From a virus: 42,831 bases of DNA. The stretch spans positions 1 through 42,831 of the IMG/VR virus record IMGVR_UViG_3300044630_003553; one strand, written 5' to 3'. A program made the translations under genes and the position numbers. The notes under the pieces were generated by a model. That model worked only from the letters and a program-made list of their open reading frames with translations. It was not told the origin of the DNA and searched no databases. This document shows, piece after piece, positions 1 through 42,831 of this stretch (positions are counted from its first letter, which is position 1; the number at the start of each line of letters is the position of its first letter).

Positions 1-1
1 T

Positions 2-85
2 TACTTGAAAGACTGTATTACTTTTACCTTGAAACCAAGTAATGGTTATATGACTTCTGGCCTGTGCCGGTTTCATGCGAGATAA
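2..85 (+). CDS. possible 3' end of an upstream gene (cut by window edge)
   Basis: Reading frame 2 stays open from the window edge to a TAA at 83-85, giving 27 residues that end in GLCRFHAR. Frame 1 also gives a 13-residue tail that ends in LETK at a TAA at 40-42. Only one can be the real end of an upstream gene, and too little sequence is visible to choose. No product can be assigned. Confidence 0.25.
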   Translation, partial: YLKDCITFTLKPSNGYMTSGLCRFHAR

Positions 86-90
86 ATAAT
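81..90 (+). promoter_or_regulatory. late-promoter-like motif GATAAATAAT
   Basis: GATAAATA differs at one base from the T4 late promoter TATAAATA and lies directly upstream of the first tagged gene. The same GATAAATA form recurs at 34777 and 35351, again before tagged genes. If it is active, the transcript leader would be very short or absent. Confidence 0.4.
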
Positions 91-92
91 TT

Positions 93-458
93 ATGATGAA
101 AGAATTTCTATTTTACGACGAATTTAATGCTCTTAATGAAGCAGACGATGCAGCAAAAAAGCGTATCGATGACCTAGCTAAAGATCCTGAGGTCCATAAA
201 AAGTTGGGAATTTCTGATGAAGGAAAACTCAAACATGCCTTTATGGTACTATTCAAACGAGGATATGGAGCTGCTCAAACCAATTGGGGAGCAGTAAGAC
301 CTCAAATTAAGAAACTCGGAAAACCAGCTGCATTTATTGCTTGGGGTTACGGACGTTTGAATGGATTCATCGATAAATCAAAAGCCTACTATACATCCGA
401 TAAAGATGTAGCCGACTGGTTAGAAGGAAAAGGTGAAAAACCAGAACCTACAAAATGA
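93..458 (+). CDS. CTS-tagged putative internal head protein, 121 aa
   Basis: The product begins MMKEFLFYDEFNALNEAD. Starting at the second Met (base 96) it matches the shared tag M-K-x-x-L-x-[FY]-x-E-F...L-N-E, so either Met may be the start. By analogy with T4 internal proteins, gp21 would cut after LNE, about residue 16, leaving a basic mature protein of roughly 105 residues. I recognise no family. The middle contains a GYGAAQTNWGAVRPQIKKLG stretch and aromatic-rich helices. The stop overlaps the next tagged gene in ATGA. Packaging into the head is inferred from the tag alone. Confidence 0.75.
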   Translation: MMKEFLFYDEFNALNEADDAAKKRIDDLAKDPEVHKKLGISDEGKLKHAFMVLFKRGYGAAQTNWGAVRPQIKKLGKPAAFIAWGYGRLNGFIDKSKAYYTSDKDVADWLEGKGEKPEPTK

Positions 459-1105
459 AAACATTCCTAACATACAACGAATTTCTCAATGAAGATGAGA
501 AAAAACCTAGAGTAGGTCATACCGTAAAGAGAAAACATTACAAAGATGACCCACCTGATATTGGACTTTATTCCAAAGGCGGTAGAGATGCTATAAAAGG
601 CACTGGGTATGCCAATAAAGAAAAGGCAGAATTCACAGTAAAAGAGCTTGATAAGCTTATGGATAAAGGTGAACGAGTTTGGGCGATGTCAATTGCTACT
701 ACTATGGAATCAAGAGCTAAGAAACATCAACATCAAACCGATGGTATGCGTGATGCTATGAAAATTTTTAGAGCATGGATTGATAAAAATAAGAAAGATG
801 AATCCGAAGAGATTGAAGGTATTGATCTAGATCTTATCCTATCTGAAGATTTGATTGATGAAGGTAAAGGTTTATTCAATCCAGGAACTAAAGACGCTAT
901 AAAAGGCACTGGTTATGGGACACCTGAAAAGGCTAAAAAGACCGTCGAAATAATTACAAAACTCGATAAGAAAGACCATAAACATGCAATGGCAATTGCT
1001 ACAACAATGATGAATCGAGCTAAATACTCGGCTAATCAAACCGAAGATATGAAAAAAGCAATTCCAATTTTCAAAGATTGGATCGAAAAGCATAGAACCA
1101 CATAA
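455..1105 (+). CDS. CTS-tagged protein with two copies of a helical domain
   Basis: The N terminus MKTFLTYNEFLNEDEKK is a textbook copy of the tag, with predicted cleavage after LNE at residue 13. The rest is a tandem duplication. Both copies start with DAIKGTGY, continue through a Lys-rich helix to MSIATTM or MAIATTM, and end with FRAWIDK or FKDWIEK. They cover about residues 45-112 and 145-215. An acidic linker between them contains LILSE and LIDE, both of which fit the [LIV]-x-E cleavage pattern, so processing could separate the repeats. The function is unknown. The gene overlaps its neighbours by 4 and 1 bases, which implies translational coupling. Confidence 0.75.
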   Translation: MKTFLTYNEFLNEDEKKPRVGHTVKRKHYKDDPPDIGLYSKGGRDAIKGTGYANKEKAEFTVKELDKLMDKGERVWAMSIATTMESRAKKHQHQTDGMRDAMKIFRAWIDKNKKDESEEIEGIDLDLILSEDLIDEGKGLFNPGTKDAIKGTGYGTPEKAKKTVEIITKLDKKDHKHAMAIATTMMNRAKYSANQTEDMKKAIPIFKDWIEKHRTT

Positions 1106-1428
1106 TGGAGAATTCATTTTTGTCATATAACGAATTCATTGAATTGAATGAAAAGAAATACACAAAGACTGTGGAATCTTCTCATTTGGTTGATATTGAT
1201 TATGACGATGATACAAAGCAACTAGAAATAGAGTTTTGGAACGGAAATCGCTATAGGTATTTTGATGTACCTAAATCGATATTTAGAGAATTTGCTGACG
1301 AGAAAACTCTTTTAGGGAAAGCCGGATCTGCTATAAAAGGTCTATTTAAGAAGGATAAAACAACATTTGGAACTCGTTTCTGGTCATTGATCCGAAGAGC
1401 AGATTTCAAATATGAGAAAATCAAGTAA
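1105..1428 (+). CDS. CTS-tagged KTSC-like domain protein
   Basis: The tag MENSFLSYNEFIELNEKK is followed by a domain resembling the KTSC family: SSHLVDIDYDDDTKQLEIEF, then NGNRYRYFDVPKSIFREF. The Y-D...L-x-[IV]-x-F-x-N-G-x-x-Y-x-Y-x-D-V-P pattern is characteristic. Residues after about 65 (GKAGSAIKGLFKK) look like an insertion before the final KTSC strand. KTSC domains are small and biochemically poorly defined; some occur next to RNA- or lysyl-tRNA-related domains. Here the tag predicts that the domain is packaged in the capsid after cleavage at LNE, about residue 16. It lies between another tagged gene and an HNH-like gene with single-base overlaps. Confidence 0.7.
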   Translation: MENSFLSYNEFIELNEKKYTKTVESSHLVDIDYDDDTKQLEIEFWNGNRYRYFDVPKSIFREFADEKTLLGKAGSAIKGLFKKDKTTFGTRFWSLIRRADFKYEKIK

Positions 1429-1778
1429 TGCTAAATCCAAATTTAATTGTATTTGAAAATTACAAAAACGACTGGGAATGGTTATTTGAGAACAAAGAAG
1501 ATTATTTCATCTTTGTTCGGGCGTTAACTGAACGTAATTATGATTTGTTTAAGCCTCAAATAAATCCGAAAAAGTTAAAGCGTAGCTGGAAAGCAAATCA
1601 CCTCGATCACATCTATTCGATATCACAAGGATTCAAAGATCGAGTAAATCCATTTTGGATTGCTCATCCATGTAATTTACAAATGCTTAAGGCTAGAGAA
1701 AATAAAAAGAAAAACGCCAAATGCGGTCACACTATTGAAGAGCTGACTCAAAAAATAAGTGACTTTGGCGAAGTATAA
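1428..1778 (+). CDS. HNH-endonuclease-like protein
   Basis: The C-terminal half reads NHLDHIYSISQGF, then HPCNLQMLKARENKKK. This matches the H-x-D-H-I-x-S...H-x-x-N-L-Q...N-x-x-K pattern of phage HNH nucleases. The N-terminal half is aromatic and basic (NDWEWLFENKEDYF) and may bind DNA. At 116 residues it is short, so it may be a small free-standing nuclease or the remnant of a larger mobile endonuclease. The DH pair and downstream Asn are present, so activity is possible. It lies just upstream of the Rieske gene and could have helped import it, which is inference. It starts ATG, overlapping the previous stop (TAATG). Confidence 0.55.
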   Translation: MLNPNLIVFENYKNDWEWLFENKEDYFIFVRALTERNYDLFKPQINPKKLKRSWKANHLDHIYSISQGFKDRVNPFWIAHPCNLQMLKARENKKKNAKCGHTIEELTQKISDFGEV

Positions 1779-1794
1779 ATCGCATATAATCAAT

Positions 1795-2847
1795 ATGAAC
1801 AAACAGCTCCCTATTCGTTATTATTCTGATCAGAGTATATTAGATGCGGAAAATCAAAGCTTATTTAAGTATGGCCTTCGTTATAGAGGACATCAACTTA
1901 TGGCTGATTCTCCTGGTAAATACATTTCGTTACCTCATACAAATGATCGTTGGATGCTTGTGAATGATGAAGGTCAACATAAGCTACTATCTAACGTTTG
2001 TTTACATAGGCAATCACAATTGGTTGAAGGAAGTGGATGTAAAAAATTCATCTCATGTCGAGTTCATTCTTGGACTTACAAATTAGATGGAACGCTTAAA
2101 GCCTCCCCGCACTTCAAAGAAAAACCAGAAGCGCATCTTAAAACAAAAGAGCTATCAAATTGGAATGGGTTGTTATTTGAAGGGAGAACACCTTCATTAG
2201 ATTTGAAAGCTTGTGGAGTCGATCAATACTTAAATTTTGATGAGTACTTTTTCCATAAAGTCGAAACCACTGAGTACGATTACAATTGGAAAACCTTCTC
2301 AGAAATTTACTTGGAAAACTATCACGTATTTTCGATGCATCCAGGTCTGCGTAATTTTGTTACACCATCAGATTTGGAATGGCATTTTGGAGATGACTAT
2401 TCAGTTCAAAAAGTTGGATTGGGTTCGAATCTCGATATATATGGGTCAGATATCTACAAGGAATGGCAAACGCAAGTTAAGTCAGTATTTGGAGACGAAC
2501 TTCCTAGATATGGAGCAATTTGGATATACCTCTATCCGAACATTATGATTGAATGGTACCCGCACACAATGGCAATAAGTACGATCTATCCGATCGCCCC
2601 AAACAAATGTGTGAATCATGTCGAGTACTACTACAAAAAAGCAATCTACGAAGAGTGTCCCGAATTTTATCAAGCGATTGAGCAAGTTTATTCCGAAACC
2701 GCAAAGGAAGACGAAGAAGCCTGTTTGCTCCTTGAAAGAGGACGAGCATCTCTTCATCTAAATGGTGAATCTGAAACCGGTCCTTGTGAACCCTTCCTCG
2801 AGGCCGGTGTTCAGCATTTTTATGACTATATTACATCAAATCTCTGA
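1795..2847 (+). CDS. Rieske non-heme iron ring-hydroxylating-type oxygenase, alpha subunit
   Basis: The reading frame extends upstream through a GTG at 1759, but the ATG at 1795 (MNKQLPIRYY) is preferred because it avoids overlap with the HNH-like gene. The Rieske [2Fe-2S] site is complete: C69-x-H71, then 16 residues, then C88-x2-H91. The catalytic domain keeps the mononuclear-iron motif E-N-Y-H177-x4-H182-P-G, and an acidic ED-rich helix near residue 307 could supply the third ligand. At 351 residues it is full length for an alpha subunit of the choline monooxygenase/GbcA type. The substrate cannot be told from sequence. No reductase or ferredoxin gene is adjacent, so electrons would have to come from host proteins. 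This is a candidate auxiliary metabolic gene. Confidence 0.85.
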   Translation: MNKQLPIRYYSDQSILDAENQSLFKYGLRYRGHQLMADSPGKYISLPHTNDRWMLVNDEGQHKLLSNVCLHRQSQLVEGSGCKKFISCRVHSWTYKLDGTLKASPHFKEKPEAHLKTKELSNWNGLLFEGRTPSLDLKACGVDQYLNFDEYFFHKVETTEYDYNWKTFSEIYLENYHVFSMHPGLRNFVTPSDLEWHFGDDYSVQKVGLGSNLDIYGSDIYKEWQTQVKSVFGDELPRYGAIWIYLYPNIMIEWYPHTMAISTIYPIAPNKCVNHVEYYYKKAIYEECPEFYQAIEQVYSETAKEDEEACLLLERGRASLHLNGESETGPCEPFLEAGVQHFYDYITSNL

Positions 2848-3010
2848 AAAAACTTCGAGATATATATTTCATATAACGTAAGTAAGTAATCTAATCAACG
2901 TAAGTAAAACAAACCCAGTTAAGTTAGTCGCGAATAAGTTAGTTGAGTAAGTGAATCTATCGAAGATTAGACGCATAATAAATAAACAACGTAAATAAAA
3001 AGTAAGTAAA
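2848..3010 (+). promoter_or_regulatory. gp32 leader: GATATATAT motif plus GTAAGTAA repeats
   Basis: This 163-base non-coding leader carries GATATATAT at 2859-2867, similar to the late-type elements elsewhere in the window. It then holds many iterations of a GTAAGTAA/TAAGTTAG unit up to the gp32 start. CGTAAGTAA occurs at 2877 and 2899, and AAGTAAGTAAA abuts the ATG. The run is low in G+C and should be weakly structured. T4 gp32 represses its own mRNA by binding an unstructured leader cooperatively, so an operator role is plausible but inferred. Confidence 0.45.
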
Positions 3011-3955
3011 ATGGAAAACAATTTTGACATCTTCAACCTCGGTATTGACAATTTCAAAAACGAGGAAAAACCGGCATCAAGTAAAAGTACTGAGTACAAA
3101 ACTGATCCTAAACTATCTAAAGACTCTATCTACAGAGCAATCGTTCGATTCGTACCGAACATTAAGAATCCTAAAAAATCAATCATTAAGAAATTCTCTT
3201 ATTGGTTAGAACTCACTGAAGGTGATGGATTCTACGTTGATTGTCCTTCTTCTATCAACGAAAAATCAATTATTCAAGACACATTCTGGAAGCTTTTCAA
3301 GTCTGAATCTGCATTCGACAAGAAACAAGCTGAACACATCAAACGTAAAGAGTATTACTACTCATATGTTGAGATTGTTAAAGATCCACAACGTCCTGAA
3401 TTGGAAGGTACTGTTCAAATCTTCCGTTATCCAAAAGCTGTTAAGAAACTTATCGATGCACAAATCACGCCAGAAGCAACTGAAATCGAAATGGGTGTAG
3501 AACCTACAAACATTTTTGACTTCTTCAATGGTAAAGACTTCTCATTGAAAGTAACTCTTAAAGGTGGCTATTGGAATTATGATGAGTGTAAATTTGCACC
3601 TTCATCTTCTCCGATCTCTATCAAAGGTGTTAAAATGGATAACAATGCTGAATCACGTAATCAAATCCTCGAGCTTTACAACGAAATTCAACCTTTGGAA
3701 GAATTCGACTTCAAACCTTGGACTGACGAACAACGTGAACGTGTTCACAAATTCTTATCTGAATTGACTGGAAATCCAGGTGCAGCATACAATTCGGTTG
3801 CATCTCCTAGCAAACCTGCTACATCGACTCCGGCTTCAACTCCGGCTTCAACTCCATCTAACGAAACTCCTAACATTGAATCAGCAAGCGCACAAGCTGC
3901 TAATGGTTCAGATGCCGAAATCGAAGATTGGTTGAAAGAGTTCGACATTAAGTAA
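3011..3955 (+). CDS. 32: single-stranded DNA-binding protein gp32
   Basis: gp32 coats ssDNA during replication and recombination and organises the replisome. The strongest match is the core: RKEYYYSYVEIVKDPQRPEL-EGTVQIFRYPK aligns with T4 [23 protein letters not shown], and KGGYWNYDECKF aligns with T4 VSGFSNYDESKF. The protein has 314 residues (T4, 301). After a Ser/Thr/Pro linker with a repeated TPAS unit near residue 270 comes an acidic tail ending EIEDWLKEFDIK, as expected for the protein-interaction tail. It differs from T4 in lacking the zinc ligands: the T4 CPVC segment reads CPSS here. It is followed by a strong terminator. Confidence 0.92.
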   Translation: MENNFDIFNLGIDNFKNEEKPASSKSTEYKTDPKLSKDSIYRAIVRFVPNIKNPKKSIIKKFSYWLELTEGDGFYVDCPSSINEKSIIQDTFWKLFKSESAFDKKQAEHIKRKEYYYSYVEIVKDPQRPELEGTVQIFRYPKAVKKLIDAQITPEATEIEMGVEPTNIFDFFNGKDFSLKVTLKGGYWNYDECKFAPSSSPISIKGVKMDNNAESRNQILELYNEIQPLEEFDFKPWTDEQRERVHKFLSELTGNPGAAYNSVASPSKPATSTPASTPASTPSNETPNIESASAQAANGSDAEIEDWLKEFDIK

Positions 3956-3971
3956 TTCATATCTCAATATA

Positions 3972-4007
3972 AAGGCATTCACTGATAATAGTGGATGCCT
4001 TTTTTAT
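3972..4007 (+). terminator. intrinsic terminator after gp32
   Basis: AAGGCATTCAC (3972-3982) pairs with GTGGATGCCTT (3991-4001) as an 11-bp stem with one G-U pair and an 8-base loop, followed by a T-rich run to about 4007. It insulates the highly expressed gp32 gene from the primase operon. An in-frame ATG at 3995 falls inside this stem and is not the primase start. Confidence 0.85.
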
Positions 4008-4018
4008 TAAATAGCAAA

Positions 4019-5092
4019 ATGGAAATAACATTACAAAAAAGACAAGAGATAACATCAAAGGTACAACGAATCCTTCGAGGTAATTTCTCAGGGCCTAAAG
4101 CTCAAGAAAAACCTTTTCGTGATCGTTTGAATTTTGCTTGCCCTTATTGCGGAGATTCACAAGATTCACATAAGAAAAGAGGAAATCTATATTGGAAGAA
4201 CCTCGTTTTTCACTGTTACAATTGCTCAAAACATACAAACCTAGTCGAGTTTTTCAAAGATCACGGCGAATCAATTACAAATAAAGATGATCTGATTTTG
4301 TATTTGGACTTTATTCGAGAAAATCAAGTTTCTGTTTCTACTAAAGAATACATGGAACTAGGTATATTTGAAAGCTTACGAGCATTTTCTATCCCATTGG
4401 AAGTTGTAAAAGACAAGTTAGGTTTGGTTGAACCTAAAGAAAATTTACGAATCGAAAAGTATTTGAAAGGTCGATTCATGCATAATAAGTTAAATTTCTT
4501 TATGTACGATCCAACCGAAGAACAGGTTTACATTTTCAATTTAACATCAGATATGAAAAATACCGTTGGATGGCAAATACGTAACTTTAAGCCTGGAAGA
4601 GAAAAATACATTAGCTACAATATCGAAAAAATCAATCAAATGGTTTTGAATCGAACTATTGAATTACCTGATGAAGATATTGTTAGAATGAACACTCTAA
4701 GCATATACTTCAATATAGCTCTTGTAGACTTCACTCAACCAGTTACAATTTTCGAAGGTCCAATCGATTCATTGATTTGTAAAAATTCAATTGCAATATC
4801 AGGTGTTGACAAACCTACTGAAATGTTCGATGACATTCCGACTGTTAGATATTTGTTTGATAACGACTATCCAGGTAGAAAGCAAATGGAATATCAACTG
4901 AAACGTCGCAAAACTGTTTTTATGTGGAATAAGCTAGTACGTGACTTTAAGGTCCAACCTAGATTAGCAAACATGAAATCCGTAAAAGACTTTAATGACC
5001 TACTTAAATACTGCTGGAACACTAAAAACGATGCAATTAAAAACTTCGATAAATACTTTACCAACAACCCGTTGGACATCCGATCTGTCTAA
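4019..5092 (+). CDS. 61: DNA primase gp61
   Basis: It makes RNA primers for lagging-strand synthesis with helicase gp41. A zinc-binding domain at the N terminus (FACPYCGDSQ ... FHCYNCSKH, two CxxC pairs) matches T4 gp61 (FRCPVCGDSK ... IHCYNC). The middle contains a Toprim-like core: TIFEGPIDSLIC, then VRYLFDNDYPGRKQ. Length is 357 residues (T4, 342). I chose ATG 4019 (MEITLQKRQE) because the upstream in-frame ATG at 3995 lies in the gp32 terminator stem. It heads a tightly packed run with uvsY and uvsW. Confidence 0.9.
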   Translation: MEITLQKRQEITSKVQRILRGNFSGPKAQEKPFRDRLNFACPYCGDSQDSHKKRGNLYWKNLVFHCYNCSKHTNLVEFFKDHGESITNKDDLILYLDFIRENQVSVSTKEYMELGIFESLRAFSIPLEVVKDKLGLVEPKENLRIEKYLKGRFMHNKLNFFMYDPTEEQVYIFNLTSDMKNTVGWQIRNFKPGREKYISYNIEKINQMVLNRTIELPDEDIVRMNTLSIYFNIALVDFTQPVTIFEGPIDSLICKNSIAISGVDKPTEMFDDIPTVRYLFDNDYPGRKQMEYQLKRRKTVFMWNKLVRDFKVQPRLANMKSVKDFNDLLKYCWNTKNDAIKNFDKYFTNNPLDIRSV

Positions 5093-5093
5093 A

Positions 5094-5300
5094 ATGAATG
5101 AAGAGTTAGATAAATTTGAAAAGCGAATCGCCGAACCAGGTACTGGGAAGTTAATAATCGACTTCTCTTCACTTGAAATGAAGGTGGAAAGTAAACAAAT
5201 TGAGATCGGAAGCATAAAATATAAAAAGCCTAAGAAGAAACTAGAAAAGAAAGTCGTTGACCTTAAATCTAGAAAGTCTTCAACTCAAAATTTATTCTAA
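5094..5300 (+). CDS. small basic protein with C-terminal LF tail
   Basis: A 68-residue Lys-rich protein (KYKKPKKKLEKKVVDLKSRK) that starts two bases after the primase stop and overlaps uvsY in TAATG. No family is recognised. It ends SSTQNLF. In the T4 group, short hydrophobic C-terminal tails are used to bind the gp45 clamp, and the polymerase half (GGLF) and the gp33-like protein (NTLF) here end the same way. A clamp- or replisome-associated accessory role is possible but speculative. Confidence 0.65.
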   Translation: MNEELDKFEKRIAEPGTGKLIIDFSSLEMKVESKQIEIGSIKYKKPKKKLEKKVVDLKSRKSSTQNLF

Positions 5301-5746
5301 TGACAGATGAAGAAAGAAAAGTTTCCGAGCTAGAATCCGCACTAGAAACTGAAAGAACTGAGTTTGGTACCAAGATAAACGATCTGATACCAATGTTGAA
5401 TCGAATAGATAAAATATCAGAAGCTCAGGTCTTAATGCTTTCTTATCGTCATATGCTCGTAGATAAACTAATAAAGTATCGTGCAGCATCTTACAAAAAG
5501 AAAGCTAACGATCAAAATTACCGAAAGCTACGATATGAATACTATAAGACACAACACGATGTTCGTCTTGATTATCGAGAGATAAATCAATTCGTAGATT
5601 CAGATATGGCATTGAGAACACGCCAAACGGATTTGCTTGAAAATCAAATCAACTTTTATTCTCAATGTATCGAAACTCTTGACAAAATGGGTTTTGCTAT
5701 TAAGAACAAAATCGCTGTCGAAGAGATAAACAAATCACTAATGTAA
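5300..5746 (+). CDS. uvsY: recombination mediator UvsY
   Basis: UvsY loads the UvsX recombinase onto gp32-coated ssDNA. The C-terminal third aligns with T4 UvsY: INFYSQCIETLDKMGFAIKN against T4 LLDFCSGALDAIKSRGFAIKH. The central basic helix (RAASYKKKANDQNYRKLRYE) is also typical. Length is 148 residues (T4, 137). It lies directly next to uvsW, as in T4, and shares TAATG overlaps on both sides, implying translational coupling. Confidence 0.85.
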   Translation: MTDEERKVSELESALETERTEFGTKINDLIPMLNRIDKISEAQVLMLSYRHMLVDKLIKYRAASYKKKANDQNYRKLRYEYYKTQHDVRLDYREINQFVDSDMALRTRQTDLLENQINFYSQCIETLDKMGFAIKNKIAVEEINKSLM

Positions 5747-7263
5747 TGCAATGGGAATTAACTCATAATGACAAACTTTTAACTCTTACCTCTGCTTCTG
5801 AATTGGAAATGGAGCAAGTTCGTTTGTCGTTTACGAAAGAAGCAGCAAATGCAAAATGGGACCCTCGAGTTAAAAAGGGTTGGTGGGATGGTAAAATCTC
5901 ATACTTCAAATCAAATCGATATCTTCCTTCTGGACTTTGGCATGAACTTGTCGAAGTATCAAAACAATATAATTTTGAGATTGGTATTAAAGGTATTGAA
6001 CGCAAGTTCGACCGTGAAATAGACAAAGATGAATTCGTTGCATGGGTAGAAGAAAAATTTGCAAATTCCGCTAGAAAGCCGAGGGACTATCAAATCGAAA
6101 CCGCATATGAAATCATACGCTACAAAAGTTGTTTAGCTGAATTAGCTACTTCTGCTGGAAAAACTCTCATCATCTATATGGTTATGGCTTATCTTCTTGA
6201 AACAAAGAAGAGTCATAAGATATTGATGATCGTTCCGACTGTTGACTTGGTTGTTCAATCATCCGAAGACTTTTACGAATATAACACCGATTCAGTTCAA
6301 TTGAAGCTACAAATCCAACAAATCTTCGCAGGCTCGGTTATCCGTGATGGTGCTAATATAGTTGTTGGTACATATCAATCACTTGTTAAGAAAGATAAAG
6401 AGTATTTTGATGCTTTTGATTGTGTTATTGTGGATGAAACTCATAAAGCTAAATCTGCTTCAATTAAGGCTATTCTAGAAAAATGCGAAGTTGCTGATAG
6501 AAAGTTTGGACTTTCAGGTACAATTCCAAAGCCAGGAACGTTGGATCGACTAACACTAATGGCTTATACTGGACCTATTATCACCTCAATTCGTGCTGAC
6601 TTCTTGATGGAAAAAGGTCACATCACCCCATGTGAAGTATATGCTATTGAAATGAGTTATGCTCCACAAGATGTACGAGACGGCTTCAAAACTCTACATG
6701 CTAGATCCGAAGAAGACAGAAAGAAACTGCTTAATTTAGAACAAAATTATGCAATTCAATCTGAAGCCCGTCTAGACTTCATCACCGATATGATACTCAA
6801 GAATCATAAAAACTCTCTCGTTCTTTTCTATCGAATTGAATATGGTAACAAGCTTTACGATAAGCTAAGAGAAAAAACAAACCGAAGAGTATTCTATATT
6901 GATGGCTCTACCGACAAAGATTTGAGAGAAATGCATAAAGAGAATCTTGAAGAAGGTGAACAAAAAATAATGATTGCATCTTACGGTACATTCTCGACTG
7001 GTATCAACGTCACAAATATCCACACTATTTATTTGACTGAATCATTCAAATCCGAAGTTATTATTAGACAGTCAATAGGTCGAGGTCTTAGAAAGCATGC
7101 CGACAAGAAGAAGCTCTTAATTATCGACTTCATCGACGACTATCGAATTGGTAGATTCAATAACTATCTCTATAAACACGGGTTAGCTCGCCAGGAAATC
7201 TACCGTGAGCAGAATTTCCCTTATCAAGTACGTCAAGTCGACTTAGCGAAGATATATAACTAA
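5746..7263 (+). CDS. uvsW: UvsW-type RNA-DNA / branch-migrating helicase
   Basis: UvsW unwinds R-loops and branched recombination intermediates and helps switch from origin- to recombination-dependent replication. The N-terminal domain (residues 1-100, KWDPRVKKGWWDGKISYF) is the UvsW-specific arm. SF2 motifs follow: ATSAGKT (motif I, residues 134-140), VIVDETH (II), LSGTIP (III) and RQSIGRGLRKH (VI). Length is 505 residues (T4, 503). The order uvsY-uvsW is as in T4. No key residue appears to be missing. Confidence 0.93.
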   Translation: MQWELTHNDKLLTLTSASELEMEQVRLSFTKEAANAKWDPRVKKGWWDGKISYFKSNRYLPSGLWHELVEVSKQYNFEIGIKGIERKFDREIDKDEFVAWVEEKFANSARKPRDYQIETAYEIIRYKSCLAELATSAGKTLIIYMVMAYLLETKKSHKILMIVPTVDLVVQSSEDFYEYNTDSVQLKLQIQQIFAGSVIRDGANIVVGTYQSLVKKDKEYFDAFDCVIVDETHKAKSASIKAILEKCEVADRKFGLSGTIPKPGTLDRLTLMAYTGPIITSIRADFLMEKGHITPCEVYAIEMSYAPQDVRDGFKTLHARSEEDRKKLLNLEQNYAIQSEARLDFITDMILKNHKNSLVLFYRIEYGNKLYDKLREKTNRRVFYIDGSTDKDLREMHKENLEEGEQKIMIASYGTFSTGINVTNIHTIYLTESFKSEVIIRQSIGRGLRKHADKKKLLIIDFIDDYRIGRFNNYLYKHGLARQEIYREQNFPYQVRQVDLAKIYN

Positions 7264-7278
7264 AAAGTATCGACACAA

Positions 7279-7491
7279 ATGGCATTACTAAAGTTCCGAG
7301 CTTTTAATAAGATGGTAAAGGAAGTTAAACTTCAAAAAGAGTCTGAAAAGAAAGCTGAAGAGTACAAGAAAGTGTACTTAGAACGTCTTACCGCCTATGG
7401 CGCTAAAGATGCTTCTGAGCTTAACGACGAACAATTAACAGAATTCCTTGATGGAATGAAATCATATAGAAAAAAACAAATATCAGAATGA
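7279..7491 (+). CDS. small highly charged hypothetical protein
   Basis: 70 residues, predicted almost wholly helical and rich in Lys and Glu (KEVKLQKESEKKAEEYKKVY). The C-terminal half (ASELNDEQLTEFLDGMKSYR) looks like a short helix-turn-helix pair. I recognise no family. It follows uvsW by 15 bases and overlaps the next gene in ATGA, so it is probably cotranscribed. It lacks the capsid tag. Confidence 0.6.
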   Translation: MALLKFRAFNKMVKEVKLQKESEKKAEEYKKVYLERLTAYGAKDASELNDEQLTEFLDGMKSYRKKQISE

Positions 7492-8705
7492 AACTATTAA
7501 GTTTTGACAACTTCAAAAAAATGCAAGCTATTGTTGAGCATGAAGAAATGCTTGAAAGCAGCTTAGTAGAAAGAATGGATCTTTGGGAAGCAGAACAATT
7601 GCTTAATGAAGGATTCGCTTCTACTATTTTACAACAACTAATCGCTGGTGATACCGGCCAAAACAAATGGAGAAATAATTTCCAAAAAGATTTGTACAAA
7701 AAATACAAATTAGCTATTGGAGATATTCAAGATACTGACTTTACAGTATTGACCGATCCAACTGCTTTCTTTAAATCTCCTTACAAAAACGACGATAATT
7801 ACATCGGATTTTGTGTAAATGACAATCCAGAAGTAATGCAAAGAGTAGAAAAACGCACTGGAGGTGCACCGCTTCTTATTTCTATTGTTATGGGTGGAAG
7901 AGGTCTTTTCTACGGATTTGGTAAAGAAAAAGCTTATCGTCAAGATCCAAGTGATAAATATGGTGCATTAGCTGATCGTTGGGGTCAATCAACGTATTTT
8001 GGTTTAAAATACAATGACATCAAACCTACAAATGCTAAATGGATCCAAGAGTTTACTACAAAAATTTATGTAATTAACATTGCAGATCTTCAATCAAAAT
8101 ATAGCGTTTCTGGTAAACAATCGGAAAGAGCTGCAGCACGTAGAGGTGCATCTGCTTTAATTGATAATAAAACTATCAAAGCTGAAAACATTGCACGTTA
8201 CAAGAAAATTATTTCTGAAGGTGTTGGTCCTGGTGATATTCTTGCTAAATTCCAAAACCTATTTGCAAAAACTTCGTCAGCTATTACCGATTGGGCTAAA
8301 TCAGTTAAGCTTGAAGATATCGAAGCAGTTAAGAATTATGGCGAATTCCAATTTGGAGGTCACTGGAGAAATTCACCAGGTTATGTTCTAAATTCAATAT
8401 ACGAGAAATTTGGTCGTTATATGTATGACTACATTGAATATGCTAGATATGAAGCTCGTATTGAACGTATGGCTGCTTGTATTGAAAAAGGTAAAACTGA
8501 AGAAGGTGAAGATATGACGGAAGATCTAAAAATCCGCTATTCAGCTAACATCACTTACTATCAAGATTCTTTGAAACAAATGGCAGTTAAGTTTGTTGAA
8601 TACAAACATGACTTTGATAAATTTGAAAAAGAAGTTGATGCAGGTATCGTTCATCTAAATAATCTTCTTACCCCAGAAGGAAAATCTAAATTAGAACTTC
8701 ACTAA
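7488..8705 (+). CDS. large CTS-tagged putative internal protein, 405 aa
   Basis: The start MKLLSFDNFKKMQAIVEHEE fits the tag with a slightly longer spacer, and IVE at residue 17 is the likely gp21 site; VER and LNE a little further on are alternatives. After cleavage it would be among the largest packaged proteins here. The middle has a Gly-rich stretch (SIVMGGRGLFYGFGKEKAYR) followed by ERAAARRGASALIDN. The C-terminal 130 residues are helical and aromatic-rich. I do not recognise the fold, and an enzyme domain is possible. The size recalls T4 Alt, a packaged ADP-ribosyltransferase, but I see no ADP-ribosyltransferase motif. Confidence 0.75.
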   Translation: MKLLSFDNFKKMQAIVEHEEMLESSLVERMDLWEAEQLLNEGFASTILQQLIAGDTGQNKWRNNFQKDLYKKYKLAIGDIQDTDFTVLTDPTAFFKSPYKNDDNYIGFCVNDNPEVMQRVEKRTGGAPLLISIVMGGRGLFYGFGKEKAYRQDPSDKYGALADRWGQSTYFGLKYNDIKPTNAKWIQEFTTKIYVINIADLQSKYSVSGKQSERAAARRGASALIDNKTIKAENIARYKKIISEGVGPGDILAKFQNLFAKTSSAITDWAKSVKLEDIEAVKNYGEFQFGGHWRNSPGYVLNSIYEKFGRYMYDYIEYARYEARIERMAACIEKGKTEEGEDMTEDLKIRYSANITYYQDSLKQMAVKFVEYKHDFDKFEKEVDAGIVHLNNLLTPEGKSKLELH

Positions 8706-8715
8706 AACTCAATAA

Positions 8716-9942
8716 ATGGCGGAAATACTAACACTAAGAGAAGTTTTTAGGAAAGAAGGTCTCCAATTCGTGCATAAGCTTTTCGATGATTTTGTAATCA
8801 TTAGCGAAAAGCTTAATGCCACGAGGTTTGCTTTTGAAAAGCTACCAAATGGCGAATTGGAGTTCTATCGTAAAGATGGAAAAATTACCGCTATTGAGCG
8901 TACGTTAAATCAACTTTTCGAAACACCAATCAATTACATATCTAATTTACCGAAAGAAACTTTGGATAACATTCCAACCGGTTATCGATACGGTTTTAGA
9001 TACTTCAATTCTAGTGCACCTATCAATATAAAATATGATAGATCTCCACTAAACAATTTGGTTCTCACCGACATTAAAAACACGAAAACCAACAAATTAG
9101 TAGATGATATCAACATACTTAATGGTATGTCTGATTTGTTAATAGTCGAAAAACCACCAATTATTTGGTATGGTAAGTTGGATAATTCACAAAAGACTAG
9201 ATTGATGGAATATCTTCGTTCTCCTGAAGATATGCTAAACAAAAAATTCAAGACAAGCTCTTTCACTGAATACATCATTACAATACTCAATCCGAGTATG
9301 AAAAAACGTTTACTCAGTGATGGTATTGGCGGACCTATCGATTCGATCGTTTTTAAGTTTATTGGTACTGAGAATAACGAAGTATTCTACGCTAAAGCAG
9401 TAGATCCAATTATATCTCAAGTAAATAGAACAAACGACGAAGAGAGGGAACCACAAGATATGTACGGTATCATTCTATCCGATATCGTTGAATTTGTAAA
9501 AATTAACGGACTTCAAAAGTATTCTGTGCCTGAAGGGAGTAATGATGAACGCTTTATTAGTTTAATGTGTTCGATCTATAACGACTTCATTAAAAAGCAT
9601 GGGTATCGTTTTGAAGGTGTTGAACTTGACCCTCTATCTTTTGCAAATTCTCCAGAATTTGATTTGAATGCTGGGTTGATTCCTGACATAAAAACTCGAG
9701 AACTTATTAAATCTTCTACAATCAACAAGAACATATTTAAGATTCTCGTTTCTGCTTTTTCTAAACCGAAGAAAAAACCTACAGGAACAGTAACTCAAAT
9801 GTTAATTGATGATTTGAAGGAAGCTAGTGATAAAGTTAAACAAAAGGTTGAAGCTCAATCACAGGCAAAAGAATCAGTTATCCCTACATTCGAAGAGTAT
9901 CTTTTCAACAAGAAACAAGACTCTTGGAGTATCAAGGACTAA
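8716..9942 (+). CDS. divergent nucleotidyltransferase (ligase-fold-like) protein
   Basis: Near the N terminus, SEKLNATRFAFEK resembles nucleotidyltransferase motif I (KxDG/KxHG, as in EKIHGTNF of Rnl2-type RNA ligases). It is followed by ELEFYRKDGKI, a YGFRYF segment like motif III, DSIVFKF like motif IV and EVFYAKAVDP, which could be motif V. The motif I Gly is Ala (K-L-N-A), so either the protein is divergent or activity is altered. This is pattern matching, and the family call is tentative. The C terminus contains VIPTFEEYLFNKK, strikingly like the capsid tag but about 15 residues from the end. It is not part of a recognisable replication operon. Confidence 0.65.
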   Translation: MAEILTLREVFRKEGLQFVHKLFDDFVIISEKLNATRFAFEKLPNGELEFYRKDGKITAIERTLNQLFETPINYISNLPKETLDNIPTGYRYGFRYFNSSAPINIKYDRSPLNNLVLTDIKNTKTNKLVDDINILNGMSDLLIVEKPPIIWYGKLDNSQKTRLMEYLRSPEDMLNKKFKTSSFTEYIITILNPSMKKRLLSDGIGGPIDSIVFKFIGTENNEVFYAKAVDPIISQVNRTNDEEREPQDMYGIILSDIVEFVKINGLQKYSVPEGSNDERFISLMCSIYNDFIKKHGYRFEGVELDPLSFANSPEFDLNAGLIPDIKTRELIKSSTINKNIFKILVSAFSKPKKKPTGTVTQMLIDDLKEASDKVKQKVEAQSQAKESVIPTFEEYLFNKKQDSWSIKD

Positions 9943-9954
9943 ATATATAAAATA
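9942..9954 (+). promoter_or_regulatory. AT-rich late-promoter-like element
   Basis: AATATATAAAATA overlaps the end of the ligase-like gene, 22 bases before the next start. It resembles the TATATAAT-type elements before the protease and capsid genes. Because the window is so AT-rich, support is weak. Confidence 0.25.
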
Positions 9955-9975
9955 CACAAAAAACATCTATAAACA

Positions 9976-10722
9976 ATGAGTTTCACTAAAGAATTTATTG
10001 AAGAAGTTTTGTCTAAAAGAGAGGCTATTGATGTCCTAGTTGAAGGCAAAACGATAACTCTTGAAGCTGGAAACGAACTTACTATTGATTGTAATAAAAT
10101 CGAAGAAGTTTACGAGAGAGTACAAATCAAACGCAAATATGGTGAGTATGGCGCTCACAATGTAAATAACGAAGCTCCTATTCGTAATAGAGTAGTTGAG
10201 TTTGTTGGTAAGCGTTTTGTAACAAACGAAGAACTTAAAAACTTCTTGACTAAATTAGAGGAAGATCGTGGAAATGCGATTGACCAACGCAAATGGTTTG
10301 GACGTAACATGCGTTACTTTGAATCGTTCCAAAATAGAGGTCAGCAAGTATGGACTCTTTCTAAATTTGGTAAGAGAGTACTTGAAAACATCGTTAAAGC
10401 AAAATCACAAAAGCAATCTGGAATGGTAAAAGAATCAATTGGTTTATTTAAGTTCGATTCAATTAACGAAAGCATTGACGTTAAGTATTGGGCAGGCTAT
10501 CATGAAAAAAGTTCGAAAATCAATCGTCCTAATGATATGCAAATTCAACATGAAGTAGAAGCTTCGGTTGAAGAATGGAATGACAATAATGAAAACGGCA
10601 AAGAAAACGAAGTTACTCCTGCCGGAGAAAAGAAAGTTCTTAAATTAGCAAAAGAATTTGCTAAATCAGCTGGTTGGATATCATCTGATGTTATCGATGC
10701 AATGATAGCTCAAGAATCTTAA
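9976..10722 (+). CDS. hypothetical protein, 248 aa
   Basis: No family is recognised. The N-terminal half is basic and helical with RKWFGRNMRYFESFQNRGQQ followed by VWTLSKFGKRVLENIV, which could be a winged-helix-like unit. The C-terminal half contains the phrase GLFKFDSINESIDVKYW, where INE fits the gp21 cleavage pattern, and then an acidic Asn/Glu-rich linker. The protein starts MSFTKEFIEEV, only loosely like the capsid tag, and I do not count it among the tagged set. Confidence 0.65.
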   Translation: MSFTKEFIEEVLSKREAIDVLVEGKTITLEAGNELTIDCNKIEEVYERVQIKRKYGEYGAHNVNNEAPIRNRVVEFVGKRFVTNEELKNFLTKLEEDRGNAIDQRKWFGRNMRYFESFQNRGQQVWTLSKFGKRVLENIVKAKSQKQSGMVKESIGLFKFDSINESIDVKYWAGYHEKSSKINRPNDMQIQHEVEASVEEWNDNNENGKENEVTPAGEKKVLKLAKEFAKSAGWISSDVIDAMIAQES

Positions 10723-10835
10723 AAAACAAGTCATTCTTGTTCAATCGAGGTATCAATAACCTACAAAATATATGATACTCTAACACTTATACTTAGTTCA
10801 ACCTGATGTAAGCTAGAGTCACAGAAGTAATACAA
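10723..10835 (+). other. intergenic region with a small hairpin
   Basis: AACAAG (10725-10730) pairs with CTTGTT (10736-10741) around a 5-base loop. No T-run follows, so it is a poor terminator. An AAATATATGATACTCTAA element near 10766 resembles the GATATATACTCTAAA element at 27364 and may be the promoter for the following block of tagged genes. Nothing else is visible. Confidence 0.3.
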
Positions 10836-11189
10836 ATGAACAATTACATACCAAAATTCAACGAATTTGAGAGGTTATTTGAAGGCAACGAGGCTTTTCG
10901 TCTTGGTGAAAGATATCGATTTGACAATATGGATTGGAAATTCGATCAAGCAGAAAAGGATGAATTAGCAAAGCTACATAAAGATTCTACTGATGCAAAA
11001 GTATATGTAGCCAAAGATAAAGAAAGAGATCGAACATACCGATTCAAAACTTGGGTTGAAAATTTAGACTTCAATATACAAGTAGATGAGGATGATTATG
11101 TTATCTATCGAAGCACATATCCTCTTGAGTTACGACGAAATTTCGATCAAGATTGCGAAAACATAATAGGATTCAAAATAAAAAACTAA
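10836..11189 (+). CDS. CTS-tagged hypothetical protein, 117 aa
   Basis: The protein starts MNNYIPKFNEFERLFEGNEA, a variant of the tag with IPKFNEF and a likely cut after LFE at residue 16. The mature part is highly charged and aromatic (FRLGERYRFDNMDWKFDQAE), then AKVYVAKDKERDRTYRF. It looks like a small all-beta or alpha/beta domain, unrecognised. It is the first of four tagged genes in a row followed by the DUF3008-like gene. Confidence 0.7.
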   Translation: MNNYIPKFNEFERLFEGNEAFRLGERYRFDNMDWKFDQAEKDELAKLHKDSTDAKVYVAKDKERDRTYRFKTWVENLDFNIQVDEDDYVIYRSTYPLELRRNFDQDCENIIGFKIKN

Positions 11190-11190
11190 A

Positions 11191-11520
11191 ATGAACAACA
11201 AATACATTCCTTCATTCGATGACTTTTTGAATGAATCAAAAAAGTACAAAGGTAAAGAAGTTCTCCCTAATTGGATCGATCCAGCAAGAGATTTTGGAAA
11301 GCCACTTAAATCAGCTAAAGAACTTAAAGCTGGCGCAGAATACATCATATACGAACCGGGAATGGATAACTGGCAAGCAGAAAACATTTATCAAGGTTAC
11401 ACTGGTGGAATTCATATATTCAATTCATCTACTCAATTTGGTGAAGCGGAACCTCTAGAATTAACTGACAAAGAATTAGAATCAGCTATTAAAGCTGGTG
11501 AAATTATCAAACAAAACTAA
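11191..11520 (+). CDS. CTS-tagged protein with a YQGY module
   Basis: The tag MNNKYIPSFDDFLNESKKY predicts cleavage after LNE at residue 15. Residues 38-107 form a module that recurs twice elsewhere in the window (35378-35701 and the C terminus of 30043-31701): L-K-S-A-x-E-L-x-x-G-x-x-Y, then I-Y-Q-G-Y-x-x-G-x-x-I-F-N, then an acidic [LT]-x-[DE]-x-E helix ending A-I-K-A-G-E-I. The pattern suggests a small SH3-like or beta-barrel domain of unknown role. The start is one base after the preceding stop. Confidence 0.75.
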   Translation: MNNKYIPSFDDFLNESKKYKGKEVLPNWIDPARDFGKPLKSAKELKAGAEYIIYEPGMDNWQAENIYQGYTGGIHIFNSSTQFGEAEPLELTDKELESAIKAGEIIKQN

Positions 11521-11525
11521 TAAGC

Positions 11526-11753
11526 GTGAAACAAATACCTACATACAAAGAATTTTTGAATGAAAATTTAGATGAAGCTAAGTTTACTCCTAAAGTTCAA
11601 TTGATGGATATCCTTGATATGTTAAACGATGGATGGAGCAAAGATGAGGTGGCTAATATCATTCTTAATGCAGTAAAAGGTAAACTAGATCTTAGTGCTT
11701 ATACCGGATTCAACGGAAACGAATTATCCAAGGAAACTCAATATACAAAATAA
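11526..11753 (+). CDS. small CTS-tagged protein, GTG start
   Basis: 75 residues starting at a GTG, with the tag MKQIPTYKEFLNENLDEAKF. The perfect tag alignment supports the GTG as the true start. The remaining 60 residues (PKVQLMDILDMLNDGWSKDE, then VANIILNAVKGKLDLSAYTG) look helical; the GWSKDEVANIIL part resembles a short UBA- or HTH-like helical unit. The function is unknown. Cleavage is predicted after LNE at residue 12. Confidence 0.7.
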   Translation: MKQIPTYKEFLNENLDEAKFTPKVQLMDILDMLNDGWSKDEVANIILNAVKGKLDLSAYTGFNGNELSKETQYTK

Positions 11754-11761
11754 CTATAAAA

Positions 11762-12334
11762 ATGAAACTACAACACATTCAGTCTTTTGATGACTTCATT
11801 AATGAAGCCGTAAGAAGAACCGCTGATCAAGTAAATAAAGATGCAGAATCTTCCCTCAAAGATCAAATTGGTCGTTATTCTGAGTTAATGAAAAACAAAC
11901 CAGAAAAGGCTAATTTCTATAAAGCTATGCTCGATTTAGCTCACGCTAAAATGACAGTTCTCAACTTAAAACGTAAAGTTGATGCTCTCCGTGAATCAAC
12001 TGAATTTGATTCTTCTGATGTTGTTAATGAATCAGTTTACCCTGATAAAAACGGTCAATTGAGTTCATATGACAAGAAAACTTTTACTGAAGTTGGTCGT
12101 CATACAATAACAATTGGAAAAGACTTAGCTGCTATCATCCTTTTCGGATATTCTAAAATGGATTGGAAAGGTAAGGAAGAATGGACTACTTACGTTACTT
12201 GTACATCATACGATACAACAGTTCGTAATTATGGAAATTCTAACGGATCAATGATATATTCTGAAACATGGGATTCTGAAGATTCAGCTAAGAATTATGC
12301 AAGTCAATTGTTAAAATCATTCAAAGTTAAGTAA
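11762..12334 (+). CDS. CTS-tagged hypothetical protein, 190 aa
   Basis: The tag MKLQHIQSFDDFINEAVRR predicts cleavage after INE at residue 15. A helical region of about 70 residues follows (DQIGRYSELMKNKPEKANFY onward). A beta-rich C-terminal domain from about residue 100 contains GYSKMDWKGKEEWTTYVTCT and ends in a helix SAKNYASQLLKSFKVK. A second possible gp21 site, VVNE, sits between the two domains. I recognise no family. It overlaps the next gene in TAATG. Confidence 0.72.
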   Translation: MKLQHIQSFDDFINEAVRRTADQVNKDAESSLKDQIGRYSELMKNKPEKANFYKAMLDLAHAKMTVLNLKRKVDALRESTEFDSSDVVNESVYPDKNGQLSSYDKKTFTEVGRHTITIGKDLAAIILFGYSKMDWKGKEEWTTYVTCTSYDTTVRNYGNSNGSMIYSETWDSEDSAKNYASQLLKSFKVK

Positions 12335-12744
12335 TGCCATCAACATCTAAATCACAACAACGCCTTATGGGTATGGCTTATGCTCTTAAAAAAGGAGAGC
12401 TTAAGTTAGCTGATTTGAATGCTGAATACCGCGATCAAATTAAAGATCTTGCGGATTCTATGACGTTAAAGCAACTAGAAGATTATGCAAAAACATCACA
12501 TGAAGGTTTGCCGGATGTTAAAGAAAATATGACTACGGCTACCGTATCTTCTGTTAATGGAATGGGTGCTCCTACCATGCCTGGAAATCCAGGTACTCAA
12601 GGAGAGTTTTCAACACAAGAAACGGGTTCTGGTGATATACCTTATTCGTTGGTTAAAGGCCAACCACAAAAAAGAAAAAAGTCATCCTTTCTATCGTTTC
12701 AGGACTTTATTAAAGGTAGTGAAGAGTTAAGATCGGCCTTTTAA
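12334..12744 (+). CDS. DUF3008-like protein carrying a copy of the gp23 N-arm
   Basis: Residues 1-60 match DUF3008 (MPSTSKSQQRLMGMAYALKK, then ADSMTLKQLEDYAKTSHEGL). Residues 74-101 (VNGMGAPTMPGNPGTQ...TGSGD) share 20 of 28 positions with residues 53-80 of the major capsid protein in this window. In both, a Glu-Asn pair fitting the gp21 site (VKE-N here, LYE-N in gp23) lies exactly 10 residues before the shared segment. The C terminus SSFLSFQDFIKGSEELRSAF also resembles the capsid tag, but at the wrong end. A head-assembly role, perhaps docking where the gp23 N-arm docks, is inference. It follows a block of tagged genes. Confidence 0.8.
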   Translation: MPSTSKSQQRLMGMAYALKKGELKLADLNAEYRDQIKDLADSMTLKQLEDYAKTSHEGLPDVKENMTTATVSSVNGMGAPTMPGNPGTQGEFSTQETGSGDIPYSLVKGQPQKRKKSSFLSFQDFIKGSEELRSAF

Positions 12745-12755
12745 GGTTTGCCGAT
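12732..12755 (+). other. hairpin spanning the stop codon
   Basis: ATCGGC (12732-12737) pairs with GCCGAT (12750-12755), and an inner CCTT/AAGG can also pair. No T-run follows, so it is at most a weak terminator or an mRNA-stabilising stem. Confidence 0.3.
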
Positions 12756-12780
12756 TGAATAAAAACTAAACAAATGGACG

Positions 12781-13011
12781 GTGATTATTCCAGGAAAACG
12801 AAAGATAACAAGAAAAAGCATAGGGACGGTTTGTCTTATCTTAGCAACGTTCTTCAACCCTCTTGGGTTCGATGCCCTATTTGCACTGACCATGAAACTG
12901 ACAGGGTCATACTGGATTACGGACGCTATTTTCTATGCCCTGTCGCTATCGTTCTTTGGGTTCTATTACTTATTATCACGTCCATCTAAGAGTGAACCTC
13001 AGGATTTTTAG
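12781..13011 (+). CDS. small two-TM membrane protein, GTG start
   Basis: 76 residues beginning with GTG. A basic N terminus (PGKRKITRKS) is followed by two hydrophobic segments, about residues 15-37 (TVCLILATFFNPLGFDALFA) and 42-63 (SYWITDAIFYALSLSFFGFY). An overlapping frame (12774-12989) starts with ATG but gives a less protein-like product, so I prefer this one. The function is unknown; it probably sits in the host inner membrane. It lacks the capsid tag. Confidence 0.6.
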   Translation: MIIPGKRKITRKSIGTVCLILATFFNPLGFDALFALTMKLTGSYWITDAIFYALSLSFFGFYYLLSRPSKSEPQDF

Positions 13012-13013
13012 AA

Positions 13014-13026
13014 TCATATAACGTAA
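13014..13026 (+). promoter_or_regulatory. recurring 13-mer TCATATAACGTAA
   Basis: This exact 13-mer also occurs at 2869-2881, in the gp32 leader. Here it is 15 bases before the dUTPase start and could be a promoter or leader element shared by gp32 and the nucleotide/replication operon. Two copies are weak evidence in such AT-rich DNA. Confidence 0.35.
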
Positions 13027-13040
13027 AAATCATTACGAAT

Positions 13041-13484
13041 ATGAAATTCCTAAAAATACGAGATGTTAAAAGCCCATCAAGAGGAACTTCAAAATCAGCA
13101 GGAATTGACTTATTTATTCCTAACGATTTTGAGTATCAAACACTAAACCCTGGAGATTCTATTCTTATTCCAGCTGGTTTGAAGGCTAATGTACCCGAAA
13201 ATTATGCCTTCATTGCATTTAATAAATCAGGCGTATCAACAAAGAAGCATCTAGCAGTAGGTGCTTGTGTTATCGATGAGGACTATCAAGGTGAGATCCA
13301 CATCCATTTATATAATTTTGGTAAAGATCCAGTTACTATCAACCCAGGTGACAAAATCATTCAATGTGTTCTCGTTCCAGTCCTTTATGAAAACGTTGAA
13401 ATTGTAGAAACTGAAGAACAATTATGGGAAGGTAAAATCACTGAACGTGGTGAAGGAGGATTCGGATCAACTGGAACTAAATAA
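13041..13484 (+). CDS. dut: dUTP diphosphatase (trimeric dUTPase)
   Basis: It hydrolyses dUTP to dUMP, keeping uracil out of phage DNA and feeding dTMP synthesis. All five trimeric dUTPase motifs are present in order: SAGIDLF (I), FNKSGVSTK (II, with N-K-S-G in place of the usual G-R-S-G), GACVIDEDYQGE (III, catalytic Asp), GDKIIQCVLVP (IV) and the P-loop-like RGEGGFGSTG at the C terminus (V). At 147 residues it is full length. It heads the run that leads into polymerase and ribonucleotide reductase. Confidence 0.93.
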   Translation: MKFLKIRDVKSPSRGTSKSAGIDLFIPNDFEYQTLNPGDSILIPAGLKANVPENYAFIAFNKSGVSTKKHLAVGACVIDEDYQGEIHIHLYNFGKDPVTINPGDKIIQCVLVPVLYENVEIVETEEQLWEGKITERGEGGFGSTGTK

Positions 13485-13491
13485 CAATAAA

Positions 13492-13719
13492 ATGAAAGAC
13501 TTAAATAGTATACAACAGCCAAATGTTGATATTCGAAAAAATTCAACAGCAGTCAAATGTGACGAATGTCAAGGAGAAACTTTTCGTGAAGTTATGTTTA
13601 TGAGAAAAATATCTAAACTATTCACAGGTTCCGCAAATGATTCTTACATCCCAGTGCCAACATTCCAATGTGCATCATGCGGTCATATAAATCAAGAGTT
13701 CACTCCTAAATTCGATTAA
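13492..13719 (+). CDS. zinc-ribbon protein
   Basis: 75 residues with two CxxC pairs, KCDECQGE and FQCASCGH, flanking a segment FREVMFMRKISKLFTGSAND. This is the layout of small phage zinc-ribbon proteins found near replication or structural genes in T4-like phages. The partner is unknown. I used ATG 13492 (MKDLNSIQQ), since an upstream alternative start would overlap dUTPase. It ends one base before the polymerase gene. Confidence 0.7.
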   Translation: MKDLNSIQQPNVDIRKNSTAVKCDECQGETFREVMFMRKISKLFTGSANDSYIPVPTFQCASCGHINQEFTPKFD

Positions 13720-13720
13720 C

Positions 13721-15106
13721 ATGATTCTAGACGTAGAAATAAACGACAACAATCTCGTAATATCTTATTACGACAAAGAAGGTAAATCAAAGATCAAAAA
13801 GTTTGATATACCACAAGCACTTAATTGGACTATTTGTTCAGCAACTGACTCTAAACGAGATCGTAACTTTTCTAATTGGGATGGAAAGCCAGTTAAAAAG
13901 ATACTCGAAAAACGCTTGAACAAATGGTCCATTTATGAGTTTATCAATAACCTTCCTCCTGAAGAAAAAGCAGAAATCACTGCTCTTAATTTCCCAAAAG
14001 TTCAATCAATAGATATTGAAACGGAAGTGATCGATTCATTTCCGGTTCCTGAAGTTGCACGTGAAAGAATTACAACTATTGCAATTGCAACTGAATCAAA
14101 CTCCACATTAGTTCTAGGTTGGAAGCCAATCTCAAAAGAACAAGAACGAGTTATTTTCGATCAACATCGAGAATATCTCAAGGAATATGGTGATTGGACT
14201 TTCAAATATATTTGCTTTGAAGACGAATACAATATGATGTATACGTTCATCAATAAATTTCTACCTAACTTCTCTTTGGCAATTGGTTGGAACTTTATGG
14301 GTTTTGACTGGAAATACATATTTAACAGATGCAAAAGATTAGGTATTGACGTTTCTATGGCTTCACCTACACGTAAACTTCAAGGTAATGATAACATTCC
14401 ACTACATATTGGAATGATTGACTACATGGAAATTTACAAACGTTGGGATCGAACCGTGCAAATTAAAGAAAGCAATTCACTCGATTTTGTGTCTAATGCA
14501 GTTTTAGGAACAACAAAATTAAAATACTCAGGGACTCTACAAGAACTATACGAAAATGATTATGACAAATATGTTTTGTATAACGCAATCGATGCTGCTC
14601 TTGTGTGTCTCATACATAAAAAATTAAAGACGATTAACTCAGTCTTATCGGTATCTTGTTTGTGCAATCTATCAATTTACAAAGCTTCATCGGCAGTGAA
14701 TCTAACTGAAGCCCTTCTTTGGAGAGGTTATTATTCACGTAACATGGTAATTGCCGATAAAAAAGTAGAAACTCCTCGTGGTGCTTATGAAGGTGCTTAT
14801 GTGAAAGAACCCGAAGCAGGTATGTTTAGAGCAGTAACATGTTTTGACTATGCCTCGCTATATCCGTCCATTATGCGACAATTTAATGTTTCACCAGAAT
14901 CATTCATAACAAAAACTCAAGATCAAACCAAACTTGAGGCACATAAACAAGACCAATCATATATTGTATCAACCACTGGTGCAATATACAATAACAAAGA
15001 AGTTTCGGTTCTTAAAGAAATTCTTACAAATCTGTACTCAGAACGTAAGACCAATAAAAATCGACACTTGGAAATTGAACGAAAACTTGCAAAAAACAAA
15101 AAGTAA
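13721..15106 (+). CDS. 43A: DNA polymerase gp43, N-terminal part (exonuclease and motif A)
   Basis: The proofreading exonuclease is complete: SIDIETE (Exo I), GWNFMGFDWKYIF (Exo II) and YNAIDAALVC (Exo III). The polymerase palm begins with motif A, FDYASLYPSIMRQFNVSPES, almost as in T4 (SLYPSIIRQVNISPE). The protein then stops in the fingers helix (SERKTNKNRHLEIERK, like T4 QRKDWKKKM) at residue 461. Motifs B and C are in a separate gene about 5 kb downstream. There is no intein-like end at the break. The two chains must associate for a working polymerase. Confidence 0.93.
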   Translation: MILDVEINDNNLVISYYDKEGKSKIKKFDIPQALNWTICSATDSKRDRNFSNWDGKPVKKILEKRLNKWSIYEFINNLPPEEKAEITALNFPKVQSIDIETEVIDSFPVPEVARERITTIAIATESNSTLVLGWKPISKEQERVIFDQHREYLKEYGDWTFKYICFEDEYNMMYTFINKFLPNFSLAIGWNFMGFDWKYIFNRCKRLGIDVSMASPTRKLQGNDNIPLHIGMIDYMEIYKRWDRTVQIKESNSLDFVSNAVLGTTKLKYSGTLQELYENDYDKYVLYNAIDAALVCLIHKKLKTINSVLSVSCLCNLSIYKASSAVNLTEALLWRGYYSRNMVIADKKVETPRGAYEGAYVKEPEAGMFRAVTCFDYASLYPSIMRQFNVSPESFITKTQDQTKLEAHKQDQSYIVSTTGAIYNNKEVSVLKEILTNLYSERKTNKNRHLEIERKLAKNKK

Positions 15107-15108
15107 AC

Positions 15109-16110
15109 ATGTCAAAATTATTTGAAGAACGAATTGAGTACAAACCCTTTGAGTACTCAATTTATTACACCGAAGGTTGGTTAAAACAAATGCAAGCTTT
15201 CTGGCTCCACACAGAAATTCCTATGCAAGGTGATGTTAAAGATTGGAAAGAAAATCTTGAACCACATGAAAAAAATCTAGTCGGAAACATCCTACTTGGA
15301 TTTGCTCAAACTGAATGTGCGGTTTCAGATTATTGGACTGGAATGGTGACTAAATGGTTTCCAAAACATGAAATCAAACAAATGGCAATAGCCTTTGGTT
15401 CACAAGAAACAATCCATGCTACTGCATATTCTTATCTTAATGAAACTCTCGGACTTGAAGATTTTAGTGCATTTTTACATGAACCAACTATTGCTACAAA
15501 ATTCGAGTATTTGTTATCTACTGAATCCGATTATACGCATGAGGATTTAGCTAGGTCCTCTCGTTCTCGTAGAGATGCTGCTCGTTCAATTGCAATCTTT
15601 TCGGCGTTTGCTGAAGGTGTTTCACTTTATTCATCTTTTGCAGTCTTATATTCATTCCAAATGCGAAATCTCCTTAAAGGGATTGGACAACAAATGAAAT
15701 GGTCGGTAAGAGATGAATCCCTACACTCTATGATGGGCTGCCAATTATTCAGACACATGTGTGAAGAATATCCAGAACTTAAAGATGAAGTTCAAAAAGA
15801 TGTTGAATATGCCGCTAAACTTATGGTTGAAATGGAACATAATTTTATCGATAAAATGTTTGAACAAGGTGACTTGGAAAATCTTAAAGCATACGACCTT
15901 AAGAATTTCATTTTAAGAAGAGCGAACGAAAAGCTCGTTGAATTAGGTTATCAACCAATTTTCGAATATGACAAACCGTCAGCTGATCAATTAGAATGGT
16001 TCTATCATTTAACAGGTGGAACTACTCACACAGACTTCTTTGCAATACGTCCTACTGATTATGCAAAAGCTGGTGAAAATGAAAACTGGTCAGACGACGA
16101 ATTATGGTAA
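15109..16110 (+). CDS. nrdB: class I ribonucleotide reductase, small subunit
   Basis: It generates the radical used by NrdA to reduce ribonucleotides. The di-iron ligands and radical Tyr are visible: E69 (QTECAV), E100-T-I-H103 and Y107 (ETIHATAY), E in EGVSLYSSF, and the second E-x-x-H in DESLHSMMG. The acidic, aromatic C terminus NWSDDELW would be the NrdA-binding tail. Length is 333 residues. The gene sits immediately after the truncated polymerase half and before nrdA, so the reductase pair interrupts the polymerase locus. Confidence 0.93.
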   Translation: MSKLFEERIEYKPFEYSIYYTEGWLKQMQAFWLHTEIPMQGDVKDWKENLEPHEKNLVGNILLGFAQTECAVSDYWTGMVTKWFPKHEIKQMAIAFGSQETIHATAYSYLNETLGLEDFSAFLHEPTIATKFEYLLSTESDYTHEDLARSSRSRRDAARSIAIFSAFAEGVSLYSSFAVLYSFQMRNLLKGIGQQMKWSVRDESLHSMMGCQLFRHMCEEYPELKDEVQKDVEYAAKLMVEMEHNFIDKMFEQGDLENLKAYDLKNFILRRANEKLVELGYQPIFEYDKPSADQLEWFYHLTGGTTHTDFFAIRPTDYAKAGENENWSDDELW

Positions 16111-16122
16111 AAAATTAAAACA

Positions 16123-17934
16123 ATGGAAGAAAATAAACAAAACACAAATCATCACGGATCCCAGTTTGGATGGGAATTAGGTGTAGACTATCCTATTTGG
16201 GGCAATACAGAAATATACGTAAAGACTATTAGTAAAGGCTATTTGCTTAAAGGTGAAACTCCTAAAGATGCTTATTGGAGAGTATGTACAACAGTCGCAA
16301 GACGTTTAGGCAAACCGGAATTAGCATCAAAATTCTTCGATTATGTTTGGAAAGGTTGGTTGAATCTTGCAACTCCAGTCCTATCAAACACAGGTACCGA
16401 GAGAGGTCTGCCTATTTCTTGTTTTGGTATTGATGTTGCCGACTCAATCCATGATATTGGAAGTAAAAATCTAGAAATGATGTTGCTTGCAAAGCATGGT
16501 GGAGGTGTTGGTATCGGTATCAATCAAATACGTCCAGCCGGTTCAATCATTAAAGGTAATGGAACATCTGATGGAGTAGTACCTTTCTGTAAAATATACG
16601 ATTCAACTATCCTTGCAACAAGTCAAGGTTCTGTTCGTAGAGGTGCAGCTTCAGTAAATATGGATATTGAACATGGCGACTTTTGGGAATGGTTAGAAAT
16701 CCGCGAACCAAAAGGTGATGTCAATAGACAATCTCTGAATTTGCATCAATGTGCAGTCGTTTCTGATACATTTATGCAAAAGTTAGAACAAGGCGATAAA
16801 GAAGCTCGTTCTCGATGGACTGCTGTTCTTCGTAAGCGTAGAGCTACTGGCGAACCATATATCATGTACAAAGGTAATGTAAATAGAAACAATCCAGAAG
16901 CATACACAAAGCATGGATTGAAAGTTTACATGACAAATATCTGTTCAGAAATTACACTTCATACTGATGAATCTCATTCATTTGTTTGTTGTTTGTCTTC
17001 AATCAATTTAGCTAAATATGATGAATGGAAAGACACTGATCTAATTTATACATCAACTTGGTTCTTAGATGGTGTGATGGAAGAATTTATACAAAAAGCA
17101 AAATACATGAGTGGATTTGCTAATTCAGTTAGATCTGCTGAAAAAGGAAGAGCTTTAGGTCTCGGCGTTTTAGGTTGGCATACATACTTACAAGATCGAG
17201 GAATTCCGTTTGAGGGTCTTTATTCTCAATATGAAACTCGAAAAATCTTTTCACAAATCAAACTTGAATGTGATCGAGCAAGTAGAGATATGGCAAGGGA
17301 ATTTGGCGAACCTCTTTGGTGTATCGGCACTGGTATGAGAAATACTCACACAAGAGCTATTGCTCCAACTGTTTCAAATTCAAAGCTATCAGGTAATGTT
17401 TCTCCTGGCATCGAACCGTGGGCAGCTAATGTATTCACTGAACAAACTGCTAAAGGGACCTTCATTCGTAAAAATCCAACATTGGAAAAATTCTTGAAAC
17501 GTATGAAGAGAAATACTAAAGAAGTTTGGGATCAAATTCTTGCTGACGGTGGATCAGTTCAAGGCCTAGATTTTGTTAAAGATTGGTGGTTCTTTGAAGG
17601 TCAATTGTTTAGCAACGAGAAAAAAGCAGAAGTTGAAACTCCTGTTAATGCAGATCAATTTGTACCGTTTGCCGACGTATTTAAGACATTCAAGGAAATC
17701 AATCAATTGGAACTTGTTAAGCAAGCCGGCTTAAGACAACAATATGTAGACCAAGCGGTTTCTCTTAATCTTGCATTTCCAACTGAAGCAACTCCTAAAT
17801 TCATCAATCAAGTGCATATGGAAGCATACAAACAAGGTATCAAAACACTTTACTATATGCGAACTGAATCAGTACTTAGAGGCGATATTGCTGCAAAGGC
17901 AATGGATGAAAACTGCTTAAGTTGTGATGGATAA
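16123..17934 (+). CDS. nrdA: class I ribonucleotide reductase, large subunit (short form)
   Basis: Catalytic features: PISCFGID (first active-site Cys), NICSEI (radical Cys), VCCLSSINL (second thiol), the GGGVGIGINQIRP loop, TLYYMRTES with the paired Tyr, and the C-terminal shuttle CLSC. At 603 residues it is about 150 shorter than E. coli or T4 NrdA. The protein begins near the barrel (GVDYPIWGNTEIYVKTISKG), so the N-terminal ATP-cone is absent. Loss of overall dATP inhibition is expected from that. It is cotranscribed with nrdB. Confidence 0.93.
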   Translation: MEENKQNTNHHGSQFGWELGVDYPIWGNTEIYVKTISKGYLLKGETPKDAYWRVCTTVARRLGKPELASKFFDYVWKGWLNLATPVLSNTGTERGLPISCFGIDVADSIHDIGSKNLEMMLLAKHGGGVGIGINQIRPAGSIIKGNGTSDGVVPFCKIYDSTILATSQGSVRRGAASVNMDIEHGDFWEWLEIREPKGDVNRQSLNLHQCAVVSDTFMQKLEQGDKEARSRWTAVLRKRRATGEPYIMYKGNVNRNNPEAYTKHGLKVYMTNICSEITLHTDESHSFVCCLSSINLAKYDEWKDTDLIYTSTWFLDGVMEEFIQKAKYMSGFANSVRSAEKGRALGLGVLGWHTYLQDRGIPFEGLYSQYETRKIFSQIKLECDRASRDMAREFGEPLWCIGTGMRNTHTRAIAPTVSNSKLSGNVSPGIEPWAANVFTEQTAKGTFIRKNPTLEKFLKRMKRNTKEVWDQILADGGSVQGLDFVKDWWFFEGQLFSNEKKAEVETPVNADQFVPFADVFKTFKEINQLELVKQAGLRQQYVDQAVSLNLAFPTEATPKFINQVHMEAYKQGIKTLYYMRTESVLRGDIAAKAMDENCLSCDG

Positions 17935-17989
17935 AATGTTAATAACTTTTTGAAACTTTTTCGAAAATAATTGACAAAAAATTTCCTAG

Positions 17990-18013
17990 TTTGAAAGTTT
18001 TGTTTTATATTTG
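17990..18013 (+). promoter_or_regulatory. possible Bacteroidota-type promoter (TATATTTG -7 box)
   Basis: TATATTTG at 18006-18013 matches the Bacteroidota sigma-factor -7 consensus TAnnTTTG exactly, in the 105-base gap between nrdA and the next gene. A TTTG at 17990 lies only 12 bases upstream, closer than the usual 19-21, and TTGACA at 17971 is too far, so the -33 part is unclear. It would give an early transcript with a leader of about 20 bases. Confidence 0.45.
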
Positions 18014-18039
18014 TTATATCAAATTAAAACATAAACATT

Positions 18040-18396
18040 ATGACAACTTCAAACATTCAATTAACCGATTTGGAAATCCAAGCTCTTAAAGCGATTACTT
18101 ACTCAGACTACTACGAACAAGGAAGAGAATCAATTGTATGGGATTGGTCCGCATACGATAACTGCACTTTCACTGGTAAAACTCGTTCAGGAGTTTTCTC
18201 TTCACTCGTTCAAAAAGGTATCATCCACGTATCTGAAGCTGAAAAGAAATTTATCAAAGACGAAAACGGTAATAAAATACTTAATCGATATTGGTCAAGA
18301 GACGGTCTCAACTTTGGTACAATTCATATTACCAAGGAAGGTTACGAATTACTAGATTCAAAAAATATGATCGATGAATACGGAAGATTCATCTAA
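18040..18396 (+). CDS. hypothetical protein, possible winged-helix
   Basis: 118 residues. TDLEIQALKAITYSDYYEQG begins a helical region. SGVFSSLVQKGIIHVSEAEK and FGTIHITKEGYELLD then fit the recognition helix, wing and trailing helix of MarR-like winged-helix domains. This is a shape-based guess. It is flanked by a strong terminator downstream and a host-like promoter upstream, so it is probably a separately regulated early gene. Confidence 0.65.
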   Translation: MTTSNIQLTDLEIQALKAITYSDYYEQGRESIVWDWSAYDNCTFTGKTRSGVFSSLVQKGIIHVSEAEKKFIKDENGNKILNRYWSRDGLNFGTIHITKEGYELLDSKNMIDEYGRFI

Positions 18397-18420
18397 TCAA
18401 TCACCAATAACCAAAACCCT

Positions 18421-18457
18421 AAAGCGGAGTTCTTAATTGAACTTCGCTTTTGTTTTC
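18421..18457 (+). terminator. intrinsic terminator
   Basis: AAAGCGGAGTTC (18421-18432) pairs with GAACTTCGCTTT (18439-18450), a 12-bp stem with one G-U pair and a TTAATT loop, followed by TGTTTT. It ends the short transcript of the preceding gene. Confidence 0.85.
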
Positions 18458-18471
18458 TGCATAATAAGACT

Positions 18472-18786
18472 ATGGAACAATTTGAAAAATGTGATTGTGG
18501 TAAAAAAGCCACTTGGGTTTATATGCCAGGCTTCAAAGATGGTTCGCCTTACTTTTGTGATGATTGTGTTCATCGAGGATGTTCATGTAATCATCGATAT
18601 GTAGCAGTGGAATCTTATCATCCACCATTGGAAAATCCTGATATGCCGGATGGTATCGAAGGTCTAGATTGGAAATGGATTGAGGCTAACAAAGTTTGGT
18701 GTTATATAGACGACCAAGGCCGAGAATGGCCTTGTTGCGAATATGAATATGATAATGAAGGATTTGAAATAGAAGAAAACCAATAA
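18472..18786 (+). CDS. cysteine-rich zinc-binding-like protein
   Basis: 104 residues. The N-terminal half has two Cys pairs and a CxCxH cluster (KCDCGKK, YFCDDCVHRGCSCNHRY), a likely zinc-binding fold. The C-terminal half is acidic and tryptophan-rich (GLDWKWIEANKVWCYIDDQG, then WPCCEYEYDNEG). I recognise no named family. It begins 15 bases after a terminator, so its promoter must overlap or precede that terminator. Confidence 0.6.
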   Translation: MEQFEKCDCGKKATWVYMPGFKDGSPYFCDDCVHRGCSCNHRYVAVESYHPPLENPDMPDGIEGLDWKWIEANKVWCYIDDQGREWPCCEYEYDNEGFEIEENQ

Positions 18787-18787
18787 T

Positions 18788-19024
18788 ATGATGGAAAAAA
18801 TTCACTTTTACGTAGGTATCGACACTACACAAGAATCAGACTTCAAAAGCTTCGTTTACATGTTAAACGAAGACACGGATGAAAAATTTCACGTGGAACT
18901 CATTAACGAATATGATGACCCTGAAGGATATTACACATACACCATAAGAGGTTCGTGGGAAGCTTACAAATGCTTTTTAGATCGAGCCGATTTTGTAAAA
19001 TCACTAAATCATTATGAAGAGTAA
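18788..19024 (+). CDS. small hypothetical protein, 78 aa
   Basis: Starts ATGATG one base after the previous stop. It is acidic with alternating strands (IHFYVGIDTTQESDFKSFVY) and a helix GSWEAYKCFLDRADFVKSLN. The overall pattern suggests a small ferredoxin-like alpha/beta domain. The function is unknown. It overlaps the next gene by 11 bases. Confidence 0.6.
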   Translation: MMEKIHFYVGIDTTQESDFKSFVYMLNEDTDEKFHVELINEYDDPEGYYTYTIRGSWEAYKCFLDRADFVKSLNHYEE

Positions 19025-19283
19025 CCAACACCAGAGAATAGACGGAAAGATCTTATATCATTTGATAAAGACAAAAGCCAAGACCGAAATCATTTTTGTA
19101 GAAGATCTCTGGATGGACGAAGATGGTTGGTTTATTACGGTTAGACATATGAACAAAAAAGACAACTCTATCAACCGAGAAAGCTGCATAATTAGAAAAG
19201 ACGTACCAACATGGCTCGATAGCTATCTACGAGATGGATGGTACGAAAAACCAACTGACAAAAATCCGCATATAAAAAACTAA
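19014..19283 (+). CDS. small hypothetical protein, 89 aa
   Basis: A Lys- and Trp-rich protein (TEIIFVEDLWMDEDGWFITV, then WLDSYLRDGWYEK) probably forming a small beta-sheet domain. No family is recognised. Overlap with the upstream gene and the 15-base gap before the clamp gene suggest one transcript. Confidence 0.6.
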   Translation: MKSNQHQRIDGKILYHLIKTKAKTEIIFVEDLWMDEDGWFITVRHMNKKDNSINRESCIIRKDVPTWLDSYLRDGWYEKPTDKNPHIKN

Positions 19284-19298
19284 ATTAAATCAATTAAA

Positions 19299-20048
19299 AT
19301 GAAATTACAAGTAAAGAAAGTATCTGTACCGTATCTTACTTCGCTCATTAAGCGAATGTTACTTATGGACACCTCGGTCTATCTAAATATAGACCAAAAC
19401 CGAATTTGGTCTGATGTTTATACTCCAACAAAAGACGTGGTAAAATCTGTTTCGCTTCCAGCAAACGATGTTATTCAATTCGAAAAACCTTTAACTGAGA
19501 CTATTAAACTCTCGTTCTTCTCAGGTCAACGTTTGTTAACTTGTCTAGGTTATTTCGATCCGCATAATCTATCAGCCGAAATTAACGTTTTCAAAGATGA
19601 AGATGATGGAATCTTATATGCTGAAAAAATTATCTTCAAAGACAATCAATTAAAGATTGAATTGCACTGTCAAGATATTTCATTAGGTTTCACATCAATG
19701 ACCACTGAACAAGTTGGAAGAGCTTTTGATACCGCATCAAAAACTTTTGCATTCAAACTTTCATCCGAAGACTTTTCAAAAATTACATCACTTCAAACAT
19801 TGGATAAAAGCGAACTATTTCAAATTTATTCAGACACCGATGGGGTTCACGTAAAATCAGATTCATTCGATATTATTGTAGACGACAACTCCAAATCTTC
19901 GAAAAAAGAAACTGCATCAATTTTCAAATCATTCCTTGCTCGTATTGATAAAGAAACTTATGATGTTTCCGTATGCGAAAATAAAATGATTCTTGATTCA
20001 ACCGAATCAAACACAAAAATCGCACTTAATTTAGCAATAACCGAATAA
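19299..20048 (+). CDS. 45: sliding clamp gp45-like protein
   Basis: gp45 tethers the polymerase to DNA and, in T4, also activates late transcription. Sequence identity to T4 gp45 is low, but length (249; T4, 228) and pattern fit. The second half, KTFAFKLSSEDFSKITSLQT followed by LFQIYSDTDGVHVKSDSF, parallels T4 FPVASAVTEIKAEDLQQLLR ... DTIAITVKEGKIVING. The gene sits directly upstream of the polymerase C-terminal half, among replication genes, as expected for a clamp. The clamp-loader genes 44 and 62 are not in this window. Confidence 0.72.
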   Translation: MKLQVKKVSVPYLTSLIKRMLLMDTSVYLNIDQNRIWSDVYTPTKDVVKSVSLPANDVIQFEKPLTETIKLSFFSGQRLLTCLGYFDPHNLSAEINVFKDEDDGILYAEKIIFKDNQLKIELHCQDISLGFTSMTTEQVGRAFDTASKTFAFKLSSEDFSKITSLQTLDKSELFQIYSDTDGVHVKSDSFDIIVDDNSKSSKKETASIFKSFLARIDKETYDVSVCENKMILDSTESNTKIALNLAITE

Positions 20049-20057
20049 AAAAATACG

Positions 20058-21254
20058 ATGCTCAATCCTTCAAATCTTTCATTAGAAGACATTAAAAATC
20101 TCGACATTTCGAATTTGTCTAATGATGACATAAAAGCCCTGGAGGAAGAATCACTTCGATGTTACTCCTCGGAACAAGCTATTAAGCTAATCATTAACTC
20201 AATCTATGGTGCATTCGCGAACGAATACTTCCACTTCTATAACATTGCAATTGCAGAAACTGTAACGTTACAAGGACAAGATGCTATTCGTTTCACTGAA
20301 AAAATGGTTGACAAATACTTCAAAGAATTCTTCCATAAAGACAAACAGCTACATCAAGCTTTGAATGTCAAACCAGATTGGGAAGTTAAGCCAATCAAAG
20401 GTCAAGTATGGAAATACACCGATACTGACTCAGGCTACCTTATCTTCGAAGAAGTTATGGAATCCGTTGGATGGGATGGTACCGTAAAAGATTTTGTATT
20501 AGCTCTCAATAACAATCGTCTTGCTGCATATATCAAAAAAGTTTTGGATGATTATGCTAAACAACGACATACAGATAACCATCTAGATTTTGAACTTGAA
20601 ACCATTGCGGAAAACGCCATTTGGGTAGCAAAAAAGAAATATATCCAAAACATTATTTGGAAAGACGGTAAAGACTATAACAATTTATCCTACATCAAAA
20701 CCACTGGACTAGAAATTATCCAATCGTCTACTCCTCCATTTTGTAGACAAAAGCTTATTGATGTTATGAAACATATCTTTTCGAAGAAAAAACTAACATC
20801 AAAAGATAACTCTGAACTTGTAAAGGTGATTAAGGAAATCAAACGAGAATTTAAGCTTTCGAATATCGAAAAAATATCAATGACTCGAGGAATTTCCGAA
20901 TACAACAAATTTGTTCTAAACGATCAAGACCGAATGGAATTAAAATCAGGTTGTCCGATTCACGTTCGTGCCGGTGGATATCACAATTACCTGCTTAATC
21001 AAGAAGCAAAACTTAAAGGTAAATATGAATTGATTCGAGGTGGTGATAAAGTAAAATGGTATCACGCACAAGATCAATTTTGCGACGTATTTGCATATAA
21101 ATCAGGTAACTACCCTCTCGAATTTGCACCAAAAATCGATTTGGAAGTACAATTTCAAAAAACAATTCTAGACCCTCTCAACAGAATTATTGTTCCGGCA
21201 GGTTTACCAGCACTACACCCGTCTCTAGCATACACTGTTGGTGGTCTATTCTAA
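20058..21254 (+). CDS. 43B: DNA polymerase gp43, C-terminal part (motifs B and C, thumb)
   Basis: It starts in the fingers domain. After a 40-residue acidic helical N terminus (SLEDIKNLDISNLSNDDIKA) come motif B, IKLIINSIYGAFANEYFHFY (T4 KILINSLYGALGN), and motif C, YTDTDSGYL. Next are LEIIQSSTPPFCRQ (T4 METQQSSTPKAVQ) and a C terminus FQKTILDPLNRI...TVGGLF, matching T4 FQKSFVKPLAGM...LDFLFG, where T4 binds its clamp. With the N-terminal gene it makes up a whole T4-type polymerase (461+398 residues; T4, 898). Confidence 0.93.
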   Translation: MLNPSNLSLEDIKNLDISNLSNDDIKALEEESLRCYSSEQAIKLIINSIYGAFANEYFHFYNIAIAETVTLQGQDAIRFTEKMVDKYFKEFFHKDKQLHQALNVKPDWEVKPIKGQVWKYTDTDSGYLIFEEVMESVGWDGTVKDFVLALNNNRLAAYIKKVLDDYAKQRHTDNHLDFELETIAENAIWVAKKKYIQNIIWKDGKDYNNLSYIKTTGLEIIQSSTPPFCRQKLIDVMKHIFSKKKLTSKDNSELVKVIKEIKREFKLSNIEKISMTRGISEYNKFVLNDQDRMELKSGCPIHVRAGGYHNYLLNQEAKLKGKYELIRGGDKVKWYHAQDQFCDVFAYKSGNYPLEFAPKIDLEVQFQKTILDPLNRIIVPAGLPALHPSLAYTVGGLF

Positions 21255-21280
21255 TAAAAAACAAAAAACAACGTAAAGAC

Positions 21281-22477
21281 ATGAGTAAAGAATTTAGTAT
21301 CTCAGAAATCCAGAAGGAATTAAAGAAAGTCAATCCTTTTGGCGACGTAATTAGTAAATCAGACTTCTCAAAAATAACCGAATGGATTGACACCGGAAAC
21401 TTCCATCTAAATGCAGTATTCTCAGGTGACCTATTTGGAGGTATTCCAAACAACCGAACCATCTGTTTAGCAGGTGAATCAGGTACAGGTAAAACCTTCT
21501 TGCTTCTCAATATGGTTCGTGAAGCTCAAAAAATGGGTTACTATGTAATTTATTACGATACTGAAGGTGCGGTTGACGTTGACAACATTCAAAATTTTGG
21601 AGTAGATCCTGAAAAATTTGACCATCAACCTATGTCAGATCTAGCAAAATTCCGTACATCAATTACAACACTATGTAAGAAGATGATGGAAGCTAAAGAG
21701 AAAGGCTACAAAACACCAAAAATCATGGTTTGTCTAGACTCTCTTGGTATGCTTGCAACCACAAAAGAAATTGATGATGCTATCAGCGGAAACACAGCAG
21801 CTGATATGACTCGAGCTAAAATGGTTCGATCTCTATTCCGTATCATTACATCAGATTTGACTGGTCTTGGTATTCCATTTATCTTCACCAACCACACATA
21901 CGCTTCTACTGGTATGTTCCCGACAATCAACCTTTCAGGTGGTGGAGGTCTTGTTTATTCTGCTTCCGTAATTTTGGCTCTTTCAAAAGCACAAATCAAA
22001 GAAGGAACTATTCAAACCGGTATTATTGTTTCGGTTAAAACTCTCAAAAATCGTTTTGGAAAACCAATTCCAATTAAATTCCATATCCGCTGGGATAAAG
22101 GTATGAATCGATTCATTGGAATGGAAGAATACATGGATTGGGACACATGTGGAATCCAAAAAGGAAATATCATTACACAAAAAGAATACGACAAACTTTC
22201 TGAAAAGGATAAAGAATCAGCTAAACCATTCGAGGTTGAAGGTGAAACAAAATACTTTGTTGCAAGGGAAACAGCTCGTAATTTTATCGTTAAGCACTTA
22301 GGTCGAGGCGTTTCACCTTACGAACTTTTCACTGAGGAAGTATTCAATCATGATGTACTATCTCAAATCAACGAAAAGAAAGTAAAACCAAGATTCAGCT
22401 ATGGAATTGATGCAAATGCAGCCGAGGAAGTAGAAGCATTCTTAATTGGAAACGACGAAGATAATGACAATGAATAA
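21281..22477 (+). CDS. uvsX: recombinase UvsX (RecA family)
   Basis: It forms filaments on ssDNA and catalyses strand exchange, starting recombination-dependent replication with UvsY and gp32. Walker A is GESGTGKT (residues 65-72), Walker B is KIMVCLDSLG, and the loop region FIFTNHTYASTGMFPTINLS, followed by GGGGLVYSAS, is typical of UvsX. Length is 398 residues (T4, 391). The acidic C terminus ends IGNDEDNDNE. The leader (AACGTAAAGAC) has the A-rich context common here. Confidence 0.93.
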   Translation: MSKEFSISEIQKELKKVNPFGDVISKSDFSKITEWIDTGNFHLNAVFSGDLFGGIPNNRTICLAGESGTGKTFLLLNMVREAQKMGYYVIYYDTEGAVDVDNIQNFGVDPEKFDHQPMSDLAKFRTSITTLCKKMMEAKEKGYKTPKIMVCLDSLGMLATTKEIDDAISGNTAADMTRAKMVRSLFRIITSDLTGLGIPFIFTNHTYASTGMFPTINLSGGGGLVYSASVILALSKAQIKEGTIQTGIIVSVKTLKNRFGKPIPIKFHIRWDKGMNRFIGMEEYMDWDTCGIQKGNIITQKEYDKLSEKDKESAKPFEVEGETKYFVARETARNFIVKHLGRGVSPYELFTEEVFNHDVLSQINEKKVKPRFSYGIDANAAEEVEAFLIGNDEDNDNE

Positions 22478-22784
22478 CGATAACATAAAAATCAAATATC
22501 TTATTGGCTCATTCAGAGACGAACCAGGTTATCCATCGGTTGAAGACTTCAACTATTTGATGCAAAACTGGTTCTATAACGAAGGTGGACATCACTTCAT
22601 ACACACATATCGTGCAATTGAAGAAACTGGAAAGCCTTGTTTTCCTGGAAATATATTGATAGAAAAATTAAATGGAGACGAGAAGGTTGCAAAAAACCTT
22701 CTCGAGTCTCTATTAGCCAATGGAGAAATCAAGGTCTTGAAAGAAACTAGGTTCACCACTTATTACGAAATTCAGACCAAATAA
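22464..22784 (+). CDS. hypothetical protein between uvsX and gene 41
   Basis: About 106 residues, starting at ATG 22464 or 22470 inside the uvsX 3' end (an upstream in-frame TTG at 22446 is less likely). Helical, with FNYLMQNWFYNEGGHHFIHT and a C-terminal GEIKVLKETRFTTYYEIQ that looks like the wing of a winged helix. No family is recognised. Its position before the helicase gene recalls accessory replication genes. Its coding sequence contains a strong perfect-stem hairpin at 22676-22711. Confidence 0.6.
   Translation: MTMNNDNIKIKYLIGSFRDEPGYPSVEDFNYLMQNWFYNEGGHHFIHTYRAIEETGKPCFPGNILIEKLNGDEKVAKNLLESLLANGEIKVLKETRFTTYYEIQTK
22676..22711 (+). other. strong intragenic hairpin
   Basis: GAGAC-GAGAAGGTT (22676-22689) pairs with AACCTTCTC-GTCTC (22696-22704 and 22707-22711), giving 14 base pairs with one 2-base bulge and a 6-base loop GCAAAA. 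It lies entirely within a coding region and has no T-run. It may stabilise or process the mRNA upstream of gene 41. Confidence 0.5.
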
Positions 22785-22811
22785 ACGCTTAACACATATA
22801 AAAAAATAAAA

Positions 22812-24110
22812 ATGATAGGCTCATCAGAATTTGAAAAAATCTTCTACCTCTACACTCGTGAAAATCCGAAATACCTAAAAAATATAACAGACTCATTTTA
22901 CGAAAGCGATGAAATAGGTACACTACATAACATAACAACTCAATTTTATGATCGCTTTAATCAAGTACCTTCTGAAGAACAATTAAAAGTAGTTGCAAAA
23001 CAAGAAAAATTTAGAGATCGAGTAAATGATTCTCTTATTGATATTGTTTTTGACGAACCTATCGAATCATACGATCCTGAATGGGTACAAGAAACTTGTC
23101 AATCATGGATCCTATGGAAATCCCTAGATAAATCTTTAATTGATACACTCGAATACGTTAAAACCGTTAAGGTGAATCCAAACAACGTTAAAGACGTTAT
23201 CAACAAAGTTAAGTCGTTAATCAACGAAAGAAATTCAATCACATTTAACCAAAACCTAGGTAAGAATTTCTTTGATGACCAATCACATATACCTGAACTT
23301 AATTCAAAAATTACTACTGGTCATAATTGGGTAGACCAATTCAGTGGTGGTTATCGAACTAAATCATTGGTGGTTTATGCCGGTGAACAAAACATTGGTA
23401 AATCGATTTGGTTAGCAAATGATGCTGTAAATTATGTAAAAGCCGGATATGACGTTGCTGTAATTACAGCGGAAATGGCCGATATCGACTTTATCCATCG
23501 TATAGGTGCAAATTTACTTAATGTCAAAATTGGTGAATATGAAAAGCTATCAAAACAACAAAACTTTATCAAGACTCGACTTAATCAATTAACAAATGGT
23601 GTTATTCCTCCAGGAAATCTATTTGTAAAAGAATACCCTACTTCACAAGCAACTGTTCCTGATATCGAATCATATCTTAAAGAACTAGAAGCAGCAAATG
23701 GAATTAAACTAAAAGCTATTGTTATTGACTACATTAATATCTTAGCTAATCACCGAAATCCAAATTCAGAAAACACATACATGAAGATTAAGCAAATTGC
23801 TGAAGATCTTCGTGCAATGGCAGTACGTAACGAATGGGTAGTTATTACTGCAACCCAAATTAACCGTGGAGGTTATGATTCATCAGAATTAACCATGTCT
23901 CATATTGCAGAATCTGCAGGTCTTTCACATACCGCCGATATCATTTATGGTATCATCCAAGACACATCTATGCATATGAATAGCGAGTATTGGCTCAAAA
24001 TTCTTAAAATGCGTAACGGTCAAGGAAAAAACAGTAGATGTTTGTACCGAGTTGATTATTCTTACATGAGACTTGCGGAAACCGACACTATAGTAAACTC
24101 AACAATTTAA
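22812..24110 (+). CDS. 41: replicative DNA helicase gp41 (DnaB family)
   Basis: The hexameric helicase that moves 5' to 3' on the lagging strand and partners primase gp61. The N-terminal helical domain covers roughly residues 1-150. The RecA-like motor follows, with Walker A GEQNIGKS (191-198), VAVITAEM, Walker B AIVIDYINIL and the H4-like VVITATQINRGGYD. Length is 432 residues (T4, 475). It is followed after 3 bases by the gp33-like gene. Confidence 0.92.
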   Translation: MIGSSEFEKIFYLYTRENPKYLKNITDSFYESDEIGTLHNITTQFYDRFNQVPSEEQLKVVAKQEKFRDRVNDSLIDIVFDEPIESYDPEWVQETCQSWILWKSLDKSLIDTLEYVKTVKVNPNNVKDVINKVKSLINERNSITFNQNLGKNFFDDQSHIPELNSKITTGHNWVDQFSGGYRTKSLVVYAGEQNIGKSIWLANDAVNYVKAGYDVAVITAEMADIDFIHRIGANLLNVKIGEYEKLSKQQNFIKTRLNQLTNGVIPPGNLFVKEYPTSQATVPDIESYLKELEAANGIKLKAIVIDYINILANHRNPNSENTYMKIKQIAEDLRAMAVRNEWVVITATQINRGGYDSSELTMSHIAESAGLSHTADIIYGIIQDTSMHMNSEYWLKILKMRNGQGKNSRCLYRVDYSYMRLAETDTIVNSTI

Positions 24111-24113
24111 TTT

Positions 24114-24587
24114 ATGTACACAAATCCAGATGAAGAAATCGAAGAATTTGAAGAAGATGAGCCATTAAAGCGCGACAAGATTTTTCAAAACACTTATGAT
24201 GAAGTAGAAATCGACACTTCAGATATAAACTTTGCCGTTGACCCAACATACCAACCAAAATCATACGAATATACTTTAGATGAAAAGATGATTCTGGTTA
24301 AAGTTGAAGCCGCAATTGATTCTGAATCTAGATTCGAAAAATTTAGAAAACCGGACGAAAACGGTGCTTACAAAAAGATGAATAAAAGCGATATCAACGA
24401 CGTCTATTCGTTTGTTATCACTACACTTGAAAAAGAACCTCGAATTGAAATCTTTTCCATTGTATCTTCAATTTTTGATATTAACCCTGACAAATTTTAT
24501 GAGTCACTCTCTAACTCGTTCAAAACCGAACTAATCACTGAACTTAAGAGTAGAGGCTTTTTGAAAAAGAGAAACACCTTATTTTGA
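24114..24587 (+). CDS. possible gp33-like late transcription coactivator
   Basis: 157 residues. An acidic N terminus (NPDEEIEEFEEDEPLKRDKI) leads to a helical C-terminal half in which IFSIVSSIFDINPDKFYESL, then FKTELITELKSRGF, parallels the T4 gp33 core (MVEEFGMSYLEATTAFLEEN, IPSGIIEKIQ). The protein ends RNTLF, compared with NTLDFLL, the clamp-binding tail of T4 gp33. The resemblance is weak but fits length class, tail and the presence of gp45 and gp55 here. If wrong, it is an unidentified replication-operon protein. Confidence 0.5.
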   Translation: MYTNPDEEIEEFEEDEPLKRDKIFQNTYDEVEIDTSDINFAVDPTYQPKSYEYTLDEKMILVKVEAAIDSESRFEKFRKPDENGAYKKMNKSDINDVYSFVITTLEKEPRIEIFSIVSSIFDINPDKFYESLSNSFKTELITELKSRGFLKKRNTLF

Positions 24588-24588
24588 T

Positions 24589-25683
24589 ATGAACATTAAA
24601 GCAAAAAGAGCAATAATTGTATCGGACACTCACTTTGGAGCACGTTCAAATTCAGTCGAATGGCTGGACGTTATGCGAGATTGGTTTCATGAAGACTTCA
24701 TACCAAAAGTTAAAGAGGCTTATCAACCGGGTGATATATTGATACATTGCGGAGACGTATTTGACAATAGGCAATCAGTAAATTTGCTGGTTCTTCACGA
24801 AGGAATTCGCTTATTTGAAGAACTTTCCAAAATCTTCGTTGATGGTATTTACGTTATTGCCGGAAACCATGATGTAATGCGAAAGACTACAAACGATGTT
24901 TCGTCTTTAGACTGTCTAAAATACATCCCACGAGTTCACATTCTTAAAGAGCCTGTTATTGCAGAAATTGGCAATACCAAGACTCTATTTATGCCATGGC
25001 GAACAAATGAAGAGGAAGAACTAAAATGCCTAGAAGACAATAAAGTACAAACTTTACACTATCTATTCTGTCATACTAACATTAGAAATCTAAAATTTGA
25101 TAATGGACGTGACGTTGAAGAAGGTCTTGGTCTTTCCGACCTTGTTAATTTTAGGCGAGTTTATTCCGGACACATCCACTGGGGTCAGCATAGAGGTAAC
25201 GTTACCATGGTTGGAAATCCCTATCAAATGACTCGATCTGATGCAGGTAATCAAAAAGGTTGGTATATTCTAGACTTTGAAAGTGGAGAGGAAACTTTTT
25301 TCGAAAATACATATTCGCCTAAGTTCGTGCGGGTCTATCTTAATAAATACTTGGACAAATCGGTAGGTGAACTAAAGGAAATCTGTAAAAATAATCGAGT
25401 TGACTTATATGTACCCTCTAGCTTCCTGTTGAAATTCCAAATAAATCCAATCATCGATATATTGAGTGGAATCACCAAAAAGCTTGAAGTTATCCCTTTT
25501 GAGGATGAATCTGGCACTGATTTGGATGATTTTGACGAAACATTAGATGAATCATTTAACATATACGGTTTGTGTGAAAAATATGTAAGACGTATTTCCA
25601 CTTTAGACGACAGTACTAAAGACAAAGTTATGCATAAAATAAATACACTCTACACAAACACCATTAAAGAAGTAAGAGACTAA
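24589..25683 (+). CDS. 47: recombination endonuclease subunit gp47 (Mre11-like)
   Basis: With gp46 it resects DNA ends for recombination. Metallophosphoesterase motifs appear in order: VSDTHFGARS (I), HCGDVFDNR (II), IAGNHDVMRK (III), FCHTNIR (IV) and YSGHIHWGQH (V). Length is 364 residues (T4, 339). It overlaps gene 46 by one base (TAATG), the standard arrangement for this complex. Confidence 0.93.
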   Translation: MNIKAKRAIIVSDTHFGARSNSVEWLDVMRDWFHEDFIPKVKEAYQPGDILIHCGDVFDNRQSVNLLVLHEGIRLFEELSKIFVDGIYVIAGNHDVMRKTTNDVSSLDCLKYIPRVHILKEPVIAEIGNTKTLFMPWRTNEEEELKCLEDNKVQTLHYLFCHTNIRNLKFDNGRDVEEGLGLSDLVNFRRVYSGHIHWGQHRGNVTMVGNPYQMTRSDAGNQKGWYILDFESGEETFFENTYSPKFVRVYLNKYLDKSVGELKEICKNNRVDLYVPSSFLLKFQINPIIDILSGITKKLEVIPFEDESGTDLDDFDETLDESFNIYGLCEKYVRRISTLDDSTKDKVMHKINTLYTNTIKEVRD

Positions 25684-27353
25684 TGAAAATACAATCTGTC
25701 GAATGGCGTAATTTTAACTCATACGGTAACACAATACAACGAATCGAATTCGATCAAAATCGAAGCGATTTGTATTTGTTGCTAGGAGGTAATGGACATG
25801 GTAAAAGTACAATTGCTGAAGTAATCACTTTTGCTCTATATGGAAAAATTGAAAGGAAAAACAAATCCGATCTACCAAACCGAATCAACAAAAACCTTTG
25901 GTGTCGTATCGTTATTAAAGCCAAAAATAAAAAAGTAGAAATCATCCGAGGTGTATCACCTGGCATATTTGAAGTTCAAATTGATGGTGTTCCTTACGAG
26001 ACTGCAGGTAACAACAACGTTCAAGATTATCTCGAATTGGAGTTATTTGATATCCCATATCAAGTCTTTAAGAATATCATTGTACTTTCAATTAATGACT
26101 TCCGGTCATTTTTAACGATGTCTCCAGGCGATAAACGAAATATCATTGACCGCTTATTTGGATTCACTGTAATCAATCAAATGAAAGATACGATTCGTTC
26201 TGAACGAAAAGAAATCAAAGACACCATCAAAACTCTTAATGATGAATTAGGTGTTATTGAAGAAACAATCAGCTCGGTAAACGAAAAGATTAAGAATCTA
26301 GAAGAAGCCAAGAAAGAAGATAAAACCAAGTTGATTCAAGAGTTCAAACAGAAAATCGTAGATCTACTAGAAACTAAAAAGAAAGTTGATGCTGATCTAA
26401 TAAAAGTTAGAGAACTTGAGAAAAAAATATCAAAAACTTACGAAGACAAAAAGGCAGAATTTGGAAAGATTGGATATGACATTAAAGCAATCGACGAAAA
26501 GATCGCTCTATATAACAATTCTCAATGCCCTACATGTGGATCCGATCTAACTACTGACGATCATCATCACCATAAAGTTGAGTTGGAATCTAACAAGAAA
26601 ACTAAGAAAGAAACATTCGAATCTCTTAGGAATGAATTGACTGACGGTCAAACTAAAATTACTTCAATTGGTGCAAAAGTAAAAGAACTTGATTCATCTA
26701 TTGTACGTATAAACATGCTAATCAACCAATACAAGAAGGAAGTTGAAAAGGCAGTGAACGAAAGTAAAGAACTCGACTCTGAATACTTGCATCAATTGGT
26801 ACTTGAAAATGTAGGTAAGAAAGAAGAAAAACGATCTCTACACTCTACTAAATCGGTAGAAGATTCGTTTTTAGATACGGTTGAATCAGTATTAGGTGAT
26901 GATGGAGTTAAGAACTTAGCAATGAAAACCATCTTACCTTCATTAAATCAAAACATTTCGAATATGAGTAAGCAAATGCATCTACCATATTCCGTCAAAT
27001 TTAATGACAAGTTTGACTGTGTAATCAATGCATTAGGCGAGGAAATTAACCCTCGAAGTATGTCTACTGGAGAAAGAAAAAAGGCAGACTTTATTATCAT
27101 TATCGCACTTCTTAAATTACTAAAGATTCGATATCCTTCATTGAACATATTATTCCTTGATGAAATCTTCTCATCGGTCGATTCTGCTGGTGTATATGAA
27201 ATCATTAAGATCCTGAATGATGTTTCGAAAGAAAACAACTTAAACACTTGGGTAATCAATCATACTGAACTTCCTACTGAGCTATTCGATAAAAAAGTCG
27301 AAGCTGTTAAAGAAGGTGGATTCTCTAAACTACTAATCGAAAATATCACATAA
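25683..27353 (+). CDS. 46: recombination endonuclease subunit gp46 (Rad50-like)
   Basis: An SMC/Rad50-type ATPase. Walker A is GGNGHGKST near residue 35. Long coiled coils from about residue 165 flank a zinc hook CPTCGSDL near residue 283. The signature motif STGERKKADF and Walker B LNILFLDEIFSSVD lie at the C-terminal end. Length is 556 residues (T4, 560). All ATPase motifs look intact. An inverted repeat begins at the last codons. Confidence 0.93.
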   Translation: MKIQSVEWRNFNSYGNTIQRIEFDQNRSDLYLLLGGNGHGKSTIAEVITFALYGKIERKNKSDLPNRINKNLWCRIVIKAKNKKVEIIRGVSPGIFEVQIDGVPYETAGNNNVQDYLELELFDIPYQVFKNIIVLSINDFRSFLTMSPGDKRNIIDRLFGFTVINQMKDTIRSERKEIKDTIKTLNDELGVIEETISSVNEKIKNLEEAKKEDKTKLIQEFKQKIVDLLETKKKVDADLIKVRELEKKISKTYEDKKAEFGKIGYDIKAIDEKIALYNNSQCPTCGSDLTTDDHHHHKVELESNKKTKKETFESLRNELTDGQTKITSIGAKVKELDSSIVRINMLINQYKKEVEKAVNESKELDSEYLHQLVLENVGKKEEKRSLHSTKSVEDSFLDTVESVLGDDGVKNLAMKTILPSLNQNISNMSKQMHLPYSVKFNDKFDCVINALGEEINPRSMSTGERKKADFIIIIALLKLLKIRYPSLNILFLDEIFSSVDSAGVYEIIKILNDVSKENNLNTWVINHTELPTELFDKKVEAVKEGGFSKLLIENIT

Positions 27354-27372
27354 CTTTACGTGTGATATATAC
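27343..27372 (+). promoter_or_regulatory. inverted repeat and GATATATAC element after gene 46
   Basis: ATATCACA (27343-27350) and TGTGATAT (27361-27368) form a perfect 8-bp inverted repeat with a 10-base spacer. The right arm runs into GATATATAC (27364-27372), which resembles the late-type elements upstream of head genes and lies 20 bases before a structural gene. It may be an operator overlapping a late promoter, or a stem at the 3' end of the 47-46 transcript. Confidence 0.45.
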
Positions 27373-27391
27373 TCTAAACTAATAGGGATAA

Positions 27392-28486
27392 ATGTCAGTA
27401 TACGACCTCCATTTTAATAAAGACGACGTTGCAATTAGAAACATACTAATTGGATGTCTTGCTACGTTATCAGACAGCATTGGATGGTACAATCAAATAG
27501 GAACTAGAATCGATCAGAGAATCAAGATAAACGTTCCTTTTTACTTTTCTACTACAGGTACAGAACGATATTTGCAAGACAACTTCTTAAATAACATCGA
27601 CTTTGACCCTGAAATGCTTGAGGCAGAAACTTTCTATAACAAAATCCCTAGAGGTATTGTAAATTTCGAAGGGTTTTCTATTGATACTCAAGCTATCGTT
27701 AACAAATATGTACGTATGCAACATCTCAAACAAGAGATGGATGGTACGTTAAATACCTATAGCACGGAAGCTTTTATGGTCCCTATCATAATGGACCTGA
27801 GTACTGAAGTTTATGTTGATTCGATATTAGATCAGCTTAAATGTTCAGAGGCAATTATTCGAACTTTCTATAAAGCTAAAGCTTATCAAGTAGATATTGC
27901 TTATACTAGAATACCTTGCTTGATAACATTTCCAGATGACCAAACTATGGAACGTACGGTTGAATACTCATTCACCGACAAGAAAGAGTTTAAGGTCACT
28001 TTTTCGTTGCAGGTTAAATCTCATATCCCGGTTTACAAAGAAGAGACTTCAATTTTTGCAGGTACAAATATGGGATCCTTCCAAGCAAGTATGTTCATAC
28101 CTCCAATTATTTTTGGACCTTCTGGAGGTGGAGCTTCTGCATTACAATCAAACAATGGCGTTCCTTCTAGTACTGGTCAATCTAGCGGAGACCCTAATAC
28201 CGTAGGTTACAATCCAGCACCGGTCAATCCTGATTTTGGAATACCACCAGTTGATTATGAGAATACTGGAGGTACACCACCAAGCGGAGGTAGTGGTTCT
28301 ACTGGAAGCACTGGTTCTACCGGTTCTACTGGAAGCACAGGTTCTACTGGAAGCACTGGAAGTTCTGGTTCTACTGGACCATCACCTACATTACCGCCAC
28401 CACCATATGACCAACCAACACCGGAAGGTCCATTCTGGCCAATTATTCCAGGAACTCCTTACCCTCCAGGCATTACTGGATGGTAA
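27392..28486 (+). CDS. virion structural protein with Gly-Ser-Thr repeats
   Basis: The N-terminal 250 residues form a folded domain (SVYDLHFNKDDVAIRNILIG, then PRGIVNFEGFSIDTQ, and late strands EYSFTDKKEFKVTFSLQVKS). I have a sense of having seen this pattern in myovirus tail or neck proteins but cannot name it. From about residue 250 the sequence becomes Gly/Pro/Ser-rich. A run of Gly-Ser-Thr triplets (residues 300-329) is followed by a proline-rich tail ending PPGITGW. Such tails are often flexible surface extensions. It is the first gene of the late block and has its own promoter-like element. Confidence 0.65.
   Translation: MSVYDLHFNKDDVAIRNILIGCLATLSDSIGWYNQIGTRIDQRIKINVPFYFSTTGTERYLQDNFLNNIDFDPEMLEAETFYNKIPRGIVNFEGFSIDTQAIVNKYVRMQHLKQEMDGTLNTYSTEAFMVPIIMDLSTEVYVDSILDQLKCSEAIIRTFYKAKAYQVDIAYTRIPCLITFPDDQTMERTVEYSFTDKKEFKVTFSLQVKSHIPVYKEETSIFAGTNMGSFQASMFIPPIIFGPSGGGASALQSNNGVPSSTGQSSGDPNTVGYNPAPVNPDFGIPPVDYENTGGTPPSGGSGSTGSTGSTGSTGSTGSTGSTGSSGSTGPSPTLPPPPYDQPTPEGPFWPIIPGTPYPPGITGW
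28289..28379 (+). repeat. short tandem repeat encoding Gly-Ser-Thr triplets
   Basis: Iterations of GGTTCTACTGGAAGCACT and close variants (9- and 18-base units) encode about eight Gly-Ser-Thr triplets. Third-position variation (ACT/ACC/ACA, AGC/TCT) shows that the amino-acid pattern is kept while bases drift. Copy number is likely variable. Confidence 0.8.
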
Positions 28487-28512
28487 TATCATAAACTTAA
28501 ACTACAAGTGTA

Positions 28513-28525
28513 GATATATAAATAA
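28513..28525 (+). promoter_or_regulatory. late promoter (contains TATAAATA)
   Basis: GATATATAAATAA includes an exact T4 late promoter TATAAATA at 28517-28524, 12 bases before the next start. The gene downstream is capsid-tagged, as expected for late expression by gp55 RNA polymerase. Confidence 0.65.
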
Positions 28526-28536
28526 AAATTTAGTCG

Positions 28537-29319
28537 ATGGGACTTATTAAATCATACAGCGAATTCTTAAACGAGAATCTACATGGTCAATACTCATACT
28601 ATGGATCAGGTTCTTTGTTTCCTATCGTTAGCAAACTCGCTTCTGAAGGGAAAAACCCACAACAAATTTATCTTTATTTGACTTCTCTCGGCATTGACGA
28701 AGAACGTAAAGTTAGAGTTATTTCAAGAGTGTTTCTAAATGAATCAATCAATTTTGACGAATTAAAAGAGATATCAGAAAAAGGTCTTTACGAAGACGAT
28801 ACCGAAGACGTTTTGACTGCGTCTACTTCAGATTTAGCAAAGGGAATTGACCCTTCAAAAGCTAAACCTGATATGGATGTTAAAAAAGCTTTAGATAAAC
28901 TTAAATCCGGTGATACTGAAGCAGACGAAGAAGATGATAAAGACGATGATGATGCTGAAGCATCAAAAATAGATGCCTTAAAATCAGCTCTTAAAGATGC
29001 TGAAAAGCTTGAAAAAATCAAAAAGATTCTAGCAGAATCTATGGGTTTTGATATTGAAGGTATTGAAGAAGATGTACTCGAAAGCATTTTAGAATATCAT
29101 AAAGTTGAAGAAAAACTTTCTGATGCAGAAAGAGAAAAATTAAAACCAACAGATTTTGTCTTCCCTGACAAAAGAGCTTGGCCTATACATGATGAAAAGC
29201 ATGCAAAAACTGCTTTAGTTTGGGCAACTTGGCCACAATATAAAGACCTCAAAAAAGAGGTTGTTGCTGCTGTTCTTAAGAAATATCCACAACTTAAAGG
29301 TGTTGGAGCTGCTAAATAA
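28537..29319 (+). CDS. CTS-tagged protein with DUF6582-like C-terminal domain
   Basis: The tag MGLIKSYSEFLNENLHGQY predicts cleavage after LNE at residue 13. A helical N-terminal part is followed by an acidic linker (residues about 128-145, DTEADEEDDKDDDDAEASK). The C-terminal part, PTDFVFPDKRAWPIHDEKHA, then KTALVWATWPQYKDLKKEVV, resembles the DUF6582 pattern F-P-x-x-R-x-x-P-I-x-D-x-x-H-x-x-x-A-L found in phage head proteins. Many [LIV]-x-E sites in the middle suggest further processing. A core or internal head protein is likely but inferred. Confidence 0.75.
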   Translation: MGLIKSYSEFLNENLHGQYSYYGSGSLFPIVSKLASEGKNPQQIYLYLTSLGIDEERKVRVISRVFLNESINFDELKEISEKGLYEDDTEDVLTASTSDLAKGIDPSKAKPDMDVKKALDKLKSGDTEADEEDDKDDDDAEASKIDALKSALKDAEKLEKIKKILAESMGFDIEGIEEDVLESILEYHKVEEKLSDAEREKLKPTDFVFPDKRAWPIHDEKHAKTALVWATWPQYKDLKKEVVAAVLKKYPQLKGVGAAK

Positions 29320-29333
29320 ATCAACAAAATACA

Positions 29334-30008
29334 ATGCATAACATTCCATCATTCGATGATTTCGTTTTAGAAGGTCTTGTCCTTGAAGCGGCTTCATCTA
29401 AAGACATCCAACGAATCCAAGATATTATTACAAAATCTAATGGAGATGAAGGAAAAATGTTGAATCTAACAAACACAATGTGTAAGTTAATTACCGACAA
29501 AAACAAAGCTTTTGATAGAGCCTTAGCTGCTGATCAAATTCTTGGAGCTGACCATCCAGTTACAAAGGCCTTTTCTGAAAGAGCCGCTGCCCTTGGAATG
29601 GATGTTACTAAGAGTTTTGCATCTTCTAAAGTTCTTCCAGGTTCTCAACGTCCTTCATCAGAGCAATTCAAATCAACTCGCCAACCAAGCAGAACTTCAC
29701 CAATTCTTCCATGCGGTAAAGTTAATCTTCAAACTGGTAAAAACCAATACTTTTCTTACAAAGAAGATTGGCATGTAAATTCAACTCTTGAAGTTTGGGA
29801 AATCGGTTACAAGAAATGGATAATCGTTTCTACTTCTGGTTCTACTCCAATTTATCAAATTGGTACTGGATGTGCATTTACACACGATCAAACTGGAAGA
29901 GCAATGTTTGGAGGTCCGGCTATAATGGTTGACTATATTGAAGCTGCTCATTGCGAAGCTCTTATTCCACTTTATGGAAAGAGCCTTTCTTGCTATGTGT
30001 ATAAATAA
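29334..30008 (+). CDS. CTS-tagged hypothetical protein, 224 aa
   Basis: The tag MHNIPSFDDFVLEGLVLEAA has two adjacent candidate cleavage points, VLE at residues 13 and 18. A helical region follows to about residue 90, then a Ser/Arg/Pro-rich linker (SQRPSSEQFKSTRQPSRTSP). A compact beta-rich C-terminal domain has CGKVNLQTGKNQYFSYKEDW and WEIGYKKWIIVSTSGST. I recognise no family. The first base pairs of a late promoter overlap its stop. Confidence 0.72.
   Translation: MHNIPSFDDFVLEGLVLEAASSKDIQRIQDIITKSNGDEGKMLNLTNTMCKLITDKNKAFDRALAADQILGADHPVTKAFSERAAALGMDVTKSFASSKVLPGSQRPSSEQFKSTRQPSRTSPILPCGKVNLQTGKNQYFSYKEDWHVNSTLEVWEIGYKKWIIVSTSGSTPIYQIGTGCAFTHDQTGRAMFGGPAIMVDYIEAAHCEALIPLYGKSLSCYVYK
30000..30007 (+). 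promoter_or_regulatory. late promoter TATAAATA
   Basis: An exact match to the T4 late promoter octamer, overlapping the end of the preceding gene and 36 bases before the next ATG. Confidence 0.6.
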
Positions 30009-30042
30009 TAAAATAGAAAAAACGTAAAAAAACGAACATACA

Positions 30043-31701
30043 ATGTCACAACTAAAAACAAAATTTGATTCGGCTTCCCTTAAAGCCAAATTTAATGATT
30101 TGCTTGAAGGTCTAGATCGAAACAATACATCTCGAATGATTGTTGAGAGATACTTTGGTAAATTATCTTCTTTAGAAATTGCTGAAGGTTCTACCACTCC
30201 AAAAGATGCTTATGCTGAATTGATTGGTAAAGGCGTAGAGCAAAATAAAGCTCGTCACTTAGCTACTGCATCAACTCTTTCTGAAGCAAAAACAACGGTA
30301 GCTGACTCTTACCTATTGGGTAGAATTGCTATTCTTGAGTCTTCTATTAAAGAACTTAAAGCATACGCTTGGATGCCGAAAGTAAAAACTTTCATTGCTG
30401 AAGGTGAGAATTTCATCAAAACTAATCAAACTTATATCTTAATCGAATCAGTTATTCGCGATTTGGAGTTAGATAGAAATTCAAAATCTTATACAAAAGC
30501 AATCGAAAAACTTCGTGAAGCTTCTAACAACGAAAACCCTGATTTTGAAATTGTTGAAAATCTTCAAGCAGACGTTTGGATTCCAATCGTTAAGCGTTTA
30601 TACGAGTATTGCAAATCTCAAAAAGGTTCAATCACTGGTAAAAACCCTAACTTCCAAGTTTCTAAAATCTATTCACCAGTTGAATCAATTGACGAAAACA
30701 CTTACGTTTTCCATTCAAATGGTTTGAATCTAGAAATCACTGGAAACACAATTTCTAATACATCGCATGAAGTTACTGAAGACTTCTCTAAGTTAGTTAA
30801 ACTTGCTGAATCTGCTAAGTTTAGCTCAAACGTTATGAGAATCTACCCTAACAGCAACTCAGTACTTGATATCAATTTCACTAATGAAACTACAGTTTCT
30901 CTAAACGGTAAAGTTCTTGAATCAAATAACATCGAATCAGCTCTTATTGCTGGAGGTTTTGTTAAATTTAGCGAAACTGATAAAATCGGTATGATTCAAA
31001 GAGCAATTAATGAAGGTTCAAAAATCAAAGATATCGACTTTGGTTACAAAGTAACATCTTCTGTATTTGAAGGTCTTTCTGCTTCTATTTTCAACATTGA
31101 AGATCGTATCTTCATTCAGAAAGTTAACAAAGGTATGAAAGAAAATTCTATCGTTGAAGCTTCTTCTGCTACTGATGCTGTTAAAATCGTTAAAGACTTT
31201 ATGAATTACGATATTTCAGAATCACTTAATACTTTGTTAGAAAGTGAAAAAGCTGAAACTGAAAAACGTACAGCTGAATTGAATAAAATCGAAAGCCAAA
31301 TCAAATTTATCATTGAAAAACTTTCTGATATCGAATCTGCTGAAAAAACTTTAGGTAAGTCTGAATTTATCGATCAAGCAAAATCATTACTTGAATCAGA
31401 ATTGAAATCAAAGAATGAAGCTCTTTCAAAAATCAAAACTTTGATTGCTGAAGGTGCAGCTGATGCATACGACCCTCAAACTGCTGAGTTACCAAAGACC
31501 GGTACAGTTAAACTAACATCAATCGATGAATTGATTCCAGGTGAAGACTATACAATCAAAGGTAAAGTAAACTACAATTTCCAAGGTTATTCAGACGGTG
31601 AGTACATCTTCAACCAAAAAGATGAAACTTCTCCAACTCCTCTGCATATGAAAGAAAGCGAGGTGGCCGCAGCCATTTCAGCTGGAGAAATCACAAAATA
31701 A
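30043..31701 (+). CDS. large late protein, 552 aa, with C-terminal YQGY module
   Basis: It lacks a clear N-terminal tag (it starts MSQLKTKFDSASLKAKF), though LLE at residue 23 could be a processing site. Most of the chain is helical or coiled-coil and rich in [LIV]-x-E tripeptides (LSE, IAE, LLE), a feature of proteins degraded by gp21 in the prohead core. Residues from about 487 (KLTSIDELIPGEDYTIKG, then NFQGYSDGEYIFNQKDE) form the third copy of the module found in two small tagged proteins. A prohead-core or internal protein is the best guess, with function unproven. It has an exact late promoter upstream. Confidence 0.7.
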   Translation: MSQLKTKFDSASLKAKFNDLLEGLDRNNTSRMIVERYFGKLSSLEIAEGSTTPKDAYAELIGKGVEQNKARHLATASTLSEAKTTVADSYLLGRIAILESSIKELKAYAWMPKVKTFIAEGENFIKTNQTYILIESVIRDLELDRNSKSYTKAIEKLREASNNENPDFEIVENLQADVWIPIVKRLYEYCKSQKGSITGKNPNFQVSKIYSPVESIDENTYVFHSNGLNLEITGNTISNTSHEVTEDFSKLVKLAESAKFSSNVMRIYPNSNSVLDINFTNETTVSLNGKVLESNNIESALIAGGFVKFSETDKIGMIQRAINEGSKIKDIDFGYKVTSSVFEGLSASIFNIEDRIFIQKVNKGMKENSIVEASSATDAVKIVKDFMNYDISESLNTLLESEKAETEKRTAELNKIESQIKFIIEKLSDIESAEKTLGKSEFIDQAKSLLESELKSKNEALSKIKTLIAEGAADAYDPQTAELPKTGTVKLTSIDELIPGEDYTIKGKVNYNFQGYSDGEYIFNQKDETSPTPLHMKESEVAAAISAGEITK

Positions 31702-31712
31702 AATACCTTCCG

Positions 31713-31937
31713 ATGAATTTACCTACGTTTGAGCAATGGTTGAATGAGGCCAAAAGTCCCGATTCTTATGTCAATGCCATAGTTAATGCGCAAATAAAGT
31801 CTCTTAAAAAGGGTGACATTGTAAAAGTTGACGCTTTGCAATACACTAAAGGCGGAGACAAAGATATGATGGATATCATATTGCCAAACGGTAAGAAAGA
31901 TTCAATCGAGAAGAGATTTTTGGAAGTGAAAATTTAA
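31713..31937 (+). CDS. small CTS-tagged SH3-like protein
   Basis: 74 residues. The tag MNLPTFEQWLNEAKSPDSY predicts a cut after LNE at residue 12. The rest, SLKKGDIVKVDALQYTKGGD, then IILPNGKKDSIEKRFLEVKI, has the strand pattern of a small SH3-like/KOW-type barrel (the G-D-x-V-x-V opening is typical). The function is unknown. It sits just before the late sigma factor gene. Confidence 0.7.
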   Translation: MNLPTFEQWLNEAKSPDSYVNAIVNAQIKSLKKGDIVKVDALQYTKGGDKDMMDIILPNGKKDSIEKRFLEVKI

Positions 31938-31955
31938 CTTTCTAAAACTCACACA

Positions 31956-32312
31956 ATGTACGTAAAACCAAAAGAACTCTACGAGGAAATCTGCATATCA
32001 TTAAAGCAGCAACAACTAACTAAAAGGGCACAAGAGATGCTAATTCTTATAGCCCATCGAGCAAATACGAGATTATCGTATGAAAATCCGATGGACCGAG
32101 AAGACTGTATCGCTTTTGCTCTTTTGGACCTATTCAAATACTGGGATCGATTCAAACCAGAAAAAACCACTAATGCATTCTCTTTTTATACTCAAATTGC
32201 AAAAAATGGTTATGCTAAAGGTTGGAATAAATTACATCCAGGAAAATACAAGGGTACAATATCTTTAAGCGGAAAAGGTTCTGCTGATTCTGAAGGTATC
32301 TACTCGATATAA
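31956..32312 (+). CDS. 55: late sigma factor gp55 (short form)
   Basis: gp55 directs host RNA polymerase to TATAAATA late promoters. The core region-2-like segment matches T4 gp55: DREDCIAFALLDLFKYWDRF, then KPEKTTNAFSFYTQIAKNGY, against T4 [20 protein letters not shown] and NPHAYITQACFNAF. The N-terminal KELYEEICISLK parallels T4 KELLQAIIDWK. It has only 118 residues (T4, 185). The C-terminal segment, including the clamp-binding SLDFLYEANDW of T4, is missing, and the protein ends GIYSI. This would change how it contacts gp45. Confidence 0.82.
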   Translation: MYVKPKELYEEICISLKQQQLTKRAQEMLILIAHRANTRLSYENPMDREDCIAFALLDLFKYWDRFKPEKTTNAFSFYTQIAKNGYAKGWNKLHPGKYKGTISLSGKGSADSEGIYSI

Positions 32313-32318
32313 TTCACT

Positions 32319-32786
32319 ATGAGAAATCTGCCTACATACGAACAATTCAATGAAAATTACTTGCCGTATTTTGGATCCAAGCAAGCATTGGATGATTCTA
32401 GAAAACCTCTTCTAAGCGAGAAGATGTCAGACTTTCATAGAATTTATTCAATGACACCTACATGGTGGACCGCTTGGAGAAAAGAAAATGCTGACAAATA
32501 TGAATATAAACAAGATGCTTTCTCTAAAACTTATGAAGTTTCTAAAGATGGCAATGTTTTATTCATTTTTGATTATGGTAGAAACAAGATTTTTACCAAC
32601 GAAACTCCTGATATGTTTACAATAAAACAGGACGTTTCTCCTGAAGAACTCGAAAAAATAAAAGATGTTGACGTTGAAGATCCATCTGGCAAAGCCGAAG
32701 ACTCTAAAAACGACGCTAAGAAAGGCGAAGAGAAAGAAGCTGAAGGTGAAGCAGAAGATGATAACGAAGACGAATTCAAAATCTAA
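32319..32786 (+). CDS. CTS-tagged protein with acidic tail
   Basis: The tag MRNLPTYEQFNENYLPYF predicts cleavage after FNE at residue 12. A small domain follows, rich in aromatics (MTPTWWTAWRKENADKYEYK, then LFIFDYGRNKIFT). The last 40 residues are Glu/Asp/Lys-rich (GEEKEAEGEAEDDNEDEF). Acidic internal peptides are common in T4-type proheads. The family is unknown. It shares one base with the next tagged gene (TAATG). Confidence 0.72.
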   Translation: MRNLPTYEQFNENYLPYFGSKQALDDSRKPLLSEKMSDFHRIYSMTPTWWTAWRKENADKYEYKQDAFSKTYEVSKDGNVLFIFDYGRNKIFTNETPDMFTIKQDVSPEELEKIKDVDVEDPSGKAEDSKNDAKKGEEKEAEGEAEDDNEDEFKI

Positions 32787-33949
32787 TGAAAAACTTACTC
32801 ACATACGAAGATTTTATGTTGGTTGAGAGTAGGAGAGTTCTAAATGAATCCCTATCGATCAATCACCGAAAAACCATATTTGAAGCGTTTTGTAAATCAC
32901 CGTTTCTTACCATTGAGGAAAAATTACTTGCTGAAGCGGTAATTGAAACCGAACAGTGGAATGAAGTATTTGAAGGTGTTCTAAATGAAGAATCAATCGC
33001 TGCCAAATTAAAAGCAAAAGCCCAAGCTGCAATGCAGGTTGTGAAAGACAAAGGTAAAAAATACCTTTCTGATACCCAAGAAGTTATTCTCAAAATGGGA
33101 GGAACTATAAAAGGTGTAATCTCAAAAATTATGGGAGTTGTTAAAGCTTTCATGGCTAAGGCTTGGGAATGGATAAAATCTCAAGTTGAATCAGGTTATG
33201 CTAAATCGAAAGAGAAAATCGTTTCAGCTGCTGCTGGAAAATTCAAAGGTAAGGCTGGTGTTGCTAAAGATGAGATTAAAAATCTTGGTTCTATGGCAAA
33301 TGCAACTGCCAAATGGTGCTTAGGTATTAGTGGTGAAATGGAAGGTGGAATGACTCAAGCAGCAGAAGTTAAAGAGTCATATATACTTGCTATTGAAAAT
33401 GCACTTTATTTTAGTGCTTCTGAATTGATAGTTGAAAGCGAAGAATTTGTTAATTATTTAAGAGAAAGCGAAGGTCATGATAGTGGACCTAAAATTCCAT
33501 TTTTGTCTGCGTTATCTCATAAACTAGCAAACTTTCAACCATTCAAAGCTTTACATGATATTGAACATAAAGCTGGAGATGCTGCCAATAAAGGTTTAAG
33601 CGGTGTATCTTCAGTACTTACAAAAGTTGCTGGTGCTCCAGGCCCTTTTGAGTTTACTATAGTTGGTGCTATATTTGCACTAGTTACAGGTTATGCTATT
33701 AAACATGGAGTAACTCATTTGATTAAAGAAATGGGAGTTTCCGCATTTGGAGCAGTTGTTATGGCTGCTTTACCAGGTATTGGTGTTGTACTTTTATGTA
33801 TGAAATATGCAGCAAAAGGAATTTGGGTAGTTGGTATATGCGAAACCGCTTTATCTATCGCTCTTAAAGGTGATGACGAACACCACGAAGAAGATCATGA
33901 TGAAGAAAAACACGACAAAGAAAACAAAAAACAATCCGAAGAGGAATGA
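32786..33949 (+). CDS. CTS-tagged protein with hydrophobic membrane-like domain
   Basis: The tag MKNLLTYEDFMLVESRRVLN predicts cleavage after LVE at residue 14, and LNE at 21 is another candidate. Residues 1-90 hold several [LIV]-x-E sites. An amphipathic Ala/Lys-rich stretch (residues 85-170) follows. A strongly hydrophobic region at about 285-355 (FTIVGAIFALVTGYAIKHGV; SAFGAVVMAALPGIGVVLLC) could form two to three membrane helices. The tail is His/Glu/Lys-rich. A packaged protein with membrane segments could act on the host envelope during DNA entry, which is inference. It overlaps the next gene in ATGA. Confidence 0.75.
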   Translation: MKNLLTYEDFMLVESRRVLNESLSINHRKTIFEAFCKSPFLTIEEKLLAEAVIETEQWNEVFEGVLNEESIAAKLKAKAQAAMQVVKDKGKKYLSDTQEVILKMGGTIKGVISKIMGVVKAFMAKAWEWIKSQVESGYAKSKEKIVSAAAGKFKGKAGVAKDEIKNLGSMANATAKWCLGISGEMEGGMTQAAEVKESYILAIENALYFSASELIVESEEFVNYLRESEGHDSGPKIPFLSALSHKLANFQPFKALHDIEHKAGDAANKGLSGVSSVLTKVAGAPGPFEFTIVGAIFALVTGYAIKHGVTHLIKEMGVSAFGAVVMAALPGIGVVLLCMKYAAKGIWVVGICETALSIALKGDDEHHEEDHDEEKHDKENKKQSEEE

Positions 33950-34776
33950 AAAATCTAATTTCATACGAACAATTCCTGGTTGAATCTACTCCAACATATT
34001 CATTTGATGGATGTCCACTTAATGTTGGTGATTTCGTTACATCAATGGACGGATATTCTGGTGTGATTATTTCAAAAGAAATAGTTAACGGAAAAATTCA
34101 ATTCAGAGATAATAAAGGAATCTTACATATTTGCGAATCAAATGAAGTTTTGGTAGATGATATGATTAATGAAGACCTTCAATGGTGGGAAGTAACAAAA
34201 GGTATTCTTGCTGCTGATGCAATTAAAGTTGGTGCTGCACTTGCCGGTGGAGGTTTAGTTTTAGCTGCTCATCTTTTTGCTAATTGGAGATCTAAAATTG
34301 CTTCTAAAATTCAAGACATCAAAGACAAAGCTAAATATGCTGAGTTAAGAGATAAAGCTAGTAAGATAGCTGACAAATTTAATTCAGATACGGAGCTTAA
34401 TTCTATGTTAGCGGATCTTCAAAAATATCCATACCAAGACACTACTTTTGGTGTTAACGGTAGAAAATTGGAAAAAGCTAAAGCCAACAATAAAGAGAGA
34501 AACCGACTAATGCGAGAAATATCTAAACATGTTAAGTCGAAGTTATCTCCAGAAGAAACTGCATATTTCACCGAAATCAATAAAATTCTAAGAGACAAAC
34601 CATTGACCACTAATGCTGGTCAAAAGGTTGAGGAAGATGTAACTACTGACCCTAATCGAATGGTTGGTACAGGCACATATTCTCCTGTAAGTTCTGATCC
34701 AAACCCTAATGTTACTGGATATTCAAATTCAACCGACTCTGCTTCTGGCGGTAGTCATCCGGTGTACATTAGCTAA
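33946..34776 (+). CDS. CTS-tagged SH3-like protein with one hydrophobic segment
   Basis: The tag MKNLISYEQFLVESTPTYS predicts cleavage after LVE at residue 13. Residues 24-70 (LNVGDFVTSMDGYSGVIISK, then GKIQFRDNKGILHI) look like a KOW/SH3 barrel. A Gly/Ala-rich hydrophobic segment at about 92-113 (AIKVGAALAGGGLVLAAHLF) may be a membrane helix. It is followed by a long charged coiled coil, and then a Ser/Asn-rich tail. It is translationally coupled to the preceding membrane-like tagged gene, suggesting joint action. The function is unknown. Confidence 0.73.
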   Translation: MKNLISYEQFLVESTPTYSFDGCPLNVGDFVTSMDGYSGVIISKEIVNGKIQFRDNKGILHICESNEVLVDDMINEDLQWWEVTKGILAADAIKVGAALAGGGLVLAAHLFANWRSKIASKIQDIKDKAKYAELRDKASKIADKFNSDTELNSMLADLQKYPYQDTTFGVNGRKLEKAKANNKERNRLMREISKHVKSKLSPEETAYFTEINKILRDKPLTTNAGQKVEEDVTTDPNRMVGTGTYSPVSSDPNPNVTGYSNSTDSASGGSHPVYIS

Positions 34777-34790
34777 GATAAATATAAAAA
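34777..34790 (+). promoter_or_regulatory. late-promoter-like GATAAATATAAAAA
   Basis: GATAAATA is one base from the T4 late consensus. The same 14-base element, GATAAATATAAAAA, occurs at 35351, and both lie 27 bases before tagged genes. Confidence 0.5.
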
Positions 34791-34803
34791 AGCAAATCCT
34801 TAA

Positions 34804-35352
34804 GTGAAAAACATACCATCGTTTGAAGAGTTCTTAGGTGAATCATTTTTGAATGAGGCTTTTGCAGGACCTGCGAAAGCAAACATAAAGAAGATTGGTG
34901 ATATTACTCGTAAGTTTATCGAAAAAGATCTACCAAATCTTTTATCAAAATACAATTGCACTTTAGAACAAAGCCCAGTGGATAAGCAATGTTATATCAT
35001 TAACCATCCGATGCAACAATCTTTATTTGATATACATTTGGATAAGATGAATAAAAATCGATTTGCTATAGTGTTAATGTACGGTTATATAAATGTTTTT
35101 ATGGGACCTGAAAAGCATTCTAGTAAATTACCTTTCTCTATTGGAAATGGGATTGAGTTTAAGAAGTATTGTACCGCATTGGTATCTGATGCATTGAGTA
35201 TGTGGCAATTTCTCGAAGGTGATGAACGAGGTAATGCTCAACTTTCTAATCCAGATATAGCCTCTCAATATCAAGAAATGGCTAATAATTGGCTTGAAGG
35301 TATTGAAAAGAATCTTGACTATTATGTTAAACATAACATAATCAAAAATTGA
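34804..35352 (+). CDS. CTS-tagged hypothetical protein, GTG start
   Basis: Starts with GTG; the tag MKNIPSFEEFLGESFLNEAF aligns perfectly, which fixes this start. Cleavage after LGE (residue 13) or LNE (18) is predicted. The mature part is a mixed alpha/beta domain (PVDKQCYIINHPMQQSLFDI, then NRFAIVLMYGYINVFMGPEK) with a helical C-terminal end. I recognise no family. Confidence 0.72.
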   Translation: MKNIPSFEEFLGESFLNEAFAGPAKANIKKIGDITRKFIEKDLPNLLSKYNCTLEQSPVDKQCYIINHPMQQSLFDIHLDKMNKNRFAIVLMYGYINVFMGPEKHSSKLPFSIGNGIEFKKYCTALVSDALSMWQFLEGDERGNAQLSNPDIASQYQEMANNWLEGIEKNLDYYVKHNIIKN

Positions 35353-35365
35353 TAAATATAAAAAA
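35351..35365 (+). promoter_or_regulatory. late-promoter-like GATAAATATAAAAAA
   Basis: It repeats the element at 34777 and overlaps the end of the preceding gene, 27 bases from the start at its 5' end. Confidence 0.5.
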
Positions 35366-35377
35366 CAAACAAATAGA

Positions 35378-35701
35378 ATGAAAAACTTATTATCATTTGA
35401 TGAGTTCGTAAATGAACACTACAAAATCGTTGAAGCTACTGATGCTGATGGATTTGATCCATCTAAAACTTCAGATACTGATCCAGTTGGAGGAGCTCTT
35501 AAATCTGCTTCTGAATTGCTAGCTGGTAAAGAATATGTTCTTACTGTAGGTACTGAAAAGCACACTGATATGATTTATCAAGGTGTTACCGACGGAGTTC
35601 ATATCTTCAATGGTGAAGACAAAGCACACGACGTAACTTTTACTGACGAAGAAATCACTGATTTGATCGGTAAAGGTGGAGTTGCACAGGTTCAGGAATA
35701 A
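35378..35701 (+). CDS. CTS-tagged protein with a YQGY module
   Basis: The tag MKNLLSFDEFVNEHYKIVEA predicts a cut after VNE at residue 13, or IVE at 19. Residues 40-105 are a paralogue of the module in the 11191-11520 protein: ALKSASELLAGKEYVLTV, IYQGVTDGVHIFNGED and a final acidic helix TDEEITDLIGKGG. The two tagged proteins are therefore related along their whole length, although they lie 24 kb apart. The role is unknown. Confidence 0.75.
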   Translation: MKNLLSFDEFVNEHYKIVEATDADGFDPSKTSDTDPVGGALKSASELLAGKEYVLTVGTEKHTDMIYQGVTDGVHIFNGEDKAHDVTFTDEEITDLIGKGGVAQVQE

Positions 35702-35717
35702 TTACTAATTGTTATGT

Positions 35718-36197
35718 ATGCACTCAATAAAGAACAACAAACCGAGTAAAAAGTCTGGATTCATCCAAGGCTATTTTCCGATTAATGAGTGCAAGAAGTA
35801 TCAAGGTAAAGGTCCAATAATCTATCGTTCCTCTTGGGAACGCAAATTTTGTTTATACTGCGAAAGGAATCCGGAGATCGAATCATGGTCTTCGGAATCT
35901 TTTTCGATTCGGTATTTCAGTCCCATAGACAACAAATATCACAATTACTTCCCGGACTATGTTGTCCGACTAAGGAATGGTACTGTATTCATAGTCGAAG
36001 TAAAACCAAAGGCTCAACTCCAAAAACCAGAGCCACCCAAGCGTAAAACCCCTAAATCTGTTAAATCATTTCAGTGGCTCTATGAAACATGGGTAACAAA
36101 CATGTGTAAGAAGGCTGCTGCTGAGGAATTTGCTAAAGCCAAAGGTTGGAGTTATCTTCTTGTCACTGAAGATTTTTTCAAAGTTAGAACCGTATAA
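35718..36197 (+). CDS. 4: head completion protein gp4
   Basis: T4 gp4 (also called gp50/65) finishes filled heads before tails attach. The match is clear: KYQGKGPIIYRSSWERKFCL, then NPEIESWSSESFSIRYFSP, against T4 KYRGDPKKITYRSNWEKFFF and NPEIIAWGSETAVIPYF. A nuclease-like E-...-D-...-E-x-K set is visible (SSWERKF, YFPDYVV, FIVEVKPK). Length is about 159 residues (T4, 150). I used ATG 35718 (MHSIKNNK), not the upstream TTG. It overlaps the next gene in TAATG. Confidence 0.88.
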   Translation: MHSIKNNKPSKKSGFIQGYFPINECKKYQGKGPIIYRSSWERKFCLYCERNPEIESWSSESFSIRYFSPIDNKYHNYFPDYVVRLRNGTVFIVEVKPKAQLQKPEPPKRKTPKSVKSFQWLYETWVTNMCKKAAAEEFAKAKGWSYLLVTEDFFKVRTV

Positions 36198-36940
36198 TGA
36201 GATCGCTACTTGACTTTCTATCCGAAGTAATTGAACTTCTCAATTTACAAATAATACGAGGCGTTGGAAATAAGGAAGAAACCGCCGATGCCAAAGATGC
36301 ATATCAATGGTTGATGGACGAAACCAAAACTGGAAAGAGTAAGAGAGCTGAAGTTAGTAAAGAACCAGACCTTAAATCTGGAAAAATTTATGTATTCAAA
36401 TATGAAGCCAAGTACAAAAACGAACTTGACTATTGGGATAAACATCCAATCGTTTTAGTACTCGGAAATATGCAAGGCCCTAGTGGAAAATATGTTGTAG
36501 GTGTTAATCTATCATGGTACCCACCAGAAGCTCGAAAATTTATGGTTGATAAAATCAGAAAAGCTTACAAACCTGCATACGAAGCTGCTATTAAAAGAAA
36601 GCCAATGCAAGCGGTAGACCAACCACCAGTTCAATTGGATCTATATGCTCTTAAAACTTTTTTGGATGATTTTGGATTCTCATTTGCAATAAGATCGTAT
36701 CTTCCATCAAATATCAGAGTCCCTAAGATTTGTATTTGTTATGAAGACTGGGATAAAGCGGTTAAACTAGATACACCTAGAGTATTCCCTGAAATCCAGA
36801 TAAACACTCCAGGTTACAATCTAAAAGGGATATATGAACAATTTAAGGACTATATTAAGTGGTCCAGAAATAATAAAGGTGAACTGAAGAAGAGACGAGA
36901 TGAAGCAAAAAAACAGAATCGTTACAAGTTCATAAAATAA
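36197..36940 (+). CDS. conserved T4-type structural or head-completion protein
   Basis: 247 residues. The recognisable core is KSGKIYVFKYEAKYKNELDY, WDKHPIVLVLGNMQGP and YVVGVNLSWYPPEARKFMVD. It resembles a protein common in T4-like phages near head genes (consensus Y-x-x-K-x-x-x-x-L-x-Y-[WY]-D-x-x-P-x-V, then G-x-N-[FL]-x-x-x-P). I cannot assign a gene number with confidence. The C terminus is basic (KKRRDEAKKQNRYKFIK), suggesting DNA contact. The N terminus MRSLLDFLSEVIE is weakly tag-like. It lies between gp4 and the portal gene. Confidence 0.65.
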   Translation: MRSLLDFLSEVIELLNLQIIRGVGNKEETADAKDAYQWLMDETKTGKSKRAEVSKEPDLKSGKIYVFKYEAKYKNELDYWDKHPIVLVLGNMQGPSGKYVVGVNLSWYPPEARKFMVDKIRKAYKPAYEAAIKRKPMQAVDQPPVQLDLYALKTFLDDFGFSFAIRSYLPSNIRVPKICICYEDWDKAVKLDTPRVFPEIQINTPGYNLKGIYEQFKDYIKWSRNNKGELKKRRDEAKKQNRYKFIK

Positions 36941-36966
36941 TGAATAAGAGTATCCCTCTTGTACTC

Positions 36967-36980
36967 GAATATATACTATA
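36967..36980 (+). promoter_or_regulatory. late-promoter-like element before portal gene
   Basis: GAATATATACTATA lies 18 bases before the portal start. It resembles GATATATAC at 27364 and the TATATAAT elements before the next two head genes. Confidence 0.4.
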
Positions 36981-36997
36981 ACACAAAATAGAAAAAC

Positions 36998-38611
36998 ATG
37001 GCAGGATTCGTAAATAGAGATGAAACATCTGCTGGAAAACCAACTCCAGCTTCACGAAATCTCGTTAGTAAAGCTTTGAAGTCATTATCATCTTTTGGGA
37101 TGATGTATGACGATATGGTGTTGAAAAACTCCAAAGCTATTGGTATTAACGAAGATCGTTATGGATGGCGTCTCGATCCAAGAAATGTTGCTGGTGGTGA
37201 ATACGATGATTATGCACTTTTTGCTAATCTGTCTATGACGGATATCAATTTACGTAAATCAATTTCCATCTTTGACAAATCATACCCGAAAAAGAGAGAA
37301 GATCTTAGAAAATTCGCTATACAAGACGAAATTGAAGATATCCTCGATACACTATGCGATGAATGCGTAGTTTATGATGACAAAAATTATTATTGCTACC
37401 CTCTAGCATTTGATGATGAAACACTTGAACCTGGAACTCTAGAAGCTATAAAAATCGCACTAGAAACAAACTTCAAGAGAGTATACCAATACTTTGGTTT
37501 CAATAATGACATTGCCGCTTGGTCATATTTCCGTAAGTGGTTAGTTGATGGTTATCTAGCATTTGAAATCATCTACAACAAAGAGCAAACTAGAATCATC
37601 GGATTCAAAGAGCTCGATCCAATTTCTTTAGAACCTGGTCTTGATAAAGAAGGTAAGAAAATTTGGAAACAATTCAAAGGACAACCTAATAAAGAACGTG
37701 TTATATACGATTCTCAAGTTATCTACATATCATATGCCAACGTAAACACGGTCAATCGTGTTTCTTATGTTGAGCGTCTCATCCGTTCATTTAACTTACT
37801 CCGTATCATGGAGCACTCAAGAGTTATTTGGGCAACAGTTAACGCATCTTTCAAAACTAAATTTGTTATTCCAGTTGGTGGTAAATCAAAAACCAGAGCT
37901 AAACAATCGCTCGGCGTTTTGATGCAAAACTATCGTGAGCAAATTGACTTTGACACCGATTCAGGTGAACTTAAAGTTAATGGTAAAGCGATGATGCCAT
38001 TTAACAAAGAGTATTGGTTACCATCAGGTGAAGCCGGCGAACCAACAATCGAAACAATTGGTAATGATGGTCCAGACTTATCTGATACTGATGCTCTTAA
38101 ATACTTCCGTGAGAAGTTGATTAAAGTATCTAAAATCCCTCTTTCTCGTTTTGATATGGAATCACCTCCTTCATGGGAGATGAATGCTGAAGGTATGACT
38201 CGTGATGAAATCAAATTTGGACGTTTTGTTACTCGTCTCCGTTCGGTTTTCCAAGAGATTCTAGTAAAACCACTTTGGATTCAAATGTGTTTGGACTTCC
38301 CTGAATTGAAAGAAGATGACGCTTTCAAAGCTCAAATTGGTATCAAATATCACAGATACAATATCTTCGAAGAAATGAAAGAAATTGAAATTCTACAAAA
38401 ACGACTTGACTTCGTACAATCTATGAAAGACGGTCTAGTAGAACAAGATGCTAATATGAATGAAATTAAATACTTTGCATCGGAATTCTTGATTCAACGA
38501 TTCCTCGGTCTTTCTGCTGAAGACTTACGTCTTAATAAGAAACTTAAACAGGTTGAAGATGAAGAGAAACTTGAGAAAGCTAAGAAAGATGCAGAAGCAA
38601 CTGGAATGTAA
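36998..38611 (+). CDS. 20: portal protein gp20
   Basis: It forms the dodecameric head vertex through which DNA is packaged. It has 537 residues (T4, 524). Characteristic segments are ELDPISLEPG, FVIPVGGKSKTRAKQSLGVL, MMPFNKEYWLPSGEAGEPTI and the conserved DALKYFREKLIKVSKIPLSR followed by MTRDEIKFGRFVTRLRSVFQ. The C-terminal helix is charged (LKQVEDEEKLEKAKKDAEA). The order portal - protease/scaffold - capsid matches T4 20-21-22-23, but no genes equivalent to 67 or 68 separate it from the protease. Confidence 0.93.
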   Translation: MAGFVNRDETSAGKPTPASRNLVSKALKSLSSFGMMYDDMVLKNSKAIGINEDRYGWRLDPRNVAGGEYDDYALFANLSMTDINLRKSISIFDKSYPKKREDLRKFAIQDEIEDILDTLCDECVVYDDKNYYCYPLAFDDETLEPGTLEAIKIALETNFKRVYQYFGFNNDIAAWSYFRKWLVDGYLAFEIIYNKEQTRIIGFKELDPISLEPGLDKEGKKIWKQFKGQPNKERVIYDSQVIYISYANVNTVNRVSYVERLIRSFNLLRIMEHSRVIWATVNASFKTKFVIPVGGKSKTRAKQSLGVLMQNYREQIDFDTDSGELKVNGKAMMPFNKEYWLPSGEAGEPTIETIGNDGPDLSDTDALKYFREKLIKVSKIPLSRFDMESPPSWEMNAEGMTRDEIKFGRFVTRLRSVFQEILVKPLWIQMCLDFPELKEDDAFKAQIGIKYHRYNIFEEMKEIEILQKRLDFVQSMKDGLVEQDANMNEIKYFASEFLIQRFLGLSAEDLRLNKKLKQVEDEEKLEKAKKDAEATGM

Positions 38612-38638
38612 TCAAATATCACAAATCTTTTTGACCTT

Positions 38639-38650
38639 GATATATAATAA
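38639..38650 (+). promoter_or_regulatory. late-promoter-like GATATATAATAA
   Basis: It lies 15 bases before the protease ATG, with the same GATATATAAT core as the element before the capsid gene at 40642. Confidence 0.5.
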
Positions 38651-38665
38651 AAAATAGAAGCCACA

Positions 38666-40558
38666 ATGAGCAATAACAAATATCTACTCGTATTGGAAAG
38701 ATCGGAAGGTAATTTATCCGCTTCCAAAGACGGTGATAAATATGTGCTTGAAGGTACTTTTACTGAAATCGGTGTTAAGAATAAAAACAACCGAATATAT
38801 GACGAAAAAGAACTAATGCCACATATCAAAGAGCTCCAAGAAAAATTAAAAGGAAACAAACTTCTTGGTGAACTTGACCACCCAAAATCTTTCGACATTT
38901 CGCTTAAAAATGCATCACATATTATTGAAGATATTGCATACGATCCGTCATCTAAAAAAGTGACAGGTCGAATCCGTCTTCTTAATACTGACGCTGGAAA
39001 ACAAGCAATGGCACTTGTTGATGCTGGTGTTCCACTTCACATTTCTAGCCGAGCTGCTGGTGTTGTTGAGTCTAATGGCCATGTTAAAATCAAAAAAATG
39101 TTTACTTATGACTTGGTAGCTGATCCTGGATTTGCTAATGCTGAGCTTAAAAGAGTAAACGAATCTTTCGGTTTTGATGATGACGCATTGGTATCAATCT
39201 ATGAAATGGATGAGGTTCCAAACATCATTGAATCTGCTGAAGATACATATACTGAAGAAAACAAAACCACAAACATAGAAACAAAAATCAACGAAATGGA
39301 TTCTAAAAAATACATTACAGTTGAAGACTTTAACGAGTACTCAAAGATTGTAAAAAACGAAGTTGAGAATCTCAAAAAGGCTTTAGCTGAAGCCAACACT
39401 GCTAAAGAATCTTCCTCTGTTAATGAAGGATTGGTTCGTTATGCTGAAGAAACCGCTAAGAGAGTTAACCACATTCAAGAATATGTTGGTAAACTAGCTG
39501 AATCGGTTGACGGTCTCATCTCACACAACGATTACATTATTGAAAACCTAGAAAAGGTTAAAAATTATGCTGAATTGGTTGGTGAAAGATCAAATCAAGG
39601 AATTAACTATTCTGAAAAACTTGCTGAATCAGTTGACCACTTAATTGAATACACTAAAGTTGTTGCTCAAAAAGCTGACCAAGGTATTGAATACACTAAA
39701 GTAGTTGCTGAAAAAGCTGATCAAGGTATTGAATTTGCTAAGTACATCGCAGAAGAAACTTCTAACCGTTGGAACTATCAATCACATATCAACGAACAAT
39801 TAGATAACGTTATTTCACATAACGATTATATCGTTGAAGGTACCTCTTCTATTATCGAATACACTGAGTATTTGAAAGAACAAACTGAAAATTTAACTGG
39901 TTATTTGAATCACATCGTTAAGGAAATTAACGAAGGTAAAGCTGAAATCAAAGCTAATCCAGTAAATGAAGGTGCTAATAACACTCCTGCTTCTACTGAA
40001 GATGTTGTTAAAATCGATGAAGGTAATGGTAATTACGAAAAATCTCTTACTGATAAATTAAATGCTATTCTTGAGTCTGCTAAAACTGCAAACGAATTAG
40101 CTAAATCTGATAAACTTCACTTCTTAAATTTCCTTTCTGAATCAAAAAGAAATCAATTTGCTTCTCTAACTCCTGAGAAAAAAGATGAAGTTATCAATAC
40201 ATTCTCAACTAATAAATTCTACGGTTCAGTTGATGCTGAAAAACTTTATGAATCAGTATTCATCGTTGCTCAACCTACATTTAATTGGTTAACTAATATG
40301 CCTGCTAAATATCGTGATTCTTGGAATGGTTTGAACGAATCTCAAAAGAATGCTATTAAAGCTCAAGCTTCTGTAAAAGTTCTTGATAATCAATATGCGA
40401 TCGATAATTTCTGGTCTACTAGAGATCTTCGCCCTTCTAAAGTAGAAGCTCCTCTAAATGAAAATGTAGCTCCTATAACTGAATCATCTAAGTATGAAAC
40501 TCCAACTTCATATATGCAAACAGTTGAAGCTGAATTGAAAAGACGTTTCAAAAGATAA
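38666..40558 (+). CDS. 21: prohead protease gp21 fused to a scaffold-like region
   Basis: Residues 1-170 are a T4-type prohead protease: YVLEGTFTEIGVKNKNNRIY, GELDHP (His72) and LHISSRAAG (Ser127). The His-Ser spacing of 55 equals that of T4 His85 and Ser140. Residues 211-630 are helical with internal repeats (YTKVVAQKADQGIEYTKVVA; EKLAESVDHLIEY) and many [LIV]-x-E sites. They end YMQTVEAELKRRFKR, like the gp22 scaffold C terminus (VYAKVASRF). No separate gene 22 is present, so this appears to be a protease-scaffold fusion. KINE210 is a cut site exactly at the junction, and ATG 39296 (MDSKKYITVEDFNEY) could serve as an internal start for free scaffold. Confidence 0.88.
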   Translation: MSNNKYLLVLERSEGNLSASKDGDKYVLEGTFTEIGVKNKNNRIYDEKELMPHIKELQEKLKGNKLLGELDHPKSFDISLKNASHIIEDIAYDPSSKKVTGRIRLLNTDAGKQAMALVDAGVPLHISSRAAGVVESNGHVKIKKMFTYDLVADPGFANAELKRVNESFGFDDDALVSIYEMDEVPNIIESAEDTYTEENKTTNIETKINEMDSKKYITVEDFNEYSKIVKNEVENLKKALAEANTAKESSSVNEGLVRYAEETAKRVNHIQEYVGKLAESVDGLISHNDYIIENLEKVKNYAELVGERSNQGINYSEKLAESVDHLIEYTKVVAQKADQGIEYTKVVAEKADQGIEFAKYIAEETSNRWNYQSHINEQLDNVISHNDYIVEGTSSIIEYTEYLKEQTENLTGYLNHIVKEINEGKAEIKANPVNEGANNTPASTEDVVKIDEGNGNYEKSLTDKLNAILESAKTANELAKSDKLHFLNFLSESKRNQFASLTPEKKDEVINTFSTNKFYGSVDAEKLYESVFIVAQPTFNWLTNMPAKYRDSWNGLNESQKNAIKAQASVKVLDNQYAIDNFWSTRDLRPSKVEAPLNENVAPITESSKYETPTSYMQTVEAELKRRFKR

Positions 40559-40729
40559 TTAAACACACACAATAAAGCAATGGCCTCTTAATTGGGGTCA
40601 TTGGCTTCTAGTAAATGTAATAAAATATCCTAATCATCCCGGATATATAATCAATAATCATAGTTAATGCAAAAACTGCTAAAACACAAAAAGCAGAAAG
40701 CATAACAAATATAAAAACAAACAACAAAA
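40559..40729 (+). other. intergenic leader of the capsid gene with a hairpin
   Basis: A stem at 40575-40607 (AAGC-AATGGCC-TC pairing with GG-GGTCATT-GCTT, one bulged G, loop TTAATT) has no following T-run. It could be an RNA processing site or a partial terminator that sets protease-to-capsid ratio. Otherwise the region is A-rich leader. Confidence 0.45.
40642..40651 (+). promoter_or_regulatory. late-promoter-like GATATATAAT before capsid gene
   Basis: Shares GATATATAAT with the element before the protease gene. It gives a leader of about 70-80 bases for the major capsid mRNA, longer than other late leaders here. Confidence 0.5.
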
Positions 40730-42334
40730 ATGTATCTCATTAACGAACAAGAAATCTTCGGTAAATGGGCTCCAATTATCGAGTCTACCGTAGGTATCAA
40801 TGAGCGTTCTAAAGTTGAGTGGATGTCTAAGTACTGTCACTACCATGAATTGTACGAAAACAACTCTTACGCTGTATTAGGCGCTGTTAACGGTATGGGC
40901 GCTACCCGTTTCCCAGGTGACCCAGGAACTCAAGCTGGTTTTGCAACTCAAGACACTGGTTCTGGTGATAAAGCTCACACATTGCTTCCACTTGCTATGC
41001 AAGTTGCTGCACAAACAATCGGTCTAGACCTAGTTCCAGTAGTTCCAATGCCTGGTCCAATGGGTGTTCTCACTTACTTGGATTTCGTATACGCTGGTGG
41101 TCAAACAGGTGGTACTGCAACTGGTACAAACATTCCTCTACTTATTAAAGCTGACTTTGGTACTAACCAAATCCCTGGATTCACTGCTGGTGCTACTTCT
41201 GCTTCAACTAACGGTCTAGTTTTTGCTTATGTAGGTTCTTCACGTCTTGACGGTCAACCTATCTTCCACTTAAGAGGAGGTTTAACAGGTGGTACTATCC
41301 TTTCTACCTTAAATGGTTTAGTTATTGGTGGTGTTACTGCAACTTCAGGTGCTTTCACAGTTGAATTAGTTAAAGCTCTAGAAGACCACATCACTGGTTT
41401 CTCTGGTCAAGCTCTTGCTAATAACGACTACACTGGATTCGATCTTAACGATCCATATTCACGTTCTCAAGGTGAAAGTACTACTGACAACGTAATGAAC
41501 TTGAGTCTATTCAACAAATCAGTTGAAGCTAAGACTTTCCAAGTTGCAGCTGCTGTAACTCGTGAGCAAGTTCAAGACTTGAAACAATTCGGAGTAGATG
41601 CTGTTTCTCAAGTAGAATCAGTTCTTATCAATGAATTGACTCAGTCAATCAACAAGAACATCCTTTCACGTATGTTTGCTCTTGGTGAAACTAACCACTT
41701 AAATGTTTACCGTTCACAAGGTTCACTTAACTTCTTCTTGAACTTAGGTGCTACTACTGTAGCAGTATCAGCAACTAACTTCGGTGCTTATATCCAAGAT
41801 ACTACTCTTTCTGGTATCCAGATGTCACCAACTGAGGTTGTTAACTCTGCATCTGAAAACATGGCTACTCGTCAGAGAAAAATCATGTCTAAGATCCTTG
41901 CAATCGCTAACCTAATTGCAATCCGCGGTCGTCGTGGTCCAGCTACTTTCGTTGTAACTAACGGTCAAGTATGTTCTGCACTTCAAGATATCGCTGGATT
42001 CGTTCCTGCTCCGATGGCTAACACTATCAACCAAATGTCTGGTTCTCTTTACCCAATTGGTACACTTGCAGGTCTTGCAATCTACAACGATCCTAACATG
42101 TCTTGGAACGATACTCGTTTCTGCGTAGGACGTAAAGGTGACGGTAACTCTCCAGGTCTAGTATTCATGCCTTACTTAATGGCTGAATCTGTTCAGACTA
42201 TCGCTGAAGGTACTATGGCTCCTAAAGTTGCGGTTAAATCTCGTTACGCTTTAGTTGAAGCTGGTTTCCACCCAGAAACTATGTACTTAACTTCAGGTGT
42301 TTACTTGAACTCTGCTCTTGGATTGTTAGTATAA
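40730..42334 (+). CDS. 23: major capsid protein gp23
   Basis: Forms the capsid lattice. It has 534 residues (T4 gp23, 521) and sits downstream of portal and protease, as in T4. The N-terminal delta peptide (MYLINEQEIFGKWAPIIES, compare T4 LLNKWKPLLEGEG) should be removed after LYE at residue 43. The mature N-arm is then NNSYAVLGAVNGMGATRF. Other T4-like segments are FQVAAAVTREQVQDLKQFGV (T4 KAAYSIELAQDLRAVHGMD), LINELTQSINKNIL and a C-terminal FMPYLMAESVQTIAEGTMAP, then SRYALVEAGFHPE. Codons such as GGT, GCT, AAC and CGT are frequent, as in highly expressed genes. A strong terminator follows. Confidence 0.93.
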   Translation: MYLINEQEIFGKWAPIIESTVGINERSKVEWMSKYCHYHELYENNSYAVLGAVNGMGATRFPGDPGTQAGFATQDTGSGDKAHTLLPLAMQVAAQTIGLDLVPVVPMPGPMGVLTYLDFVYAGGQTGGTATGTNIPLLIKADFGTNQIPGFTAGATSASTNGLVFAYVGSSRLDGQPIFHLRGGLTGGTILSTLNGLVIGGVTATSGAFTVELVKALEDHITGFSGQALANNDYTGFDLNDPYSRSQGESTTDNVMNLSLFNKSVEAKTFQVAAAVTREQVQDLKQFGVDAVSQVESVLINELTQSINKNILSRMFALGETNHLNVYRSQGSLNFFLNLGATTVAVSATNFGAYIQDTTLSGIQMSPTEVVNSASENMATRQRKIMSKILAIANLIAIRGRRGPATFVVTNGQVCSALQDIAGFVPAPMANTINQMSGSLYPIGTLAGLAIYNDPNMSWNDTRFCVGRKGDGNSPGLVFMPYLMAESVQTIAEGTMAPKVAVKSRYALVEAGFHPETMYLTSGVYLNSALGLLV

Positions 42335-42357
42335 TCGAATTTATACAACTCCTATAT

Positions 42358-42389
42358 GAAAAGCTCTTCTTCGGAAGAGCTTTTCTTTT
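42358..42389 (+). terminator. intrinsic terminator after gp23
   Basis: GAAAAGCTCTTC (42358-42369) and GAAGAGCTTTTC (42374-42385) form a perfect 12-bp stem closed by a stable TTCG tetraloop, followed by TTTT. Confidence 0.93.
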
Positions 42390-42405
42390 GTGGTAGGCTA
42401 GTGAG

Positions 42406-42418
42406 GATATATAAATAA
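42406..42418 (+). promoter_or_regulatory. late promoter (contains TATAAATA)
   Basis: GATATATAAATAA includes the exact T4 late octamer at 42410-42417, 17 bases after the gp23 terminator and 28 before the next ATG. It repeats the 13-base element at 28513. Confidence 0.65.
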
Positions 42419-42445
42419 AGCTAACACTAACAACATATAATAGAT

Positions 42446-42831
42446 ATGACTTTTATCAAACCTATTAACGTTTTGACCATCCAAGACGAATTAAAAAGAT
42501 ACAGAGAGCTATGTTTGATGTATCAACACAAACCTGTTAGAGACGAATTTGCCGATATTGTTCAATTTATTTTGTTACATAGTGGTAATGGTAATGGTGG
42601 TGCTCTAGGTGAATCATTGGAAACAATAGAAAATATAGAACAAACTTCTACTTTTGAATGGTTGTATGAATCATTTATAGAAGAACTTGAATTGGTTCTA
42701 GAAAAGGGCGGTGGCCATATTGAAGCTGGAGGAGAAGAGGAATTTGACACTACAGTTGGTCTAGTTGCAGGTACTGCTAAAAAAGCAGCAGCAACAGTTA
42801 TAGGTGGAGCTGTTATTGCTGGATTGTATAT
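42446..42831 (+). CDS. hypothetical late protein, cut by right window edge
   Basis: The frame is open from ATG 42446 to the end of the window, 128 codons. The N terminus MTFIKPINVLTIQDELKRY lacks the tag. A Gly/Asn stretch (HSGNGNGGALGE) precedes an acidic part containing STFEWLYESFIEELE, which loosely resembles the capsid tag internally. The visible end, VGLVAGTAKKAAATVIGGAV, is Ala/Gly-rich and hydrophobic, like the membrane-like segments of the tagged proteins at 32786 and 33946. The product is unknown. Confidence 0.7.
   Translation, partial: MTFIKPINVLTIQDELKRYRELCLMYQHKPVRDEFADIVQFILLHSGNGNGGALGESLETIENIEQTSTFEWLYESFIEELELVLEKGGGHIEAGGEEEFDTTVGLVAGTAKKAAATVIGGAVIAGLY

Follow-up and report, generated by a model that had tools for sequence, protein, structure and literature searches.

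The stretch of DNA analysed here (hereafter the window) is a 42.8-kb virus-record fragment of a T4-like phage, whose plus strand encodes a gp20-like portal (36998..38611; Pfam Portal_T4, 2.3e-72), a gp21-like prohead protease with a long C-terminal extension (38666..40558; Pfam Peptidase_S77, 2.3e-13; PHROG head maturation protease, 5e-40) and a gp23-like major capsid protein (MCP; 40730..42334; Pfam Gp23, 7.6e-38), the model of which matches T4 gp23 (7vrt, E 6e-10). The long C-terminal region of the protease ORF contains repeats (IEYTKVVAQKADQG...), and this ORF is likely a protease-scaffold fusion. By MCP, the nearest of the named phage records is LR756500, a 462-kb uncultured phage (56% identity), with the Lak megaphages, other huge phages and Bacteroidota phages such as Tenacibaculum phage PTm1 being more distant. 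Elsewhere in the window, reading of the translations by eye showed a DNA polymerase apparently split over two ORFs (13721-15106 and 20058-21254), separated by about 5 kb in which ribonucleotide reductase-like genes lie. The product of 1759-2847 resembles, by appearance only, a Rieske-type oxygenase (CxH...CxxH pattern), an unusual phage cargo; 35709-36197 encodes a TnsA-like endonuclease domain (PF08722, 1.8e-16), with the portal two genes downstream; and 27392-28486 gave a weak match to the T4 gp15 tail sheath stabiliser and ends in a collagen-like GSTGSTGST tail.

The gene on which we focused (12334..12744, +) encodes a 136-aa protein, here called the gp23 partner, that begins with a DUF3008 domain at residues 4-62 (12343..12519, +; Pfam PF11450, 3e-10, 40.6 bits against a cut-off of 24), in agreement with the DUF3008-like assignment of the first-pass annotation. 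Three helices were predicted at residues 6-53, and the AF2 model of the protein consists of a small three-helix domain (pLDDT ~82-87 over residues 11-50) and a disordered tail; fold comparison of the protein gave no significant match. The domain is followed by a predicted prohead-protease site, V62-K63-E64/N65 (12517..12525, +; the slash here and below marks the predicted cut), which lies at -14 from GMG in the same register as the L-Y-E/N site of gp23, and by a gp23-like arm at residues 65-107 (12526..12654, +) with the core VNGMGA..PG.PGTQ..TGSGD at residues 74-101 (12553-12636, +). A basic KRKK linker (residues 113-116; 12670..12681, +) then leads to a capsid-targeting-like C-terminal motif, FLSFQDFIKG (residues 119-128; 12688..12717, +), found by motif scan and overlapping an AF2 helix at residues 122-134. 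The first-pass annotation had made no mention of this motif.

Comparison of the two proteins showed that partner residues 74-101 and gp23 residues 53-80 are identical at 20 of 28 positions, and that over the longer stretch of residues 64-107 against 43-86 identity is 24/44. The Smith-Waterman score between partner and gp23 was 129, compared with a mean of 33 (sd 4.8, maximum 55) for 1,000 shuffles and 52 for the runner-up ORF of the window, and tblastn of the partner against its own record returned the gp23 arm at E = 4e-12. In both proteins a Glu-Asn pair (E64-N65 in the partner, E43-N44 in gp23) stands exactly 10 residues before the arm block. The Gp23 model (PF07068) found no match in the partner, of which only the arm, about 44 residues, resembles gp23. 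The ORF, the 20/28 block and the spacing of the Glu-Asn pair had all been claimed in the first-pass annotation and were reproduced here; the arm likeness is real and larger than that annotation had claimed. Codons were equal at 14 of the 23 identical residues (M and W excluded), where codon usage alone would give 11.2, and because this is near expectation the likeness is one at the protein level, not the product of a DNA duplication of recent date. On this ground, and because within clades a phage's own MCP is not the best match to its partner, recent gene duplication or conversion was rejected as the main explanation.

In gp23 itself, the propeptide (residues 1-43; 40730..40858, +) is analogous to that of T4 and ends at the predicted L-Y-E/N site, after which comes the N-arm mimicked by the partner (residues 44-86; 40859..40987, +). 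Across 34 relatives, L41 and E43 at the site and G55, M56, G57, G77, S78, G79 and D80 in the arm are invariant. Residues 39-97 are unstructured in the MCP monomer model (pLDDT < 50), so that this model is mute on docking. All nine clade-A genomes, as well as G032 and PTm1, have an [LIVM]xE site at -14 from GMG in partner and MCP, and G012 has the site at -16 in partner and MCP alike. The register of the partner site differs from that of the MCP in G005, G016, G017 and G020, and four clade-B partners, with TNE, ENE, KDE and ANE, have no hydrophobic P3. Where the arm is encoded on its own, the protein starts 6-9 residues ahead of the site (MKQVKE/N, MKPIKE/N, MKSKIKISE/N), and since these shortest forms have almost nothing upstream, the cut seems to serve the creation of the arm N-terminus. 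Cleavage of the partner is predicted from motif and register.

Searching IMG/VR with the partner sequence yielded 34 DUF3008 loci. The first-pass annotation had set absence of the arm in homologues against its own reading, and such absence was not seen: the GMG...GSGD arm occurs at 31 of the 34 loci (at L006 in an adjoining gene), the exceptions being L020, where the ORF ends at the contig end, L035 and L036. In 17 aligned DUF3008-arm homologues GMG and GSGD are invariant and the linkers vary; in place of KRKK, a linker rich in K or mixing K, E and D is found in many relatives, and as a rule the arm leads into a charged linker and then into another copy of the targeting-like motif at the C-terminus. 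A separate gene of ~80-90 codons encodes the arm in L006/G004, G031, G026, G027, G038 and G046, with a cleavage-like site near its start and, at its C-terminus, a K-rich stretch and FKKFxDFIKGSEExRxAx; that of G046 has an N-terminal targeting-like motif ahead of the cleavage-like site. Among these, DUF3008 was read in G004, in G031 and in G026 and its near-copies, where it is a separate nearby protein with its own targeting-like motif, and several clade-A genomes have the arm without any carrier. G033 and G035 had been taken to lack the partner, a view overturned by a motif scan, which found the arm on a 212-aa carrier without DUF3008 that the BLAST-based search had missed. No partner was found in five shorter fragments (G028, G037, G040, G044 and G045), which is weak evidence at such length.

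The module was also found in PTm1, where ORF-299 (L175:3163-3996), located between portal and protease, reads LLE/SYGQQPPSASVGMGAVELPKVSTST..RGSGDVP, for comparison with INE/SYGSQGPEAVPGMGAVKLPSVSQNA..RGSGDFA in the MCP arm of the same phage. Whole-record scans revealed exactly one non-MCP arm protein each in LR756500, PTm1 and G021, and no partner in PAU and MA9V-1, both of which have the MCP arm. In IMG/VR, the only homologue of ORF-299 was PTm1 itself, and the domains related to this carrier in PAU, pT24 and MA9V-2 are without the arm. Its N-terminal domain is common to DarB-like antirestriction proteins of Burkholderia phages (tblastn) and to phrog_2859; a "ParB-like" label for the domain found no Pfam support and was dropped. 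Varied extra domains follow the targeting-like motif in the arm proteins L138:1501-2391, L016:10001-10843 and L294:3983-4702, some of them behind a further NE-type site, as if cargo were deliverable.

These results indicated that the arm is not part of DUF3008 and is a separable module; DUF3008 as a required functional core was rejected because the arm occurs without it. Of the first-pass reading, in which a DUF3008 protein and gp23 share a processed arm, the same-register site held up, being kept in the window's clade including stand-alone forms, whereas the role of DUF3008 had been overrated.

Alignment of both arms across relatives had been proposed in the first-pass annotation as a check, and co-variation of the partner arm with the gp23 arm was seen at clade level. 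For 21 phages with both arms readable, falling into 8 clades, all-pair similarity of MCP arms and partner arms was averaged by clade and double-centred, and the true pairing was compared with all 40,320 pairings. With gapped alignment 3 of the 40,320 clade pairings were as good, and with ungapped anchors only 1 of 40,320, the true pairing itself, while an earlier 7-clade version gave 1/5,040 and a conservative 5-clade version 1/120; all of these figures are indicative, because the clades were set by eye from MCP sequences without a tree. Clade arm types include GMGAxxFP..GSGDKAH, GMGNVAP..GSGDKF and GMGAVKLP..RGSGD, and such clade-specific forms tend to agree between MCP and partner, although the loop between the anchors can be short in the partner and long in the MCP. 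Inside clades a phage's own MCP was not consistently the closest to its partner, and the coupling is therefore slow, acting over long times. One old duplication followed by divergence would not by itself suffice for the clade matching, which would be expected from a shared, drifting binding site or from repeated capture of the local arm. Matching of the arms by lineage suggests that the partner plugs into shell sites meant for the MCP's own arm.

A motif scan covered 53 non-overlapping plus-strand genes of the window. The targeting-like motif was present in 16 of the 53 (14 in the first 20 residues, 2 in the last 35, none internal), counts that are descriptive because the pattern was written after the window had been inspected; in other loci the pattern did match internally in a few cases. 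The C-terminal carriers are the partner gene and 8716-9942, whose motif at residues 389-399 is VIPTFEEYLFNK. The partner has no match at its N-terminus, its motif sitting at the C-terminal position given above, and in some relatives this C-terminal copy has degenerated. N-terminal CTS-like motifs occur in the upstream neighbour (IQSFDDFINEA; 11762..12334, +) and in neighbouring genes at 11526..11753 (+, IPTYKEFLNEN) and 11191..11520 (+, IPSFDDFLNES). The N-terminal-motif genes start at 455, 1105, 7488, 11191, 11526, 11762 and 28537, and further ones at 29334, 31713, 32319, 32786, 33946, 34804 and 35378; the motif is of the [ST][FY]xx[FYW] type, mostly followed by xE. Fourteen motif-led genes suggest, from sequence, that internal head proteins are unusually numerous here. 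The window motif resembles the T4 internal-protein starts MKTYQEFIAE (IpII/IpIII) and MKTFKEF (T4 record), and in T4 the CTS sends proteins into the core and is then removed by cutting (PMC5694885).

Structural work on T4 offers a frame for the arm. Before expansion, the N-terminal regions of gp23* lie disordered in the head interior; expansion brings them to the outer surface, where they form N-arms and N-fists that bind neighbouring subunits, the N-fist contacting four (PMC9958956); the N-fist is disordered in the five portal-facing subunits, where the partner capsomer is missing (PMC7136217). By analogy through the gp23 fold of the MCP, the arm here would be expected to become ordered on expansion and to bind neighbours as in T4 (PMC9958956), and a separate arm of the mature type would dock at the neighbour-arm site.

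We therefore lean, by a modest degree, towards a reading in which the partner is a minor head protein acting as a surrogate MCP N-arm, imported with the core, cut in parallel with gp23 and docking in the N-arm site. The partner would enter the prohead via its C-terminal capsid-targeting-like helix, as its motif implies, and the conserved register suggests that the gp21-like protease would cut it after VKE64 and gp23 after LYE43, freeing an arm that would begin at the point equivalent to the start of mature gp23. The mimicry and the clade-wise co-variation point to docking of the freed arm (GMGxxxxP...GSGD) in the gp23 N-arm/N-fist site of the lattice, with the charged linker and C-terminal helix remaining on the core or DNA side, so that the partner would be riveted to the shell. 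The places best suited might, speculatively, be those where an arm site lacks its capsid neighbour, at the portal vertex or other vertices, and DUF3008 or another upstream domain would be a passenger, cut away or kept inside. The mimicry itself, its conservation and clade-wise co-variation, the separability from DUF3008, the targeting-like motif and the site register in the window's clade are observations; import, cleavage, docking, location and purpose are what we infer.

An alternative that we consider unlikely is that the partner is a transient linker between core and shell, with the arm on the gp23 lattice and the C-terminal helix on the scaffold, and that it is taken apart by the cut, with most of it then lost from the head. 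One short protein does combine a targeting-like motif and an MCP-like arm with a protease site before the arm, and the T4 core proteins gp22, gp67 and gp68 are cut to fragments (PMC5694885). However, the link would stay unbroken, because the predicted cut leaves the arm joined to the C-terminal helix; the stand-alone forms retain a site just 6-9 residues from their start, and an arm of the mature type suggests a role after cleavage.

It seems rather improbable that the arms of MCP and partner both bind a third protein, such as the protease, scaffold or a cement protein, which the partner would recruit or compete for. A common co-evolving binder would suffice for the co-variation, and there is a precedent in the 80alpha scaffold and SaPI1 CpmB, which have an MCP-binding RIIK motif in common and are competitors for a single site (PMC5644958). 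A third protein of this kind was not identified here, though, and the other predicted protease substrates, the CTS proteins, are without the arm, which argues against a general protease exosite.

We gave little credence to the arm being a head-retention tag that anchors passengers such as DUF3008, the DarB-shared domain or coiled coils inside the head, to be ejected along with the DNA. The carriers do differ, that of PTm1 having a domain also found in DarB-like antirestriction proteins, and L016, L138 and L294 have fused C-terminal domains, but the predicted cut would sever upstream carriers from the arm, a carrier is missing altogether from several clade-A genomes, and a single copy per genome would be odd for a general tag. 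Chance likeness, or a partial duplication of gene 23 that has no function, is hardly credible and already contradicted by the conservation: a single partial-duplication event could yield the arm, but the shuffle scores, the GMG and GSGD invariant in 17 homologues, the repeated occurrence on unrelated carriers, the clade-wise matching and a codon identity without marked excess all stand against it.

If docking of the partner in the MCP's own arm site is true, it would represent a new class and show how some of the largest phages known could, by simple means, delay the anchoring of proteins to the shell until maturation is complete, possibly at special vertices. It is possible, if doubtful, that such "arm surrogates" form a general class, in which a copied maturation site and N-arm are cut in parallel with the MCP and fill vacant N-arm sites at the portal or other vertices, solving a symmetry problem, with a module that evolves together with the capsid and passes from carrier to carrier. 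Many short genes now called "hypothetical", along with an anonymous domain family, would become testable head proteins; PTm1, which is cultured and has both ORF-299 and the MCP, can be tested directly, and an arm peptide that attaches by itself could be of use for fixing proteins to phage heads.

We grouped the arm protein, on its predicted processing, with prohead-processed minor head proteins. In a literature search of partial coverage we found no paper on DUF3008, which is weak evidence; on N-arm mimics it brought up just the 80alpha/SaPI1 work and one review of T4 in general, and among the papers covered there was no minor head protein that mimics the maturing arm of the capsid protein. 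Cyanophage DUF3008 proteins have an equal N-terminal domain, and S-SCSM1 ORF93 ends in a targeting-like RTFKEFLEYIE, but the six cyanophage/marine-virus members that were read have no arm; the arm-less S-SCSM1 protein carries the label virion protein, and the S-SCSM1 paper reports virion mass spectrometry (PMC9602691). As in SaPI1 CpmB and the 80alpha scaffold, two proteins have a short motif in common, which there binds the MCP (PMC5644958) and is shared with the scaffold, whereas here it is shared with the MCP together with the maturation site; in the Smith-Waterman comparison the protease/scaffold ORF scored only 43, within the shuffled range. T4 IpI-IpIII have a targeting-like motif (MKTYQEFIAE, against the SFDDFLNE type in the window), while the partner motif is C-terminal, has no cut site after it in the window's clade, and comes with an MCP-like arm. 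The partner resembles T4 gp24 in being a second, separately encoded, MCP-related protein whose processing by the protease is predicted, but gp24 is a full paralogue of gp23 and the partner shares only the arm. As in T4 gp23/gp23*, the arm follows the prohead-protease site of an MCP with the gp23 fold; GMG..GSGD is not found in T4 gp23, however, and here a second protein without the capsid fold carries a copy of the arm.
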